Source: a virus. From it: DNA of 38,787 bases. How positions within the stretch are numbered: position 1 is the stretch's first letter; every line of letters begins with the position of its first letter. Under the pieces are notes generated by a model. That model was given only the letters and a program-made list of their open reading frames with translations. It searched no databases and was not told the origin of the DNA. Where the stretch lies: IMG/VR virus record IMGVR_UViG_3300028590_000050, positions 1 to 38,787 of that record; one strand, given 5' to 3'. The position numbers and the translations under genes are program-made. Positions 1-38,787 of this stretch are shown here, one piece after another.

Positions 1-27
1 GTTGACCACAGTGCCAGCAGCGGCGGC
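1..27. repeat. Inverted fold-back of 38448-38474 (probable assembly chimera)
   Basis: Bases 1-27 are the exact reverse complement of 38448-38474, which lies inside the transglycosylase gene. Bases 18-27 (cagcggcggc) are also part of the direct overlap with the window's end, so the junction sits in a GC-rich microhomology. This is what a template-switch or assembly chimera looks like. Bases 1-17 are therefore probably not at this place in the real molecule, and the first residues of the reading frame that starts here are not real. Confidence 0.85.
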
Positions 28-143
28 GGCAGTGGGGAAGGTTGCAAACACGGCAGGCGCGCTTCTTCGCCCATTCACCGCGAGCGGCCAGGAGCGCATT
101 GTCGGCAATGTACTGCGCGAATTCGCAACCGACCCTGCTGCTG
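18..143. repeat. Terminal overlap, left copy (circular closure)
   Basis: These 126 bases are identical to 38662-38787, and the reading frame of one gene runs straight through the join. The size is typical of a k-mer overlap left when an assembler closes a circle, giving a circular unit of 38,644 bp. A true short terminal repeat of a linear virion genome is possible but less likely, because the terminase resembles headful-packaging types. Confidence 0.9.
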
Positions 144-1306
144 CCCGGGCAGCGTTGCAACGGACTCAGCAGATCGTTCCAGGCTCCGCGCCTACTGCGG
201 CCACGGCCAGTGGTGATGCCGGCATTGCGGCAGTCACTCGCTCGATGGAAGGAGCAAGCCCTTCGTTCGCGGCGGAAATGGCTGCTCGCCAGACGGCGCA
301 AAACCAAGCGCGTACTGCAGCGTTGGAGGGGATCGCCGGCAACACCGGGAAGTTGGATCTTGCCAAGCAGGCACGGAATGCCGCCACGGGTCCGATGCGT
401 GAGGAAGCCTTGAACGCTGCAGGCAAGGTGCCGGCTCAGGGGATTCTTCAGCGCATTGACGACCTCATCACAGACCCGAACAACGCTGGTCAGTTGTCGC
501 AGCAGGCTCTGTCGCAGTTCAGGTCGCGCATTGCCAACTTCTCGAAAGATGGTGCCATCGACGCCCGAGCGCTCTATGCCATTCGCAAGGACATCAACGA
601 TGTGCTTGGCGGGAAGCTGCAAGGAGAGGCGGGGAACCTGCGCTATGCGTCGTCTCAGTTGTCTGGGGTGAAGGGGTTCATTGATGACGCGATTGACCAG
701 GCCTCGCGTTCCATGCCAGCCAACGCCATTGGCCCGACGACGAGGGGGGCGCCGAACTGGAAGGGCTACCTTCAGAAGTACGCCGACGAGAGCATCCCGA
801 TCAACCAGATGGAAAAGCTCGAGGAGGTGCTGAAGAGCATCCAGACTGGAACGGTCGATTCGCAAGGCGGGGCGATCATCTCTGCCGCAAAGCTGAACAA
901 CATCCTGAAGAACCAAGGGAGTGAGCTTGGCAAAAAACTGAGCACTTCTCAGCTTCAGGTGCTGCGCAACATCCAAGCAGACCTGAACGCCAGTCAGATT
1001 GCCGCCAATGTTGGCAAGGCCGGGCGGTCAGACACATTCCAGAACTTTGCGCAAAACCAACTTCTGGAGAGTTCGTTGGGACGGTCTATCGGTGGATCGA
1101 CAGCGGCTAGTTCCACGCTGGGGCGACTGTTGCAACTGCCGTATGGAACTGCAAACAAGCAGATTCAGGAGAGGCTTGGCAACTCGTTGCTGAACCCGCA
1201 GGAGGCAGCAAGTCTGCTGGCTGAGCCGGGAGGCAATTCGCTGCTGCGAGCCTTTCAGAACAGCGCAATCCCGTACAAGGCTGCACCGGCTATTTCCGCC
1301 CGGTGA
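18..1306 (+). CDS. Large ejection protein with lytic transglycosylase domain, C-terminal part
   Basis: This is the continuation of the gene that begins at 37554 and leaves the window at its right end. Joining 37554-38661 to 18-1306 keeps the frame open and gives a protein of 798 residues. This part is Ala-, Gln- and Asn-rich, largely alpha-helical in character, and has no motif that I recognise. Such long helical tails are usual in internal virion proteins (P22 gp16-like, T7 gp16-like) that are ejected with the DNA. The open frame can be read from base 2, but its first residues come from the chimeric 5' end and should be ignored. It is followed by a short convergent ORF and a terminator. Confidence 0.85.
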
Positions 1307-1385
1307 TGCCCTTCCAGAACTCGAATACCGCCACCGCCACAAGGATGGCGATGACCTTCCAAAACATGTAGTCCGTGAATTCCAC
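1290..1385 (-). CDS. Possible small membrane peptide (31 aa)
   Basis: A GTG-initiated minus-strand frame encodes 31 residues with one hydrophobic segment (FWKVIAILVAVAVFEFW, about residues 8-24) and a basic C-terminus ending GITGRK. The layout, acidic start, single membrane span and basic end, is that of a genuine small inner-membrane peptide. It overlaps the last 17 bases of the ejection gene and fills the otherwise empty stretch before the tail-fibre gene. I see no good ribosome-binding site, so the call is tentative. Confidence 0.4.
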   Translation of the reverse strand: MEFTDYMFWKVIAILVAVAVFEFWKGITGRK

Positions 1386-1403
1386 GGGCGGATTTTAGCC
1401 ACT

Positions 1404-1426
1404 AGCCACCTCCGGGTGGCTTTTTC
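1404..1426 (+). terminator. Intrinsic terminator upstream of tail fibre
   Basis: Stem AGCCACC/GGTGGCT with a TCCG loop is followed by TTTTTCATTT. It separates the ejection gene from the tail-fibre gene, so late transcription must read through it, consistent with Q-type antitermination. Its stem closely resembles that of the terminator at 22224-22256. Confidence 0.8.
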
Positions 1427-1441
1427 ATTTCAGGAGCCTGC

Positions 1442-2950
1442 ATGGCATTTCTCGCCCCCATCATCAACGAACAGCAGTTCGACGCCAACGGCGATCCGCT
1501 GACTGGCGGAACGATCTGGGTGTACTTGGCTGGAACGAGTACGCCGGCAGCAACCTACAACGACCGGGACGGCCTTCCAGCGCATGCCAACTCCCAGCCG
1601 ATCACGCTGAACACCTTGGGGCTGAACTCGCAAGGGGCGGTGTGGCTCATTGGCGGCCAGGCGTACAAGTTCGTCATCAAAGATGTGAATTTGGTCACGA
1701 TGCGGACCATCGACTACGTTAGCGGCATCAATGATGCGTTCGCGGCGAACGATCAGTGGGTGGTTTTCAGCGGCACGCCGGCCTACGTGAACGCAAACAC
1801 CTTCACGGTTCCGGGCGATCAGACGCAGACGTTTCCATCTGGCACTCGCGTAAAGACCGTCAATACTGGGGGCATCGTCACCGGAACTGTGGTGCGCTCG
1901 GTCTACTCCAGTTCCACCACAGTCACGATCCTTCCAGACAGTGGGGTGCTCGATTCTGGCCTGTCGCTGGTGTCGGTGGGCCTGATCACGGCAACGAACC
2001 CTTCGCTCCCCGGAACGCTGACCACCCCGCCATACCGCAATCGCATCGTGAATGGCGCGATGAGGATTGACCAGGTGAACGCGGGGGCGGCGCAGACCAT
2101 CGTTGCGGCTGCTGCCATCGCCTACACGATGGATCAGTTCTATGCCTCCTGCACGGGGGCAAACGTCACAGTACAGCGCGTGGCTGGGACTGGCTACAAC
2201 TACGCCGAGCAGATCACCGGAGCGGTTTCCAACACCGCGACGCTGTTCGGCCAGCAGATCGGCTCAGATGGCACCTATGACTGGGTTGGCAAACAGGTGA
2301 ACGTGCAGATTCCCATTTCGGCGGTAGGCATCACAACCGTCACGTGGAATGCCTATGTTGCCGATGTGGCTGACAACTTCACAGCCAAGACGTTGCTAGC
2401 GACTGGAACCCTGGCTGTGAGCGGGACGGTGGAAACGAAGTACTTCAGCTTCAACGCTGGAGTGAACGCAGCCCGAGGCATCGCGATTGAGTTCGTCACT
2501 GGAGCATTGGTGGCGGGGCAAACGATCACCTACCAAGGAGCGTTCCAGGCTGAGGCAGGGCAGCTTTCGCCATTCGAGCGCATCGACATTGGCGAAGATG
2601 AAAGGCGTTGCTTCCGGTACTTCTACACCTCCTATGATGGGGTTGCGCCTGGCACAGCCGCAGCTTCTGCGAACCGGCGCCTTTCCTTGGGTCTTGCGGC
2701 ATCAACGCCCGGCGTCCAATTTCAGGAGCGGTTTCCTGTGCGGATGCGGATTCCGCCGACTGTCACCCTCTACAACCCATCTACGGGCGCCACTGGATCG
2801 ATTCGGGATGAGTCTGCCGGCTCGAATTTCGTTGCCGGCTCCATCGTGACTGGGCGGGATTTCTTCTTCGCCCAGAACAGCGCTGCTGCGGTCGCGGTGG
2901 CGAACCTCTACAGCATGCACTTCACCGCGTCTGCGAGGTTCCCGGCATGA
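1442..2950 (+). CDS. Tail fibre / receptor-binding protein
   Basis: A 502-residue protein that probably forms a trimeric tail fibre. The first 85 or so residues look like a virion-attachment domain: LAGTSTPAATYND at about residues 29-41, NTLGLNSQG and a YKFVIKD strand. The same pattern (LAGTATPATIYSD, then LTTNANG) opens the tailspike at 29548, so both proteins probably dock on the same part of the virion. The middle and C-terminal parts are rich in Ser, Thr, Gly and Val and have beta-strand character. From about residue 195 (PPYRNRIVNGAMRIDQ) it resembles the distal fibre modules common in proteobacterial phages. Start ATG follows AGGAG by six bases. It lies just after an intrinsic terminator and overlaps the next gene by 4 nt. 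Confidence 0.85.
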   Translation: MAFLAPIINEQQFDANGDPLTGGTIWVYLAGTSTPAATYNDRDGLPAHANSQPITLNTLGLNSQGAVWLIGGQAYKFVIKDVNLVTMRTIDYVSGINDAFAANDQWVVFSGTPAYVNANTFTVPGDQTQTFPSGTRVKTVNTGGIVTGTVVRSVYSSSTTVTILPDSGVLDSGLSLVSVGLITATNPSLPGTLTTPPYRNRIVNGAMRIDQVNAGAAQTIVAAAAIAYTMDQFYASCTGANVTVQRVAGTGYNYAEQITGAVSNTATLFGQQIGSDGTYDWVGKQVNVQIPISAVGITTVTWNAYVADVADNFTAKTLLATGTLAVSGTVETKYFSFNAGVNAARGIAIEFVTGALVAGQTITYQGAFQAEAGQLSPFERIDIGEDERRCFRYFYTSYDGVAPGTAAASANRRLSLGLAASTPGVQFQERFPVRMRIPPTVTLYNPSTGATGSIRDESAGSNFVAGSIVTGRDFFFAQNSAAAVAVANLYSMHFTASARFPA

Positions 2951-3231
2951 GCCAAGACACCCAGCCCGGCGAGCTGCCTCGCACGACCCGAATCATCGAC
3001 ATGAAGCTGCCGTTGCAGTGGCTGCTTGGTGTGGCCTTCGCCGTCGCCTGCTCGTTCGCGACGATGTACTTCAAGCTGGGGCAACTCGGCGAGGACATGA
3101 CCGAACTGAAGATCTCGGTGAAGGCGGGCAACGGCACTGCCGCGACGATTCAGGGTGAGCTTGCCATCCTGAAATTCCGCATTGAGAACCTTGAGCATGA
3201 GAAGCGCGCTGCGACGGGGGGTGTCCGATGA
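2947..3231 (+). CDS. Small membrane protein of the lysis cassette
   Basis: 94 residues with one strong membrane span (about residues 24-40, WLLGVAFAVACSFATMYF) and a following amphipathic, probably coiled-coil segment rich in Leu, Glu and Lys (LGQLGEDMTELKIS, LAILKFRIENLEHEK). It is start/stop coupled to the tail fibre before it (ATGA) and to the endolysin after it. The position and topology suit a holin, an antiholin or a spanin-like protein. I cannot choose among these from the sequence alone. Confidence 0.75.
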   Translation: MSQDTQPGELPRTTRIIDMKLPLQWLLGVAFAVACSFATMYFKLGQLGEDMTELKISVKAGNGTAATIQGELAILKFRIENLEHEKRAATGGVR

Positions 3232-3713
3232 ACTTCGATCAGGCTTTTGACCGGCTCATCGGTCATGAGGGTGGCTACGCGAATAGCCCCTCCGACCCTG
3301 GCGGCGAAACCATGTGGGGCGTCACCAAGAATGTCGCCCGCGCCAATGGCTACGAAGGCTCGATGATGAACCTGCCGCGCGACACCGCGAAGGCGATCTA
3401 CCGCAAACAGTATTGGGACGCCATCCAGGCCGACAAGCTTCCCGAAACCCTGCGGTTCCATGTGTTCGATGCAGCGGTCAACTCGGGAACCAAGCAGGCT
3501 GTGAAGTGGCTGCAGCGCCTCGCAGGCGTCGCTGACGATGGCGTGATAGGCCCGATGACCATTGCTGCTGCCGGTCGCCTAGACGGCTTCTCTGCAGCGG
3601 CGCAATACAGCGGTATTCGCCTCGATTTCATGACGAGCCTGCCCACGTGGGGAGCGTTCGGACGTGGCTGGTCACGTCGTATTGCCTCCAACCTCCAGCA
3701 CATCAAGGACTGA
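3228..3713 (+). CDS. Endolysin, glycoside hydrolase family 108 type
   Basis: 161 residues. The N-terminal motif GHEGGYANSPSDPGG (residues 12-26) places the catalytic glutamate at position 14 in the HEGGY context typical of GH108 muramidases, followed by TMWGVT. The C-terminal half (VKWLQRLAGVADDGVIGPMT) has the pattern of the peptidoglycan-binding domain that accompanies this family. It cleaves the cell-wall glycan at the end of infection. There is no signal peptide or SAR segment, so release depends on a holin, and a holin candidate follows immediately. The start overlaps the preceding stop by 4 nt. Confidence 0.92.
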   Translation: MNFDQAFDRLIGHEGGYANSPSDPGGETMWGVTKNVARANGYEGSMMNLPRDTAKAIYRKQYWDAIQADKLPETLRFHVFDAAVNSGTKQAVKWLQRLAGVADDGVIGPMTIAAAGRLDGFSAAAQYSGIRLDFMTSLPTWGAFGRGWSRRIASNLQHIKD

Positions 3714-3715
3714 CC

Positions 3716-4132
3716 ATGGGCGCACTTCTTTCCCTCCTTCCCGTTTTTTCCCAACTGCTGGACAAGATCCTTCCCGACAAGGGGGCGGCGGACGCGGCCA
3801 AACTTGAGCTGATGAAGATGGCTCAACAGGGTGACCTAGCGCAAATCAACGCCGAAGTGGCGATTGCCACGGCGCAGTCGGACATCAACAAGGTGGAGGC
3901 GGCCAGCACGCGCCTATTCGTGGCGGGGTGGCGTCCTTTCGTGGGCTGGATCTGCGGCTTGGCGGTGGGCTTCAAGTTCATCGGCGGCCCGGTGCTGTTC
4001 ATGGTCGCGCAGGCGCTGGGGCATCCCGTTGACCTGCCGGTGATCGAGACTTCGGAGCTGTGGCCGTTGCTGCTCGGTATGCTGGGTCTTGGCGGTCTGC
4101 GCACCGTCGAGAAGGTCAAGGGCGCAGCTTAG
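3716..4132 (+). CDS. Holin, 3TM type
   Basis: 138 residues starting at the ATG two bases after the endolysin stop; the upstream extension of the open frame is inside the endolysin and is rejected. Residues 1-20 are hydrophobic, then a charged helical segment leads to RLFVAGWRPFVGWICGLAVGFKF, a pattern I recognise from the three-membrane-segment holin family found in gene transfer agents and many phages. A second hydrophobic block follows (GPVLFMVAQALG) and a third (WPLLLGMLGLGGL). It would form the lesion through which the endolysin reaches the periplasm. No separate Rz/Rz1 pair is seen downstream. Confidence 0.85.
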   Translation: MGALLSLLPVFSQLLDKILPDKGAADAAKLELMKMAQQGDLAQINAEVAIATAQSDINKVEAASTRLFVAGWRPFVGWICGLAVGFKFIGGPVLFMVAQALGHPVDLPVIETSELWPLLLGMLGLGGLRTVEKVKGAA

Positions 4133-4161
4133 GACTACTCGCTCTGGCCGAAGCGCTAGAG

Positions 4162-4326
4162 TTAAGCGGCGCCAGCGATAACCGCCCTCAGCCGCTCATT
4201 CTCTTTGCGAAGATCATCGATTTCGGCGAGCAGGAATTGCACACGCTCAAACGTCACGTCTCGCTCAAAGGCGAGATCGCCGCCATTTTCCAGAGCTGCC
4301 CGAACAAGCTTTTCATCGTCTTCCAT
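4162..4326 (-). CDS. Small charged helical protein (54 aa)
   Basis: A minus-strand ORF of 54 residues beginning MEDDEKLVRAALENGG and ending in a leucine-heptad segment (VQFLLAEIDDLRKENERLR) that should form a short coiled coil. AGGA lies seven bases before the ATG. It sits between the holin and the attP region and points toward the lysis genes. Function is unknown; similar short zipper-like proteins occur near phage integration modules. Confidence 0.6.
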   Translation of the reverse strand: MEDDEKLVRAALENGGDLAFERDVTFERVQFLLAEIDDLRKENERLRAVIAGAA

Positions 4327-4352
4327 CGATCCATCCTATCTTCAGAATCTAG

Positions 4353-4361
4353 CGGTAGGAA
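4353..4361 (+). repeat. Putative integrase arm-type site (distal arm)
   Basis: CGGTAGGAA is identical to the first of the three tandem copies at 4531-4561, 178 bases away. By analogy with lambda attP it would be the P-arm integrase-binding site. Confidence 0.5.
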
Positions 4362-4369
4362 CCAATGCG

Positions 4370-4382
4370 TAAGTGATTGATT
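4370..4382 (-). promoter_or_regulatory. Putative IHF site (distal arm)
   Basis: On the minus strand AATCAATCACTTA matches the IHF consensus WATCAANNNNTTR at every fixed position. It lies next to the distal arm-type repeat, as IHF sites do in lambda-like attP. Confidence 0.55.
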
Positions 4383-4450
4383 TCATTGGGACCAGGTTGC
4401 CGCTTTATGCCATCCCAAACAGCAGGTGGTTTTGGTGTTTTCTTCAATTA

Positions 4451-4463
4451 AATCAACATCTTA
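4451..4463 (+). promoter_or_regulatory. Putative IHF site (int-proximal)
   Basis: AATCAACATCTTA matches WATCAANNNNTTR at all fixed positions. It lies between the distal repeat and the tandem repeats beside int, equivalent to H' of lambda attP, and overlaps a candidate core inverted repeat. Confidence 0.55.
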
Positions 4464-4530
4464 GGTTGTTTTCGATGAGATACCTTTGCCCTATCACGCT
4501 CCGTCCTGCAGCCCGCATGGATGCTAGGTG

Positions 4531-4561
4531 CGGTAGGAATGCGGTGTGAATTCGGTATGAA
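4531..4561 (+). repeat. Three tandem arm-type repeats, 11-bp period
   Basis: CGGTAGGAA, CGGTGTGAA and CGGTATGAA start at 4531, 4542 and 4553, exactly 11 bases (about one helical turn) apart. They end two bases before the integrase stop codon. This corresponds to the P'1-P'2-P'3 array of lambda attP. Confidence 0.65.
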
Positions 4562-4562
4562 C

Positions 4563-5651
4563 TCAGGCAATTTTCACCTTCGTGAACTCGATTCCTCGGT
4601 TGTTCGCGTATAGGTCTGCAGAGCCGTCCGTCATGTGCCCAAGCAACGCCTTGGTGTCCACTCCACCCTGCGCCATGTAATTCCGTTTGCACAGGCTGCG
4701 CATCTCGTGGAAGGTGGGCAAATTCTCGCCTTCTCCCAGCGCCTTGTTCACATACTCCGTGAATCTGGTTGTGATCGTGTTCAGCGAAATGTTGCTGCCC
4801 GCAGGGCTGTTGCCATTCGGCATTGTCTGGTGAACCATGTACTTGCTCACCACCCCAGTACGCCGGCACTCGGCGATGGCCTCCTTCAAGCTCATGCCCA
4901 TTGCCTGGGAGTGCAGCGCCAAAGGGATGGCGATCTTCACCTTCCCCTGATTCTTCACTGGCACGACTAGTAGGTGATCGTCCACCACGTCAGTGAATTG
5001 CAGTGAAGCGACATCTTCCCGGCGCAGGCCGGTGATCATCGCGAGCAGCGTGGCGCTACGCAACCAGGTTGGGCCACTCTGCAGTTCGGCCCACACCTTG
5101 GCAAATGTGGTGGCTGTGAAGCGCAAGCGTTTGACATCCGGTTTCTCGGTCTTCGTCACCTGAGCGGGGTTCGTCGTCATGTGCCCTTTGGTGATCGCTG
5201 CGCCAAAGGCTTCGATCAAGGTTGTGCGACAGGCCCGCGCAGTACTTGCACCCCGCGTCTTGGTGATGTTGTCGAGTGCCTTGGCTGTGTCCTGCACAGT
5301 CAGCCTGCCTAGTGCGTGGTCGCCAATCTCTTCCGAGATGGCTTTGCATTTCGACTTGTAGCTGCGCAGCGTATTGGCGGCATGCGTGAGAGTTGCAAAC
5401 CACTCGTCAAGCCACGCACGGACAGTCTTGTCCTTCTGTTGCAGTCGATCCAGCAGGCGCGCTTTACCCGCTTGCCCAGCAACCCACAGGTTGGCCTCCA
5501 TGGCCTGCATGCGAGCATCCGCGAGCGGGATGCGCCCGATCTTCACGTAGGTCTTGGTGATCGGGTTGAACCACATGAAGTAGCCCGGCCTCGTCTCGTT
5601 GAGTCCGGTAGGCCACTCCCTGCGGGCCTTAGATCGCGGTCTTGCGGCCAT
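4563..5651 (-). CDS. int: Tyrosine-recombinase integrase
   Basis: 362 residues, similar in length to lambda Int. The N-terminal arm-binding domain reads GLNETRPGYFMWFNPITKTY (17-36), followed by a core-binding domain (about 75-165) and the catalytic domain. Catalytic residues visible: Arg210 in ITGLRRED, a beta-turn lysine near 237-239, His315 and Arg318 in HEMR, His339 in LLGHM and the nucleophile Tyr348 in ADLYANN. It recombines attP with the bacterial attB. I start at the ATG (MAARPRSK) that overlaps the xis stop as TGATG; the longer open frame upstream is xis sequence in another frame. The putative attP lies directly downstream of the stop, as in lambda. Confidence 0.95.
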   Translation of the reverse strand: MAARPRSKARREWPTGLNETRPGYFMWFNPITKTYVKIGRIPLADARMQAMEANLWVAGQAGKARLLDRLQQKDKTVRAWLDEWFATLTHAANTLRSYKSKCKAISEEIGDHALGRLTVQDTAKALDNITKTRGASTARACRTTLIEAFGAAITKGHMTTNPAQVTKTEKPDVKRLRFTATTFAKVWAELQSGPTWLRSATLLAMITGLRREDVASLQFTDVVDDHLLVVPVKNQGKVKIAIPLALHSQAMGMSLKEAIAECRRTGVVSKYMVHQTMPNGNSPAGSNISLNTITTRFTEYVNKALGEGENLPTFHEMRSLCKRNYMAQGGVDTKALLGHMTDGSADLYANNRGIEFTKVKIA

Positions 5652-5863
5652 CAGGCAGCCTGCAATCTGGCAAGCAACCCGCCCGACCGTGCAATCTCGG
5701 AGATATGTCGCGCATCGGGGTCTACGTAGTAGGTTCGACCGACCTTGACGGGAGCCGGGACGATTCTTCCTGAGCGCACCCACAGGCGCAAAGTCCGGTC
5801 TGCGGGAGGTGGATCGAACTGTCGTTCAGCCCACAGTGCTAGGGATACACGTCGAGCGCTCAT
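5651..5863 (-). CDS. xis: Excisionase (Xis-like)
   Basis: 70 residues, the size of lambda Xis, with the same layout: SLALWAERQFDPPPADRTLRLWVRSG is the winged-helix recognition part and VPAPVKVGRTYYVDPDA the wing. It ends in the short basic GGLLARL tail. It would bend DNA at attP/attR and direct Int to excision. It overlaps int by one base and the upstream methyltransferase gene by 4 nt, so the three are translationally coupled. Confidence 0.88.
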   Translation of the reverse strand: MSARRVSLALWAERQFDPPPADRTLRLWVRSGRIVPAPVKVGRTYYVDPDARHISEIARSGGLLARLQAA

Positions 5864-6375
5864 CGCTCCCCCTTCTCGCTGCCTATCTGGGCGGCAGCGC
5901 GGCGTGGTTTCATGAAGGTGATCCAGTGCGTGTCGGCCCGCTTGCCGGACTTGTGCCCGAACAATGGCTTGTGCTCTGTCAGTGCAAGTACCTCGCTGAC
6001 CTTGATCTGGATTTCGTTCCATTTGAAGATCAGGACGCCCTCGGGCTCCAGCACCCGGAAGCACTCGGCGAATCCCTTGCGGATGTCCTCGCGCCAGTCT
6101 TGGCCAAGCACGCCGTACTTCAGGCCCAGCCAGCTCAACTTGCCAGCCTTGCGCAAGTGCGGCGGGTCGAAACTCACCAGCTTGAACGAGTTGTCGGCGA
6201 ACGGCATGGCGCGGAAGTCCATTAGCACGTCAGGCTTGATGTCCAGCGCACGTCCGTCGCAGAGGATGTGTGATTCCTCGCGCACATCGCCGAACAACAC
6301 ACCTTGATTCTGCGGATCGAACCAGAACATGCGGCTACCGCAGCAGGCGTCGAGGATTGACGGCAACGTGCTCAT
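5860..6375 (-). CDS. Class I SAM-dependent methyltransferase
   Basis: 171 residues. The AdoMet-binding motif I is degenerate (ILDACCGSRMFWFD, from residue 7) and the catalytic motif is DPPH (70-73), a variant of the DPPY of N6-adenine DNA methyltransferases. The context DFRAMPFADNSFKLVSFDPPH and the later EPEGVLIFKWNE strand are typical of small phage and prophage methyltransferases. The likely target is DNA, perhaps to evade host restriction, but the substrate is not shown by the sequence. Its start overlaps the preceding gene's stop and its stop overlaps the xis start, so it sits inside the integration operon. Confidence 0.82.
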   Translation of the reverse strand: MSTLPSILDACCGSRMFWFDPQNQGVLFGDVREESHILCDGRALDIKPDVLMDFRAMPFADNSFKLVSFDPPHLRKAGKLSWLGLKYGVLGQDWREDIRKGFAECFRVLEPEGVLIFKWNEIQIKVSEVLALTEHKPLFGHKSGKRADTHWITFMKPRRAAAQIGSEKGER

Positions 6376-6608
6376 CCCTGCGTCCCTCCATCGCGATTCC
6401 TTATTGCAGCGGCAGCGCGGACGATGACGTTGCAGCGCATTTGGCGGTGCGTTCTGTCGGCGTAGTCCACGGAGAATGAGCGCCCGACGACCTCCCATGT
6501 CTTGCCGAGGATGCTCACCAGGTCGCCATCGTTCGGCTGGAATGCCGACTCGATCCAGAGGAATGGGGATTGCTCTTTTTCCTCGAAAAACTCGATGCGG
6601 TCGTTCAC
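6372..6608 (-). CDS. Hypothetical small protein (78 aa)
   Basis: 78 residues from a GTG with AAGGAG eight bases upstream; the ATG further upstream lacks this signal. The sequence suggests a small beta-rich fold (GDLVSILGKTWEVVGRSFSV) with a DYADRTHRQMRCNVIVR segment. I do not recognise the family. It is coupled by 4-nt overlaps to the genes on both sides. Confidence 0.7.
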   Translation of the reverse strand: MNDRIEFFEEKEQSPFLWIESAFQPNDGDLVSILGKTWEVVGRSFSVDYADRTHRQMRCNVIVRAAAAIRNRDGGTQG

Positions 6609-6787
6609 AGCGGGCTCCTTCCATTGCACTCAGGGCACTCAAACAGGTAGTCGTTCCACGGATCCATGCCGTCGCCGCCGCAGCGGTCGCAAACGTCATG
6701 GTCGTGCTCGTCTGGGTCGCCCAGCAATTCGGAGCCGTCATCCAGATCGCGCTCTTCGGGCGCCTCGAAGGCTTCGGTGGTGGTCAT
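6605..6787 (-). CDS. Small zinc-ribbon protein (60 aa)
   Basis: 60 residues with an acidic N-terminus (EERDLDDGSELLGDPDEHDHD) and two Cys pairs, CDRCGGDGMD and CPECNG, spaced as in DnaJ-type zinc ribbons, so it probably binds one zinc ion. AAAGGAG lies just before the ATG. The role is unknown; phage zinc-ribbon peptides often bind nucleic acid or host proteins. Confidence 0.75.
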   Translation of the reverse strand: MTTTEAFEAPEERDLDDGSELLGDPDEHDHDVCDRCGGDGMDPWNDYLFECPECNGRSPL

Positions 6788-7026
6788 GAGGGCTCCTTTG
6801 GGGCAAGCTTTTGCCATTCGGGTGGGGCGGACGAGATCAACGCACCCCACGCGCCGCGCAGTCGGGCTTCCTCTTTCTCCCAGTGCTTGCGCTGAGAGAT
6901 GGCATGCGACAGAGCGTTCCAGAGTTGCTGTGTGCCAGGGTTCGCGATGGCGGTCTTTGCGATCTGCTCGCGTGCGGCTTTGACGTTGGCGTTGAGCCTG
7001 GTGTTGTATTCGTCGATTGCGCTCAC
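6784..7026 (-). CDS. Hypothetical helical protein (80 aa)
   Basis: 80 residues starting at a GTG with GGAG eight bases before it, overlapping the previous stop as GTGA. The protein is mostly alpha-helical and charged (IDEYNTRLNANVKAAREQIA, then SQRKHWEKEEARLRG). No family recognised. Confidence 0.68.
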   Translation of the reverse strand: MSAIDEYNTRLNANVKAAREQIAKTAIANPGTQQLWNALSHAISQRKHWEKEEARLRGAWGALISSAPPEWQKLAPKEPS

Positions 7027-7559
7027 TTTGCCGTCTCCCCGCCCGTAGCTCGGGCCTGATCGATGGCGGCGCCTGGAGCTTCTGACAACGGCTTCCAATG
7101 CGTGGGCGGCTCGTCAGTCGGCAGAATCGAGCTTTGGGACTCGCTCTCTTCGTACCAGCCCTCGGGCGCGTAGCCGTCATCATCCTCGTCGAGATCGAAG
7201 TTGTCGTTCTCGTTGACGAGCGTCTTCGGCAGGTAGTAGCGGCCCATGACGGTGCGCCATTTGCCGAGCTTGTTGAAGTAGCCAACGATCAGCTTGCGGC
7301 CCTTCGGCGCTGACTCAATTGGTCGCCACTCCGCATCGCCCCTCAGCCGCTCGATCTCCGCGTCGCGTGCCTTGAGGGCGGATTCGGCGTCGGAGAGACG
7401 GACGAGTGCATCAAAGACCGGCGTGTGATCCTCGTCGCCATAGTCGCCGCGCTCGTCTTCGAAGCAGATGCTCGGCTCACCGCGTACAAGGCCGGTCACG
7501 AGGTACGCCACTACGGCCAATGCCTCGGCCCTCACATCTGGGGTGGTTGGGGTGGTCAC
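7023..7559 (-). CDS. DUF551-like phage protein (178 aa)
   Basis: 178 residues. The N-terminal part ends in a coiled coil (SDAESALKARDAEIERL). The C-terminal part is the DUF551-like module: EWRPIESAPKGRKLIVGY, then an acidic loop (NDNFDLDEDDDGYAPEGW) and PTHWKPLSEAP. This module is frequent in early regions of proteobacterial phages and has no established function. GTG start, overlapping the preceding stop. A second protein of this kind lies at 9482-10111. Confidence 0.78.
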   Translation of the reverse strand: MTTPTTPDVRAEALAVVAYLVTGLVRGEPSICFEDERGDYGDEDHTPVFDALVRLSDAESALKARDAEIERLRGDAEWRPIESAPKGRKLIVGYFNKLGKWRTVMGRYYLPKTLVNENDNFDLDEDDDGYAPEGWYEESESQSSILPTDEPPTHWKPLSEAPGAAIDQARATGGETAK

Positions 7560-7918
7560 TGGTTGCCTCCATCCGTAGAAGAGCCGATGCCATGTGCACC
7601 CCCTTGGTCAGGCTGAGCGGCCTTGAGGGCGGCCTCGCACTGGCGCAGTTCTTCGCCGGTCATCAGCATGTCGCATCCGTTCTGGCGGACAGCCAGTTGT
7701 AGAGCCGCAAGCAGCTCAGGAGCGGCAGCGAGAAGGTTGGCGTTTGGCTGCGTGTCCGGCTCTGTGAAGCCGCGACTGCGTGCCACGGCAAACCCGACAA
7801 TGGTCTTCCCTGCGCGGATCGCCTGATAGCAGGACGTGCCGCTGCTATCGGGGTAGACGTTCCAATCACCAGCGTCATTGGAAACGCGCCAAGGGCCTGG
7901 CGTGTGCTTCGTTTCCAT
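7556..7918 (-). CDS. HTPGPW-type phage protein (120 aa)
   Basis: 120 residues with the two marks of a common phage accessory family: HTPGPWRV near the N-terminus and NANLLAAAPELLAALQ in the middle. Function is unknown in the family. I start at the ATG six bases after GGAGG, overlapping the preceding stop as TGATG; a GTG one codon upstream is an equal alternative. Confidence 0.78.
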   Translation of the reverse strand: METKHTPGPWRVSNDAGDWNVYPDSSGTSCYQAIRAGKTIVGFAVARSRGFTEPDTQPNANLLAAAPELLAALQLAVRQNGCDMLMTGEELRQCEAALKAAQPDQGGAHGIGSSTDGGNQ

Positions 7919-9492
7919 CACACCCCTCCCTTATCTGCCTGAACGGCAGTGAGGGCGGCGTCCATGGTCATCACGGCGTCGCACAGAACGCGGACCCCGT
8001 ATGACGTGATGCCTTTGCAGTTGCGGACGGTGAGCATGTTTCTGGCGAGATTCACTGCGTCACTGCGATCCACCGCCTCCCCCGTCTCTGCCTGCACAGT
8101 GGGGGCAGGGGTGGCTCGCTGCGCGGGCGCGGCAATGTGGCGCTCAAGAATGATTTGAAGATCACCGACGGTGCATATGAGCGCGTCTTGGCCGTCCTCA
8201 ACCTCGCCTTCAAGTTCAGAAAGGTCGCGGATGATCGCCGCTACAGCTTCTCGAATCGAATCTTCACCTGGTAGCCCAGTGCCTGCGCAATCGCGTTCAA
8301 CACCGGCTCGCTGATCGTCTGCTTGCCCAACTCGATGTTGGTGATGCTGGTTCGCTCCAGACCCACTCGCTGCGCCAGTTGCGCCTGCGTTAGTCCCTGC
8401 ATCTTTCGCAGCGCCCGAATCGTCTTGGTCAAGTCCGTTTTCGTCATGGTCATCGATCCCGCCGTCAACTGTTGAACCGAGATAGCCTCGCACCGCGCCC
8501 ACCTTGCCCGTTGCCGGTGCTGCCTGTGCGAGGGCGGCGCGGTAGGTTTTGCTGTCTCCGCCAAGAGTGTCGATGTAGTTTGCGGCGGCGTTCAACTTAC
8601 TCCGCAGATCGGGCGATGCGAGGGCGGCGCGGGCCTCTGCCGCTTCGTTGAGGCAAAAGTTGCACGCCGCGAGCTGGCGCGTTTTGCGGTCGGCATCGAC
8701 GTAGGCATGCATCTGGTCTCCGGTGAAGCGGGGTTCTGCTTTTTGCTCCCCCAATTTCCCAACTGGCACTAGGGAATGGGGGGCAGGCATCGGCGGGTAC
8801 TCCCTCTGCTGCTCTGGTGCCTCGGGTGCCGATGCAGGGGCGGCGGCGAGCATGGCTTTGTAGACTGCTGTGATTGTGTTGTCGGCGAAGCGCTCCTGCT
8901 GACCGGCGTGCTCCATCGCGTCGGTCGGCTCAATCGGCACCAGCTTCCACCCTGCCACTGCGCCCACTCCTGCGTCAGGAGATGCCGGGGATTGCTCTCG
9001 GGGTGCTTTAAGGAAGAACTCCACACGGCGAGCGAAGCGACGAGCCATTTCATCAAGTCCCTGCGCGATGCCGTCGCGGGGATCGAATAAGGCGTCGATC
9101 TGCGTATCGGTAAGCGTTACCTCCTGCCCCCGCGCATCGATAGCGCCTGCTACTGCCTCAGGTGATGGTGCGGGGAGGGTGGAGAGGGCAGCGTCGGCCA
9201 TGTCGAGAACGTCGGCCAGCGGCTTTTGTTCATCGTTGTCGAGCCTGCTGATGACGCCTTCAACCTCATACCTGCGCACGATTGCTTGCAGCGCAGCAGC
9301 GGTCCATTTCAGGGCCTCTGCCACCCCTCCCGCTTCAGTGGGGGCAGACTGGGTTACTGCCTCTCCAGCGACAGGGGGGAGGGCGTCGATTGCCTTGAGC
9401 AGCGCCGTGCGGTACTGGCCGAAGGTCTGGAAGGTGAGTGCGTGCGCGTCATCCGCGATGAGGCGGCGCACGGTGGTGAGTTCATTTGCCAT
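7918..9492 (-). CDS. Large Ala-rich accessory protein of composite make-up (524 aa)
   Basis: 524 residues from the ATG preceded by AAGGAGG (MANELTTVRRL); the ORF can be extended upstream but that part overlaps the next gene. The N-terminal half has phage-mosaic pieces: TFGQYRTALLKAIDALPPV, ALKWTAAALQAIVRRYEVEG, WKLVPIEPTDAMEHAGQQ and KAMLAAAPASAPE. A middle stretch (about 345-425) turns into Gly/Asp/Ala-rich low complexity because there the DNA also encodes an XRE regulator in another frame (8241-8453). After it, sensible sequence resumes in the original frame (EAVAAIIRDLSELEGEVEDG, LNLARN-like, VRVLCDAVMTMDAALTAV). It may be a true fusion, or two proteins joined by a chance open frame. Function unknown. 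Confidence 0.6.
   Translation of the reverse strand: MANELTTVRRLIADDAHALTFQTFGQYRTALLKAIDALPPVAGEAVTQSAPTEAGGVAEALKWTAAALQAIVRRYEVEGVISRLDNDEQKPLADVLDMADAALSTLPAPSPEAVAGAIDARGQEVTLTDTQIDALFDPRDGIAQGLDEMARRFARRVEFFLKAPREQSPASPDAGVGAVAGWKLVPIEPTDAMEHAGQQERFADNTITAVYKAMLAAAPASAPEAPEQQREYPPMPAPHSLVPVGKLGEQKAEPRFTGDQMHAYVDADRKTRQLAACNFCLNEAAEARAALASPDLRSKLNAAANYIDTLGGDSKTYRAALAQAAPATGKVGAVRGYLGSTVDGGIDDHDENGLDQDDSGAAKDAGTNAGATGAASGSGANQHHQHRVGQADDQRAGVERDCAGTGLPGEDSIREAVAAIIRDLSELEGEVEDGQDALICTVGDLQIILERHIAAPAQRATPAPTVQAETGEAVDRSDAVNLARNMLTVRNCKGITSYGVRVLCDAVMTMDAALTAVQADKGGV
8241..8453 (-). CDS. XRE-family helix-turn-helix regulator (70 aa)
   Basis: 70 residues, almost entirely one helix-turn-helix domain: TIRALRKMQGLTQAQLAQRV, then GLERTSITNIELGKQTISEP and VLNAIAQALGYQVKIRFEKL. 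The Q-x3-A-x3-G-V and I-x-x-I-E-x-G patterns are classical for Cro/CI-type and HipB-like DNA-binding proteins. It lies in a different minus-strand frame inside the 524-residue ORF, with only a weak ribosome-binding site (GGCGGGATCG before ATG). No partner toxin is adjacent. It may regulate the leftward operon or host genes. Confidence 0.72.
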   Translation of the reverse strand: MTMTKTDLTKTIRALRKMQGLTQAQLAQRVGLERTSITNIELGKQTISEPVLNAIAQALGYQVKIRFEKL

Positions 9493-10111
9493 GAGAGCCT
9501 CCTTGAGTTGGAGCGGAGGGAAGGGGAGCGATGCGCATGAAGTGCGTGTAGGGCGCCTGTTCGCTCGGGCCCCGGCTTCCGGGTGGCGCACACATCTGGA
9601 AGTACTCGACGTTCTCGGAGTGCTTCTGCCAAACACCGTCTTCCAGGTAGTCGAAGTCGTGGCGCTCGGGACGCTCGGCGTCTTCAGGATTGAGCCAGCC
9701 GACGACAAGCAGCACGCCTTCTGGTGCGCGGGCAATGTCTTGCCACCCCTCGCTCACCCCTGCATCGGCTCCGTTGAGAGCGGCACGGGCCTTCTCGATG
9801 CGTCGTGCGAAGGCGACCTCAAAGCTCGATTCCTTGTTCATGCAAAAATCGATCTGCGCGTCCCTGGCGCAGTCGTGGATTTGCGCAATGGTCAGCGGGC
9901 AGGATTCGCGTGTGCTCGTGGCGCGGGCGTGCCAGCCGCCCCAGCGGTGCCCGGTCGATTCGTCGGCGTACTCGCTCCAAGGCTCAGGTGCCAAGCAACT
10001 AAGGCGTTTCAGGTCGAAGCCCATGGGGGCTGCATCCGCCTCGAACGCTGCGCGCTCATCCTCAAGGCGGGGATTGATTTGCATACTGGGGGTGGGCATG
10101 GGGTGGCTCAT
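9482..10111 (-). CDS. Phage accessory protein with DUF551-like C-terminus (209 aa)
   Basis: 209 residues. The N-terminal half contains RLEDERAAFEA, GHRWGGWHARA and ESSFEVAFARRIEKARAAL, a combination often seen in early-region phage proteins. The C-terminal half has the WQDIARAPEGVLLVVGW...GVWQ...THFMRIAPLP pattern related to DUF551. No biochemical role is known. The ATG overlaps the exonuclease stop (ATGA), which suggests translational coupling since no strong Shine-Dalgarno is seen. It overlaps the next gene's start by 11 nt. Confidence 0.72.
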   Translation of the reverse strand: MSHPMPTPSMQINPRLEDERAAFEADAAPMGFDLKRLSCLAPEPWSEYADESTGHRWGGWHARATSTRESCPLTIAQIHDCARDAQIDFCMNKESSFEVAFARRIEKARAALNGADAGVSEGWQDIARAPEGVLLVVGWLNPEDAERPERHDFDYLEDGVWQKHSENVEYFQMCAPPGSRGPSEQAPYTHFMRIAPLPSAPTQGGSHGK

Positions 10112-10740
10112 TGGTGTTCGTTGGCGATTTGCTTGATGAGTTGTTCCAGGTAGGCATTAGCGGCCTCGACCTTGAACTTGATCCGGTCTTCAAGCGTCCT
10201 GTCGCGCGTGTATGGGACACGAGTGACGCGCAGCAGAGGATTGATGTGCTCCACGTAGTGGATTTCCTCTCGCTCGTAGCCGATCAACTCCTGTGGAGTG
10301 CTGACCATGCAGTAGGCGATCTCGAAATGGTCAACATCCCAGAGCCACATGTACACGCGGCCCTGCCATTCATAGTCCTTGTCTCGGCCTGCAGCGGCAG
10401 TAACCGGGAAGGTGGGGAGCGACCACGACGACTTCAGGTCGATGATCTTGTCGCCCGTGAAAATGTCGCACTCGCCCGTCACCCAGTCGTTCGTCTTTCG
10501 CTCGGTGTTCTTCACGTAGTCGGTGAAGAAGACGGAGTTGTACAGTTCCAGCGATTGGGCCTCCACCTGCAAGCCCTTGTCGGTGTACTTGCTGGAAACT
10601 TCATCGGTGTATCCGTAGACGAACTCCTTGGCGATCTTCTCGATTTCGGTCTTTGCGCCTACAGACAGAGGTTCGTCCTTGGTCTTCGCTTCGGTCATGA
10701 TTCGACTGATTGCCGACGCGCGGAACTTGAATGGCGTCAT
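10108..10740 (-). CDS. PD-(D/E)XK exonuclease, RecB/YqaJ-like
   Basis: 210 residues. The catalytic signature of the PD-(D/E)XK fold is visible: Glu60, Asp92 in GECDIF, and IIDLKSS with Asp101 and Lys103. It is followed by the QxxxY motif (EWQGRVYMW, Gln126 and Tyr130) that marks the RecB/Cas4/lambda-exonuclease branch. It probably resects double-stranded ends for phage recombination. It is start/stop coupled to the OB-fold-like gene upstream, and the two would form a Red-like pair. No RecT, Erf or Bet homologue is seen. Confidence 0.82.
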   Translation of the reverse strand: MTPFKFRASAISRIMTEAKTKDEPLSVGAKTEIEKIAKEFVYGYTDEVSSKYTDKGLQVEAQSLELYNSVFFTDYVKNTERKTNDWVTGECDIFTGDKIIDLKSSWSLPTFPVTAAAGRDKDYEWQGRVYMWLWDVDHFEIAYCMVSTPQELIGYEREEIHYVEHINPLLRVTRVPYTRDRTLEDRIKFKVEAANAYLEQLIKQIANEHQ

Positions 10741-11252
10741 GCTGTGGCAACCTCAGAGTGCTCGATGCGGCTGGCGAGGTTCGACAGCAGTTCAACCAGC
10801 TTGGCGTCCTGCTCTGGCGTCAGGTCAAAACCGCCGCGCAACTTCTCCGAGGTGTAGGCGCCGGCCTCAATCTGCTTCAAGGCCGCTTCCAGGCGAGCAT
10901 CGGTGATCGTCTGCTTGCGCCGCTCAGCCACTTGCGGGCGGATGCGCAGGCATTCCACCGTCTCGCCGCCCATCCGCGTGGTGGTGGCGTACAGCGTGAT
11001 CTTCTTCCCGGCCCAGTCCTCGATGTAGACGCCGTAGAGCTTCGCAATGGTCTTGCTGTTCGTCGCGTTCAGGATGAACGGCTTGTTCTTCACCAGATGC
11101 GCGACGGTGCATTCTTCTTTCTTGCCGCCCGTGCCTGTGATCTGCTCTCGGACCACGTAGTCGATGGTGACCGTCAGGTCTTCGCCTTCTGGCAGGGAGT
11201 ACGCGCCGATGTAATCGGGATTCATCAGGCGCTTCCAATGGGTCTTGCTCAT
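10737..11252 (-). CDS. Putative ssDNA-binding/annealing partner of the exonuclease (171 aa)
   Basis: 171 residues. The first 110 are beta-rich and probably OB-fold-like (LTVTIDYVVREQITG, ECTVAHLVKNKPFILNATNS, IEDWAGKKITLYATT); the C-terminal part is helical and ends in TPEQDAKLVELLSNL. I recognise this as a conserved phage protein that often accompanies a PD-(D/E)XK nuclease. A role as single-strand binding or annealing protein is inference from fold character and context. The ATG overlaps the preceding stop (TGATG) and the stop overlaps the exonuclease start. Confidence 0.7.
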   Translation of the reverse strand: MSKTHWKRLMNPDYIGAYSLPEGEDLTVTIDYVVREQITGTGGKKEECTVAHLVKNKPFILNATNSKTIAKLYGVYIEDWAGKKITLYATTTRMGGETVECLRIRPQVAERRKQTITDARLEAALKQIEAGAYTSEKLRGGFDLTPEQDAKLVELLSNLASRIEHSEVATA

Positions 11253-11398
11253 CACAGCCGCCCGAAGTGAAGAGCGACCAGCGCAACAACGCCGATCAAG
11301 ATCAGAGTCCAGGTGCAAAGAAGCACCACGACTACAGGAGCAGAGAAAGTGGGGTCTTCGTTGCGGTTGTCGCCGCACGGGGAGTTGATGAAGTTCAC
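11252..11398 (-). CDS. Small membrane peptide (48 aa)
   Basis: 48 residues from a GTG start that overlaps the preceding stop as GTGA, with GAGGAG five bases upstream. A single long hydrophobic segment (APVVVVLLCTWTLILIGVV, about 20-38, continuing ALVAL) indicates an inner-membrane peptide with the polar N-terminus out of the bilayer. Function unknown. Confidence 0.65.
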   Translation of the reverse strand: MNFINSPCGDNRNEDPTFSAPVVVVLLCTWTLILIGVVALVALHFGRL

Positions 11399-11787
11399 AG
11401 CTGCTCCTCGATGATGTTGGCGAGCTCGGAGAACGTGCGGGGCCTGATTTCGCCTACCCCATCGTTCAAAAGGTCGATGCCAACCGCGACCGACTCTTCT
11501 TCGCAGCGGACCCGCACACCCCTAGAGGGCACGCCTGCCCACGCTAATACCGCTTTGGGCAAGCTGTAAGAGCTTCCATCGTCCTTGCTCACATCGAAGC
11601 GTTGGCCGTCGTATTGGATGCTGGCGAGGGTGCCATCCCACTTGCCGCCGCGCCCTTCTTTTAGAAAGAGGTCGCAGAGCACTCCCAAGCAGCAGAACGA
11701 ATCCTTGGTGCGGTGGCGGTTCTGGCCTTGCGCGTATTCACCGCTGCGCAGGGCCGCGATCCACTTCGCTTTCACCTCTGGCTTCAT
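11395..11787 (-). CDS. Conserved phage protein (130 aa)
   Basis: 130 residues beginning MKPEVKAKWIAALRSGEYAQ, with the motif DSFCCLGVLCDLF and a later LPKAVLAWAGV and LLNDGVGEI. I have seen this combination in a widespread phage and prophage protein of unknown role, where the Cys pair and the tryptophan helix are constant. Strong AAGGAG site seven bases before the ATG. Confidence 0.8.
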   Translation of the reverse strand: MKPEVKAKWIAALRSGEYAQGQNRHRTKDSFCCLGVLCDLFLKEGRGGKWDGTLASIQYDGQRFDVSKDDGSSYSLPKAVLAWAGVPSRGVRVRCEEESVAVGIDLLNDGVGEIRPRTFSELANIIEEQL

Positions 11788-11791
11788 GAGG

Positions 11792-11941
11792 TCACTCCTT
11801 CATTGCGACAGCTTGGTCGCGTGGTGCTTGCAAAACGTCATCAGCAACAAGCTGAAGATCACTTTCGGTAGGCCCGTCAGGGTCGTAGCTCATGCCTATG
11901 GCTAGAGCTATGGCAGTGAGCCAAATGAGAGGGCGGCTCAT
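11792..11941 (-). CDS. Small exported or membrane peptide (49 aa)
   Basis: 49 residues: MSRPLIWLTAIALAIGMSY is a signal-like hydrophobic segment, followed by an acidic tail (DPDGPTESDLQLVADDV). The ATG overlaps the stop of the upstream gene (ATGA). Four bases separate its stop from the next start. Function unknown. Confidence 0.6.
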   Translation of the reverse strand: MSRPLIWLTAIALAIGMSYDPDGPTESDLQLVADDVLQAPRDQAVAMKE

Positions 11942-12225
11942 GGCGCTTCCGCTGCCCATGCCGCCAAGTGGTGCAACTTGGCTTCGTACATACCAAGCAG
12001 TACATGGCCGACCAGCGAGGGATCGCCGGATCGAATGGCCGACAGAAGCGCGTCATCGCAGCACAGGTCGCCCAGCTCCATTGCATTGAACTCGCGACGA
12101 TGGCGGGTTAGCGCGTCGTCGTAGTCCTGCCGGAACATCGCATCAGCCGCATCGAAAGTGCGATCAAGGTAGCTCGGGCCAGAGTCGATGCGCTCGATGC
12201 TAGGAAAGGCTTGGCGGGCGTTCAC
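11938..12225 (-). CDS. Hypothetical protein (95 aa)
   Basis: 95 residues from a GTG that overlaps the previous stop and follows GGAG. It is rich in Asp and Arg (DRTFDAADAMFRQDYDDALT) and contains GDLCCDDALLSAIRSGDP. No family recognised; placed in the operon by coupling on both sides. Confidence 0.65.
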   Translation of the reverse strand: MNARQAFPSIERIDSGPSYLDRTFDAADAMFRQDYDDALTRHRREFNAMELGDLCCDDALLSAIRSGDPSLVGHVLLGMYEAKLHHLAAWAAEAP

Positions 12226-12503
12226 GATGCATCTCCATCGATCTTTGCGAGCAGCGCGCGGGCCTTAACAGCACTGGGCAGGCTGCTGGCACGACCAACG
12301 TCATCCAGCATCGCGTTAATCACCTCCAGCATCTCGGGGGCCACAGCAAACATCTGAGCCCCATAGCTTCCGAAGAAACCGCTGAACTCGACGTAGATGT
12401 CATTCCAGTGGCCCTGCGCCCTCACGTGGTCGCTTTCGATACGAGCTTGGCGTCCGCTGCGGCTGGTGACACTCAATGGCCCGGGGGTGTACCTCTCAGT
12501 CAT
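12222..12503 (-). CDS. HTPGP-type phage protein (93 aa)
   Basis: 93 residues, starting MTERYTPGPLSV and carrying FAVAPEMLEVINAMLDDV, a diverged version of the TPGPW / AAAPELLAAL pattern of the protein at 7556-7918. The ATG lies seven bases after GGAGG; a GTG one codon earlier is too close to it. Function unknown. Confidence 0.7.
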   Translation of the reverse strand: MTERYTPGPLSVTSRSGRQARIESDHVRAQGHWNDIYVEFSGFFGSYGAQMFAVAPEMLEVINAMLDDVGRASSLPSAVKARALLAKIDGDAS

Positions 12504-12643
12504 CACTTCACCTCCAGAGCAGGCACATTGCCCGCTTGATAAGCAATCAGCAGCGCTCTAAAGCAATGCAGTGAGGCTTCTCCTGAAAGCTCGTTGACCA
12601 CGAGTACAGGCGCTTCGTCTTGGGAGTCGAAGAGGTAGGTCAT
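12503..12643 (-). CDS. Hypothetical small protein (46 aa)
   Basis: 46 residues (MTYLFDSQDEAPVLVVNELS at the start). AGGGAG precedes the ATG, and both ends overlap neighbouring genes by 1-4 nt, which supports translation. No recognisable domain. Confidence 0.6.
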   Translation of the reverse strand: MTYLFDSQDEAPVLVVNELSGEASLHCFRALLIAYQAGNVPALEVK

Positions 12644-12876
12644 GCCGCGCTCCCTTGGGCCTTGGCGATGGCGGCGCGCACCTTGTTTTTGAGGTCGCCG
12701 TCCACCCACAGGGCCGCTTCCTGCAGCGCCTCCAGCAGATCGGGCGCTGCGACGATCACTGGCGACTCTGCGTAGAGCTTCGTGCCAACAGGCCAGCGCG
12801 AGCCATCGGCTTGCTTGCGCAGGAAGAACACGGCGTCTTCAGACACTTGGGCCATTGGCGTGTGCTGCGTGCTCAC
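12640..12876 (-). CDS. Hypothetical phage protein (78 aa)
   Basis: 78 residues from a GTG overlapping the preceding stop. The segment AVFFLRKQADGSRWPVGTKLY followed by VAAPDLLEALQEAALWVDG is again a short relative of the AAPELLEAL family seen twice more in this operon. Function unknown. Confidence 0.7.
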   Translation of the reverse strand: MSTQHTPMAQVSEDAVFFLRKQADGSRWPVGTKLYAESPVIVAAPDLLEALQEAALWVDGDLKNKVRAAIAKAQGSAA

Positions 12877-13010
12877 GCTGCCACCTCGCGAACCACATAC
12901 CGAACAGCGCCGTATGCTAGGTCAAGGCGGTTGCGCTTGGCACGAGCTGCCTGCTTGCTCATGGGCTTGCCCACGGGCTGCTTCGTCTGGATGTCGATTA
13001 CTTGGAACAT
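12873..13010 (-). CDS. Small basic protein, first gene of leftward operon (45 aa)
   Basis: 45 residues, basic (PMSKQAARAKRNRLDLAYG), preceded by AGGAG six bases before the ATG. It is the first gene downstream of the leftward early promoter at 13042-13070. Conserved short proteins of the type MFQVIDIQT... are frequent as first early gene in betaproteobacterial prophages. Function unknown, though the charge suggests nucleic-acid contact. Confidence 0.7.
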   Translation of the reverse strand: MFQVIDIQTKQPVGKPMSKQAARAKRNRLDLAYGAVRYVVREVAA

Positions 13011-13041
13011 TCACTACTCCTGTTGGTGGGCGAGTGAATGA

Positions 13042-13070
13042 ACTGTAGCAAATGAGAAAGCTTAACGCAA
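13042..13070 (-). promoter_or_regulatory. Leftward early promoter (PL)
   Basis: On the minus strand TTGCGT (13070-13065) and TACAGT (13047-13042) are separated by 17 bases, a good sigma-70 promoter that fires into the leftward operon 32 bases before its first start codon. Confidence 0.7.
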
Positions 13071-13076
13071 GCAAAA

Positions 13077-13110
13077 GCGAAAGTAATTTGCGAAAGTGCC
13101 GTATCGCAAA
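13077..13110. promoter_or_regulatory. Operator repeats upstream of PL
   Basis: GCGAAAGT occurs twice as direct repeats (13077-13084 and 13090-13097), and TTTGCGA (13087-13093) pairs with TCGCAAA (13104-13110) as an inverted repeat with a 10-base gap. The same octamer, as ACTTTCGC, occurs twice at the rightward promoter (14596, 14617). This points to one repressor or Cro protein acting at both promoters. Confidence 0.65.
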
Positions 13111-13160
13111 CCCTAGGCTGTAAAAATAATCAGGTGCGAGCGTCAGCGCTCAGGCGCACC

Positions 13161-13373
13161 ATGCGCCAGATGAACCACGACCAAATCAAGCGCGCGATTG
13201 AAGATATGGCCGCGATGAGTGCGGCGCTAACCCCTGAGGATGCGATTGATCAGATCGCCGCTCTAATCAACCGACTAGAGCCGAGCAGTGATGCGTATGA
13301 GAGGGACTTGGCATCCCTGCTTCGCGTGGGGGCGACGATTCAACTGCTTCACGCTGACCGGTTGAGGATGTAG
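13161..13373 (+). CDS. Hypothetical small protein divergent from PL (70 aa)
   Basis: 70 residues, helical: DQIKRAIEDMAAMSAALTPE followed by AIDQIAALINRLEPSSDAYE. Start codon uncertain (ATG 13161, ATG 13170 or GTG 13134) since no strong ribosome-binding site is seen. It is transcribed away from the leftward operon and runs 25 nt into the 3' end of the convergent membrane-protein gene. No family recognised. Confidence 0.5.
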   Translation: MRQMNHDQIKRAIEDMAAMSAALTPEDAIDQIAALINRLEPSSDAYERDLASLLRVGATIQLLHADRLRM

Positions 13374-13951
13374 GTGTCACGCACTCTCTTGGAGTTGGTC
13401 AGGTAAACCGTCCAGAGCACTGTGACGCCGACTGAAACCAGAATGCCCAACTGCAACTCCTTGTCGGCCATGAAATCTTGGACGGTCATGTACTCGGAGA
13501 ACGCCCAAAAAGGCAGCACAACGCCAAGTGCAACTGCTGCGAGAGGGCCGCAGATCCATAAAGAAATGATTGCGTACTTGACTACCGAGGCCTCACGGGA
13601 GACGACAAGTCTTGCGCCAGTAAAGATGCTCAAGGCGGCTGCGGATATGACGATTGCCCACGCCCAAGTCTTATAGCTCTCCCAGATCGGGTGAGCGACG
13701 AGTTGAGGTGTCGCGACTTCTGTGGCGCTTAGGGCATCACTGAGCTGTGTGACGGCCCTCAAGGGGCCAAGCAAAACCAGCCCCAAAACCAGCAGAGCAA
13801 GCCATCCGCCTACGCCAGTTCCCGGGGCGGCGATGGGCTTGGAGCCGGGCGATTGTGAAGTGGTTGACGCTGCAACTTTCTTGCTTGTCCAAATCGCGCC
13901 GAACAGGATGACGCCCACGATGATCAGAACAAGCCAGTGCCAAATCGTCAT
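13349..13951 (-). CDS. DUF2569-like membrane protein, possible lysogenic conversion gene
   Basis: 200 residues with five predicted membrane spans: WLVLIIVGVILFGAIW near the N-terminus, GWLALLVLGLVLLGPLRAV at about 50, WAIVISAAALSIFTGARL, a long segment from AIISLWICGPLAAVALGVV, and LGILVSVGVTVLWTVYL. The second part matches the pattern of DUF2569-type inner-membrane proteins (GVGGWLALLVLGLVLLGPL, and W near the loops). It lies beside the repressor, on the strand transcribed in lysogens, with its own candidate promoter. This is the usual place for superinfection-exclusion or conversion genes. That role is inference. The ATG follows GGAGG by five bases; the TTG four codons upstream is rejected. 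Confidence 0.75.
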   Translation of the reverse strand: MTIWHWLVLIIVGVILFGAIWTSKKVAASTTSQSPGSKPIAAPGTGVGGWLALLVLGLVLLGPLRAVTQLSDALSATEVATPQLVAHPIWESYKTWAWAIVISAAALSIFTGARLVVSREASVVKYAIISLWICGPLAAVALGVVLPFWAFSEYMTVQDFMADKELQLGILVSVGVTVLWTVYLTNSKRVRDTYILNRSA

Positions 13952-13990
13952 GCTGCCCTCCAACTCCCATATTCATGGGATGGTTATGAA

Positions 13991-14020
13991 ATAGTACTAC
14001 CTAGAAACACTAAGAAACAA
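13991..14020 (-). promoter_or_regulatory. Candidate promoter for the membrane-protein gene
   Basis: On the minus strand TTGTTT (14020-14015) and TACTAT (13996-13991) are 18 bases apart and lie about 40 bases upstream of the ATG at 13951. It sits between the repressor stop and this gene and would allow separate expression in a lysogen. Confidence 0.5.
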
Positions 14021-14061
14021 TTACTACCGGACGCGGTAGAGTTGAAATGGGGCCACTGTAC

Positions 14062-14574
14062 CTATGCGGCCTTCGGCTCGTCGTCTTCCTGCTTGGAGCT
14101 CAACTCCCCCAGTAAGCGATCAACAATGAGGGGAAGCTGCCCCGCATTGGATTTGGGGCTGCTCAGAAACAGGTCGAGCATCTTTAGAACATCCCCTCTG
14201 GTCTCGTCATCTGCCTTTTTAATCGCTTCCCCAACGGTGAAGAGGGCGGATCGCAGGTCAATCGGGTCGGAAATCGTGGTTGTAGGCCGGCGCTCGTCAG
14301 ATGGCTGGTCAAGGCTGCCTGGTTCGGTTTTTGGGATGGGACGATCAAACCATCCCTCCGATTTCCCTGTCTTTTCGATCAGTCGAGCAAGCGCCTTTTC
14401 TCGAAGCATGCGATTGCCAGAGAACCATTGCCCAACTTGAGACATGGAAACGCCTGTGCGCTCCTGGAACAGCGCGGGCTTCCCCTCGTACTTCTCGTCT
14501 ATGAGGCTCTCTAGCCAATAGAGCCGGCGCGCCACTTCGGGCGGATGCTCGACTACGACTGGTGGCTTTCTCAT
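14062..14574 (-). CDS. CI-like repressor without peptidase domain (170 aa)
   Basis: 170 residues. The helix-turn-helix lies at about 33-65 (KPALFQERTGVSMSQVGQWF, then GNRMLREKALARLIEKTG), in the style of phage repressors. The remaining part (DLRSALFTVGEAIKKADDET, MLDLFLSSP) is helical and has no Ala-Gly cleavage site or Ser/Lys pair of an S24/LexA-type peptidase. It is divergent from the Cro-like gene and separated from it by the operator-bearing promoter, which is the position of cI. It probably represses both PR and PL. Induction would need a route other than RecA-stimulated self-cleavage. Confidence 0.8.
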   Translation of the reverse strand: MRKPPVVVEHPPEVARRLYWLESLIDEKYEGKPALFQERTGVSMSQVGQWFSGNRMLREKALARLIEKTGKSEGWFDRPIPKTEPGSLDQPSDERRPTTTISDPIDLRSALFTVGEAIKKADDETRGDVLKMLDLFLSSPKSNAGQLPLIVDRLLGELSSKQEDDEPKAA

Positions 14575-14590
14575 GCACGCACTTTAGCGA

Positions 14591-14619
14591 TTGCAACTTT
14601 CGCAATTGCTCCGTATACT
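14591..14619 (+). promoter_or_regulatory. Rightward early promoter (PR)
   Basis: TTGCAA (14591-14596) and TATACT (14614-14619) are separated by exactly 17 bases, just upstream of the Cro-like gene. Confidence 0.8.
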
Positions 14620-14624
14620 TTCGC
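14596..14624. promoter_or_regulatory. Operator repeats at PR
   Basis: ACTTTCGC occurs at 14596-14603 (in the promoter spacer) and at 14617-14624 (over the -10 element), 21 bases apart or two helical turns. The first is flanked as TTGC-7-GCAA. Binding here would block PR directly. Confidence 0.65.
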
Positions 14625-14639
14625 AAAAGCGAGAGCAAT

Positions 14640-14900
14640 ATGGACCTGAAAACCTACATCCAAGACGAACGCGGCAACGCTTCTGCGCTGGCGGAAACCC
14701 TCGGTATTCCCTTGTCGTACTTGTCTCAGATGGCGAGCGGAAACCGAGCAATCACGCCTGAGCGAGCTTCGGCCATCGAGCGAGCGACGAATGGTGTGAT
14801 CTCTCGTCGCGATCTTCGCCCCGACGACTGGCAAGCAATCTGGCCCGAGCTGGCCGCCCCCAAGCGCCGCACCCGCTCCGAAGCAAAGGAAGGGGTGTAG
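14640..14900 (+). CDS. Cro-like / YdaS-family DNA-binding protein
   Basis: 86 residues. The helix-turn-helix is GNASALAETLGIPLSYLSQM followed by ASGNRAITPERASAIERATN, the pattern of the YdaS/Cro family encoded opposite CI-type repressors. The C-terminal part (RRDLRPDDWQAIWPEL) is also typical of this family, followed by a basic tail. First gene after PR, so it probably turns down the repressor at the start of lytic growth. The start is the ATG at 14640; the longer open frame runs through the promoter and is rejected. Confidence 0.87.
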   Translation: MDLKTYIQDERGNASALAETLGIPLSYLSQMASGNRAITPERASAIERATNGVISRRDLRPDDWQAIWPELAAPKRRTRSEAKEGV

Positions 14901-14903
14901 GCC

Positions 14904-15164
14904 ATGGCATACGACTTCTCCAAGCTCACGGCCAATCAGGAATGGCTCATTTGCTATCAGGGCTGGCGCATCGGGCAGAAGTATCCAGACGGAACACCTT
15001 GGCCGCAGCCCGCAAAGCGCACGGTCAAGAAGCTCATTGAGCGCGGACTGATGACTAGCCATGTGGTCACGGACCACAGCGACTGGCTCCCCATGCAAGT
15101 CACTGAATACCACGTAGAGCCCGAAGTGCATCTGGCGTGGTGCTTCACCTGCAAACACGAGTGA
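14904..15164 (+). CDS. Hypothetical protein (86 aa)
   Basis: 86 residues (MAYDFSKLTANQEWLICYQG at the start), aromatic-rich with AKRTVKKLIERGLMTSHVV, which looks like a short winged or helix-turn-helix segment, and a C-terminal CFTC pair. AAGGAAGGGG lies before the ATG. No recognised family. Confidence 0.72.
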   Translation: MAYDFSKLTANQEWLICYQGWRIGQKYPDGTPWPQPAKRTVKKLIERGLMTSHVVTDHSDWLPMQVTEYHVEPEVHLAWCFTCKHE

Positions 15165-15167
15165 GCA

Positions 15168-15308
15168 ATGAACCACTTCATTGCGCTCATGTTCCTGATC
15201 GTCGGCGTCTCGCTCATCTCGCACGGACTTGGCGAGCTTGGCGCGACCTTCGCCATTGGCCTCGTTGCTACGTGCATTGGCCTGTACGGCTTCTCCACTG
15301 AGGACTGA
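15168..15308 (+). CDS. Small membrane peptide (46 aa)
   Basis: 46 residues made of two hydrophobic stretches (HFIALMFLIVGVSLISHG and ATFAIGLVATCIGLYGF) with a short GLGELG turn, so likely a two-span hairpin in the inner membrane. It starts three bases after the previous stop. Function unknown. Confidence 0.6.
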   Translation: MNHFIALMFLIVGVSLISHGLGELGATFAIGLVATCIGLYGFSTED

Positions 15309-15311
15309 GAT

Positions 15312-15416
15312 ATGTGCTTCTACCTCCAAGCCGCTCTTGCCCTCATTGGCGCAATCGTCATTGCTGGTGGCGTCCTTGCTGCACTGAGCAGCGAAGAGCC
15401 CGGCGAGGCCAAGTAA
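15312..15416 (+). CDS. Small membrane peptide (34 aa)
   Basis: 34 residues with a single hydrophobic segment (FYLQAALALIGAIVIAGGVL) and an acidic tail (SSEEPGEAK). It begins three bases after the preceding small gene. Such paired tiny membrane genes are common early in phage operons; no function can be assigned. Confidence 0.5.
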   Translation: MCFYLQAALALIGAIVIAGGVLAALSSEEPGEAK

Positions 15417-15506
15417 GGCAGCTGTATGCGCGCTTACCCAACCATTTCTATTTGCCCCGCTGAGCGACTCGCGAGCGGGTTCATCCACCTGGGAGCTTGA
15501 AAGACC

Positions 15507-15713
15507 ATGTACGCAAACCCGACCCATCTCCGCGTGAAGCGCATCAACCTGTCCTTGAACGAGGTCGAAGACCGAATGGCTGAGGCTGCTGCTGAATTCA
15601 ACGGAAAGCAGAAGTCTGCGTTTTTGCGAGAACTTGTCCTGGAGGGGTTGGCGCGTATGCATGCCATGAATTCTGAAGACGACGGCCTCGATATGCGAGC
15701 GCTTCAGTCGTGA
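15507..15713 (+). CDS. Ribbon-helix-helix DNA-binding protein (68 aa)
   Basis: 68 residues. VKRINLSLNEVEDRMAEAAA gives the beta-strand and first helix and NGKQKSAFLRELVLEGLARM the second helix of an Arc/MetJ-type fold. Probably a dimeric regulator. A second protein of similar kind follows at 15770, and a 15-bp perfect palindrome lies just downstream of that one (15960-15974). Confidence 0.7.
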   Translation: MYANPTHLRVKRINLSLNEVEDRMAEAAAEFNGKQKSAFLRELVLEGLARMHAMNSEDDGLDMRALQS

Positions 15714-15752
15714 CTCTTCCCGAGCAAATCAGCAGCCGTTTAGAGCTTGCTG

Positions 15753-15763
15753 CGTAACGGAAA
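15753..15763 (+). repeat. 11-bp repeat flanking the small RHH-like gene, left copy
   Basis: CGTAACGGAAA recurs at 15964-15974. The two copies bracket the gene at 15770-15958 and could be operators or the edges of a small cassette. Confidence 0.5.
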
Positions 15764-15769
15764 TGTGCA

Positions 15770-15958
15770 GTGACGAGAGACAAAACCCAAGCCATTGACT
15801 TGACGGAAGCCCAGTTGCTCAGCCTCAAGCGATATGCCCGACTGCACAGCATCACTGTCGAGCAGGCAGCTACCCAATTGGCGCGCACTGCGCTGGATGC
15901 GCGCTACCGCATGCGGAAGACCGGGATCTCCCGGGTTCTCCCATTCAAGCGCCGTTGA
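15770..15958 (+). CDS. Small RHH-like regulator (62 aa)
   Basis: 62 residues: IDLTEAQLLSLKRYARLHSI and TVEQAATQLARTALDARYRM, a strand-helix-helix layout frequent in short phage regulators, with a basic end (SRVLPFKRR). GTG start without a clear Shine-Dalgarno, so the start is uncertain. Repeats of CGTAACGGAAA lie on both sides. Confidence 0.6.
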   Translation: MTRDKTQAIDLTEAQLLSLKRYARLHSITVEQAATQLARTALDARYRMRKTGISRVLPFKRR

Positions 15959-15959
15959 G

Positions 15960-15974
15960 TTTCCGTAACGGAAA
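15960..15974. promoter_or_regulatory. 15-bp perfect palindrome, candidate operator
   Basis: TTTCCGTAACGGAAA is a perfect 7-1-7 palindrome between the RHH-like gene and the next gene. Its right part is repeated at 15753-15763. A dimeric regulator such as one of the two neighbouring RHH proteins could bind here. Confidence 0.5.
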
Positions 15975-15986
15975 AGGAGCCTAAAG

Positions 15987-16223
15987 ATGACGAATACGTT
16001 GACCGACGCCATGGTGGCAGACATGGATGAATGCGCCGACTTCATGCACCAGCAGCCTCCCTTCGTCTTCCCACCCTCGGGCATCAAGCACGAGCGCGCC
16101 CCCAAGGTGGTGCGTCTCAAGGGCCTGCAGCCCATCGTCCGCCACGGTATCCCGGTGGTTGGGCGCGAGCAGGGCCAGGCTGACGCGCACCGTCGTGACG
16201 CCATCAAGCGGGGTGGGATCTGA
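15987..16223 (+). CDS. Hypothetical protein (78 aa)
   Basis: 78 residues with AAAGGAG before the ATG. N-terminal acidic part (ADMDECADFMHQQPPFVFPP) followed by a basic part (KHERAPKVVRLKGLQPIVRH). No family recognised. Its stop overlaps the probable CTG start of the replication gene, which suggests that translation of the latter depends on it. Confidence 0.65.
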   Translation: MTNTLTDAMVADMDECADFMHQQPPFVFPPSGIKHERAPKVVRLKGLQPIVRHGIPVVGREQGQADAHRRDAIKRGGI

Positions 16224-17221
16224 ACTTCTACCCGCATCACATCGGGGACTACCTCACTGCTACGGCGCATCTGTCGTGGCAGGAGGACTGCGCTTATCGC
16301 CGTCTGCTGGATGTGTACTACAGCCGAGAGCAAGCGCTCCCCTGTGAGATCGCTCAAGCCTGCCGCTTGGTGCGCGCCACGGCTAAGGATGAACGCAAGG
16401 CAGTCGAAACCGTGCTCACCGAGTTCTTCACGCTGACGGATGCAGGCTGGACGCATGCACGTTGTGAGGCTGAGATTTCAAAGGCAGCAGGGATCGCAGA
16501 GCGTGCCCGTGAAAACGGAAAGCTCGGCGGCAACCCATACAAGAAGCAGCAATACAACGAGCCTGGCTTTCTCTACGCACTCGACATTGGCGGCGCGATC
16601 AAAGTCGGCATCACAAAGAACCCGCAGCAGCGCCTTTACGAGCACCGCCGCAAGTTCAAGGGATGCCAGTACTTCCTAGTGGTCAGTGTTCCGGATATGG
16701 GGAAGTGTGAAGACGACACGCTCCGCGCATTCGCATCTGTCGCTGTGGGCGAAAGGCTCAATCTGGCACCCGACCGCTGGCATGAGCTGGCAGCCCACAT
16801 GGAGAGTTTGGGCACCCCAGCAGGCTCCCCAAACAAAGGCGGTGGGCTCCCTCCCAATCCCAATCCCATTACCAATTATTCAGAACCTAACGGTTCTGGC
16901 GGCAAGCCGCCGATGTCGCCCGACGAGATCATTTTTGGCTACGGGGTTCCGCTGCTGGTCAACGCGGGCTCCACCGACAAAGCCGCTCGCTCGTTTCTCG
17001 GCGGTCTGCGCAAGGGCCACGGTGGTGATGCCGTTGTCGATGCCTTGCGGAACTGCCTTCGTGAAAAGCCGCTGCAGCCGCTCGAATGGCTCGCCGCCGC
17101 TCTGCCGCCCCACGGGGCCAAGTCCACCAAGCCCAACGCACAGGAGGCGCTTGAAGCCGCCAACCGTGCCGTTGGCGAACGTTTCCTTGCTGAACAGGAG
17201 GCCGCTCGTGCATCCCACTGA
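16220..17221 (+). CDS. DUF1376 replication protein with inserted GIY-YIG-like domain
   Basis: 333 residues if read from the CTG at 16220. Residues 2-30 (NFYPHHIGDYLTATAHLSW, then EDCAYRRLLDVYYS) are the hallmark of DUF1376 phage replication-associated proteins. No ATG, GTG or TTG lies in frame between the upstream stop at 16196 and this motif, so the start is probably CTG, overlapping the previous stop. The first ATG, at 16313, would cut off the conserved motif. Residues about 114-195 form a separate module: PGFLYALDIGGAIKVGITKN and QQRLYEHRRKF resemble the GIY-YIG-related T5orf172/MUG113 family. After it comes the usual low-complexity linker (LPPNPNPITN) and a C-terminal helical part (PDEIIFGYGVPLLVNAGST, LRNCLREKPLQPLEWLAAAL). 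Probably acts in replication initiation with the next gene. Confidence 0.78.
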   Translation: MNFYPHHIGDYLTATAHLSWQEDCAYRRLLDVYYSREQALPCEIAQACRLVRATAKDERKAVETVLTEFFTLTDAGWTHARCEAEISKAAGIAERARENGKLGGNPYKKQQYNEPGFLYALDIGGAIKVGITKNPQQRLYEHRRKFKGCQYFLVVSVPDMGKCEDDTLRAFASVAVGERLNLAPDRWHELAAHMESLGTPAGSPNKGGGLPPNPNPITNYSEPNGSGGKPPMSPDEIIFGYGVPLLVNAGSTDKAARSFLGGLRKGHGGDAVVDALRNCLREKPLQPLEWLAAALPPHGAKSTKPNAQEALEAANRAVGERFLAEQEAARASH

Positions 17222-17870
17222 CCATCCCGCGCTCGTGTCGCTCGTGACCGATGCGCTCGCCTACTACCGCCAGCCGGTGTCCACCTTCACGCTGCAGGTA
17301 TGGCTGCAAGCCTGCCAGCCGTTCTCCATGGAGCAGGTGACGAAGGCCATGTCAGCGCATGCGACCGATCCTGAGCACGGTCAGTTCGCGCCGAAGGTTG
17401 CGGACATCATCCGCATCTTGCAGGGCACGCACACAGACCGCGCGCAGCTCGCATGGGGTAAGGCCCTGGAAGCGATGAGCAGCGTTGGTGCTTACACCGA
17501 TGTGATCTTCGATGACCCGGCCATCCATGCAGCGATTGAAGATCTTGGTGGGTGGCCGAAGGTGTGCCGCACCGAAACCAAGGAACTGAGCTACCTGCAA
17601 CATCGCTTCTGCGAGTCGCACAAGGCCTACACCGGTCGCGGCCAATTCGAGTACCCCCGCCGCCTTGCTGGCGACCGCTCGCCGGATTCCGAGTACGAGA
17701 AGAAGGGGTTGAAGCCGCCTCGCCCTGCCGTTGTCGGCGACCCTGATCGCTGCAAGCTGGTCTATCGCGGCGGCAATGCTGCTGGCAAGACGGCCATTGG
17801 CTTCGCGTCCTTCGCCGAACTGGCCTCCGCCAGCGTCATGCGCCGCATCGAAACGGTAGGTGAAGCATGA
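17208..17870 (+). CDS. DUF6475-like replication partner (220 aa)
   Basis: 220 residues from the GTG preceded by AGGAGG at ideal spacing; longer frames upstream are shadows of the previous gene. N-terminal HPALVSLVTDALAYYRQPVS and WLQACQPFSMEQVTKAMSAH, followed by DPEHGQFAPKVADIIRILQG, are features I associate with phage replication proteins found beside DUF1376 genes. In function it may be a helicase loader or origin-binding factor. The C-terminal part has RFCESHKAYTGRG and a basic end. It overlaps the previous gene by 14 nt. Confidence 0.72.
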   Translation: MHPTDHPALVSLVTDALAYYRQPVSTFTLQVWLQACQPFSMEQVTKAMSAHATDPEHGQFAPKVADIIRILQGTHTDRAQLAWGKALEAMSSVGAYTDVIFDDPAIHAAIEDLGGWPKVCRTETKELSYLQHRFCESHKAYTGRGQFEYPRRLAGDRSPDSEYEKKGLKPPRPAVVGDPDRCKLVYRGGNAAGKTAIGFASFAELASASVMRRIETVGEA

Positions 17871-18250
17871 GCGAATTCAGCGCCGAATGCCAAGCGGCAA
17901 ACCGCATCGCCGCGCAACTCCGAGGCCTGCCGACGCCGCAGCATCGAGCCATGGTCAAGGTCAAGGTCGCTCTAGGTCCGAAGGTCAGGAAGCCCCGGGC
18001 GCACGCAACGGGCATCCCGGGAAAGGGGACCTACCTAAAGCTGGCGAAGCAGGCGCTCATGGCCGAGGTGCTGGCCTATTGCCACGAGTTCTTTGCGGAG
18101 AACGACCAGTTGCCCCCTCAAGCCTGCATCGCGCAGCGATTCAAGGTGACGGAGCAGACCGGCCACGACTACCTGCATCGGCTGGCTAAGGAAGGGCACT
18201 TGGAGCGCAATGCGGTGGGCAAGTGGCGATTCGCAAACCGGCAGAAATGA
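17867..18250 (+). CDS. Winged-helix protein, LexA-DNA-binding-like (127 aa)
   Basis: 127 residues. The C-terminal half is a winged helix: AEVLAYCHEFFAENDQLPPQ, then IAQRFKVTEQTGHDYLHRLA and KEGHLERNAVGKWRF, closely following the LexA/MarR-like layout with a wing at its end. The N-terminal half is basic (AMVKVKVALGPKVRKPRAHA). It may bind the origin or regulate early genes. ATGA overlap with the preceding gene. Confidence 0.72.
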   Translation: MSEFSAECQAANRIAAQLRGLPTPQHRAMVKVKVALGPKVRKPRAHATGIPGKGTYLKLAKQALMAEVLAYCHEFFAENDQLPPQACIAQRFKVTEQTGHDYLHRLAKEGHLERNAVGKWRFANRQK

Positions 18251-18275
18251 ATATTTACCAACCGAAGGAACTGTG

Positions 18276-18452
18276 ATGGTCAAGCAAGAGGAATTGAAGA
18301 TTGTTGGCTTCGTGGGAACGACCGCCGATGACGGGGCGCATGAAATTACCCATGCGGAGATGAGCGATGGAACAACGATCCCCGCAGATGAGATCACGCC
18401 TCGAATGTGGGCTGCTGCTGGCTTGAGCGTCCCCGGTCAACCTGAGCACTAA
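18276..18452 (+). CDS. Hypothetical small protein (58 aa)
   Basis: 58 residues with AAGGAA five bases before the ATG. Acidic and beta-rich (EELKIVGFVGTTADDGAHEI). No recognised domain. Confidence 0.6.
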   Translation: MVKQEELKIVGFVGTTADDGAHEITHAEMSDGTTIPADEITPRMWAAAGLSVPGQPEH

Positions 18453-18462
18453 GGAGATCACC

Positions 18463-18654
18463 ATGATCGCCCTCGAAATCGTCCGCATCCCCACTGGTCA
18501 GATGTTCCACGAATATGACCGCTCGGGAAAGCTAGTAAAGAAGGAATGGTTCGCAGTGAAGTGGCGGGAGCTTGGTCCTGCTGCTTCGATGGCTGATGCA
18601 AAGCAGCGGTATGGCGGATCGCCTGTGCTCCAAGACGTGAAGGAGGCAGTATGA
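18463..18654 (+). CDS. Hypothetical small protein (63 aa)
   Basis: 63 residues, AAGGAG before the ATG. The stretch FHEYDRSGKLVKKEWFAVKW suggests a small beta-sheet domain. Overlaps the next start by 4 nt. Function unknown. Confidence 0.65.
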   Translation: MIALEIVRIPTGQMFHEYDRSGKLVKKEWFAVKWRELGPAASMADAKQRYGGSPVLQDVKEAV

Positions 18655-18968
18655 ACTGCAAGCCGGGTGATCTCGCAATGGTTGTCCATGCAAGAAGGCA
18701 TTCAAACCTCGGCAAGATCGTAAAAGTGATTCGGTTCTTGGGGGCGGTTAACTTCATCCACTATGGGGTACGCCAAGACTGCTGGTTGGTCGAGGGTAGC
18801 GTAAAGCCTGCGGGCGGGTTCGAGATCGACCATTGGTCCCGCTCCCTGGGGGGTGACGCTTCCGTTCCGGACGCTTGGCTTCGCCCCATCCGCGACCCCG
18901 GAGAAGACGCCCAAGACGAAACGCTGCAATGGCTCCCGGTGCCCAGTCAGCACAAGGAGGTTGCATGA
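18651..18968 (+). CDS. Hypothetical protein, SH3-like character (105 aa)
   Basis: 105 residues starting MNCKPGDLAMVVHARRHSNL and continuing GKIVKVIRFLG, a pattern that resembles KOW/SH3-like barrels of small phage proteins. C-terminal part has DAWLRPIRDPGEDAQDETLQ, a phrase common in such proteins. Coupled on both sides by ATGA overlaps. Function unknown. Confidence 0.7.
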   Translation: MNCKPGDLAMVVHARRHSNLGKIVKVIRFLGAVNFIHYGVRQDCWLVEGSVKPAGGFEIDHWSRSLGGDASVPDAWLRPIRDPGEDAQDETLQWLPVPSQHKEVA

Positions 18969-19174
18969 AATGCATGATCCAGGTCGGAGCCTTCGCTGCG
19001 CCCGCCACTCCGACTGACCCCGGCTACGAAAACCGCTGCATCAACCACGACGCAGAGCGAGCCGCGAAGATGGGCGAAGTACCGCAGAAGGCTTGCAGCT
19101 GGGCCAAGGGTTCGCCGCAGCACGATCTGTGGATGCGTGTCTACCGCGCCCATGTTGGGGAGGATGCATCGTGA
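18965..19174 (+). CDS. Hypothetical small protein (69 aa)
   Basis: 69 residues with three spaced cysteines (KCMIQ, NRCINHD, KACSW), perhaps metal-binding. ATG overlaps the previous stop after AAGGAGG. No recognised family. Confidence 0.65.
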   Translation: MKCMIQVGAFAAPATPTDPGYENRCINHDAERAAKMGEVPQKACSWAKGSPQHDLWMRVYRAHVGEDAS

Positions 19175-19575
19175 GCCACACCATGATGCTTCTCAAGCTG
19201 ATGTCTGACGATGGCCTCTACACCGCCCGCCAGATGGGCCAGAGGCTGGGCCTGACAGAGCTTCAGGTCTATCGCGCCATGGCTGTTCTGCGCAAGCACA
19301 AGTCCATGCGTGCAGATGACCAGCCGTACCGCATCACCGAGGCGGGCAAAGAGTGGTTGGAGCAGCGTGAGGCCATAGCCCAGCGGGTCGCACTGAACAA
19401 GCAGAAGAAGGCCAAGGTGGCCACGGTGGAAACGAGTCTCCCTGTCTACCACGACGACGAGCCAGAGCCGCCATTCGAGCATCGCATTGTGACTGCGCCA
19501 GCGGTTGCAGACGAGGTGGTGTCGGCAGCGCTTCAAAGCAGACATTCGCTACACGCTGTGTGGGGTGCCAAATGA
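19171..19575 (+). CDS. Winged helix-turn-helix protein (134 aa)
   Basis: 134 residues. TARQMGQRLGLTELQVYRAM followed by AVLRKHKSMRADDQPYRITE and AGKEWLEQRE is a winged helix of the ArsR/MarR-like class used by many phage regulators. The rest is a basic linker and an acidic tail (PVYHDDEPEPPFEHRI). GTG start with GGGGAGG upstream, overlapping the preceding stop. Possibly an early-to-middle regulator. Confidence 0.72.
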   Translation: MSHTMMLLKLMSDDGLYTARQMGQRLGLTELQVYRAMAVLRKHKSMRADDQPYRITEAGKEWLEQREAIAQRVALNKQKKAKVATVETSLPVYHDDEPEPPFEHRIVTAPAVADEVVSAALQSRHSLHAVWGAK

Positions 19576-19700
19576 AATACCTCATCGCTCTATTGCTAGC
19601 CTGCTGCCTTGGCACATTGCTTGCCAACACTTTCACATTGGGCGCTCAGGGGGTGAGGGTGGAGAAGGCTTCTTGCAAGGTCGGGAGGGCACTCTTGTGA
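19572..19700 (+). CDS. Small exported or membrane peptide (42 aa)
   Basis: 42 residues: MKYLIALLLACCLGTLLANT is a signal-like segment with a cysteine pair that could serve as a lipobox, followed by a short basic tail. It overlaps the genes on both sides by 4 nt, which argues that it is translated. Function unknown. Confidence 0.55.
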   Translation: MKYLIALLLACCLGTLLANTFTLGAQGVRVEKASCKVGRALL

Positions 19701-20032
19701 CTCCTGATCTTCGCGACCCCAACAAGGCGGCTGACTACATCATCGCCAACGCTGGCAAGTTTGCCGCAGCAAAGGCTCAGCGTGTCTACCTGGAGGAATT
19801 CAGGAAGTCGAAGAAAGCCATTCTGATGGGCCAGAGCACCGCCAAGGCTGCGGTGGAGCGGGAGCAGTACGCCTATGCCCATGAGGACTATCTGGCGCTG
19901 CTGGGCGGCCTGAAGGCGTCTATCGAGGTGGAAGAGAAGCTGCGCTGGGACTTGATTGCGGCTCAGGCCCGGATCGAGATCTGGCGCACGCAAGAAGCGA
20001 GCAACCGCGCGCAGGATCGGAGCATGCGATGA
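19697..20032 (+). CDS. Conserved phage early protein (111 aa)
   Basis: 111 residues from a GTG after GGGAGG. Starts VTPDLRDPNKAADYIIANAG and is almost fully helical (AYAHEDYLALLGGLKASIEV, then IAAQARIEIWRTQEASNRA). I recognise this as a conserved early protein of proteobacterial phages, usually located before ninG or an antiterminator, without known function. Confidence 0.75.
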   Translation: MTPDLRDPNKAADYIIANAGKFAAAKAQRVYLEEFRKSKKAILMGQSTAKAAVEREQYAYAHEDYLALLGGLKASIEVEEKLRWDLIAAQARIEIWRTQEASNRAQDRSMR

Positions 20033-20520
20033 GAGCGCCACTTCCATCAATCGAGAAGGTGAGAGAACTGCTCACGTATGACTCTGAAACGGGGCTGTTC
20101 CACGCGATAAAGCGTTCTGGCACTCGTATGCCTGGGGATCTCGCTGGAACAACACATTCCGCTGGGTATACGGCGATTCAGGTCGCAGGCCGATTGTGTT
20201 TTGCTCATCGATTGGCATGGTTCTATATGCATGGCGAATGGCCAACGGCTTGCATAGATCACATAGATGGGGATAGGAAAAACAATGCCATCGCGAACTT
20301 GAGATCGGTCGATCAGAGGACAAACAATCAGAACAAGCGAAGCGCGACATACAAATGCAAGGTCGGACTTCTCGGCGTCACTCCGCTAAATGGAAGATTC
20401 AGGGCCTCCATTGGTTTCAATAAACATAGCTTCCATCTTGGGATGTTTGACACTCCGGAAGAAGCCCATATGGCATACATCGAGAAGAAAAGAGAGCTTC
20501 ATGCGGGGTGCACGTTGTGA
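20029..20520 (+). CDS. HNH homing endonuclease with AP2-type domain
   Basis: 163 residues. N-terminal substrate-recognition part (ELLTYDSETGLFHAIKRSG), then the HNH nuclease core CIDHIDGDRKNNAIANLRSV with the catalytic His in DHIDGD and Asn in KNNAIANL, followed by RTNNQNK. The C-terminal part (GRFRASIGFNKHSFHLGMFD, then TPEEAHMAYIEKKRELH) is an AP2-type DNA-binding domain. This is the layout of free-standing phage homing endonucleases. The gene is visibly richer in A and T than its neighbours, a sign of transfer. It is fitted exactly between its neighbours by 4-nt overlaps. Confidence 0.9.
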   Translation: MRAPLPSIEKVRELLTYDSETGLFHAIKRSGTRMPGDLAGTTHSAGYTAIQVAGRLCFAHRLAWFYMHGEWPTACIDHIDGDRKNNAIANLRSVDQRTNNQNKRSATYKCKVGLLGVTPLNGRFRASIGFNKHSFHLGMFDTPEEAHMAYIEKKRELHAGCTL

Positions 20521-21113
20521 CGATCTCCAGAGTTCCTACACGTTGTCGGCACTGCAAAGAGAAGTTCACCACGGAAGAAAAAGAGAAAAGACTTCGAATT
20601 CACAACTTTTGTATTGACGACTTTCTAGCAGCCCTTAAAGCGAAGAAAGAAAGAGTGCAAGAGCGGGAACGCAAGGCTAAGCAGAGAGTCGAAAGAGCAC
20701 TGGATAGGAAGAAGCGGGAAGAGCAAAAGCCCCGGTCGAAGTGGTTGGATGAGTGCCAGGCCATCGTGAACAAGATTGTGCGGTTGCGGGATAGACACCT
20801 GCCTTGCTGCTCTTGTGATCGACCCGCCTCTTGGGATGGCCAGTGGCACGCATCGCACCTTCGCAGTGTTGGTGCTGCCTCTGCCGTTCGATTCCACCTC
20901 TGGAACATTCACAAGGGATGCTCAATCTGTAATCACCACCTCAGCGGGAACATCGCGGGATACACGCCGAGGCTGGTTGAGAAGATCGGGCAAGACAAGG
21001 TTGATTGGCTCTACACGCAGAACCATGTTGTGAAGCACGACATACCGTATCTCATGCGCTTCAAGTCCGTGATGGGCAAGAGGCTGCGCAGACTAGAAAA
21101 GAGGATGGCATGA
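20517..21113 (+). CDS. ninG: NinG-like recombination protein
   Basis: 198 residues from the GTG overlapping the previous stop (a GTG at 20508 is an alternative). An N-terminal zinc knuckle (TRCRHCKEKF) precedes a long Lys/Arg/Glu-rich coiled coil (ERVQERERKAKQRVERALDR), then KPRSKWLDECQAIVNKIVRL, LPCCSCDR and the HNH-like part (WHASHLRSVGAASAVRFHLW, then NIHKGCSICNHHLSGNIAGY). This matches lambda NinG/Rap closely, including the spacing of the Cys pairs. It processes branched recombination intermediates. The 5' end is somewhat AT-rich like the adjacent homing endonuclease. Confidence 0.92.
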   Translation: MTISRVPTRCRHCKEKFTTEEKEKRLRIHNFCIDDFLAALKAKKERVQERERKAKQRVERALDRKKREEQKPRSKWLDECQAIVNKIVRLRDRHLPCCSCDRPASWDGQWHASHLRSVGAASAVRFHLWNIHKGCSICNHHLSGNIAGYTPRLVEKIGQDKVDWLYTQNHVVKHDIPYLMRFKSVMGKRLRRLEKRMA

Positions 21114-21358
21114 AGAACCTGACGACTGAAATCCTGATGCAGTTGATCGACGGCTACGCCGAGACTCGGCATGTCAGCGGCCATCCCACGTACAACGAGA
21201 AATCGGCGCTGGCTCGGAAGCTGGTCGAGGCAGGCATTGGCGCAGTGGTCAAGGCTGCCAACCCACCGCTGTTCGACATGAGCAAGGGCATCCCGCCAGC
21301 CACATCGATGATCGGCCTCCCAGTCATCAGCCCTGAGATGCTGGAGGTAGGGAAGTGA
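21110..21358 (+). CDS. Hypothetical protein (82 aa)
   Basis: 82 residues, ATGA overlap with ninG. Contains HPTYNEKSALARKLVEAGIG and a Pro-rich C-terminal half (KGIPPATSMIGLPVISPEML). No family recognised. Confidence 0.65.
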   Translation: MKNLTTEILMQLIDGYAETRHVSGHPTYNEKSALARKLVEAGIGAVVKAANPPLFDMSKGIPPATSMIGLPVISPEMLEVGK

Positions 21359-21528
21359 GTACCGAGATAGCGGCCAGCACGATGGTGGACTATGAATGGA
21401 CGGCTTGGCTCTGGCTGAACGCACGTGATCCAGATGAGCGGGTTCAGGCGTTAGAGAGGGCGTGCATGGATATTGCCGCGCGCCGTTACCAAGAGGGATT
21501 CGTCAGCAATGCAAGGAGTTGGTCATGA
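21355..21528 (+). CDS. Hypothetical small protein (57 aa)
   Basis: 57 residues from a GTG that overlaps the preceding stop as GTGA after GGAGGTAGGGAA. Contains DYEWTAWLWLNARDPDERVQ, resembling the short helical proteins before Q genes. Function unknown. Confidence 0.55.
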   Translation: MSTEIAASTMVDYEWTAWLWLNARDPDERVQALERACMDIAARRYQEGFVSNARSWS

Positions 21529-21553
21529 TGAACGACAGCGCTGGGAGGATTGC

Positions 21554-21940
21554 ATGCTGATGAAGACCAAGATCGAGCCAATCGACTTCCACCTGGTGAA
21601 GCCGGAGCACCACGCCATCCACAAGAGGCTGGAGAACTGGGCGCGCTACGTCTCAGTCCGTCGCCCGTCATGGGTAGGACCGATCTGGAAGATGGGGAAG
21701 TCCCATGGCCGCCAGTGGCACGCGCCCGAGTTGAGCGACCCGCTGGATTCGCTGGACGGGAGCGTCATGGAGAAGGCTGTCCGAGAGCTGCCGGACAAGA
21801 ATCGCGACGCTATCCGCTGGAGCTACGTCAGGACGAAGACGCCCCCAGCGGTAGCCGCGCGTGAGCTGGCCGTGACCTACGAGGTTCTGGCCGCACTTGT
21901 CCATGGCGGCAGGACGATGCTGGTGAACCGAAGAAAGTAG
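21554..21940 (+). CDS. Q-like late antitermination protein (128 aa)
   Basis: 128 residues from the ATG five bases after GGAGG. An N-terminal RLENWARYVSVRRPSWVGPI segment and a C-terminal sigma-region-4-like helix-turn-helix (VRELPDKNRDAIRWSYVRTK, then PPAVAARELAVTYEVLAALV) match the layout of lambdoid Q-type antiterminators (pfam Phage_antitermQ). It is the last gene of the rightward early operon, and a strong promoter with a downstream intrinsic terminator follows at once, as in the Q-PR'-tR' unit. It would load on RNA polymerase at the late promoter and allow read-through of the late terminators. Confidence 0.7.
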   Translation: MLMKTKIEPIDFHLVKPEHHAIHKRLENWARYVSVRRPSWVGPIWKMGKSHGRQWHAPELSDPLDSLDGSVMEKAVRELPDKNRDAIRWSYVRTKTPPAVAARELAVTYEVLAALVHGGRTMLVNRRK

Positions 21941-21969
21941 TTGCACACGAAAGAAACATCGTGTAGGAT
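21941..21969 (+). promoter_or_regulatory. Late promoter (PR'-like)
   Basis: TTGCAC (21941-21946) and TAGGAT (21964-21969) are separated by 17 bases and begin directly at the end of the Q-like gene. No gene is encoded between here and 22464 (523 bases); the interval holds this promoter, a large inverted repeat and a terminator. Confidence 0.75.
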
Positions 21970-22048
21970 CGCGCGCAATCGACCGCGCAGACGCATGAAT
22001 CGAACTTTCCGTGAGGTGCTTTGGCGTCGGCGGAAGGGGGGAAGCGGT

Positions 22049-22120
22049 CCATCACACATGCGGCCTGATCCGCCGCCCCACATGGCCTGCCAGCCGGGGC
22101 GCAGGCCGCAGCTGTGATGG
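22049..22120 (+). other. Large inverted repeat, structured leader RNA
   Basis: 22049-22067 and 22102-22120 are inverted repeats of 19 bases with 17 matches. Inside the loop, CGCCCC and GGGGCG can pair again. The result is a long GC-rich hairpin in the untranslated leader of the late transcript, between late promoter and terminator. It has no T-run. It could be a Q-related pause or antitermination element, a small RNA, or a packaging signal near terS. Confidence 0.7.
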
Positions 22121-22223
22121 TGAAGTCGCGCCGGCGCTGGCATTGAAAGCGGACCTCTCGTACAGAGGTAGCGCACAAGTAAGTAAATCCAGTGGCTGCC
22201 GCCCGCATCGCCATCAACCCACA

Positions 22224-22256
22224 AGCCACCCAGTAGCAATACTCGGGTGGCTTTTT
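22224..22256 (+). terminator. Intrinsic terminator (tR'-like)
   Basis: Stem AGCCACCC/GGGTGGCT, extended by AGTA/TACT with one bulged C around a GCAA loop, followed by TTTTTCGTTTT. It lies about 255 bases after the late promoter -10 element and would stop late transcription unless antiterminated. Confidence 0.9.
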
Positions 22257-22463
22257 CGTTTTCGAGTTGCGCCCGAAAGGGCTGGGTCGAAGGGTTAGGC
22301 CCTGCTGGCGTCCCCTGACCGAGATACACGTACCACTCCCGCACCGTGACAGCAGCCGGTCGCAAGTCGGGATGCAACTCAACCCAGTGCCTCGGGCCGA
22401 GCCAACCACCCCTAGCTACATGCTTTGGGCTCGTGCCCAGCACCTATCACCAAGGAAGCAGCA

Positions 22464-22598
22464 ATGCGCTACGAAGTACGCCACAACAACCAGACGTGGC
22501 ATGTATTCGACACGCTCGTCTACACAGCAGTTGCTGCCCATCCGCGCGAAGACATGGCTTTTGCTCAGGCGAGTGCCATGAACAGCGGGAAGAAGTAG
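22464..22598 (+). CDS. Small hypothetical protein before terS (44 aa)
   Basis: 44 residues (MRYEVRHNNQTWHVFDTLVY at the start), with AAGGA eight bases before the ATG. No family recognised. First gene of the late operon, followed by an intrinsic terminator. Confidence 0.6.
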   Translation: MRYEVRHNNQTWHVFDTLVYTAVAAHPREDMAFAQASAMNSGKK

Positions 22599-22631
22599 CG
22601 CGACCATTTTCCGGCAAGCAGTTGCCACATT

Positions 22632-22662
22632 GCCCGCAGTCGAGAGGCTGGCGGGCTTTTTT
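22632..22662 (+). terminator. Intrinsic terminator before terS
   Basis: Stem GCCCGC/GCGGGC with a 13-base loop, followed by TTTTTTATTT. It ends about 16 bases before the small terminase start, so terS onward depends on read-through. Confidence 0.82.
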
Positions 22663-22677
22663 ATTTCAGGAACGAAG

Positions 22678-23124
22678 ATGCCAAAGAAGACCGCAGCGAA
22701 GGGTGAGGCTGCAACGCCCCTGTCGCCGCTGGATGTCCTGGGCATCGATGAGGTCTGTGATCGACTCGTAGGAGGGGAGAGCCAGACCGCTATTGCGCAA
22801 TCTGCAGGAGTGCATGTGGCGACTCTTTGCAGGTGGCTCGCGGCTGACCCGCAACGTTCCGCGCGCGCACGCGAGGCACGGCTTGCATCGGCGGCTAGTT
22901 TTGCTGACCTGGCGGCCCAGAAGCTGGAAGACGCCCGTGACCCGTTCGAGCTGGCAAAAGCCCGTGAGCTGGCTAGCCATTTCCGCTGGAAGGCATCGAA
23001 GGCCAATCCCCGTGAGTACGGCGAGAAGCTGGAGATCGATCAGAAGACGACCATGACGGATCTGACTGAAGAGCAGCTTGATGCAAAACTTGCCAGACTC
23101 CTTGAAGCGGGAAGAGAAGCTTGA
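22678..23124 (+). CDS. terS: Terminase small subunit
   Basis: 148 residues from the ATG after AGGAACGAAG. The N-terminal helix-turn-helix (GIDEVCDRLVGGESQTAIAQ, then SAGVHVATLCRWLAADPQRS) is the DNA-recognition domain of the Sf6 G1P / terminase-small-like family. The helical middle (ARAREARLASAASFADLAAQ, then KLEDARDPFELAKARELASH) forms the oligomerisation core, followed by FRWKASKANPREYGEKLEI, a well-conserved phrase of that family. It recognises the packaging site. Its end overlaps the large subunit by 44 nt. Confidence 0.88.
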   Translation: MPKKTAAKGEAATPLSPLDVLGIDEVCDRLVGGESQTAIAQSAGVHVATLCRWLAADPQRSARAREARLASAASFADLAAQKLEDARDPFELAKARELASHFRWKASKANPREYGEKLEIDQKTTMTDLTEEQLDAKLARLLEAGREA

Positions 23125-24523
23125 GCTTCTAGCCCTGCTGGAGGAAAAGCAGCGGCGCAAGGAGGGCAACAAGCTCAGGGATTACCGGGCCTACGCCAAG
23201 CAGGCTGAATTTCACGCCAAAGGGTCTGGGTTCCGTGAACGCCTGCTGATGGCCGGCAACCAGCTCGGAAAGACCTGGAGCGCGGGGTTTGAGACTGCCA
23301 TGCACCTGACGGGCCGATACCCGGATTGGTGGACTGGAAGGGTCTATCCGAAGGCTGTAGCAGGCTGGGCTGCTGGTGTGACAAGCGAGGTGACGCGGGA
23401 TTCTGTGCAGCGTGTGCTGTGTGGCCGCTCCAACGCTATTGGCACTGGCGCTATTCCTCGGGATGCGATCAAAGACAAGTCGATGAAGCGCGGTGTCGCC
23501 GATGCGGTGGACACGCTGGTGATTCGGCATGGAGGCGGTGGGGATGTTCAAGCCGGCGAATCCCTGATCGGCTTCAAGAGCTACGACCAAGGGCGGGAGA
23601 AGTTTCAGGCTGAGACGTTGGACTTTGTTTGGCTCGATGAAGAGCCCGATGCGGACATCTACACCGAGAGCCTGACCCGCACCAATGCGACGGGCGGCAT
23701 GGTCTACATGACGTTCACCCCGCTGAAGGGCATGAGCGATGTGGTGAGGCGCTTCCTGATTGACAAGGTGGCTGGTAGCTGCGTCACGTCGATGACGATC
23801 AACGACGCTGAGCACTACACGTCAGAGCAGCGGGCCGCAATCATTGCCAGCTACCCGGCACATGAGCGGGATGCGCGAACCAAGGGCATCCCAACACTGG
23901 GGAGCGGGAGGATCTTCACGGTGAGCGAAGAAACGATCAAGGTCGAATCCTTTCCGATCCCGGCTCACTGGGCGCAGCTTGGCGGCCTGGATTTCGGTTG
24001 GGATCACCCGAGCGCTGCCGTGCGGATGGCTTGGGACAGGGACAACGACACGATCTATGTCACTGATTGCCACCGCCAGAAGGAGCAGACGCCAATCCTA
24101 TTTTCCGCCTCGCTGAAGGAGTGGCCGACCTGGTTGCCGTTCTCGTGGCCGCATGACGGCTTGCAGCATGACAAAGGGTCTGGTCAGCAGCTGGCCGAGC
24201 AGTACCGCAAAGCAGGCCTGCAGATGATGTCGGACAGGGCGACGTTCCCCGATGGGTCGAATGGCGTTGAGGCTGGCTTGCAGGACATGCTGCAGCGAAT
24301 GCAGCTCAAGAAGTTCAAGGTCTTCTCTCACCTGGAAGACTGGTTCGAGGAATTCAGGCTTTACCACCGCAAGGACGGGAAGGTAGTCAAAGAGTCAGAC
24401 GACTTGATGGCTGCAACGCGGTACGCCTACATGATGCGCCGCTACGGTATCTCGCTCCGAGAGTCGGAGATGAACACTCACATTCACCAGGCTTTGCCCG
24501 ATCAAGACGGACTCTATTTCTAA
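23081..24523 (+). CDS. terL: Terminase large subunit
   Basis: 480 residues from the ATG at 23081 (a TTG one codon earlier is possible). ATPase: Walker A GNQLGKT at 59-65 and Walker B FVWLDEE at 182-188 with catalytic Glu. The RNase H-like nuclease has Asp304 in GGLDFGWDHPSA, and the final acidic motif SDDLMAATRYAYMM lies near 445. It cuts concatemeric DNA and pumps it into the prohead. The overall sequence is like the Sf6 gp2/P22 gp2 group, which suggests headful packaging. Confidence 0.95.
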   Translation: MQNLPDSLKREEKLELLALLEEKQRRKEGNKLRDYRAYAKQAEFHAKGSGFRERLLMAGNQLGKTWSAGFETAMHLTGRYPDWWTGRVYPKAVAGWAAGVTSEVTRDSVQRVLCGRSNAIGTGAIPRDAIKDKSMKRGVADAVDTLVIRHGGGGDVQAGESLIGFKSYDQGREKFQAETLDFVWLDEEPDADIYTESLTRTNATGGMVYMTFTPLKGMSDVVRRFLIDKVAGSCVTSMTINDAEHYTSEQRAAIIASYPAHERDARTKGIPTLGSGRIFTVSEETIKVESFPIPAHWAQLGGLDFGWDHPSAAVRMAWDRDNDTIYVTDCHRQKEQTPILFSASLKEWPTWLPFSWPHDGLQHDKGSGQQLAEQYRKAGLQMMSDRATFPDGSNGVEAGLQDMLQRMQLKKFKVFSHLEDWFEEFRLYHRKDGKVVKESDDLMAATRYAYMMRRYGISLRESEMNTHIHQALPDQDGLYF

Positions 24524-24526
24524 CCT

Positions 24527-26731
24527 ATGGCCGACACGCTCCAAGAAACCACTTCGCTAGGCTTGCTGCTCGAACAGCGCCTTGTCGATTGGGAAAATGC
24601 GCGCAAGCCGCAGGAACTGAAGCTGCTTGAGTGCTACCAGGACGTGCTGCGCATCCCTCGCGAGGATGACACCAGCGGCACGGGCGCTGCCCGCTCGCGC
24701 AAGGCCAAGGGCTTGTTCATCGGCTCCACCCGCAACAAGGTGCGTGCGGCTCGGGCAAAGATCACGGATGCGCTGTTTGGCAGTGGTCAGATGCCGTTCG
24801 ACACGACGCCGACGAACGAGAAGCTTGCGCCCTTTGCTGACGTGATGGAAGACATCATCACCGAGCAGATGGAGCGCGGCCACATGAAGGAGTTGCTGAA
24901 GACTGGCGTGAACACGCTGGCGACTTATGGCACTGGCTTCGTGTTCGGCCCGTTCGTGCGCAAGGAAGTCATCACCGAGACGATGGCGACTGATTCGGGC
25001 CTGACTGAAGAGAAGTTCGAGTTCGACCTTCCTTACTTCGAGCTCGGCAACACGCTGGACGTGTACCCAGACCCGGAAGCCCGTGAGGTTGCAAGCGGCC
25101 TTGGTGTGTTCTGGGTCACGATGGAGAGCCCGACGACAGTAGCCGCCTGGAAGAGCGACAAGAGCTACAAGAATGTCGAGATGGCGATGATCGGCCCGGG
25201 CGACCGTGGCAACGAGACTGGTTCGGAGCGTGCTTCGCAGATGCGCGGCAACGTTCAGTACTGGTTCAAGAACGACCGCATCAAGGTCGCGCGCTTCTTC
25301 GGCAAGGTGCCGGCCTCGACCTTTGACGAGTGGTCGAAGAGCGTTCAAGCAAGCGAATCGTCCATGCTGGCCGCTGATGCTGAAGAGCGCCAGATGGGCG
25401 ACATGGTGGACGCGATCATCATCATGGCTGGTGGCGTCGTTGTGAAGGCGGTGGAGAACCCCTACAGCGGCAAGAGCCCAGCTCATCGCTGCCTGTATGA
25501 GGCTGTCGAGCACGAGATGTGGGGCGTGGGTGTCGCTGAGAACAACGCGCCGCATCAGAAGGTCACGAACGCAGCCTTCCGCCTTTTCATGGAAGGCAAG
25601 GGCATGGCTCTGCTTGGGACGGCTGCGGTGGACCGCTCCGCGTTCATGCCAGCTGAGGACTTTCGCAAGTACCCGGGCAAGGTCTACCAGTTCAAGCCGG
25701 GCCTATCGCCTGAGCAGAAGCAAGCGGCGATCCAGTTCCAGGTAGAGCCCGACATCACTGGCGGATGGATTGACGTGATCCGCATGTCTGAGCAGTTCTC
25801 GGACGATGACACGGGCATCACCAAGTACACGCAGGGCGATGACTCGCGCAACCTGAACAAGACCGCTTCCGGCATCTCCATGATCATGTCGGCGAGCTCG
25901 CTGCCGATGAAAGAGGTGATCCAGAACATCGATTCGATGTGGATTGAGCCCATCGTTGAGTGCTACATCGACTGGAACCTCAAGTACCTGACGCCCGAGA
26001 CGGTGCAGAAGATCCACGGCGACGAAGCAGCACAGTTGTGGGCGCAGATCAAGGAGTTCGGCAAGTCGTCGTTTATGGACTGGCAAGCCACTGGCACGGC
26101 CTCCTTCATGCAGAAGGAAGTGCTGACGAACAAGATCCGCGCTTTCTCGGAGTTCGCGCTTGGCAACCCTGTGACGGCGCCGCTGATCGATGCGAAAGAA
26201 CTCCTGCGCCAGACATGGGAAGTGATGGAGATCGGCAAGGAATCGCCCATCCTGGATGACAAGGAAGGCGAGGGCGACATCCCGCCGCAGATGAAGCAGC
26301 GAATGATGCAGGTCGCAGAACAGATGGAGCAGATGGGGCAAGAGCTCCAGAAGACCCAGCAAGACCTGCAGAAGGCGCAGCAGAAGTCCGAGGACGAGTC
26401 GTTCAAGCGCATGAAGGCCGAGATCGACGCAGACAAGGCCAATGCACTGCTCGCTATCGAAAAGGCCAAGGACAGTGCTTTAGCCGCTGCGCCAGGCATG
26501 GATCAGGCCGGGGTCACCGACATGGTGAATCAGGCCGTTGCGATGGCTCTGGCGCACATGTTGGAGCAACAAACGCCGCCTCCTGAGCCGCCGCCCGAAG
26601 AGCTCGCGCCGCTAGAGCAGATAGCGCCAGATCCTGCGATGCAGGAGTCTCCCGCAGCAGAAATGCAGCCCACTGAACCGCCTCCTGAAGGCGGTTTTTC
26701 TTTGGGCGAACCACCTGTTGAGCCGCAATGA
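24527..26731 (+). CDS. Portal protein
   Basis: 734 residues, the size of P22-type portals. Conserved-looking parts include RSRKAKGLFIGSTRNKVRAA, HMKELLKTGVNTLATYGTGF (wing/stem region) and SGKSPAHRCLYEAVEHEMWG. The C-terminal 150 residues are a long coiled coil (MMQVAEQMEQMGQELQKTQQ, then DLQKAQQKSEDESFKRMKAE), which could be the barrel, and then a Pro/Glu-rich tail. It forms the dodecameric ring for DNA entry and exit. Starts three bases after the terL stop. Confidence 0.9.
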   Translation: MADTLQETTSLGLLLEQRLVDWENARKPQELKLLECYQDVLRIPREDDTSGTGAARSRKAKGLFIGSTRNKVRAARAKITDALFGSGQMPFDTTPTNEKLAPFADVMEDIITEQMERGHMKELLKTGVNTLATYGTGFVFGPFVRKEVITETMATDSGLTEEKFEFDLPYFELGNTLDVYPDPEAREVASGLGVFWVTMESPTTVAAWKSDKSYKNVEMAMIGPGDRGNETGSERASQMRGNVQYWFKNDRIKVARFFGKVPASTFDEWSKSVQASESSMLAADAEERQMGDMVDAIIIMAGGVVVKAVENPYSGKSPAHRCLYEAVEHEMWGVGVAENNAPHQKVTNAAFRLFMEGKGMALLGTAAVDRSAFMPAEDFRKYPGKVYQFKPGLSPEQKQAAIQFQVEPDITGGWIDVIRMSEQFSDDDTGITKYTQGDDSRNLNKTASGISMIMSASSLPMKEVIQNIDSMWIEPIVECYIDWNLKYLTPETVQKIHGDEAAQLWAQIKEFGKSSFMDWQATGTASFMQKEVLTNKIRAFSEFALGNPVTAPLIDAKELLRQTWEVMEIGKESPILDDKEGEGDIPPQMKQRMMQVAEQMEQMGQELQKTQQDLQKAQQKSEDESFKRMKAEIDADKANALLAIEKAKDSALAAAPGMDQAGVTDMVNQAVAMALAHMLEQQTPPPEPPPEELAPLEQIAPDPAMQESPAAEMQPTEPPPEGGFSLGEPPVEPQ

Positions 26732-26973
26732 GCGCGGTACGGATTTCCTACATCACCGACTGGCTGGAGCGCACGAAGGCCGTGTGGCCGCTCGTGGTGG
26801 CCGAGATCGACGCAAAGGTCGGTGAGCTCACCGTGCAGCTCATCAACAAAGACGACGAACAGACGCGTGGCCGCATCAAGGCGCTGCGCGACATGAAGGA
26901 ATTGCCTGAAACGCTCCTATCAGAGCTTGAAGGCATGCGCGCCCCACTATCCGAAGAGGACGGGGCAGGTTGA
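26728..26973 (+). CDS. Hypothetical small head-module protein (81 aa)
   Basis: 81 residues, ATGA overlap with the portal gene. Helical: ISYITDWLERTKAVWPLVVA and KVGELTVQLINKDDEQTRGR. Conserved in position in related phages between portal and scaffold; function unknown. Confidence 0.7.
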   Translation: MSAVRISYITDWLERTKAVWPLVVAEIDAKVGELTVQLINKDDEQTRGRIKALRDMKELPETLLSELEGMRAPLSEEDGAG

Positions 26974-27015
26974 CGGAAGACGGACTACCCGCAAGGGCCC
27001 GAAGGAGCAAATTCG

Positions 27016-27798
27016 ATGCAAGTGAATGACGAGCAATACCAGAAGGAGTACGCAGAGGCAGCAGCAAAGCTCGAAGCGGATGCGCAAGCAACTACCGCAC
27101 GAGGCGCTGACGGCAAGTTCGCGAAGGTAGAGACACCGGAAACGGTTGTCGAGCCCGAGAAGAAGCCGGTGGCTGAAGAGCCCAAGCCCGAAGAGCCGGA
27201 CCCAATCAAGGTTCTCGAAGAGCGCGTAGCAAAAGCCGAAAAGATCGCCAAGGACAACCAAGCCTGGGCGACCAAACTGGCTCAAGAGCGCGCGCAAGAA
27301 CGTCGAGAGCGAGAAGCAGCAGAGCGCGAGGCAAACAAGCCAGCTATTTTGGATGCGAATCCGGAATTGGCCGATGCGATCCGCTTCGTTGCGAAAGATC
27401 CGACTCCGCGACATCAGGAAGAGCAGAAAGCACAGGAATGGCAGGCAGCTATCGAGAAGGTCCACCCGGGCATCTTTGATGTGTCTATCGATCCTGAGCT
27501 GGAAAAGGCAATCAAGGTGCGTTTCGACGCTCTTGGTCCTGAAGTCAAAGACCCGCTGGTGGCGATTCGTGAAATCACTGCAGAAAAACTGGCTTTCACA
27601 GAGCAACAGGTTGGCAAGCGATTCGCTGCCGAAGTTGCGAAGCAAGCCAAGGTGTCCGCTATGGCCGTTCCAGGTGCTGGCGCTGGTGGAGGCTCCGCAA
27701 GAGTCGCCCCGGACGATCAACTGGCAATGGCCGAGCGGATGAAAAACATGTCCGACGCTGAGTTCGCCCGAGAGGTGAAGCGCGTCAAAGGGTACTAA
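27016..27798 (+). CDS. Scaffolding protein
   Basis: 260 residues, highly charged, with Ala/Glu/Lys/Pro-rich N-terminal half (PETVVEPEKKPVAEEPKPEE) and a long helix (EERVAKAEKIAKDNQAWATK, then QERAQERREREAAEREANKP). The C-terminal end (AMAERMKNMSDAEFAREVKR) is a short helical, basic coat-binding end such as in other phage scaffolds. It lies directly before the major capsid gene. AAGGAG precedes the ATG. The assignment rests on composition and position. Confidence 0.82.
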   Translation: MQVNDEQYQKEYAEAAAKLEADAQATTARGADGKFAKVETPETVVEPEKKPVAEEPKPEEPDPIKVLEERVAKAEKIAKDNQAWATKLAQERAQERREREAAEREANKPAILDANPELADAIRFVAKDPTPRHQEEQKAQEWQAAIEKVHPGIFDVSIDPELEKAIKVRFDALGPEVKDPLVAIREITAEKLAFTEQQVGKRFAAEVAKQAKVSAMAVPGAGAGGGSARVAPDDQLAMAERMKNMSDAEFAREVKRVKGY

Positions 27799-27817
27799 GC
27801 CCTAGAGAAAGATCAAC

Positions 27818-28813
27818 ATGACCAATGTGACCACCCTGAGCCAAGTTGCCCCAGGCAATCAGGCTTTCTATGACCGCAACCTTCTGCGCCGCGCACAGCC
27901 GAACGACATCCACGGTCGATTCGGCCAGAAGCGGCCGCTCCCGACCCGAAGCGGTGAGCAAGTCAAGTTCCGCCGCTACTCGCAGCTCGCCGCCGCGACG
28001 ACCGCGCTTGTCGAGGGTGTGACGCCCTCCGGCTCGCAGCTTTCCACGACCGACATCCTGGCAACGCCTCTCCAGTACGGCGATTTCGTCACGGTGTCGG
28101 ACAAGGTGAGCCTGCTGAACCAAGACCCGGTGATCACCGAAGCGACCGACATCCTCGGCGACCAGGCCGGCACGACCATCGACCTCATCCGCCGTGATGT
28201 GCTCGTGGCCGGTACGAACGTGGCCTACGCTTCCGCCGTCGCCAACCGCCTCGCGCTGGTGAACAAGGTCACTGCCGCCGACCTCGACAAGGTGATCCGG
28301 TTCCTCAAGAACCAGAATGCCAAGTGGATGAAGGAAGGTATCGACGCCTCGGACAAGGTTGGCACCGGATCGGTCCGCAAGTCGTTCATCGCACTGGTGC
28401 ACCCGGATGTCGAACACGATCTGGAGTCCATCACGGGCTACAAATCGACCTCGGACTACGGCTCGCAAGAGGGGATCATCGAAGACGAGATCGGCTCGTA
28501 CAAGAACCTGCGTTTCGTCTCTTCGACCAACTGCAAGATCTGGGTGAACGCCACGACCGCGACGACTGCCGGCTACAAGGCAACTGGCGGCGGCTCGAAC
28601 GACGTGTACGCCACGCTCTTCATTGCAGCTGATGCCTACGGCAATGTGCCGCTCGCTGGGCATGCCATGGAAACCATCGTGAAGCCTCTCGGTTCTGCCG
28701 GCGCAGCCGATCCGCTGAACCAGCGCGCCACCGTGGGCTGGAAGGCCATGACGACCACCGTCGTTCTGAACCAGGCATGGCTTCTGCGCCTGGAAAGTTT
28801 GGCTTCCGCCTAA
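27818..28813 (+). CDS. Major capsid protein, N4-gp56 family
   Basis: 331 residues. I recognise the N4-gp56 capsid family by LSQVAPGNQAFYDRNLLRRA near the N-terminus, IHGRFGQKRPLPTRSGEQVK, FRRYSQLAAATTALVEGVTP and YGDFVTVSDKVSLLNQDPVI. Also typical is RRDVLVAGTNVAYASAVANR. HK97 fold is known for the family. It forms the icosahedral shell. AGAGAAAGAT before the ATG is a modest ribosome-binding site, but start and length agree with the family. Confidence 0.93.
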   Translation: MTNVTTLSQVAPGNQAFYDRNLLRRAQPNDIHGRFGQKRPLPTRSGEQVKFRRYSQLAAATTALVEGVTPSGSQLSTTDILATPLQYGDFVTVSDKVSLLNQDPVITEATDILGDQAGTTIDLIRRDVLVAGTNVAYASAVANRLALVNKVTAADLDKVIRFLKNQNAKWMKEGIDASDKVGTGSVRKSFIALVHPDVEHDLESITGYKSTSDYGSQEGIIEDEIGSYKNLRFVSSTNCKIWVNATTATTAGYKATGGGSNDVYATLFIAADAYGNVPLAGHAMETIVKPLGSAGAADPLNQRATVGWKAMTTTVVLNQAWLLRLESLASA

Positions 28814-28820
28814 ACCAACA

Positions 28821-28843
28821 GCGCCCACCTAACCCGTGGGCGC
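28821..28843 (+). other. Hairpin between capsid and decoration genes
   Basis: Perfect 8-bp stem GCGCCCAC/GTGGGCGC with a 7-base loop and no T-run. It may stabilise the 3' end of the capsid mRNA or set the ratio of capsid to the next protein. Confidence 0.6.
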
Positions 28844-28862
28844 ACCTCATTGAAAGACCATC

Positions 28863-29189
28863 ATGGCACTCACCACCAACACCCAAGCCAATAGCGGCGG
28901 CATCGTCAACCATGCCACCGGCTACGTCGTGTCTGACGCTGGCGCTGCTGCGGCTGCGACTTTCACCGTGGGCTTCACGCCTCGTGTGGTTCGCTTCCAC
29001 AACGTCACCGACCGCATCAGCGACGAGTGGCTGAAGGACATGGCCTCGGCCAGTTCGATTCACACCGTCGCAGCCGGCACGCGGACGCTGGAAACCACGA
29101 ACGGCATCGCCGTGTCGGGTAACACCTTCACGGTCACCGCAACCACGATGGTTGCTTCCAAGACCTTCGTGTGGGAAGCCATCGGCTAA
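28863..29189 (+). CDS. Putative head decoration or stabilising protein (108 aa)
   Basis: 108 residues, beta-rich and Thr/Ala-rich (FTVGFTPRVVRFHNVTDRIS, then TTNGIAVSGNTFTVTATTMV). Located immediately after the capsid gene, where decoration proteins usually lie, and of suitable size. No diagnostic motif. Confidence 0.65.
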   Translation: MALTTNTQANSGGIVNHATGYVVSDAGAAAAATFTVGFTPRVVRFHNVTDRISDEWLKDMASASSIHTVAAGTRTLETTNGIAVSGNTFTVTATTMVASKTFVWEAIG

Positions 29190-29214
29190 GCCGACCATCC
29201 GTCAACCCCCCCAA

Positions 29215-29239
29215 GGCCCGGCTAACCCCGGGCCTTTTT
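29215..29239 (+). terminator. Intrinsic terminator after decoration gene
   Basis: Stem GGCCCGG/CCGGGCC with a 6-base loop, followed by TTTTTC. It marks the left edge of the tailspike block. Confidence 0.88.
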
Positions 29240-29254
29240 CATTGGAGAAACGAA

Positions 29255-29536
29255 ATGCCCCGTGGTATCCCGAACAGCAGCGAAGCCCCGCAAATCGCTG
29301 TGCAGCAACCCGCACTCAAGAAGCACCGAATCACCTTCCACGGCCAAGGTGCGCCAGTGGAGATCGGCCACAACTACAAGATCAACGCATACCCGCGCAA
29401 TATCCCGACCACCATCGATGAGAACTTTCTCGATGCGCTCCGTCATGCCGTGACTCACACGCGCGTCCAGGATGAAGAAGGCAACTGGTCGGATGTTTCG
29501 ATTCCGACCTATCAGTACACCCTCGAAGCGGCCTGA
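29255..29536 (+). CDS. Hypothetical structural protein (93 aa)
   Basis: 93 residues with GGAG before the ATG. Contains KHRITFHGQGAPVEIGHNYK and RNIPTTIDENFLDALRHAVT, which look like a small virion-associated domain. Unknown function; lies between the decoration gene and the tailspike. Confidence 0.7.
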   Translation: MPRGIPNSSEAPQIAVQQPALKKHRITFHGQGAPVEIGHNYKINAYPRNIPTTIDENFLDALRHAVTHTRVQDEEGNWSDVSIPTYQYTLEAA

Positions 29537-29547
29537 GGCCATAGGTC

Positions 29548-31776
29548 ATGCAGAAGTACCAGAACAATATTGCGGCACGCAACGGCGATGCGGTGGTTGG
29601 CATCAAGGTGCTGATCAAGCTCGCGGGGACTGCTACTCCTGCAACGATCTACTCGGATGATGGCGTCAACGTTACGCCGAATCCGCTGACGACGAACGCG
29701 AACGGCTACTTTGAGTTCTACGTCGCCAACGGCTTGTATGACATCGCCGTGAGCGGCGTGAACACATACACAGACGTTCTGATTGCTGACGCGCTGGGAA
29801 TCGATGCCGATGCCCTGAAGAAAACCGAGGCCGCCGCTACTGACGGCGCAACCAAGGTCGGCACCCCTGAAGGCACGGTGCAGGATGCGCTGGATGGGCG
29901 GCCGACCGCCACCACGCTGGCGCTGCCATCTGCCGCTGCGGAGTTGGGCGCCCAATCGGCAGATGCAGGATCGGTCCCGATGTCGGTGCAGGACGCGCTG
30001 GACTTGGCAACGGTTGATCTGCTTAGCAAGATTCCGAAATCAGAGTGGGCGACCATCGCGAGCCGCACAAGCGCCTACGACTGCACCGCAGCCCTCGTTG
30101 CTGCAGTGGCCACCGGCAAGCGCGTGACGGTCTCAATGCCTGGGCGCTACAAGCTCACGACCGCTTATGCGGGAACCACAGATTTCGACGTAGAGGCCCT
30201 GTGTGAGGGCGTCGAGTTCGACCTATCTGGCATCGCCTCCGGAACCTGCATCGGCAATTCCGGCAGCCTCACGCGGATCGCAGACGTGAACGGCGGCTTT
30301 ACGATCAATCAAGGGCGGAACCTTGTCACGCTGGCGTCAGCTCCAGCCGTGGCGTCTGGCGACTGGATTTGCATCTACAACCCAACTGACTACAGCTACT
30401 CGGGCTGGCGCAACTACTACCGTGCAGGCGAGTGGAAACAGGTGCTTTCGGTGTCGGGCAACAACATCACGACGACGGAACCGTTTTACGCCAGCTACGC
30501 AGCGGCTGATGTGCAGGTTTACCGAATGAACTCCGTTCGTTGCCGGTTGGCGAATGTTCGCTTGCTGGGTGGGTCTGGCAACAAGCAACTTGTAATCTTC
30601 TCTCAGGTCGATGGCGCGATTTTCGACCGAGTCACTTCGGAAGGCGCAAACTATTCCGGGTACGGCTTTGACAGGTGCGTTCGGGGTGTTGTTTACGACC
30701 CTCAGGTGCGCAACATCGGCGCAGGATTCGATGACTATGGGATCGTTGCCGGCAACAGCCAACACATCAAGACCCATCGCGGCAGCATTTACGGGCGCCG
30801 CCACGCGGTGGCGCAAGGTGGCCTGGATGCGGTCTGCAGCGTGCCATGTCGAGACATCCGTACCTACGACGCCATCCTGCGCAACGATCCCGAACAAAAC
30901 GTGGGCGCGGCGGACTTCCACGGGAACGTCGAAGAGAGCAGCTTCGAGCGCTGCACTATCTACGGCGGGGTGAAGTTCGGCGGCGGAGACAACAACTTTT
31001 GCGTTGATTGCACGGTATATGCGCCTGGCGGCGAGGTGCAGGCGAATGCCATCGGCTGGGTTGCCTACTGGGCCGAGGTGAAGGGCGGTCGCAGCGGATT
31101 TCGAAACAGCCGCCTGTTCACCACGCGCGATCCTCAGCCGAGCAACCAAGGAATTCTGAGCATCAATGGCACTGGCGCATCCGGCGTCGATTCTCGTACC
31201 GTCTTGCCCTTCATCCCGATGGTGAAAGATTGCTCTCTCTATGCCCGAGGCATGTCGTCGGCAACGCGCATTCTCCTGTTCATCAACCGGGGTGCGACCG
31301 TCGAGTTCAATCCCGAGATCGATGGCTTGCGTCTGGATGTGGATGCCTTGAGCAGCATCCTCTACACCTCGCAAGCAAGCGGAACGGCAGCTTCGAGCGG
31401 GATCATCGTAGACCGCATATTTGGAGCGCCGACAGGGGCCTTGCTGCACAACGCAGGCGGCACGACCTATCGAGACTTCAAACATCGACTCCAAAAGCAA
31501 GACGGTGTTTGGCAGGGAACCAGCGTGGTCAACACGGTTGTGTCTGCATCTCCAATCACGTTCCCTCTCGCGTACCCCAGAAACCCGCGTGCTTCATTGG
31601 CTCTCTCTGGAGCCGGTGGGGCCAGTTTCGCCGGGCAGATCGGCGCGCAGACGCCGCAGATGAGTCTGCTCACACTGACAAATGCAGCCATTCGTCCGCA
31701 GATCAGGACGGCAGCAAACATGACCGCAGGCGATGTGTTCGATGTTTCTTGGTCAGTGGACCTGCGCGAATGTTGA
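29548..31776 (+). CDS. Tailspike, right-handed beta-helix
   Basis: 742 residues. The N-terminal 90 residues form a probable virion-binding domain (VLIKLAGTATPATIYSDDGV, then NANGYFEFYVANGLYDIAVS), with the same LAGT-x-TPA pattern as the tail fibre at 1442. A helical linker with repeated VQDALD (GTVQDALDG and SVQDALDLA) leads to a beta-helix body: many short turns such as DFHGNVEESSFERCTIYGGV and VRGVVYDPQVRNIGAGFDDY, the pattern of pectate-lyase-like spikes that bind or cut surface polysaccharide. C-terminal part: MTAGDVFDVSWSVDLREC. Flanked by intrinsic terminators, so it may be an exchanged cassette. Confidence 0.85.
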   Translation: MQKYQNNIAARNGDAVVGIKVLIKLAGTATPATIYSDDGVNVTPNPLTTNANGYFEFYVANGLYDIAVSGVNTYTDVLIADALGIDADALKKTEAAATDGATKVGTPEGTVQDALDGRPTATTLALPSAAAELGAQSADAGSVPMSVQDALDLATVDLLSKIPKSEWATIASRTSAYDCTAALVAAVATGKRVTVSMPGRYKLTTAYAGTTDFDVEALCEGVEFDLSGIASGTCIGNSGSLTRIADVNGGFTINQGRNLVTLASAPAVASGDWICIYNPTDYSYSGWRNYYRAGEWKQVLSVSGNNITTTEPFYASYAAADVQVYRMNSVRCRLANVRLLGGSGNKQLVIFSQVDGAIFDRVTSEGANYSGYGFDRCVRGVVYDPQVRNIGAGFDDYGIVAGNSQHIKTHRGSIYGRRHAVAQGGLDAVCSVPCRDIRTYDAILRNDPEQNVGAADFHGNVEESSFERCTIYGGVKFGGGDNNFCVDCTVYAPGGEVQANAIGWVAYWAEVKGGRSGFRNSRLFTTRDPQPSNQGILSINGTGASGVDSRTVLPFIPMVKDCSLYARGMSSATRILLFINRGATVEFNPEIDGLRLDVDALSSILYTSQASGTAASSGIIVDRIFGAPTGALLHNAGGTTYRDFKHRLQKQDGVWQGTSVVNTVVSASPITFPLAYPRNPRASLALSGAGGASFAGQIGAQTPQMSLLTLTNAAIRPQIRTAANMTAGDVFDVSWSVDLREC

Positions 31777-31794
31777 TGATGACCGCCACCACTC

Positions 31795-31818
31795 AACCCG
31801 CTTCGGCGGGTTTTCTTT
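31795..31818 (+). terminator. Intrinsic terminator after tailspike
   Basis: Stem AACCCGC/GCGGGTT with a stable TTCG loop, followed by TTCTTTT. Confidence 0.85.
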
Positions 31819-31834
31819 TGCCTGAAAGGATGGT

Positions 31835-32545
31835 ATGACCATCGTCATTGATGCCAGCTTGGACTGGTCGCTGACCACGATCAAAGTCATCCAGGGTGCT
31901 CTACAGCTCTGCCAATCCATCGGCGTCGGCGAGAAGGTGGAAGACGAAGACGCGGACCTGTGCCTTGACGCACTGAACGGCGTCATCAAAGAGCTTCCGA
32001 GCTACGGCTTCCAGTGGCCGCGCATCTCGAGCAACCCGGTTGCGATCACGTGGACCATCGGCACGCCCAGCATCGTTACGCCGCCGACCGACTACTTCGG
32101 CGTGCCGCTGCTGAAGTTCACTGATTCCTCTGGCTCCCTGCGTCCTCTGAAGCAGGTTCCCAAAGCCATCTGGGAGGCCTACGACCTTACAAAGACTGCC
32201 GACTACCCCGAGGTGTTCTACGTCTCGCCTGATCTGAGCTTTCACCTGTACCCGGCGCCGACGCAAGAGCCTGGCCTGATGCTGAGCTATCAATCGATCC
32301 TGCCGGATGTGATCTTGGCTGGAACGACGAACATCCAGCAGCAGTTCGTCAACAGCTTGCAGTACTTCCTTGCCGATGAGATCTCACTGAAGTACGGCGT
32401 GGACCAGACGATCCGCGCTGAGATTTCAGCCCGCGCCGCACAGAAGAAGTTCCTGATGCTGCAATGGGCGACCGACCAGGCGCCGATCAGCTTCACGGTC
32501 GATGACTGCGCCTATCCTCGTTCGGGGCCGCTGGAATGGCGATAA
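31835..32545 (+). CDS. Head completion adaptor, P22 gp4-like
   Basis: 236 residues. IKVIQGALQLCQSIGVGEKV, then DADLCLDALNGVIKELPSYG and FQWPRIS, correspond to the helical start of the P22 gp4 tail-accessory family, which binds below the portal and prevents leakage of DNA. The C-terminal helix YFLADEISLKYGVDQTIRAE also agrees. Directly followed, with a 10-nt overlap, by the gp10-like gene, as in P22-type heads. Confidence 0.85.
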   Translation: MTIVIDASLDWSLTTIKVIQGALQLCQSIGVGEKVEDEDADLCLDALNGVIKELPSYGFQWPRISSNPVAITWTIGTPSIVTPPTDYFGVPLLKFTDSSGSLRPLKQVPKAIWEAYDLTKTADYPEVFYVSPDLSFHLYPAPTQEPGLMLSYQSILPDVILAGTTNIQQQFVNSLQYFLADEISLKYGVDQTIRAEISARAAQKKFLMLQWATDQAPISFTVDDCAYPRSGPLEWR

Positions 32546-33936
32546 GGCCCGTACCCCTCTTCGGGCTTGGCAACTTCGGCAAGTCGTACAACGTCGATGC
32601 GCAGAAGCGCACGAACCTGTATGCCGAAATCCAAAAGGACGGGGAGAAGGGCACTCTGACGCTGTACCCGACGCCGGGACTGACGACCTTCGTCAACTTC
32701 GGTGCTTATGCGAGCCGAGGCGCCTGGAAGAAAGACGACGTTCTCTACATCGTCAACCGCTTCACGCTGTGGCGCGTGACGAATGATGGGGCGATGACCA
32801 ACATCGGCACGTTGCTCACGTCTGCCGGTCGGGTGGACATGTCGGACAACGGCACGCAGATCATCATCGTGGACGGCCCGAACGGGTACATCTACGACAC
32901 GGGTACTTCGACGTTCGCGCAGATCACCGACCCGGATTTTCCGGGTGCAGACACGGTGACGTTCCTGAACCAGTACTTCATCGTTCAGAAACCAGACTCT
33001 GGCCGCTTCTATGTGTCGGCTCCCCTCGATGGTCTGACTGGCTGGACCTCTCTGGACTTCGCGACGGCGGAGTCGAATCCTGACAACCTGATTCGAGTGG
33101 TGGCCGACAACGGACAGATCCTGCTTTTTGGCAGCGAGACGACAGAGTTCTGGAGCGATTCGGGAGCGTTGGACTTCCCGTTTGCGCGCGTAGGTGCTGC
33201 CGCGATTGAATGGGGCCTTGCTGCGCGCTGGTCGCTGTGCAAGTTCATGGACTCGATGATCTTCTTGCGCAAGAACCGCCTGGGTGCTGTGCAGGTTTGC
33301 ACGCTGTCCGGCTACAGCGCAGTGCCTGTGTCGAATCCTGAGATGGATTACATCTTCAGCCAGTATGAAGGCGTGTCGAATGCGACTGCCTTTGCCTACA
33401 TGGTCAGTGGGCATCCGTTCTACCAGATCAGTTTCCCCTCGGCCAATGAGTCGTGGGTGTTCGACGGTCTTAGCCGTGAGTGGCATCGTGCCGAGTCGGC
33501 AGGTGGGCGCCACCGTGGCGAGATCCAGATCAACTTCCTGGATAGCTCGTATGTCACCGACCACGAGAACGGCAAGCTGTACCGCTTTGAAGACGGCATC
33601 TTTACCGATGACGGCCAGGCCATCGCCCGTGAGCTCGTGTCACGCCACCAATCGACAGGCGAATACACGTTCTTGTCGAAGCTCTGGATCGAGATGGAGG
33701 GCGGTGTTGGTTTGCTGACCGGGCAGGGATCGCAGCCGAAGCTGATGCTGCAGTACAGCAAGGATGGCGGTCACACGTGGTCTGAAGAGGTTTGGCGCGA
33801 CATTGGCGCAATGGGCCAGTTCAAGTGCCGCTCACTGTTCCTGCGTCTTGGCCGTGGCCGCGACTGGGTGTTTCGCCTGCGCGTGACCGACCCAGTGAAG
33901 ACGGTGTTTATCGGCGCGTGGGCGGAGTTCAACTGA
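32536..33936 (+). CDS. Packaged-DNA stabilisation protein, P22 gp10-like
   Basis: 466 residues. The N-terminus (NVDAQKRTNLYAEIQKDGEK) and the series of beta-propeller-like strands (GRVDMSDNGTQIIIVDGPNG, then YIYDTGTSTFAQITDPDFPG) are those of the gp10/P22 tail hub family. Later GNGQILLFGSETTEFW-like (DNGQILLFGSETTEFWSDSG) and WSEEVWRDIGAMGQFKCRSL also fit. It forms the ring between gp4-like adaptor and tail needle, and tailspikes attach to it. Confidence 0.9.
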   Translation: MAIRPVPLFGLGNFGKSYNVDAQKRTNLYAEIQKDGEKGTLTLYPTPGLTTFVNFGAYASRGAWKKDDVLYIVNRFTLWRVTNDGAMTNIGTLLTSAGRVDMSDNGTQIIIVDGPNGYIYDTGTSTFAQITDPDFPGADTVTFLNQYFIVQKPDSGRFYVSAPLDGLTGWTSLDFATAESNPDNLIRVVADNGQILLFGSETTEFWSDSGALDFPFARVGAAAIEWGLAARWSLCKFMDSMIFLRKNRLGAVQVCTLSGYSAVPVSNPEMDYIFSQYEGVSNATAFAYMVSGHPFYQISFPSANESWVFDGLSREWHRAESAGGRHRGEIQINFLDSSYVTDHENGKLYRFEDGIFTDDGQAIARELVSRHQSTGEYTFLSKLWIEMEGGVGLLTGQGSQPKLMLQYSKDGGHTWSEEVWRDIGAMGQFKCRSLFLRLGRGRDWVFRLRVTDPVKTVFIGAWAEFN

Positions 33937-34187
33937 TGAACGCCTACGACATACCCAGCGGCCAGCCGTTTGATTCTGGCAGCAACTGGATGCCTGCATG
34001 GGCTCAGTGGCTCACGCGCACGCACAGAGCTGCACTGTCGGTACAGCAGAGCGGGCCCACAGCAGAGCGCCCCACATCGCTCCTGTGGGTTGGCCGTTTC
34101 TACTACGACGAAGACCTAGGCCATCCTGTGTGGCTGCACTCGATCAACCCGATTGTTTGGCACGACGCCACGGGAACCCCAGCATGA
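33936..34187 (+). CDS. Conserved structural-region protein (83 aa)
   Basis: 83 residues, one-base overlap with gp10-like. Sequence is Trp-rich (SNWMPAWAQWLTRTHRAALS, then TSLLWVGRFYYDEDLGHPVW). Conserved small proteins of this kind occur in phage tail regions, with no known role. Confidence 0.7.
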   Translation: MNAYDIPSGQPFDSGSNWMPAWAQWLTRTHRAALSVQQSGPTAERPTSLLWVGRFYYDEDLGHPVWLHSINPIVWHDATGTPA

Positions 34188-34528
34188 ATATCTCTCACCA
34201 CTTTGGCGGCGGCGTGTATGCCAAAGAGACGCACGTCAAGGCCGGGCAAATCTTGGTGCAGCACAAGCACGAGCATGCACACCTCTCGGTGCTGGCGAGT
34301 GGCGCTGTGGAGGTTCTGGTTGAAGGTGCTCGGTCCATCATCAACGGCCCCGCCTGCCTGACCATCGAGGCCGGGAAGCACCACGGAATCCGCGCCTTGA
34401 CCGATGCTGTTTGGTACTGCATCCATGCAACCGAATGCACCGACTCGGAACAAGTAGACGAGGTACTGATCGCAGACGACAGCAACATGGGCGACATGCA
34501 GGCGATGGTTGGGGAGTTGGCATCTTGA
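34184..34528 (+). CDS. Cupin-domain protein (114 aa)
   Basis: 114 residues forming a single cupin barrel. The metal-binding motif is HKHEHAHLSVLASGAVEVLV (from residue 27), with His27, His29, His31 and His33 as likely ligands; a second motif (GPACLTIEAGKHHGIRALTD) supplies His residues near 66-67. Cupins bind a metal ion and act as enzymes or as sensors. It is coupled to the oxygenase-like gene that follows, suggesting that the two act together, for instance on a virion protein or host sugar. That is inference. Confidence 0.8.
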   Translation: MNISHHFGGGVYAKETHVKAGQILVQHKHEHAHLSVLASGAVEVLVEGARSIINGPACLTIEAGKHHGIRALTDAVWYCIHATECTDSEQVDEVLIADDSNMGDMQAMVGELAS

Positions 34529-35067
34529 TCCCCATCAAGCTTCTGTGGAGCGGCCTTGACGTCCGCCCGATGCAGGCCGCGCTTGAGGTGCACCCCGAGC
34601 TGTGGGACCAACGCAAGGAGAGGACGAACCCCGAGGATTCGCCGCACCATGGGCTGTCTGACATCTGGGCACGGTTTGCTGAGCCTTCGACCATGCAGCC
34701 AGACGGCTCGCACGATTCAGTCTGGTATCCGCCTGCTGACGCACTGCCGGTGCGGGAGATCGTTTTTCCGCTCATGGCCGCAGTGCAAGGAGAGCGGCTA
34801 GGCGGGGTGTTGATCACCCGCATTCGCCCCGGGCAAGTCTGCAAGCCGCATACGGACCCAGGTTGGCACGCGCGCTATTACCAGAAGTTTGCGGTGCAGA
34901 TCGCGGCTGCACCTGGACAAGCTTTTCATTTCGAGGGCCACGAGCTTGTGACGAAGCCGGGCGACATTTTCTGGTTCGACAACTCGCACACCCATTGGGT
35001 GACGAACGAGAGCGACACCGACCGAATCACGCTGATCGTCTGCATCAAGACGGATAAGGAGTACTGA
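34525..35067 (+). CDS. Aspartyl/asparaginyl beta-hydroxylase-like 2OG-Fe(II) oxygenase
   Basis: 180 residues from a TTG start overlapping the cupin stop, with GGGGAG eight bases upstream. The iron-binding triad of the Asp/Asn beta-hydroxylase fold is visible: KPHTDPGWHARYYQKFAVQI with His109 and Asp111, then GDIFWFDNSHTHWVTNESDT with His157. Arg167 in DRITLIVCIK would bind 2-oxoglutarate. The phrase FDN-x(4)-HWVTN-x-S is close to the family's known motif. It would hydroxylate a protein side chain or another small target using oxygen and 2-oxoglutarate. Its place inside the virion operon suggests a structural protein as substrate, which is inference. Confidence 0.85.
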   Translation: MIPIKLLWSGLDVRPMQAALEVHPELWDQRKERTNPEDSPHHGLSDIWARFAEPSTMQPDGSHDSVWYPPADALPVREIVFPLMAAVQGERLGGVLITRIRPGQVCKPHTDPGWHARYYQKFAVQIAAAPGQAFHFEGHELVTKPGDIFWFDNSHTHWVTNESDTDRITLIVCIKTDKEY

Positions 35068-35068
35068 T

Positions 35069-36307
35069 ATGCCATGGGGTGCAGCAGCAGCAATCGGAGG
35101 CGCATTGATCACCTCCAGCGCAGCCGGTGATGCGGCAGACGCGCAATCCGATGCTTCGAGAGAATCGACGCAGCTACAGATGATGATGGCCGCGCAGCAG
35201 CGGCAGGATCTTGAACCCTGGGTCAAAGCCGGGGGCAGTGCGCAGAACCTCCTGAGCCGGTATCTCGGCACGGGCGGAGTGGGGTCGAGTGGCGTCACGT
35301 CAATGGGCCTTGCAACGGGCCTCACGCCAGACCAGGTGCGCACTCAGTTGCTCAGCCGCTTTACCCGGCAATCCGCCGCGCCGAATGCGGGGCCGATGTA
35401 TCGCACGGGCCAAGAAGCTATCGACGCTTTGGGCGCGCAGGGCGCTCACGACTACTTCCAGCAGCAAGCCCAGAACAACAATGGCTCGTGGACTCAGCCG
35501 GGGACCGGCCCGGGCTATTGGGGGAATGAAGTTGGCGCCACTGGTTCTCGCGAGTGGGTGTCCACGGCTGGCGGAAATGCCGGCCCCTCCTCCACCATTG
35601 ACGAAGAAGGCCTGAACGCCGAGATCGCCAAGTACTACGAGGAACAGAGAGCGCAGAACGATGCGGCTGCCAAGGATCCGACCTACGGCTCTCTTCTCCG
35701 CCCGTACCGCAACGGCGAAGAGTTCAGTTTCACCGGCAAAGACCTGCTGACCGACCCCGGCTACAAGTTCGGCCTTGACCAGGGTACGAAGGGCATTGAG
35801 CGCGGACAAACATCGCGCGGCAACTTCCTCTCTGGTGGCGCCATGAAGGAGCTTGCTCGTTACAACGAGGACTATGCAGGGACGAAGTTCAATGAGGGCT
35901 TCGGTCGCGCACAGAGCACTTGGAACACCAACCTCAACGCCTACGACAGCAACCGCAACACGATCTACAACTTCCTGACGGGGCAAAGCACGCTCGGCCA
36001 GAACGCTGCAGCGCGCGTCGGCGCAGGGTCGCAGCAAGCCGCCAATGCCGCTGGGCAGAACATCGCGGCAGCGGGAAATGCGAACTCGGCGGCAAGCATC
36101 GTTGGCGGCAACGCGCTCACCTCTGGCCTCAACTCGCTGGCGAACACGATGCGCAGCAACAGCAACACCAACGGCGCAGCCGGGTGGAATAGCCTGATCT
36201 CGTCGGGCGCGACGCCATACGGTGCGAGCTCTACAAGCCTGAGCGGCCCAACTGGGTGGAATCCATCGACAAACGTATTTGCCGGAACGAATGGGAGTTT
36301 CAACTGA
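35069..36307 (+). CDS. DNA-ejection / internal virion protein (412 aa)
   Basis: 412 residues starting MPWGAAAAIGGALITSSAAG, a hydrophobic N-terminus seen in phage ejection proteins, followed by a helical DAQSDASRESTQLQMMMAAQ region. The middle has TDPGYKFGLDQGTKGIERGQ and GNFLSGGAMKELARYNEDYA, phrases typical of the DNA-transfer protein of short-tailed phages. C-terminal part is Asn/Ala/Ser-rich (QQAANAAGQNIAAAGNANSA). It probably leaves the virion with the DNA and helps form the trans-envelope channel. Next in a three-gene ejection set. Confidence 0.8.
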   Translation: MPWGAAAAIGGALITSSAAGDAADAQSDASRESTQLQMMMAAQQRQDLEPWVKAGGSAQNLLSRYLGTGGVGSSGVTSMGLATGLTPDQVRTQLLSRFTRQSAAPNAGPMYRTGQEAIDALGAQGAHDYFQQQAQNNNGSWTQPGTGPGYWGNEVGATGSREWVSTAGGNAGPSSTIDEEGLNAEIAKYYEEQRAQNDAAAKDPTYGSLLRPYRNGEEFSFTGKDLLTDPGYKFGLDQGTKGIERGQTSRGNFLSGGAMKELARYNEDYAGTKFNEGFGRAQSTWNTNLNAYDSNRNTIYNFLTGQSTLGQNAAARVGAGSQQAANAAGQNIAAAGNANSAASIVGGNALTSGLNSLANTMRSNSNTNGAAGWNSLISSGATPYGASSTSLSGPTGWNPSTNVFAGTNGSFN

Positions 36308-37554
36308 TGGCACTCGATCCTTCAATCATCTTGCAGGCCGGCAGAGGTGTGACGCCGTTAATGTCGAACGCCGAGATCGAGGGCCAACAAGCCGAGCGCG
36401 AAATGCGGAGCATGCAACTTCAGCAGTCTCGACAGGGAATGCAAGATGCAGCAGAACAGCGCCGAATCGCTCAGGGCACCGCTCCCGAAGGACTGGCGAG
36501 CGCGTACTACAAGGCTGGGCTCGTTCCTCAAGCTCAGGCCGCGCAGAAGTTCCAGACGGAACAGCAGAAGGCCGAACGTGAATCGCTGAAGGCAAAACTC
36601 GACGCCGGCATCAAGCAATTCGAGGCTATCGGCCAAATCATGAGCGGCGTGCGCGACCAAGCGACGTATGACATGGCCCGACAGCAAGTAGGCGGCATCG
36701 TCGGCCCCGAGGCAATGGCGAACATCCCCGCCATCTATGACCCAGCAGCGGTTGCCAGGAACCAACAGCAGGCCATGTCGGTGAAAGACCGGATGGAGCA
36801 GGAGCGAAAGCGGTACGAATTCGACAACCCAAGTGCCAATTCTTTGCTGCAGGCACGTACTTCGCAGGCCAACAATGCAGCCACGATTGCCAACTCTCAG
36901 CGCACAGCAGATATGACCGATTCTCGTGCGCGCGACTTCAATGCGACGAAGGCTGAGGAAAACAAGTTGAAGCGCGAGGCCCAAGGTACAGGCGTGAAGT
37001 TGACTGAAGACCAGGGCAAAGCGACCGGTTGGCTCGTGCAGGCTGAGAACGCTTTCAAGAACATGCAGGCGGCTGGTTTCGACCGCGAAGGCAATCCGAC
37101 CGATGCAGCAAAACCGGGGTACGCCGACGCAATCGCTGGCGTGCCTTTGGTAGGTGGCGCGGTAGGGAATTGGCTTCGCACCCCTGACCGGCAGAAGTTC
37201 GTGCAAGGCGCTTCATCGCTGAGCGAATCGTTGCTTCGGGCTGCTACTGGTGCTGGCGTGAACAAGGACGAAGCCAAGCAGAAGATCGAGGAGCTCACCC
37301 CGCAATGGGGCGAAGACATCGAGACGACCAAGCAGAAGATGGCGGCAATACCTCTGTATATCGAATCGCTCAAGGTCCGGGCTGGGCCTGGCGCTCCAAA
37401 GGCGCAAGAGATCAGCGCAAACCCGTCTAAGCCCGTTGGCGTACCGAAGTTCAAGCCGGGAGGGATCACGGTGACAAACGCAGAGGACTACGCCAAGGTT
37501 CCTTCTGGTGCGACATTCACCACGCCGGATGGCAAGACGCGGAGGAAGCCGTAA
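36307..37554 (+). CDS. DNA-ejection protein, P22 gp20-like (415 aa)
   Basis: 415 residues from the ATG overlapping the previous stop by one base (the longer frame runs into the previous gene). Long Gln/Ala/Glu-rich helices (EREMRSMQLQQSRQGMQDAA, then LKAKLDAGIKQFEAIGQIMS) and a globular C-terminal part (AIAGVPLVGGAVGNWLRTPD, then GASSLSESLLRAATGAGVNK). Composition and position match the second ejection protein of P22-like phages. The stop overlaps the transglycosylase start as TAATG. Confidence 0.78.
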   Translation: MALDPSIILQAGRGVTPLMSNAEIEGQQAEREMRSMQLQQSRQGMQDAAEQRRIAQGTAPEGLASAYYKAGLVPQAQAAQKFQTEQQKAERESLKAKLDAGIKQFEAIGQIMSGVRDQATYDMARQQVGGIVGPEAMANIPAIYDPAAVARNQQQAMSVKDRMEQERKRYEFDNPSANSLLQARTSQANNAATIANSQRTADMTDSRARDFNATKAEENKLKREAQGTGVKLTEDQGKATGWLVQAENAFKNMQAAGFDREGNPTDAAKPGYADAIAGVPLVGGAVGNWLRTPDRQKFVQGASSLSESLLRAATGAGVNKDEAKQKIEELTPQWGEDIETTKQKMAAIPLYIESLKVRAGPGAPKAQEISANPSKPVGVPKFKPGGITVTNAEDYAKVPSGATFTTPDGKTRRKP

Positions 37555-38787
37555 TGGCAAACCCTTGGGACAACGATCCAGTTGTCGATCCTTTTGAGGA
37601 TGCCCTGAAGGCCGAAGGCTTGACGGGGCAGGCGGCATCCATCGCCCGCAGCATCTACCAGCAGGAGTCGGGCTCAGGTAAGAACACAAAGACCTCCAAT
37701 GCTGGCGCTGTCGGCGGCATGCAGATCATTCCCGCAACGTTCAAGAGCGTGGCTGACAAGGACTGGAGCATCAATGACCCGACGCAAAACGCCCGTGCAG
37801 GCATTCGCTACGTCAAACAGCTTTACGAGCAAGCTGGAGGCGATCCGGCCCTTACTGCGGCGGGATACTACGGCGGACCCGGTGGACTTGAGAAAGCTCG
37901 CCGGGGTGTGGCCGTGTCCGACCCGCGCAACCCCAATGCCCCCAACACCCTGCAATACGGCGAACAAGTAGCCGCTCGACTTCCGAAGGAGAGGGGGTTG
38001 ATTCAACGCGGGGTGGAGGCGGTCATCCCGTCTGCCAACGCTGCAACTGGCAACCCGTGGGACAACGATCCTATCGTGGAGGATGAGCCGGCGAAAGTGG
38101 CTCCGATAGCGCCTGCGGCCAAGCCAGAAAACGGCATCGGCACGAAGGTTCTGCGCGGTCTGGGCGGCGCGCTTGGCCCGGGCCAAGTCATTGCCGACGC
38201 CGTGACGGGTGGCACGTTCTCCCGTGACATGGCGGCAGGCTTGGTGCGTGGTGCAGGCTCTATCGGCTCGACGCTGATTCGGCCATTCGAGTCGGCTGAA
38301 GAGAGCGCTCAGCGTCGAGCCGCCATCGACGCCGGTTTATCAGAGATGGGCGCCGACACGAAATCTGTTGGATATGGCGGCGGGAAGATCGCGGGAGAGG
38401 TCGCCGGAACCGCTGGTGTAGGCAATGTCATTGGCGCGCCCTTCAGGGCCGCCGCTGCTGGCACTGTGGTCAACCGTCTGGGCACAGCATTGGCGACGGG
38501 TGGCGCATCCACTGGCGCGCCCGTCGCTCAAGGACTTGCCCCCGCCGCAGGAAACATGCTCCTCCGCATCGCTGGTGGCGCTGGGTCTGGCGCTGCCACT
38601 GCCGGCTTGATCGACCCCAAGATGGCCGGCACTGGAGCTCTAGTAGGCGGCATTCTCCCGCCAGCGGCGGCGGCAGTGGGGAAGGTTGCAAACACGGCAG
38701 GCGCGCTTCTTCGCCCATTCACCGCGAGCGGCCAGGAGCGCATTGTCGGCAATGTACTGCGCGAATTCGCAACCGACCCTGCTGCTG
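37554..38787 (+). CDS. Large ejection protein with lytic transglycosylase domain, N-terminal part
   Basis: This gene runs off the right end and continues at 18-1306; the full protein has 798 residues. Residues 20-110 are an SLT/transglycosylase domain: IYQQESGSG with catalytic Glu38, GAVGGMQIIP (51-60), INDPTQNARAGIRYVKQLY (73-91) and AGYYGGP (103-109). It cuts peptidoglycan during DNA entry. The phrase NPWDNDP occurs twice, at 3-9 and 167-173, framing the enzyme domain. Residues about 205-375 are Gly/Ala-rich and hydrophobic (GLVRGAGSIGSTLIRPFESA, then GYGGGKIAGEVAGTAGVGN), probably membrane-active. P22 gp16-like by position. Confidence 0.88.
   Translation, partial: MANPWDNDPVVDPFEDALKAEGLTGQAASIARSIYQQESGSGKNTKTSNAGAVGGMQIIPATFKSVADKDWSINDPTQNARAGIRYVKQLYEQAGGDPALTAAGYYGGPGGLEKARRGVAVSDPRNPNAPNTLQYGEQVAARLPKERGLIQRGVEAVIPSANAATGNPWDNDPIVEDEPAKVAPIAPAAKPENGIGTKVLRGLGGALGPGQVIADAVTGGTFSRDMAAGLVRGAGSIGSTLIRPFESAEESAQRRAAIDAGLSEMGADTKSVGYGGGKIAGEVAGTAGVGNVIGAPFRAAAAGTVVNRLGTALATGGASTGAPVAQGLAPAAGNMLLRIAGGAGSGAATAGLIDPKMAGTGALVGGILPPAAAAVGKVANTAGALLRPFTASGQERIVGNVLREFATDPAA
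38662..38787. repeat. Terminal overlap, right copy (circular closure)
   Basis: Identical to 18-143. See the left copy for its interpretation. Confidence 0.9.

Follow-up and report, generated by a model that had tools for sequence, protein, structure and literature searches.

A GIY-YIG domain at the iteron position of a DUF1376 phage initiator: a predicted variant of the origin-directed nucleases

In phage lambda, the replication origin lies inside the gene of the initiator O; its iterons are part of the DNA coding for the linker, which connects the origin-binding head of the protein to the C-terminus that recruits the helicase. I-TevI and other GIY-YIG homing endonucleases, in turn, consist of a small catalytic domain and a separate DNA-binding part that directs it. 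In Odn (Gp88) of Vibrio phage ICP1, a T5orf172 domain is combined with a RepA_N-like head. The enzyme cleaves the origins of PLE satellites, and cleavage depends on the iterons; the cuts are double-stranded, altered iterons escape them, and a change of E180 inactivates the enzyme (PMC8263062). Further T5orf172/RepA_N proteins occur in ICP1 (Gp5) and in coliphages, and T5orf172 genes are often of the homing type (PMC10448857).

Here we describe a fusion of a DUF1376 (YdaU-type) phage initiator with a GIY-YIG domain, encoded on a virus record of 38,787 bases (IMG/VR IMGVR_UViG_3300028590_000050), a single metagenomic contig that we will refer to as the window. ICP1 Odn is its closest precedent. 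Both proteins join T5orf172 to an initiator-type DNA-binding part, both have the catalytic arginine and glutamate, and in both cases the same head is found in rivals, together with iterons. However, the head belongs to DUF6945 in Odn and to DUF1376 in the window, and whereas Odn is a separate protein of 226 amino acids without an initiator C-terminus, which targets satellites and has its gene apart from the target, the window fusion is a full-length initiator encoded in the replication module of the phage itself, with the nuclease domain taking the position of the iterons. Because the initiator C-terminus is kept (it is shared with the closest relative, L002) and the gene stands in the initiator's place, the fusion was not assigned to the Odn family. 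Judged by its sequence, it follows the origin-directed nuclease design in a new form, with a predicted function. The likeness to lambda O concerns the iterons in linker DNA, here those of the insertion-free relatives; O has no nuclease domain, and the DUF1376 head is not known to be a homologue of O. With the I-TevI type the fusion shares the separate DNA-binding part and the existence of insertion-free alleles, but its domain belongs to no intron or intein and is fused in frame into a replication protein. A preliminary description of this locus was not aware of any described example. This stands for the DUF1376/GIY-YIG fusion, of which we found no description in the open-licence literature (an earlier account elsewhere is possible), but not for T5orf172 joined to an initiator-type DNA-binding domain, which is known (PMC8263062, PMC10448857).

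The fusion gene and its nuclease domain

The gene, its main parts and its neighbour are located in the window as follows:

16220 to 17221, plus strand: fusion gene, with DUF1376 head, GIY-YIG (T5orf172) domain, linker and initiator-type C-terminus (open frame; Pfam; PHROG)
16223 to 16477, plus strand: DUF1376 head, residues 2-86 (Pfam E 1.2e-29; 85-88% identity to the heads of L002, L003 and L029)
16565 to 16789, plus strand: GIY-YIG domain, residues about 116-190 (Pfam T5orf172; alignment with other T5orf172 domains)
17211 to 17870, plus strand: adjoining gene, DUF6475 protein (Pfam 5e-29; a relative with 38% identity lies beside a second GIY-YIG fusion)

The reading frame is open throughout and codes for 333 amino acids. 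It starts with a CTG codon that overlaps the stop codon (TGA) of the preceding open reading frame. The same CTGA junction is found at 16220 in the window and at 3001 in both L002 and L003. No suitably placed ATG, GTG or TTG could be detected at the start of the initiator gene in the window and L003, and from these sequences a CTG start is probably conserved in all three genes.

The head matches PF07120, the family of the DUF1376 phage initiators (E 1.2e-29), and also 'primosomal protein' families of PHROG. A role of the fusion in replication is suggested by this label, by its position in the replication module and by the iterons in its relatives. Searches of the window proteins revealed no second replication initiator, so that the fusion gene is the only one recognised; the DUF6475 protein is likely its partner in the replication module. 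The cumulative GC skew has its minimum at 16-18 kb of the window, which is weakly compatible with a nearby origin. Other window genes code for an integrase, an HTH (CI-like) protein, a Cro-like repressor, an exonuclease and NinG, as well as for terminase, portal, major head, tail and DNA-ejection proteins. From this gene content, the window most likely represents a temperate tailed phage. The same early region as the fusion gene contains an HNH_3 + AP2 protein (20029-20520), a combination that has been named IPA-HNH homing endonuclease (PMC10448857). Beside the integrase gene, Tandem Repeats Finder detected three copies of an 11-bp direct repeat (TGCGGTATGAA, 4529-4561), possibly integrase arm sites.

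The preliminary description had proposed a GIY-YIG-like domain of the T5orf172 type at residues 114-195, between the DUF1376 head and the linker. Our searches support all of this: in the whole protein, Pfam T5orf172 matches residues 117-173 with 21.5 bits, above the curated cut-off of 20 bits, and in a profile search with the domain alone the match reaches 24 bits (E 5.6e-5). PHROG endonuclease family 681 additionally matches residues 107-147 (E 3e-6). The proposed range was correct within a few residues, and the placement follows from the Pfam positions and from alignment with insertion-free relatives. Aligned with a set of T5orf172 domains, the insertion keeps the GIY-YIG core residues Y119, K128-V129-G130, R138, H142 (four residues past R138) and E164, and thus the conserved Y, (K/Y)xG, R and catalytic E of T5orf172; its YIG motif reads KVG, as in other domains of the family. 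The histidine that follows the glutamate in many of these domains (E..LH) is absent. By its place in the motif E164 is presumably equivalent to E180 of Odn, an equivalence that automatic alignment of the two proteins does not settle. BLASTP of the domain against Odn gave no alignment, and the T5orf172 profile is the sole link between them.

If the domain were a non-catalytic accessory, with a degenerate GIY-YIG fold serving for DNA contact only or as a spacer, the absent histidine and a Pfam score barely exceeding the cut-off would be understandable. However, Y119, R138, H142 and E164 are all kept, and R, E and the first Y recur at 30% identity in another insertion described below (L151), so that we consider this explanation quite improbable.

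A search with the domain alone gave no close match in viral contigs, in plasmids or among 399 genomes of the family; phages yielded only weak matches (E 0.01 or worse). About 55 other T5orf172 domains are present in 369 genomes of the class, and none of those inspected belongs to a DUF1376 protein. Among solved structures there was no useful match for the whole protein, the head or the nuclease profile.

Insertion-free sister alleles and their iterons

The insert is not a general part of DUF1376 proteins, a comparison that the preliminary description had called for. When 134 of them were scanned one by one with Pfam, DUF1376 was found in all and T5orf172 in the window protein only. The head of L002 is 87% identical to that of the window and the C-terminus is the same, while the GIY-YIG domain is absent; L003 (85% in the head) and L029 (88%) lack it as well. 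Alignment of the DNA delimits the exchanged segment:

16532 to 16846, plus strand: segment standing in for about 95 bp that bear iterons in L002, the closest relative (DNA alignment)

The shared flanks GGCGG and CTCCCAATCCCAATCCC enclose about 95 bp in L002 and about 315 bp in the window. An assembly chimera or sequencing artefact could be suspected, as the exact fusion is known from one metagenomic contig without a second copy. But the insertion is in frame at both ends, its GC and GC3 match the flanks, and an independent fusion of the same kind exists in a bacterial genome and its IMG/VR record, which makes an artefact barely credible.

The replaced DNA carries phased repeats. In L002 and L003, AACCCA occurs at gene positions 329, 340 and 351 and in a fourth copy, in 11-bp steps, within the stretch that matches the insertion. 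Phased AACCC pairs were also seen in L029-L032 and many further DUF1376 genes, and the linkers of all six closest heads (63-88% identity) contain phased AACCC arrays; the window contains none. Throughout its 38.8 kb there are no AACCC pairs spaced by 10, 11, 12 or 22 bp, and its best phased pair scores 9.9 bits, compared with 25-30 in L002, L003 and L030. More generally, chains of at least three exact 7-mers were found in the linkers of 91 of 175 insertion-free genes, as against 4 heads and 6 C-termini. The linker repeats of DUF1376 genes are therefore likely iterons of an origin inside the initiator gene, an arrangement for which we found no published account in this family. As individual examples, the linker of L107 has nine AACCC repeats in series (1819-1912), and the array of L002 lies at 3329-3378.

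We also compared the repeats between relatives. Among insertion-free pairs with at least 70% head identity, which served as a control, 73-78% of comparisons show repeated 6-mers in common. The window has no iteron 6-mer in common with any of its four nearest heads, nor has L156, an HNH-bearing allele, with any of its four, although these comparisons are few and related to each other. Exact k-mer chains were discarded as a test of iteron loss, since 0 of 4 against 91 of 175 is too weak.

Downstream of the domain, three repeats were noted:

16806 to 16834, no strand: short inverted repeat GTTTGGG / CCCAAAC, past the domain (read from the sequence)
16852 to 16876, no strand: TCCCAA hexamer tract, shared with L002 (Tandem Repeats Finder; alignment)
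16881 to 16898, no strand: perfect 7-bp inverted repeat with a 4-base loop, CAGAACC-TAAC-GGTTCTG (sequence comparison)

The first two are the sole candidates in the window for a remnant or new origin repeat. The third is perhaps part of an origin; relatives have it at the same place with other arms. Of 174 DUF1376 genes, 49 have an inverted repeat with a 4-base loop in the linker and 3 have one elsewhere. Perfect inverted repeats of 7-9 bp near the linker end are also present in L002, L003, L004, L029, L036, L156, L160, L166 and others, with TAAA, TAAC, TGAC or similar loops and arms that vary strongly in sequence and are always complementary.

Further nuclease insertions at the same junction

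A second GIY-YIG insertion was found in L020, a genome of the Burkholderiales sample, and identically in the IMG/VR record L151. It lies at the same junction as in the window (T5orf172 E 1.1e-5), and the gene beside it is related to the DUF6475 gene of the window (38% identity). Its initiator head is a different one, with relatives such as the 'replisome organizer' of Bacteroides phage Versailles; a profile comparison did not support homology to DUF1376 (probability 1.4%). Identity between the two GIY-YIG insertions is no more than about 30%. The relatives L152-L155 have no GIY-YIG domain and carry copies of AACCCCCC/GGGGGGTT, none of which is present in L151, while CCCCCC repeats are retained there. 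Taken from these sequences, the GIY-YIG-in-initiator architecture is real, rare but recurrent.

The junction between head and linker has also received another nuclease. Domains of an HNH subfamily are inserted there in the DUF1376 proteins L027, L156, L239 and L245, in the Lin1244_N proteins L242 and L243, and in L240, whose head has no Pfam match, thus in three initiator types with insertion-free sister alleles. These share with the window fusion the junction and the insertion-free sisters, but the nuclease fold is different and phased repeats follow downstream of HNH. In L156, L239, L240, L242, L243, L245 and L027 these repeats are AAATGCCTGC-like and spaced by 11-12 bp; they resemble one another across different initiator heads, as though they moved together with the HNH domain.

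Additionally, L250 and L242, which belongs to the same record as L249, have almost the same DNA on either side of the HNH/iteron segment but differ within it. The initiator genes of L249, L250 and L251 are nearly identical and differ only in the arm end and the iteron segment: the iterons are of type TGCAATGCA in L250 and TACGAACGTA in L251, and L249 has HNH and other repeats. By sequence comparison, the origin segments of these three were swapped as a unit. Thus, for the window fusion we see insertion-free alleles and the loss of an iteron array, but iterons also change in nuclease-free alleles. A strict rule that a nuclease means no repeats was rejected, as the HNH alleles and L151 keep some phased repeats and the nuclease-free L250 and L251 swap iterons too.

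These observations bear on two proposals of the preliminary description, namely that the domain nicks the origin or is a captured homing element. As a class, an origin-directed or homing nuclease is the best explanation. Nicking of the own origin is less favoured because the relatives' iterons at that place are missing from the window. If the domain nicked or bound its own origin, helping to unwind it or to switch to rolling-circle replication, it would have taken over or modified origin recognition; the complete initiator architecture, the unchanged operon position and the similar phased repeats directly past HNH in alleles with three different heads would agree with this. We nevertheless regard it as unlikely, as no clear iteron array remains in the window, the nuclease-free sisters manage without the domain, and Odn cuts both strands (PMC8263062). 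A selfish cassette that spreads by cutting insertion-free initiator alleles, neutral or slightly harmful to the phage, would explain why sister alleles exist with and without the insert and why the presumed target segment was removed by it; T5orf172 genes are, moreover, frequently of the homing type (PMC10448857). But with two GIY-YIG insertions only about 30% identical, and with neither phages nor plasmids nor viral contigs containing close copies, signs of a recent spread are missing, and we consider such a cassette unlikely as well.

A possible nuclease against rival iterons

We tentatively favour the possibility, which falls short of being probable, that the fusion is an initiator-guided, origin-directed nuclease against rival alleles that bear iterons. 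Its DUF1376 head and arm would have kept the ability to recognise related phages' iterons, which lie within the initiator gene of those rivals, and the nuclease domain would cut at these iterons or close by. Relatives that co-infect the cell or already reside in it would be disabled in this way, and the carrier would escape, its own iteron segment having been replaced by the insertion. Since the broken site would be allelic to the insertion, repair could also transfer the nuclease allele to the rival, which amounts to homing. We infer here the DNA binding by head and arm, the cutting, its target, the self-immunity and the carrier's present start of replication.

Several observations that can be read from the sequences count for an origin-directed nuclease: the T5orf172 match above the cut-off with Y119, R138, H142 and E164; the insertion-free sisters, including L002 with the same C-terminus; the arrays in the six closest heads and their loss in the window; L151 without its sisters' AACCCCCC/GGGGGGTT copies; and the recurrent architecture, with HNH at the same junction in three initiator types. 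The 73-78% sharing in the control, against none for the window, and the precedent of Odn, with iteron-dependent cuts and escape by altered iterons, point in the same direction. On the other side, the iterons of L250 and L251 differ without a nuclease, so that array loss is not specific to nuclease alleles; L151 has its CCCCCC repeats and the HNH alleles their AAATGCCTGC-like ones; and a pure weapon would not need the complete C-terminus that is kept. Overall, a nuclease directed against rival iterons is compatible with the pattern but not proven by it.

Iteron turnover in nuclease-free alleles, together with repeats in nuclease alleles, suggests a swappable origin cassette of which nucleases are one kind. 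It is conceivable, though rather doubtful, that phage initiators in general hold such a cassette between head and C-terminus, filled either with iteron arrays or with nucleases (GIY-YIG, HNH) against rival iterons, that initiators repeatedly became weapons, and that this conflict drives fast turnover of origins.

The origin-directed nucleases known so far, from ICP1 and a small number of coliphages, are stand-alone proteins directed against satellites. New here are nucleases of two families inside phage initiators, at the place of the iterons, and the fusion protein of the window may cut the origins of rival viruses. This leads to the testable claim that nuclease and iteron alleles compete at one locus, pushing origins to diversify. 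Furthermore, DUF1376 genes as self-contained units of initiator plus origin would help to map origins in many phages.

Follow-up and report, generated by a model that had tools for sequence, protein, structure and literature searches.

Oxygenase and cupin genes beside a phage DNA-ejection gene are associated with proline at residue 2 of the ejection protein, a predicted site of N-terminal modification

Gene content of the locus

The window (the whole stretch of DNA analysed here, 38,787 bases) is an IMG/VR virus record. Megablast against phage records gave no close match to it, and close relatives of the locus in a scan of bacterial genomes have Variovorax and Ramlibacter as hosts, which suggests a member of the Comamonadaceae as host of the window phage. 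Loci L191-L195 come from Variovorax strains bearing the cassette. The genes considered here, referred to below by the names in parentheses, are arranged as follows:

32536..33936, + strand: gp10-like head-closure/tail hub protein (Hc3; phrog_578, E 4.9e-106)
33936..34187, + strand: 83-aa structural protein whose C-terminus has a tail-fibre-type motif (phrog_20787, 6.5e-8; phrog_33406, 0.006)
34184..34528, + strand: cupin of 114 aa with an intact four-His site
34262-34264, 34268-34270, 34280-34282 and 34382-34384, + strand: codons of cupin H27, H29, H33 and H67, respectively
34418-34420, + strand: codon of cupin C79, also conserved
34525..35067, + strand: Fe(II)/2-oxoglutarate (2OG) oxygenase (PF05118) of 180 aa
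34849-34851, 34855-34857, 34993-34995 and 35023-35025, + strand: codons of oxygenase H109, D111, H157 and R167, respectively
35069..36307, + strand: gp14/P22 gp7-like DNA-ejection protein (ejA; phrog_598, 1.5e-19, and synteny), the predicted substrate
35072..35074, + strand: CCA codon of ejA Pro2, the predicted modified residue (N-terminal once Met is removed)
36307..37554, + strand: second ejection-type protein in the gp20/gp15 position (open reading frame, position and homologues in relatives)

The order is therefore Hc3, 83-aa structural gene, cupin, oxygenase and ejA. The PHROG labels matched by the 83-aa product are ‘virion structural protein’ (phrog_20787) and ‘tail fiber C-terminus’ (phrog_33406). 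The oxygenase starts with a TTG codon that overlaps the cupin stop and has a GGAG ribosome-binding site, the two genes being translationally coupled; this choice of start is backed by aligned ATG, TTG and GTG starts among homologues. The ejA gene, with an AAGGAG ribosome-binding site, begins Met-Pro-Trp-Gly, and its membership in the gp14/P22 gp7-like group rests on the profile match and on its place before two larger ejection genes. The likely start of the 36307..37554 reading frame is MALDPS, and a longer, GTG-started version is also in the list of open reading frames. The order of the ejection operon in the window agrees with that described previously (PMC8954989).

A first-pass annotation had placed two metalloprotein genes at 34184-35067, between a gp10-like tail hub and the ejection proteins. 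Both genes are real, their coordinates are exact and their flanking genes are as described.

Identity of the cupin and the oxygenase

Against PF07883 (Cupin_2), the cupin scores 23.3 bits, below the cut-off of 27.2. Its structural model (pLDDT 95.1) matches RmlC-like cupins in the PDB, and the beta-barrel fold and two His-containing motifs of the cupin superfamily are present. The His-rich site noted in the first-pass annotation is conserved in oxygenase-linked cupins, with H29, H33 and H67 in 46 of 46 and H27 in 45, the remaining one having a gap. Values of dN/dS between 0.06 and 0.33 indicate purifying selection, with dS close to saturation.

The cupin also matches profiles named ‘short tail fiber / tail fiber adhesin’ (PHROG 12032, 5.4e-18; PHROG 24280, 3.1e-18). 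Phage cupins carrying these names (PHROG 12032 and 24280; PHA00672) are recognisably homologous to the window cupin and occupy the same slot before the ejection gene, but those in named phages have K/R/A27...R67 or other non-His sites and are followed by ejA proteins with Ser, Thr or Ala at residue 2, whereas the window cupin has four His plus Cys79. For one such relative, in Ralstonia phage phiAP1, the label has been noted as being without validation (PMC8703784). In the cupins that we term degenerate (L005, L108 and L425-L432), K/R/A27, H29, H33, R67 and T79 recur, and ejA residue 2 is Ser, Thr or Ala; this recurrence is not that of random decay, and these cupins may carry a different active or binding site.

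The oxygenase scores 37.3 bits against PF05118 (Asp_Arg_Hydrox), above the cut-off of 22.6. The complete HxD...H...R set that had been read from its sequence holds across the family: H109, D111 and H157 are kept in 93 of 93 clusters and R167 in 92, with one gap, which gives the HxD...H facial triad and the Arg for 2OG that characterise Fe(II)/2OG oxygenases. Its AlphaFold2 model (pLDDT 96.6) is a compact single domain of 180 aa, and dN/dS (0.06-0.16, with dS close to saturation) again indicates purifying selection.

AspH, the aspartate/asparagine hydroxylase, has a two-His iron site in which the Asp ligand is replaced by Gly, a TPR domain, and EGF-like domains as substrates. It shares with the phage oxygenase the Pfam family PF05118, above cut-off, and a fold match (TM 0.6; 6yyy, 5apa), but the phage protein has an invariant HxD and lacks the TPR domain. 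Identity with AspH was rejected on the invariance of D111 and the 180-aa single-domain architecture. In the same fold search, the first solved 2OG-oxygenase match was L-proline cis-4-hydroxylase, a remote one (TM 0.68, 15% identity), and in a profile search proline 3-hydroxylase (1e5r) reached E 0.026 against 0.85 for AspH. The Asp/Asn hydroxylation first proposed for this gene thus comes down to a family name, since the HxD site is unlike that of AspH and the nearest 2OG matches are proline hydroxylases. With the latter (4p7w, 4p7x, 1e5r), the phage oxygenase has in common the double-stranded beta-helix fold and HxD...H...R; it differs in its sequence (~15% identity), its shorter length (180 aa) and its position adjoining an ejection gene. 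Known L-proline cis-4- and proline 3-hydroxylases act on free proline, which has a free amine. We know of no enzyme that has been shown to hydroxylate an N-terminal proline.

Gene neighbourhoods in related phages

IMG/VR and bacterial genomes were scanned, which gave more than 300 loci containing at least one of the genes. The oxygenases formed 94 clusters at 90% identity; the pooling of three queries biases this sample. A cupin adjoins the oxygenase in 45 of these clusters, a ~165-aa sulfotransferase-like gene in 30 and a 62-aa gene in nine; both the cupin and the sulfotransferase-like gene are found on either side of the oxygenase. Oxygenase-based queries alone gave 67 non-redundant clusters, 45 of them with an adjoining cupin, and ejA lies at most 1.6 kb downstream of the oxygenase in all 60 that have at least 1.6 kb of right flank, usually after a gap of 5-6 bases. 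With the cupin as query, ejA was directly next in 66 of 77 loci and the oxygenase directly downstream of the cupin in seven of 77. The Hc3-based locus scan used a narrower alignment (A8), and a single Hc3 protein query gave three loci.

These neighbourhoods bear on two expectations of the first-pass annotation. Enzymes had been called unexpected at this position, yet a cupin in the slot before the ejection gene is common in podophages. A survey of the co-occurrence of the two genes had also been proposed: they do adjoin in 45 of 94 clusters, but each gene is also common in phages that lack the other, and the pairing is thus not an obligatory one. By the criterion given in the annotation, linkage of the two genes in relatives, the strict pair hypothesis therefore fails while the modification hypothesis survives.

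Several other proteins recur beside these genes. In 33 of 63 clusters, the immediate neighbour of the oxygenase, on one side or the other, is a sulfotransferase-like protein (~165 aa; PHROG 10855, ‘hydrolase’) that carries a PRSGTxW loop, examples among L200-L279 and others being L162:4534-5004, L182:4501-5004 and L272:4998-5486. Against the curated Pfam cut-off of 27.0, L162 scores 27.6 bits and the others fall below; the PRS..W of the PAPS-binding-type loop is invariant in seven aligned members, and comparison with sequences of solved structures gave chance-level matches only. When this family was the sole query, 32 of the 80 loci retrieved had an oxygenase next to it. The ~62-aa protein (AWDxYFASVxSMSLHPGTTRD; L020:5804-5992, L025:5801-5992, L026:5816-6004, L141:3967-4155, L175:5539-5754) likewise adjoins the oxygenase on either side; it has no Pfam match and at best a marginal PHROG match.

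Cupin-SET fusions (PHROG 34170) are found in many freshwater phages (L106:4929-5690, L007:5896-6771, L280-L333), whose cupins have lost the metal site and whose ejA has a Met-Ser start. They have the slot, a homologous cupin and a domain of protein-modifying type in common with the window locus, but that domain is a SET methyltransferase and in the window it is an oxygenase. In these phages, ejA is directly next in 42 of 55 loci, and PF00856 scores above cut-off in several. Finally, a GNAT acetyltransferase gene stands beside a more divergent oxygenase (L003:6597-7046, L004:6583-7047; L346, L348, L350, L352, L403), lying 3' of it in PfAn1 and DC33; where an ejA comes next, it starts Met-Val.

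Association of residue 2 of ejA with the enzymes

Proline is the second residue of all 36 distinct ejA proteins encoded beside cupin plus oxygenase, of 23 of 24 beside oxygenase plus sulfotransferase-like gene and of 17 of 18 beside the oxygenase only; for both oxygenase-linked exceptions (L171 and L219), the start is uncertain. The same residue occurs in 0/39 distinct ejA proteins of SET-fusion phages, 2/23 of those with an empty slot and 1/7 of those with a sulfotransferase-like gene without oxygenase. Among cupin-only phages, Pro2 accompanies the four-His cupin in 53 of 57 and the degenerate cupin in none of 21. When ejA was clustered at 75% identity, Pro2 was present in 64/64 clusters with the core oxygenase, in 17/20 with the four-His cupin only (that is, in all but three) and in 3/56 otherwise; Fisher's test on these clusters gives a P value of 5e-31, in which relatedness is ignored.

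A scan of the ejA columns ranked Pro2 best (phi 0.91), followed by W3 (0.69) and then by columns at or below 0.5, the association with the enzymes dropping with distance from the start codon. The best of the 466 columns of Hc3 reached phi 0.46. Oxygenase-linked ejA proteins have a median pairwise identity of 28%, and, beyond Met, Pro2 alone is conserved in 100% of them, which argues against neutrality. All four Pro codons occur at this position, residue 3 varies (W/F/I/V/L), and Pro2 is kept in 13 of 13 loci in which other sequence or genes separate the oxygenase from ejA. Across all ejA clusters, residue 2 allows removal of Met in 137 of 140. The ejA of MW202665, which has a core oxygenase, starts MPW. 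In 14 named phages read separately, some of whose loci overlapped the discovery set, the cupin site is degenerate in all, and ejA residue 2, where readable, is Ser, Thr or Ala and never Pro.

Shared ancestry was addressed with a tree of ejA from which residues 1-5 had been left out. On this tree, eight supported independent pairs differ in enzyme (median P 0.0078), Pro2 changing in the same way as the enzyme in seven or eight of the eight and almost never in the opposite way. For the oxygenase alone, there are five supported independent pairs (P 0.06). The cupin tree has a single change of the four-His site, and the link between cupin site and Pro2 is accordingly one event that was not counted as independent. 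Pro2 is absent from all five ejA clusters that accompany the divergent oxygenase type (PfAn1 and relatives, with the GNAT gene), which have Met-Val starts; not every oxygenase in the slot, therefore, can target proline.

Proposed mechanism

With the genes identified computationally, their metal sites intact, their position beside ejA constant and Pro2 tightly associated with the enzymes, the best explanation in our judgement, and one that we hold with somewhat better than even confidence, is that the oxygenase hydroxylates the N-terminal proline of ejA during virion assembly. Maturation enzymes for ejA would then occupy the slot that separates the tail-hub genes from the ejection operon. Methionine aminopeptidase normally removes Met before Pro, and because residue 2 of ejA allows this removal, the mature N-terminus in the window phage should be proline. 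We infer the following course: ejA would be made as Met-Pro-Trp..., the host aminopeptidase would cut off Met and expose the proline, and the 2OG oxygenase would add a hydroxyl to it before or during assembly. Hydroxylation at this site is proposed because the nearest solved 2OG relatives are proline hydroxylases that use proline with a free amine. The cupin retains four His and a Cys and goes together with Pro2 also where the oxygenase is missing; it therefore probably works at the ejA N-terminus as well, where it might act on, bind or protect the same residue. Since a sulfotransferase-like gene replaces the cupin beside the oxygenase in relatives, the hydroxyl might there be capped further, hydroxylation being followed by sulfation; we offer this as an idea. 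The modified N-terminus would probably stabilise ejA, or tune how it is packaged or how it inserts into the outer membrane during ejection. The first-pass suggestion that a tail, ejection or capsid protein is modified is thereby narrowed, an ejection protein and specifically Pro2 of ejA being the best-supported candidate.

The ejA protein is grouped with T7 gp14 (N-terminus MCWAAAIPIAI) and P22 gp7; gp14-like proteins have predicted transmembrane helices, and in T7 the location is the outer membrane (PMC8954989). T7 also has a small non-ejection gene, gene 13, directly before gp14, and the gp14 start MCWAAA resembles MPWGAA. However, the gene 13 product belongs to PF11090 (‘probable scaffold protein’), and no similarity to the cupin or the oxygenase was detected.

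More broadly, the slot could be a widespread N-terminal maturation system of short-tailed phages, with interchangeable enzymes (2OG oxygenase, four-His cupin, sulfotransferase-like protein, cupin-SET fusion, acetyltransferase) each matched to the N-terminal residue of ejA: hydroxylation and perhaps sulfation of Pro, and other marks on Ser, Thr or Val starts. This generalisation is tentative, and we consider it possible rather than probable.

Alternative explanations

The enzymes might instead modify another residue or another virion protein (another ejection protein, a fibre or the hub), with Pro2 serving, for instance, Met removal or membrane insertion. Fibre genes do lie upstream in many relatives, and Met can likewise be removed when Ser, Gly, Ala, Thr or Val comes second (the 137 of 140 clusters above), from which it follows that Pro itself need not be the acceptor. 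Mere Met removal, however, would not make Pro invariant in 64 of 64 oxygenase-linked clusters when other residues suffice elsewhere, and no Hc3 column has a comparable association; we regard another target as unlikely. Rather less likely still is that Pro2 is uninformative about the substrate, either because the first codons of ejA recombine together with the upstream cassette or because ATG-CCN-TGG serves translation or coupling. Such hitchhiking would fit the decay of the association from residue 2 to 4 and the different histories of ejA bodies and enzymes (25 enzyme changes on the ejA tree against one four-His change on the cupin tree), but it sits poorly with Pro2 as the sole invariant residue after Met at 28% identity, with the use of all four Pro codons beside a variable residue 3 (W also being F, I, V or L), and with the retention of Pro2 both in the 13 interrupted loci and across three different partner genes.

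Two further readings are improbable in our view. PF05118 includes LpxO, and a late hydroxylase directed at lipid A or lipopolysaccharide, at host proteins or at 2OG metabolism is conceivable on that ground; sulfotransferase-like and cupin folds, moreover, could act on sugars. The DC33 homologue has also been filed as an auxiliary metabolic gene (PMC12195039). Membership in the LpxO lipid A hydroxylases was nevertheless rejected (16.1 bits against the NCBIfam equivalog cut-off of 500), the oxygenase is a compact 180-aa single domain with no obvious membrane segment, and a host-directed role leaves both the fixed place beside ejA and the residue-2 correlation unexplained. Marginally the least probable of all is a purely structural role, in which the cupin would be a tail-fibre or tail-tip component and its neighbours accessory structural proteins. 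It draws on the PHROG 24280 and 12032 matches and on the RefSeq names (‘short tail fiber’, ‘tail fiber adhesin’) in BA3, VPMS1, X14 and VvAW1, but we found no virion proteomics behind these labels in those records or in related papers; furthermore, relatives of the cupin occur in fusion with SET methyltransferase domains that score above the Pfam cut-off, and the metal ligands of the cupin are fully retained beside the oxygenase.

Relation to previous work

The enzyme families themselves are already known; what appears new to us is where they are placed, that their partners are interchangeable and which substrate is predicted. In DC33, the relative of the oxygenase is annotated as an Asp/Asn beta-hydroxylase (PMC12195039), and in cyanophages 2OG oxygenases are common, their functions being described as lacking specific investigation (PMC9602691). 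The open-licence literature yielded no report of N-terminal proline hydroxylation on a phage protein and none of a phage cupin-SET fusion, absences that are weak evidence.

Were hydroxylation of the ejA N-terminus to be confirmed, short-tailed phages would have enzymes dedicated to altering the first residue of a T7 gp14-type outer-membrane-inserting protein, and both the site and the chemistry would be new among phage protein modifications. Many phage genes would thereby lose misleading labels (‘tail fiber adhesin’; ‘Asp/Asn hydroxylase, auxiliary metabolic gene’) in favour of new ones, and the system would provide a rare case of an enzyme and its substrate residue linked across hundreds of viral genomes.

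Additional observations

Inside the virion module of the window, just 5' of the tail adaptor gene, a pectate-lyase-like tailspike (PF22442, phrog_13768) is encoded at 29548-31776. An endonuclease-like reading frame lies between the oxygenase and ejA at L171:4070-4519, on one contig, and is absent from the rest of its group. Limnohabitans phage DC33 (PQ492659.1), a tailed dsDNA phage of 39 kb, has the GenBank lineage Inoviridae, which looks misassigned.
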